Source of the DNA: Candidatus Poribacteria bacterium
GTDB taxonomy: Bacteria > Poribacteria > WGA-4E > UBA9662
DNA: 7,037 bases
Direction: 5' to 3'
Assembly (NCBI GenBank): GCA_002699335.1
Contig: PACG01000052.1
Location: 32,261-39,297 of the forward strand
Notes under the pieces: generated by a model
Database searches by the model: none
The model's input: the letters and a program-made list of their open reading frames with translations, nothing else
Told to the model about the DNA's origin: nothing
Translations under genes and position numbers: made by a program
Shown here: in pieces, positions 1 to 7,037 of the stretch
Numbering within the stretch: the first letter of the stretch is position 1
How the letters are laid out: each line of letters starts with the position of its first letter

Positions 1-408
1 CTACTCTGGACAGATGCATTGGATGTTTCTCACGAAATTTCTCAGCGGATTCATACCAAAACAGGTAGCTATTGGCACGCTATAATGCATCGACGAGAAC
101 CCGACTACAGCAACTCAAAATATTGGTTTGGCCGGGTAGGAAATCACCCAATTTTTCCCGAGCTTAGGCAAAAATCCGTTGATTGCCTAGCGGGTAGCGG
201 TGCTAAGTCTGAGGCCTTATCAGACATTGCTTCAACCATCGAAAAAAACGAAGATTGGGATTCGTTCGTATTTATCGACTGGTGCCAAGCAGCTGATCGG
301 TCAAACGATCAAGGGCTACCTGAAGACAGCACGCAATTTCTGCAAAAGCTGCAGACGGTGGAATTTGAATTATTACTCGATTACTCTTACCGTAATGCAC
401 TGGTTTAA
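1..408 (+). CDS. Conserved hypothetical protein, 3' part (5' end outside window)
   Basis: The frame is open from the first base and ends in TAA at 406-408, so about 135 residues are visible and the start lies upstream of the window. A TTG at 19 could serve as a start, but the residues before it (LLWTDALD) continue the same pattern, so I treat the gene as truncated by the edge. Visible conserved-looking blocks are GSYWHAIMHRREPDYSN (about 24-40), a YWFGRVGNHPIF stretch, and a C-terminal WDSFVFIDWCQAA segment followed by an acidic/aromatic tail ending in YSYRNAL. From memory this matches a family of uncharacterised proteins in Planctomycetes and related phyla; I know of no assigned function. 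There is no signal peptide or membrane segment in the visible part; the many His, Arg, Glu and Trp residues suggest a soluble, possibly enzymatic protein. It sits 30 nt upstream of the selenoprotein candidate on the same strand and is probably co-transcribed with it. Confidence 0.8.
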   Translation, partial: LLWTDALDVSHEISQRIHTKTGSYWHAIMHRREPDYSNSKYWFGRVGNHPIFPELRQKSVDCLAGSGAKSEALSDIASTIEKNEDWDSFVFIDWCQAADRSNDQGLPEDSTQFLQKLQTVEFELLLDYSYRNALV

Positions 409-425
409 TTTAGTACGATCTTGAT

Positions 426-429
426 GGAG
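426..429 (+). promoter_or_regulatory. Ribosome binding site for the selenoprotein candidate
   Basis: A GGAG core lies 9 nt before the ATG at 439. It fixes the start of the gene upstream of the in-frame UGA. No comparable signal is placed to serve the TTG at 574, which argues that translation really begins at 439 and must pass the UGA. Confidence 0.6.
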
Positions 430-438
430 AAAAGACAA

Positions 439-780
439 ATGAGAGTCGATTGGTTCTATCGACGGACCGGCTGAACATCCTGTAAAAAAGCCCAAGAGGT
501 TCTTGGGCCAACGGAAGTTGTCGAATATGGAAATGCTAGTAAAGAAAAATTAAGTAAGGAACAGGTAAAGGTTTTGGTTAATGAATCTAGCCAAATTCGT
601 GTGGCTAAGGGAAAACGAACTTTAACTTTCGACCCACAACAGGATGATCAGGAAGAAATATTAAAATCAATTCTGGGCCGGAGTAGTACACTACGGGCAC
701 CAACCTTACGGATTGGCTCAAACCTGATCGTTGGCTACAATGACGATTTATACCGACAAATTCAGCAGAGTTTAACCTAA
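439..780 (+). CDS. ArsC-family (thioredoxin-fold) selenoprotein with in-frame UGA
   Basis: Reading through the TGA at 472-474 gives a 113-residue protein ending in TAA at 778-780, close to the usual size of small ArsC/Spx-fold proteins. The N-terminus MRVDWFYRRTG leads as a first beta strand into U12-T-S-C15-K-K-A-Q, a CxxC-type redox motif at the helix N-cap with selenocysteine replacing the first cysteine. Downstream are VAKGKRTLTFD (55-65) and the C-terminal block LRAPTLRIGSNLIVGYND (85-102), where Pro88 is at the expected place of the thioredoxin-fold cis-proline. The same reading frame is therefore protein-like on both sides of the UGA. From memory, ArsC-like proteins with Cys or Sec at this position are known in several bacterial phyla; they are presumed thiol/selenol oxidoreductases, and arsenate reduction is not established. 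The spacer between the redox helix and the next strand looks a few residues shorter than in relatives I recall. Expression requires SelA, SelB, tRNA-Sec and SelD, none of them in the window. The alternative is a gene disrupted by a nonsense mutation, but the adjacent SECIS-like hairpin makes that less likely. Confidence 0.85.
472..474 (+). other. Selenocysteine UGA codon
   Basis: TGA is codon 12 of the frame starting at 439, exactly where a redox cysteine would be expected (GUTSCKKAQ). The change from a Cys codon (TGT/TGC) to TGA is a single base, as is common for Sec/Cys exchange. Other genes in the window end in TGA (at 2436, 3384 and 6545), so UGA is not globally reassigned here. Confidence 0.85.
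490..508 (+). promoter_or_regulatory. Bacterial SECIS element (hairpin just after the UGA)
   Basis: The arms GCCCAAGA (490-497) and TCTTGGGC (501-508) are perfectly complementary and enclose the loop GGT (498-500). The loop begins 23 nt after the last base of the UGA and starts with two guanosines. Bacterial SECIS elements lie inside the coding region, with a short apical loop carrying G at its first positions about 16-37 nt after the UGA, where SelB binds; this hairpin fits. If the A497-U501 pair opens, the loop becomes AGGUU, closer to the loop of the E. coli formate dehydrogenase element. No T run follows, so it is not a terminator. The hairpin also encodes A18 to G23 of the protein. Confidence 0.75.
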
Positions 781-924
781 AACAGATTAAAGTTTGTCAG
801 AAAAGACCAAACAGATACGAAGCGAATTTTGGTTGAATTGACACTGCAATTGCTGTTGGTCGATTTGGTAATCATGCAGAATCAGGCTAGAAGCCAACGG
901 GATCAAGTCAAGCGAGGGTAGTAT

Positions 925-1086
925 TTGGTAGAAACAGTTGGTGTTTACGGTCAATGTCTCTTCTCTACAATACGATTTCAACTTGTCCGACGAGCGATCT
1001 TTATAGCCACGGCCTTTCTGATGGCGGCCTTTGCTATGCTTTCGGTACTGTCTTTTACCTCTGACTTTACAACCCGTCAAGAATGA
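925..1086 (+). CDS. Possible small single-span membrane peptide
   Basis: A 53-residue frame starting with TTG at 925 is preceded by GAGGG (914-918) at 6-nt spacing, a plausible ribosome site. The second half is a positively charged turn (LVRR) followed by a hydrophobic helix of about 19 residues (AIFIATAFLMAAFAMLSVL) and a polar tail ending in TTRQE, as expected of a one-span membrane peptide or an uncleaved signal anchor. Its TGA stop overlaps the ATG of the next short frame (ATGA at 1083-1086). I do not recognise a family. It may equally be the remnant of a longer gene, or chance. The TTG start, small size and lack of recognisable relatives keep confidence low. Confidence 0.22.
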   Translation: MVETVGVYGQCLFSTIRFQLVRRAIFIATAFLMAAFAMLSVLSFTSDFTTRQE

Positions 1087-1342
1087 AGTTTCACTCCCAC
1101 TCGACCCACGTGGTCATCCCTACGAAATCGACTAATCAGCCTGCCTGCGCGGCGTCGCTTGCAGTTTACAACTCGCTCTGCGACCTTTTAAGTGAAGTGG
1201 CTCGAGCGGGTGTTTTTGATTTCAATCGGGTAGAGATCTTCTTTTGTTAGCTATAGAAGGTAAACCAGGTCAAGACAAGTACCGTTCTGTGCAATGTGAA
1301 AATTGGCGTGATTTCGGCCATAGGAGGCAAATAACTGAATGA
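1083..1342 (+). pseudogene. Possible remnant of a frameshifted gene (two short overlapping frames)
   Basis: An ATG frame at 1083-1250 gives 55 residues beginning MKFHSHSTHVVIPTKS and continuing through CAASLAVYNSLCDLLSEVA. A second frame, open from 1220, yields LLLLAIEGKPGQDKY and ends RRQITE at a TGA (1340-1342) that overlaps the start ATG of the next gene (1339). Both peptides look protein-like, and the frames overlap around 1220-1250, where short T runs occur (1213-1217, 1242-1245), so one frameshift would join them. The first part faintly recalls the C-terminal side of SIS (sugar isomerase) domains, but I would not assign it. Options are a decayed gene, a sequencing indel, or chance. Confidence 0.2.
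1322..1327 (+). promoter_or_regulatory. Ribosome binding site of the PorV/PorQ-family gene
   Basis: A full AGGAGG lies 11 nt before the ATG at 1339, slightly longer than the optimum. It supports this ATG, which also gives an intact signal peptide. Confidence 0.65.
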
Positions 1343-2436
1343 AGGACTTTTTTCGGCCTTCTTTTCTTCTCAAACTCGTACTGATTCTAGCTTTAATCAG
1401 TAATTGGGTTCAGGCTGGGGCGGGGAGAACAGGTGCACAAATTCTCAATCTCGGGGGCGGTACCCGAGCAGCCTCGCTCGGCGATGCCTTTTCTGCTGTT
1501 AACGGTGATGTGACTGCACCGTTATGGAATCCCAGTGGTCTGAGTGGTATCACCAACCTACAGGCCACCCTGTCCTACAAAGACTATAGCCAACTGTTTG
1601 GCGAAGCTAGTGACGGTCTCTACTACGCCTTTTTTGCTGGCGCCACACACCTAGAGAATATTGGAACGGTAGCCGCCACTCTACAGGTTCAGGGACAAGG
1701 GAAAATTGCCATTACCACTAATTCACCCGAAGTAATTCGGGAAGAAGATCTCGGTACTAACTGGGTTATGACAACCTCTTACGCTGATCAACTGACCGAT
1801 AATTTGGCGGCGGGAATCAGTGGTAAAGTCATCCGCCAGCGATTGGCTCAATATGGTGGCCGCGCCTACGCCGTCGACTTTGGACTGCAATACGATCTAC
1901 AACAACGACTACCTGTTCCAGTTCGTCTGGGTGTTGCCGTGCAAAACTGGGGAACCCGCATTAAGTTTAAAGACGAGAACCAGAGCGATCCACTCCCACG
2001 AGCGCTGAGACTTGGCACTTTGGTTTCTCTGCTAGACGTCAAACACCACCGTATCAATCTGGTGGGTGATCTGACAGCTGCCATCGACAAATTGAGAGAG
2101 GATGACGACGAAGGAGTAGAGGTCTATCTGGAAAATAACCCCGATACGACACGAGACCAACTTATGTCTGAGCGAGGGGTTGGCATTCACGCCTTTGAAT
2201 GGCGACATCTACAGAAGAGCATCGGTTTGGAGTATGCCTTGGGAAAAATTCTCTATCTCAGGGCTGGCTATAAAAAAGATCCGGGGATGCCGATCTTCCC
2301 TGAGTTAACCGACTATCTAACCTACGGTTTCGGCGCTAGAGTCTATTTTGGACAGCTGGATTTCGCTCAAGTGCCTGGCGGTGGGCCCAACAACAATCGA
2401 TTGAATGTCTTTGCCTTGCGGTTAATTTTCGATTGA
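1339..2436 (+). CDS. PorV/PorQ-family outer-membrane beta-barrel protein
   Basis: 365 residues. Residues 1-26 form a clear Sec signal peptide: charged start, hydrophobic LKLVLILALI, and a likely cut after VQA26. The mature N-terminus carries the family signature, GAQILNLGGGTRAASLGDAF (32-51) followed by TAPLWNPSGLSG (59-70), the LxxG.GaRaaaMGgAf...aa.WNPAgLa pattern of PorV/PorQ and UPF0164 proteins. The remainder is rich in alternating polar/hydrophobic strands (for example DNLAAGISGKVIRQRL and AYAVDFGLQYDL), as in a 14-strand FadL-like barrel. The chain ends in FALRLIFD, close to an aromatic C-terminal barrel signal. In Bacteroidetes, PorV shuttles cargo of the type IX secretion system; outside that phylum the family is widespread and its role is mostly unknown. 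The neighbour 21 nt downstream is also an envelope protein, so the pair is probably one operon. The family call is strong; transport or secretion function is inference. Confidence 0.88.
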   Translation: MKDFFRPSFLLKLVLILALISNWVQAGAGRTGAQILNLGGGTRAASLGDAFSAVNGDVTAPLWNPSGLSGITNLQATLSYKDYSQLFGEASDGLYYAFFAGATHLENIGTVAATLQVQGQGKIAITTNSPEVIREEDLGTNWVMTTSYADQLTDNLAAGISGKVIRQRLAQYGGRAYAVDFGLQYDLQQRLPVPVRLGVAVQNWGTRIKFKDENQSDPLPRALRLGTLVSLLDVKHHRINLVGDLTAAIDKLREDDDEGVEVYLENNPDTTRDQLMSERGVGIHAFEWRHLQKSIGLEYALGKILYLRAGYKKDPGMPIFPELTDYLTYGFGARVYFGQLDFAQVPGGGPNNNRLNVFALRLIFD

Positions 2437-2457
2437 AGGGGCGAAAGTAACAACAGT

Positions 2458-3384
2458 ATGCAGCAGTTATCATTTCTACTGGTCTTACTGACTTTGAATT
2501 TCAACAGCCTAGCAGATAAACCGGTTGAGTTAGTTAAACCTGTTAAAGGAGATTTTGAGTTCAAACCTACTTCTAACCAAAGAGTCTTCCCCCGGCTTGA
2601 TCGAAGGTTGAACCAGATCGGAGTTCGTCTCCGAACACCATTGGTACTAGCGAATTTTCAAGAATTCGCGATGTCCTCGACTGCTATTGAGGAAACACAG
2701 CCTGATTCACCTTCTCTCGACCATCGTCTGGTCAAAGATCCCAACCGAGCCTTCATGCAATCGCTAATTTTGCCAGGTATGGGGCAGATTTATACTGAAT
2801 CCAAACGAGGTTACGCCTGGTTGAGTGCAGAAGTAGCATTGTTGGTTGGCTATGTGGTAGTTCACCGACAAGCGAAATCGCTGGAGAGCGATTACGTGCA
2901 CCGGGTTAAAGATGGAGTCGCTTTCGAAGGACCAACCAAATTTGATCAGTGGAACATGGAGGACTTTGAGCACGCTACCATGTACGATAATTGGCACAAT
3001 GTTTACAACGAGTCTAATGGTGAACCATCGCACCCAAGAATCGGCAAATGGTACTGGAAAGATCGGAAGCAGTTTAAGGATATAACCCGTAAAAAAGAGG
3101 AGGAAGACTCCCCCCAAAGAGAGATAGCTCTCAAATCTCGCCAAGACTCCAATTCGACTTACGAACGAGCTCGTAGTGTTCTCGGCCTGGTTATCCTCAC
3201 CCATCTAGCTAGCGCGGTCGATGCCCGAATTTCAGCCAAGTTGTTTAATCAAAGACATCAACTGAGCGAAAGCCTCGATCTGGAATTTGCGCTAAGACCA
3301 CAGTTAACTACAGTCGGTAAAAGGGGACGACTTCACCGGTTTCCTCCGTACAAAGTTGAAAACCGAATTGTCTTTCGATTTTGA
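2458..3384 (+). CDS. DUF5683-like envelope protein with signal peptide
   Basis: 308 residues. Residues 1-19 look like a signal peptide (LSFLLVLLTLNFNSLA, cut after A19). A low-complexity linker (20-90) precedes the recognisable core: DPNRAFMQSLILPGMGQIY (94-112), a run of KRGYAWLSAEVALLVGYVVV (117-135) that is a probable membrane helix, and near the C-terminus VLGLVILTHLASAVDARISA (241-260). The PG.GQ.Y motif followed by a membrane helix, then the distant H..SA.DA segment, is the DUF5683 pattern found next to outer-membrane proteins in many FCB-type genomes. Between the two hydrophobic parts is a long polar region (138-238) rich in Trp, Tyr and charges. The C-terminus (KVENRIVFRF) alternates and ends in Phe, as barrel or membrane-anchored strands often do. 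The function is unknown. No good ribosome site precedes the ATG: a GGGG at 2438-2441 is 16 nt away. Translation may be coupled to the gene before it. The last 29 nt overlap hyuB. Confidence 0.72.
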   Translation: MQQLSFLLVLLTLNFNSLADKPVELVKPVKGDFEFKPTSNQRVFPRLDRRLNQIGVRLRTPLVLANFQEFAMSSTAIEETQPDSPSLDHRLVKDPNRAFMQSLILPGMGQIYTESKRGYAWLSAEVALLVGYVVVHRQAKSLESDYVHRVKDGVAFEGPTKFDQWNMEDFEHATMYDNWHNVYNESNGEPSHPRIGKWYWKDRKQFKDITRKKEEEDSPQREIALKSRQDSNSTYERARSVLGLVILTHLASAVDARISAKLFNQRHQLSESLDLEFALRPQLTTVGKRGRLHRFPPYKVENRIVFRF

Positions 3385-4939
3385 TCCTATCCGCTTAGAA
3401 CTTTACCGTAACCTGCTGACCTCTATCGCTGAAGAGATGGGGGTTTCTCTCTGTAGGTCTGCATTCTCAGCCAATATCAAAGAGCGACGCGATTTCTCCT
3501 GCGCGATCTTCGACCAGCAAGGGAACATGGTTGCTCAAGCCGCTCACATCCCCGTTCATTTGGGGGCGATGCCCCTTTCGGTTCAATCCGCTATTCAGCA
3601 GATCCAAATGTTGGCCGGCGATACCGTTTTGCTGAACGACCCTTACGCTGGCGGCACCCATCTACCGGATCTTACCCTGGTTTCACCCGTTTATATCGCA
3701 GGGACGCTGGCGTTTTTTGTGGCCAACCGGGCCCACCACGCTGATGTTGGCGGAATGACTCCCGGATCAATGCCGCTGTCGACCCATATTGTGCAGGAGG
3801 GTGTTCGGATTCCCCCAGTCAAACTAATTCGCCAAGGGGAAATGGATAACGATCTTTTATCGATAGTTTTAGCTAACGTCAGAACCCCAGTAGAGAGAAG
3901 TGGCGATTTGGAGGCGCAAATCGCCGCTAATCATATTGGACGACAGCGGTTGATCGAGATTTCGGAGAAATACGGCGTGGCCGAGGTTGGCCAATATATG
4001 TCGGCTTTACAAGACTACAGCGAACGGATTGTACGCAAAACCCTACAACAGATTCCAAACGGTCGGTATGCCGAAACCGATTTTTTGGATAACGATGGTA
4101 TTACCGATCAGGCTGTTCCGATCAGCGTCACGGTCATCATCGAGGACGCTTCTGCCATCATTGACTTCTCCGGTAGCGCCCCACAAGTAGAGGGAAGTGT
4201 TAATGCCGTTTATGCTATTACCCTGTCGGCCGTCTTCTATGTTTTTAGGTCTTTAGTCCGGCAACAGATTCCGACTAATTCAGGCTGTCTACGCCCCATC
4301 AAGGTGATCGCCCCACCCAATACAGTGGTCAATGCCCAATTCCCCGCCGCGGTGGCGGGTGGAAATGTGGAGACTTCTCAGCGGATCGTGGACGCCGTCT
4401 TAAGAGCCTTGTCGAACGCTTGCCCTGACTTGATTCCCGCCGCCAGCTCAGGCACCATGAATAACCTGACCATCGGCGGTCGTAGCGGTCAACAAGACTT
4501 TGCCTATTATGAAACCATTGGTGGAGGAATGGGAGCAAGGCCGGATCAGGACGGTATCTCAGCCATTCAAACACACATGACTAATACCCTGAATACGCCT
4601 ATTGAAGCCATCGAGACGACTTACCCCATGCAGATTGAACAATATGCCATTCGTCAGAATAGTGGCGGGAAAGGTAAAACCTGTGGTGGCGATGGTATTA
4701 TCCGTTCATTTCGGTTGCGGTCTCCTGCTCAGGTTACGGTGCTGTCTGAGCGGCGAAAGCTCCCACCCTATGGGCTCGGTGGTGGTTGGCCGGGGAAATG
4801 TGGAAAAAACACTCTAATTCGTGGTGAGCAAGAGATTAATCTGGAAGGCAAGTTCAGTATTCACGGTCAAGCCGGGGATATCTTTCAGATCGAGACACCG
4901 GGTGGCGGTGGCCGCTCGGTACCTGAGGAAGAGCACTAA
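3356..4939 (+). CDS. hyuB: Hydantoinase B / 5-oxoprolinase-type subunit (HyuB family)
   Basis: 527 residues, the usual length of a stand-alone HyuB. The N-terminal DPIRLELYRNLLTSIAEEMG (10-29) and the block AFSANIKERRDFSCAIFD (36-53) are typical. They are followed by AAHIPVHLGAMPLSV (62-76), NDPYAGGTHLPD (94-105), NRAHHADVGGMTPGSMP (124-140) and EGVRIPPVKL (148-157); the chain closes with TPGGGG near residue 517. HyuB works with HyuA, an ATPase-like subunit, to hydrolyse cyclic amides such as N-methylhydantoin or 5-oxoproline; related pairs carboxylate ketones. No hyuA is in the window, so the substrate cannot be named. The start is a TTG at 3356 inside the previous gene: the frame is open only back to 3308 and contains no ATG or GTG before the conserved N-terminus (the next TTG is 3368). 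No ribosome site is visible, so translation is probably coupled to the upstream gene. The protein is soluble, with no signal peptide. Confidence 0.9.
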   Translation: MKTELSFDFDPIRLELYRNLLTSIAEEMGVSLCRSAFSANIKERRDFSCAIFDQQGNMVAQAAHIPVHLGAMPLSVQSAIQQIQMLAGDTVLLNDPYAGGTHLPDLTLVSPVYIAGTLAFFVANRAHHADVGGMTPGSMPLSTHIVQEGVRIPPVKLIRQGEMDNDLLSIVLANVRTPVERSGDLEAQIAANHIGRQRLIEISEKYGVAEVGQYMSALQDYSERIVRKTLQQIPNGRYAETDFLDNDGITDQAVPISVTVIIEDASAIIDFSGSAPQVEGSVNAVYAITLSAVFYVFRSLVRQQIPTNSGCLRPIKVIAPPNTVVNAQFPAAVAGGNVETSQRIVDAVLRALSNACPDLIPAASSGTMNNLTIGGRSGQQDFAYYETIGGGMGARPDQDGISAIQTHMTNTLNTPIEAIETTYPMQIEQYAIRQNSGGKGKTCGGDGIIRSFRLRSPAQVTVLSERRKLPPYGLGGGWPGKCGKNTLIRGEQEINLEGKFSIHGQAGDIFQIETPGGGGRSVPEEEH

Positions 4940-5058
4940 TCTCTCCGCCCCGATTCAATTTCATCTAATCCTAACCCAACGTCAATCGATTACAATATGT
5001 CAGTTTGGGGGTTGCAACTAACACCCACCAGCCAAGAGTCTCTAATCCTGCAGAGCGG

Positions 5059-6042
5059 CTATTCACTTAAACTGATGGAGGCTAGAAATTGAGCAACAGC
5101 CTCTCCAATCTGGGCCAGCGTCTGACGAAATCCGGCCGCGTCGGCCAGTTGCATCATCTCTTCAAACGACAACCCACCCGTGATTTGGCTGAGTTGGACA
5201 TTACAGTTTAATCCGTCCGGCATTTGGTCGAGTGCCAATTGCTCTACAAGCCTGGGATTTCGAATCTTTTGATAGCGCCGATTTTCACTCATCACCGCAT
5301 ACAATAGCTGTTCATGCTTGGGTGACCAGCCTGTAGGAAATTTCTCTGCCAATTGGCCTTGGGGCTCTGTCAGACGCATGAAATGGGCTTGCACCGACTC
5401 GACAGGAGTTTCAACCAGGTTGAACATCAGATCCGACCAGTCGAGTTGGCACTCCGCCTTACCAAATTGATGAAAAGAGAACAGGTCCTGTATGGGACGG
5501 TTTTGTGGGGTATAAGTTCCGTTCAGCAGATAAAGATTCAGTCCCGGCTGAACTGACTTAATCAGGGCATCACCAATGACATGGCTTATCCAGCCCATAA
5601 CATATGCTACCCGTCGCTCCGGTTGCGTATAGAAGGCAAATGTATCGGTAATCGCTGCCTCAAAATAGCTGGGCAATTGTGACCATTGCAAACCGAATTT
5701 GGCTTGCCCATTACGCCAACCAAAAAGAAGATGTGATCGCCCATAGAACATTCGATGGATCTCTTGTGGCGTATAAGTGATACCATGGAATGTCAGAGTG
5801 TATGCATGCAGAGGACATTGATCCTTCGGGCAACTTCTAGAAAAATCGCCACCATAACCGTATTCTCCACCACATTCTGGGCATTTCCCCCCAGGTAGCG
5901 TCATCACATCCGCACCAAGATAGGCCCCGGCCAGATAGCTGTCCTGGTGCTCACTGATCAGTCGCGCTATTTGGGGGGCGCGTTCCAGAACTATTTGGTG
6001 TGCGAGAATAGCGTAAGTCAAATGGCCGATAATACCGCTCAT
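5059..6042 (-). CDS. Zinc-dependent phospholipase C-like protein with a four-cysteine insertion
   Basis: 327 residues, ATG at 6042 with AGGA 5 nt upstream (6048-6051 on the complement). The N-terminal MSGIIGHLTYAILAHQIV carries a histidine (H7) and is followed by YLAGAYLGADVM (36-47) with Asp45. Later comes GWISHVIGDAL (150-160), an HxxxD pair (H154, D158). This matches the metal-binding layout of the Zn-dependent phospholipase C domain (PF00882 type), in which an N-terminal residue, a YLGA.GPD-type Asp and an HxxGD motif hold zinc ions. Between the first two metal blocks and the rest sits CPECGG (54-59) and, 14 residues on, CPKDQC (71-76): two cysteine pairs that resemble a zinc ribbon and are not part of the usual domain. 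There is no signal peptide, unlike secreted phospholipases, so a cytoplasmic hydrolase or nuclease-like role is possible; the substrate is unknown. It is convergent with hyuB and has its own upstream region of 502 bp. Confidence 0.72.
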   Translation of the reverse strand: MSGIIGHLTYAILAHQIVLERAPQIARLISEHQDSYLAGAYLGADVMTLPGGKCPECGGEYGYGGDFSRSCPKDQCPLHAYTLTFHGITYTPQEIHRMFYGRSHLLFGWRNGQAKFGLQWSQLPSYFEAAITDTFAFYTQPERRVAYVMGWISHVIGDALIKSVQPGLNLYLLNGTYTPQNRPIQDLFSFHQFGKAECQLDWSDLMFNLVETPVESVQAHFMRLTEPQGQLAEKFPTGWSPKHEQLLYAVMSENRRYQKIRNPRLVEQLALDQMPDGLNCNVQLSQITGGLSFEEMMQLADAAGFRQTLAQIGEAVAQFLASISLSE

Positions 6043-6113
6043 AAACCTTCCTGTTTTCTGGCCATTTGATTCCCTATTTGAAGATCAGGCAAACAACCTG
6101 TTGTGACTGTTGC

Positions 6114-6130
6114 AGTTGCTGGCGGCAACT
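6114..6130. repeat. Short hairpin in the leader of the phospholipase-like gene
   Basis: AGTTGCT (6114-6120) and GGCAACT (6124-6130) can pair over 7 bp (one G-U on the + strand) around a GGC loop. On the - strand it would lie about 70-90 nt before the start codon, within a possible 5' leader. On the + strand only three T residues follow, too few for a terminator. Its function is unknown. Confidence 0.35.
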
Positions 6131-6232
6131 TTTCTGTAGAATGGCGGCCCTTACACAGTCAATAGTTTGTACAGCGACACTGAAAAAAAGAGACGCCATA
6201 ATAAGAGACACCATTCAACTTTTAGCCTAACC

Positions 6233-6268
6233 ATTTAGCTAAGTGCAGGGCCACACCTTCAGCTAAAT
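6233..6268. repeat. 8-bp inverted repeat with 20-nt loop
   Basis: ATTTAGCT (6233-6240) and AGCTAAAT (6261-6268) are perfect complements, and the pairing can continue inward with AAG/CTT and two more pairs across bulges. It could be a transcript hairpin or a binding site with widely spaced half-sites. There is no coding context, so nothing more can be assigned. Confidence 0.35.
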
Positions 6269-6422
6269 TGAAAGCGAACCAATGCGGGTTAATAAATCGC
6301 AGAATTTTGAATTGTCTCAGGCTTAGTGAAATTGAATAGTTTGACATCTTAGAGTAAAGAGAATTTGTTATCTGGCGGGTTTGAATGAAAATTATACAGC
6401 GCAGAGAAGGTTGTCATACTTT

Positions 6423-6442
6423 TTATCACCATGTTATCACCA
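6423..6442. repeat. Two tandem copies of TTATCACCA, 11 nt apart
   Basis: TTATCACCA occurs at 6423-6431 and 6434-6442, an 11-nt period, about one helical turn. Such spacing would let a regulator contact both copies on one face, but only two copies exist and no known operator is recognised. It lies between the mannonate dehydratase stop and the phospholipase-like gene. Chance is possible. Confidence 0.3.
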
Positions 6443-6544
6443 CGCATCATGAAATTGGCCGCCTCTTTCTGCTCTAGATAATCGGTAAAAAAGGTTCCAG
6501 TCATCCCGGGAAGTTTGAGATTTGAGCGGTTCAGACACCCGTTT

Positions 6545-7037
6545 TCACCTATAGACTTCTTGTATCAGGGCCCGAATGTACCCGATCGCAAAAGCTTTGC
6601 CGTGTAGTTGGGTATAGCCGCTGTGAGCAAATGCAGGTGTGTGATCCATCATGAAGGGCCCATTAAAGCCATTGTCGCGATAAATTTTCATCGCCTTGCG
6701 CATGTCAACCTCCCCTTCATCGATAAAGACTTCGGCAAACCGGGGAATTTGTCCCTTAACGTTGCGAAAATGGACCCACTCGATTTTGTTTGCGCCGGCC
6801 ATCTCCGTAATGGCATCGTACACCCCCATCCCAAGTAGTTCCGTCATACACCCCTGGCAAAAAAGCATCTTATTGCTGTTACTGGGGGCAATCCGAAAAA
6901 AAATACGACGAAACTGGTCCAGCGTGGAACAAATTTGGGCGATACCGGCTAAAGGCTGGGGAATAGGAGGGTCGTCAGGATGTAATGCCATCCGGACGTT
7001 AGCCGCCTCAGCCACCGGAATCACCGCCTTCAAAAAC
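6545..7037 (-). CDS. uxuA: Mannonate dehydratase, C-terminal part (5' end outside window)
   Basis: The frame continues past the right edge (the codon before the TTG at 7033 is TTT), so only about 164 C-terminal residues are present; E. coli UxuA has 394. The visible part has the family's metal and substrate blocks in order: VIPVAEAANVRMALHPDDPP, then FCQGCMTELLG with the metal-ligand cysteine, WVHFRNVKG with a ligand histidine, FIDEGEVDM, and MMDHTPAF, where the Asp is the last metal ligand (E. coli-type enzymes have a PDHG motif here). UxuA removes water from D-mannonate to give 2-keto-3-deoxy-D-gluconate in glucuronate catabolism, using Mn2+ or Fe2+ in the cytoplasm. The stop is TGA at 6547-6545. 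No other hexuronate gene is in the window. Because the N-terminal half is missing, a relative with different sugar-acid specificity cannot be excluded. Confidence 0.88.
   Translation of the reverse strand, partial: FLKAVIPVAEAANVRMALHPDDPPIPQPLAGIAQICSTLDQFRRIFFRIAPSNSNKMLFCQGCMTELLGMGVYDAITEMAGANKIEWVHFRNVKGQIPRFAEVFIDEGEVDMRKAMKIYRDNGFNGPFMMDHTPAFAHSGYTQLHGKAFAIGYIRALIQEVYR

What the first reader, a model, noticed from the sequence alone, without database searches (positions are those of the whole stretch)
439..780. Hidden selenoprotein: ArsC-fold protein with Sec-Thr-Ser-Cys active site
Seen directly: the frame from ATG 439 to TAA 780 has a single in-frame TGA, at the expected redox position (GUTSCKKAQ), and is protein-like on both sides, with a ribosome site in front. 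UGA ends three other genes in the window, so code reassignment is unlikely. Known: small ArsC/Spx-fold proteins use a CxxC-type centre and Sec-containing members exist. Inferred: this is a functional selenoenzyme, and the organism has a Sec machinery. Standard gene calling would lose it or report only residues encoded after 574.
Basis: partly seen in the sequence, partly recalled or inferred. Interest (0 to 1): 0.8.

Follow-up and report, generated by a model that had tools for sequence, protein, structure and literature searches.

The report
ArsC-like selenoprotein hidden by a UGA
A small redox protein in an uncultured bacterium, probably a Poribacterium, very likely uses the rare amino acid selenocysteine at its active site and is cut short by ordinary gene finders, but it belongs to a selenoprotein family that is already catalogued.

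Summary
Window 439-780 (+) is one frame with a single in-frame TGA (472-474); the 113-residue product reads GUTSCKKAQ. It belongs to an already named family, NCBIfam NF041106 "ArsC family (seleno)protein" (106.6 bits, cut-off 85); residues 1-45 and 46-113 match that family separately. A hairpin starting 15 bases after the UGA (490-508: 8 bp, loop GGU) meets four published criteria for a bacterial SECIS and is the best of its kind behind 252 UGA trinucleotides in the window. Of 24 homologues, one has Cys at the position, 10 are annotated from just after it, 10 start further downstream, and three, near-identical to the window, show Trp, most simply a code-4 translation of the same UGA. Code reassignment and sequencing error are unlikely. 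The predicted fold is Spx/ArsC-like. The likely role, inferred, is a selenol/thiol oxidoreductase rather than a classical arsenate reductase. Host: probably Candidatus Poribacteria. The Sec machinery could not be checked because no genome is held. The family (UxxC) is in print, apparently since 2008, so this is a new member of a known kind.

The parts
439..780 (+). CDS of the ArsC-family selenoprotein, 113 residues, read through TGA 472-474
   Evidence: NF041106 106.6 bits against cut-off 85
426..429 (+). GGAG, probable ribosome-binding site, 9 nt spacer to ATG 439
   Evidence: sequence
424..426 (+). alternative in-frame ATG (product MEKRQMRVDW...), the start of database entries P0002 and P0007
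472..474 (+). in-frame TGA, predicted selenocysteine 12
   Evidence: Cys in homologue P0008
481..483 (+). TGT, Cys15: presumed resolving residue of the UxxC pair
   Evidence: sequence; role inferred
490..508 (+). SECIS-like hairpin GCCCAAGA-GGU-UCUUGGGC: 8 bp, 3-nt loop at 498-500, 23 nt between UGA and loop
   Evidence: criteria in PMC13188914
691..708 (+). LRAPTL, in the most conserved stretch of the family, with presumed cis-Pro88 and Ala87 where E. coli ArsC has Arg
   Evidence: cis-Pro role recalled
574..780 (+). 68-residue ORF from TTG 574, the truncated gene call found in databases (P0004)

Best explanation
The gene encodes a 113-residue selenoprotein of NCBIfam family NF041106. UGA 472-474 is read as selenocysteine by SelB and Sec-tRNA, guided by the hairpin at 490-508. 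The product has an Spx/ArsC-type thioredoxin fold with Sec12 just before, and Cys15 in, the first turn of the first helix. Sec12 most likely attacks a disulfide, peroxide or other oxidised substrate, and Cys15 resolves the selenyl-sulfide, which cellular thiols or thioredoxin then reduce. Supported by several lines of sequence evidence: the frame, the family and a Sec/Cys position. Predicted by computation: the fold and the hairpin. Inferred: Sec insertion in vivo, the redox cycle and the class of substrate.
Confidence: 0.85

Rival explanations
1. UGA is translated as Trp (code 4 or suppression) in this organism, so the protein is a Trp-containing one.
For: P0002, P0003 and P0007, near-identical to the window, carry Trp there.
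Against: Three of six other ORFs end in TGA and Trp is TGG 22 times in 1825 codons. The PorV product that ends in TGA has 365 residues, and the first ten relatives listed have 343-392, so that TGA looks like a true stop. Reading the window from ATG 424 with code 4 gives the first residues of P0002 and P0007, as a gene caller using code 4 would. Trp is not expected at the redox position, and the nearest full-length homologue outside the species has Cys.
Confidence: 0.05
2. A nonsense mutation or sequencing error made the TGA: pseudogene or artefact of a Cys protein.
For: One base change (TGT or TGC to TGA) would do it, and a SECIS-like hairpin can arise by chance.
Against: The same truncated call is in P0004 (22 contigs, the longest 61,350 bases) and in diverged P0005 and P0006. 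The frame is otherwise intact, and none of the six near-identical or close entries P0002-P0007 shows Cys. Hairpin control: 100 of 20000 recodings.
Confidence: 0.03
3. The functional product is the 68-residue piece starting at TTG 574, with no read-through.
For: It is what the gene callers report (P0004).
Against: It lacks the first strand, the first helix and the redox motif of the fold. Residues 1-45, including those before the UGA, still match the family (E 3.4e-9). P0002 is identical to the window over residues 1-39 apart from position 12.
Confidence: 0.03
4. It is a selenocysteine-containing Spx-type redox switch that binds RNA polymerase, rather than an enzyme.
For: The closest solved structures by sequence, and by Foldseek, are Spx, with an SCRKA context where the window has SCKKA.
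Against: It misses the cut-offs of the three Spx-type models listed: 27.9 against 75.05 for TIGR01617, 24.6 against 152 and 21.7 against 123 for the two Spx models. No polymerase-binding evidence.
Confidence: 0.08
5. It is a genuine arsenate reductase using Sec.
For: Pfam ArsC 25 bits against 24; the family is called arsenate reductase-like in print.
Against: TIGR00014 (arsenate reductase) is not listed for it at E <= 0.1, while E. coli ArsC scores 137.2. The residue before the conserved Pro is Ala in the seven family members aligned and Arg in E. coli ArsC. None of the six neighbouring ORFs scanned matches an arsenic-resistance family.
Confidence: 0.07

Closest known systems
NCBIfam NF041106 ArsC_rel_Se_1, 'ArsC family (seleno)protein'
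   Same: Scores above the family cut-off over nearly the whole length; UxxC as the review gives for the family
   Different: Window motif is U-T-S-C, while the 120 profile-search rows shown start MTC or MSC; host probably Poribacterial
'Arsenate reductase 2' (cd03032, UxxC) of the GOS survey 2008, PMC2398784 (passages seen)
   Same: UxxC, ArsC/Spx-like; the 2026 review (PMC13188914, passages) cites for NF041106 its reference 61, which appears to be this paper
   Different: Those sequences were not compared directly here
Spx (1z3e, 6gho and others)
   Same: Predicted fold and SCRKA / SCKKA context
   Different: Below the cut-offs of the Spx-type models listed; Sec instead of the first Cys (the Spx CxxC is recalled)
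E. coli ArsC (glutaredoxin-dependent arsenate reductase)
   Different: K-12 ArsC: 13% identity, CGTS instead of UTSC, RP instead of AP at the conserved proline; hhalign probability only 2.5

Membership tests
NF041106 ArsC family (seleno)protein | score above curated cut-off | tested here: met
   106.6 bits against 85
NF041106 ArsC family (seleno)protein | Sec or Cys at the first position of UxxC | tested here: met
   TGA at codon 12, Cys at codon 15; Cys in P0008
Bacterial selenoprotein gene | in-frame UGA aligned with Cys of homologues | tested here: met
   P0008 Cys; it is the one full-length Cys homologue among the 24 rows; three rows have Trp
Bacterial selenoprotein gene | bSECIS: loop 3-9 nt, stem 4-16 bp, G in first two loop positions, 16-37 nt from UGA, MFE <= -7.5 kcal/mol | tested here: met
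   loop GGU, 8 bp, 23 nt, -12.6 kcal/mol for 486-512 (criteria)
Bacterial selenoprotein gene | selA, selB, selC, selD in the genome | not testable with these tools
   no genome held for this window
Bacterial selenoprotein gene | Sec shown in the protein | not testable with these tools
   needs mass spectrometry or 75Se labelling
Glutaredoxin-dependent arsenate reductase (TIGR00014) | score above cut-off 106.05 | tested here: not met
   not listed at E <= 0.1; control E. coli ArsC 137.2
Spx/MgsR (TIGR01617) | score above cut-off 75.05 | tested here: not met
   27.9 bits
Spx/MgsR (TIGR01617) | binding to RNA polymerase alpha C-terminal domain | not testable with these tools
   no structure of a complex or assay

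The most novel reading that the evidence does not exclude
Poribacteria use a selenium-based Spx-like redox sensor or reductase of a new activity; the UTSC-type members would form a lineage-specific branch of NF041106 with a distinct substrate.
Probability: 0.12. Interest if true: 0.55.

Novelty: new member of a known kind. Interest (0 to 1): 0.3.

Why it matters
It adds a selenoprotein gene, probably from an uncultured Poribacterium, and shows concretely how standard gene calling drops its N-terminal 45 residues, Sec included, in public data. The passages of the 2026 review that I saw call the functions of such selenoproteins largely uncharacterised (PMC13188914), so a heterologous assay of one member would inform many.

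Tried and rejected
DNA of relatives was sought and not found: genome contigs with P0001 and with the window's hydantoinase B, both scans used; viral contigs with alignments A2 and A3 and with a degenerate DNA pattern; plasmids with P0001 and P0016; phages with P0015. So conservation of the UGA and hairpin could not be counted on DNA. Family NF041106 in the 14 control genomes of the genome search: a match in 3, over the cut-off in 0. Codon usage before the TGA: 11 codons, inconclusive. No Rfam match at E <= 5 and no tRNA in the window. hhalign of A2 with E. coli ArsC gave probability 2.5 only.

Papers. 'Poribacteria' with 'selenocysteine': 2 papers; with 'seleno': 8 (listings only, save PMC5649159). 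PMC5649159 (passages) says that SelA and SelB co-occur in the majority of one sponge's symbiont bins and lists at least two Poribacteria bins, but the passages do not say that those have them. 'NF041106': 1 paper. Passages only were seen of PMC9312934 (lists an 'Arsenate reductase-like protein', COG1393, UxxC), PMC4807772 and PMC1794560. PMC5029168 holds none of the three terms looked for.

Full report
Observation. The window carries at 439-780 (+) a frame with one TGA (472-474) whose read-through product is 113 residues with G-U-T-S-C-K-K-A-Q. A GGAG lies 9 nt before ATG 439. Table-11 gene finding keeps only the 68 residues from TTG 574, and the database holds exactly that piece (P0004).

Family. 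hmmscan assigns the read-through product to NCBIfam NF041106 'ArsC family (seleno)protein' at 106.6 bits, above the cut-off of 85, covering residues 3-105 and profile 1-107. Pfam ArsC just passes (25 against 24). Residues 1-45 alone give E 3.4e-9 and residues 46-113 alone E 5.9e-16, on consecutive parts of the profile. The Spx-type models listed stay below their cut-offs, and the arsenate reductase model TIGR00014 is not listed at E <= 0.1, although E. coli ArsC scores 137.2 with it.

Sec position. Of the 24 homologues (sequences, starts tabulated), one full-length protein has Cys at the position (P0008, GCTSCK), 10 are annotated as starting M(T/S)C right after it, 10 start further downstream, and three that are near-identical to the window have Trp. 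In the profile search (5136 hits, 120 shown) the 120 shown start MTC (118) or MSC (2). This is what a UGA read as stop would give, but the sample leans that way because 14 of the 16 rows behind the profile were truncated members. The Trp entries: the window read by code 4 from ATG 424 gives the first 44 residues of P0002 and P0007 letter for letter, so a code-4 gene call on the same UGA is the simplest reading; a TGG variant cannot be excluded without their DNA.

Code. Three of the six other ORFs end in TGA, and Trp is TGG 22 times in 1825 codons (no internal TGA there, by construction of an ORF). The PorV product, which ends in TGA, has 365 residues, and the first ten rows of its search have 343-392.

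SECIS. The hairpin 490-508 has 8 Watson-Crick pairs and loop GGU, starting 15 nt and with its loop 23 nt after the UGA; 486-512 folds at -12.6 kcal/mol. The 2026 review PMC13188914 (passages) gives as criteria: loop 3-9, stem 4-16, G in the first two loop positions, spacing 16-37 to the loop, MFE <= -7.5. All are met. Among 252 UGA trinucleotides on both strands this one has the best such stem, and 100 of 20000 synonymous recodings of the next 20 codons do as well (the script, written from recall, allowed loops of 3-14 nt and set no energy limit). Less favourable: the plain folding z-score is -1.26 with 19 of 200 shuffles as good, and 429 of 3000 recodings fold the 45 nt after the UGA at least as well.

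Host. In a search with the window's PorV protein, 5 of the 120 rows shown (of 263 found) carry an organism name, and these five say Candidatus Poribacteria. No genome is held, so the Sec machinery was not tested. Print says that SelA and SelB co-occur in most bins of one sponge's symbionts, a set that includes at least two Poribacteria bins (PMC5649159, passages); whether those two have them I did not see. That the window comes from a sponge is not shown.

Novelty. The review PMC13188914 lists 'Arsenate reductase-like protein, NF041106, UxxC' with reference 61, apparently the GOS paper of 2008, which lists 'Arsenate reductase 2, cd03032, UxxC, 42 selenoproteins' (PMC2398784, passages). So the kind is known; this is a new member in an uncultured lineage.

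Noticed in passing
window 1-408 (+): C-terminal 135 residues of an ORF ending 30 bases before the selenoprotein gene on the same strand; no Pfam or NCBIfam match above cut-off. It may share an operon with it.
   Followed up: no
window 1339-3384 (+): A PorV/PorQ family gene followed by a DUF5683 gene; the five organism-named PorV hits among the 120 shown are Candidatus Poribacteria.
   Followed up: partly
window 3356-4939 (+): Hydantoinase B/oxoprolinase gene (700 bits), listed from a TTG that overlaps the end of the DUF5683 gene; a scan of genome contigs found no close relative.
   Followed up: partly
window 5059-6042 (-): Weak zinc-dependent phospholipase C-like protein (15.4 bits, below cut-off 26.8) with a cysteine-rich stretch CPECGGEYGYGGDFSRSCPKDQCPLH.
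   Followed up: no
P0002, P0003, P0007 (database proteins): Trp at the Sec position in database proteins near-identical to the window, probably a translation by code 4; such entries could hide other selenoproteins as Trp proteins.
   Followed up: partly
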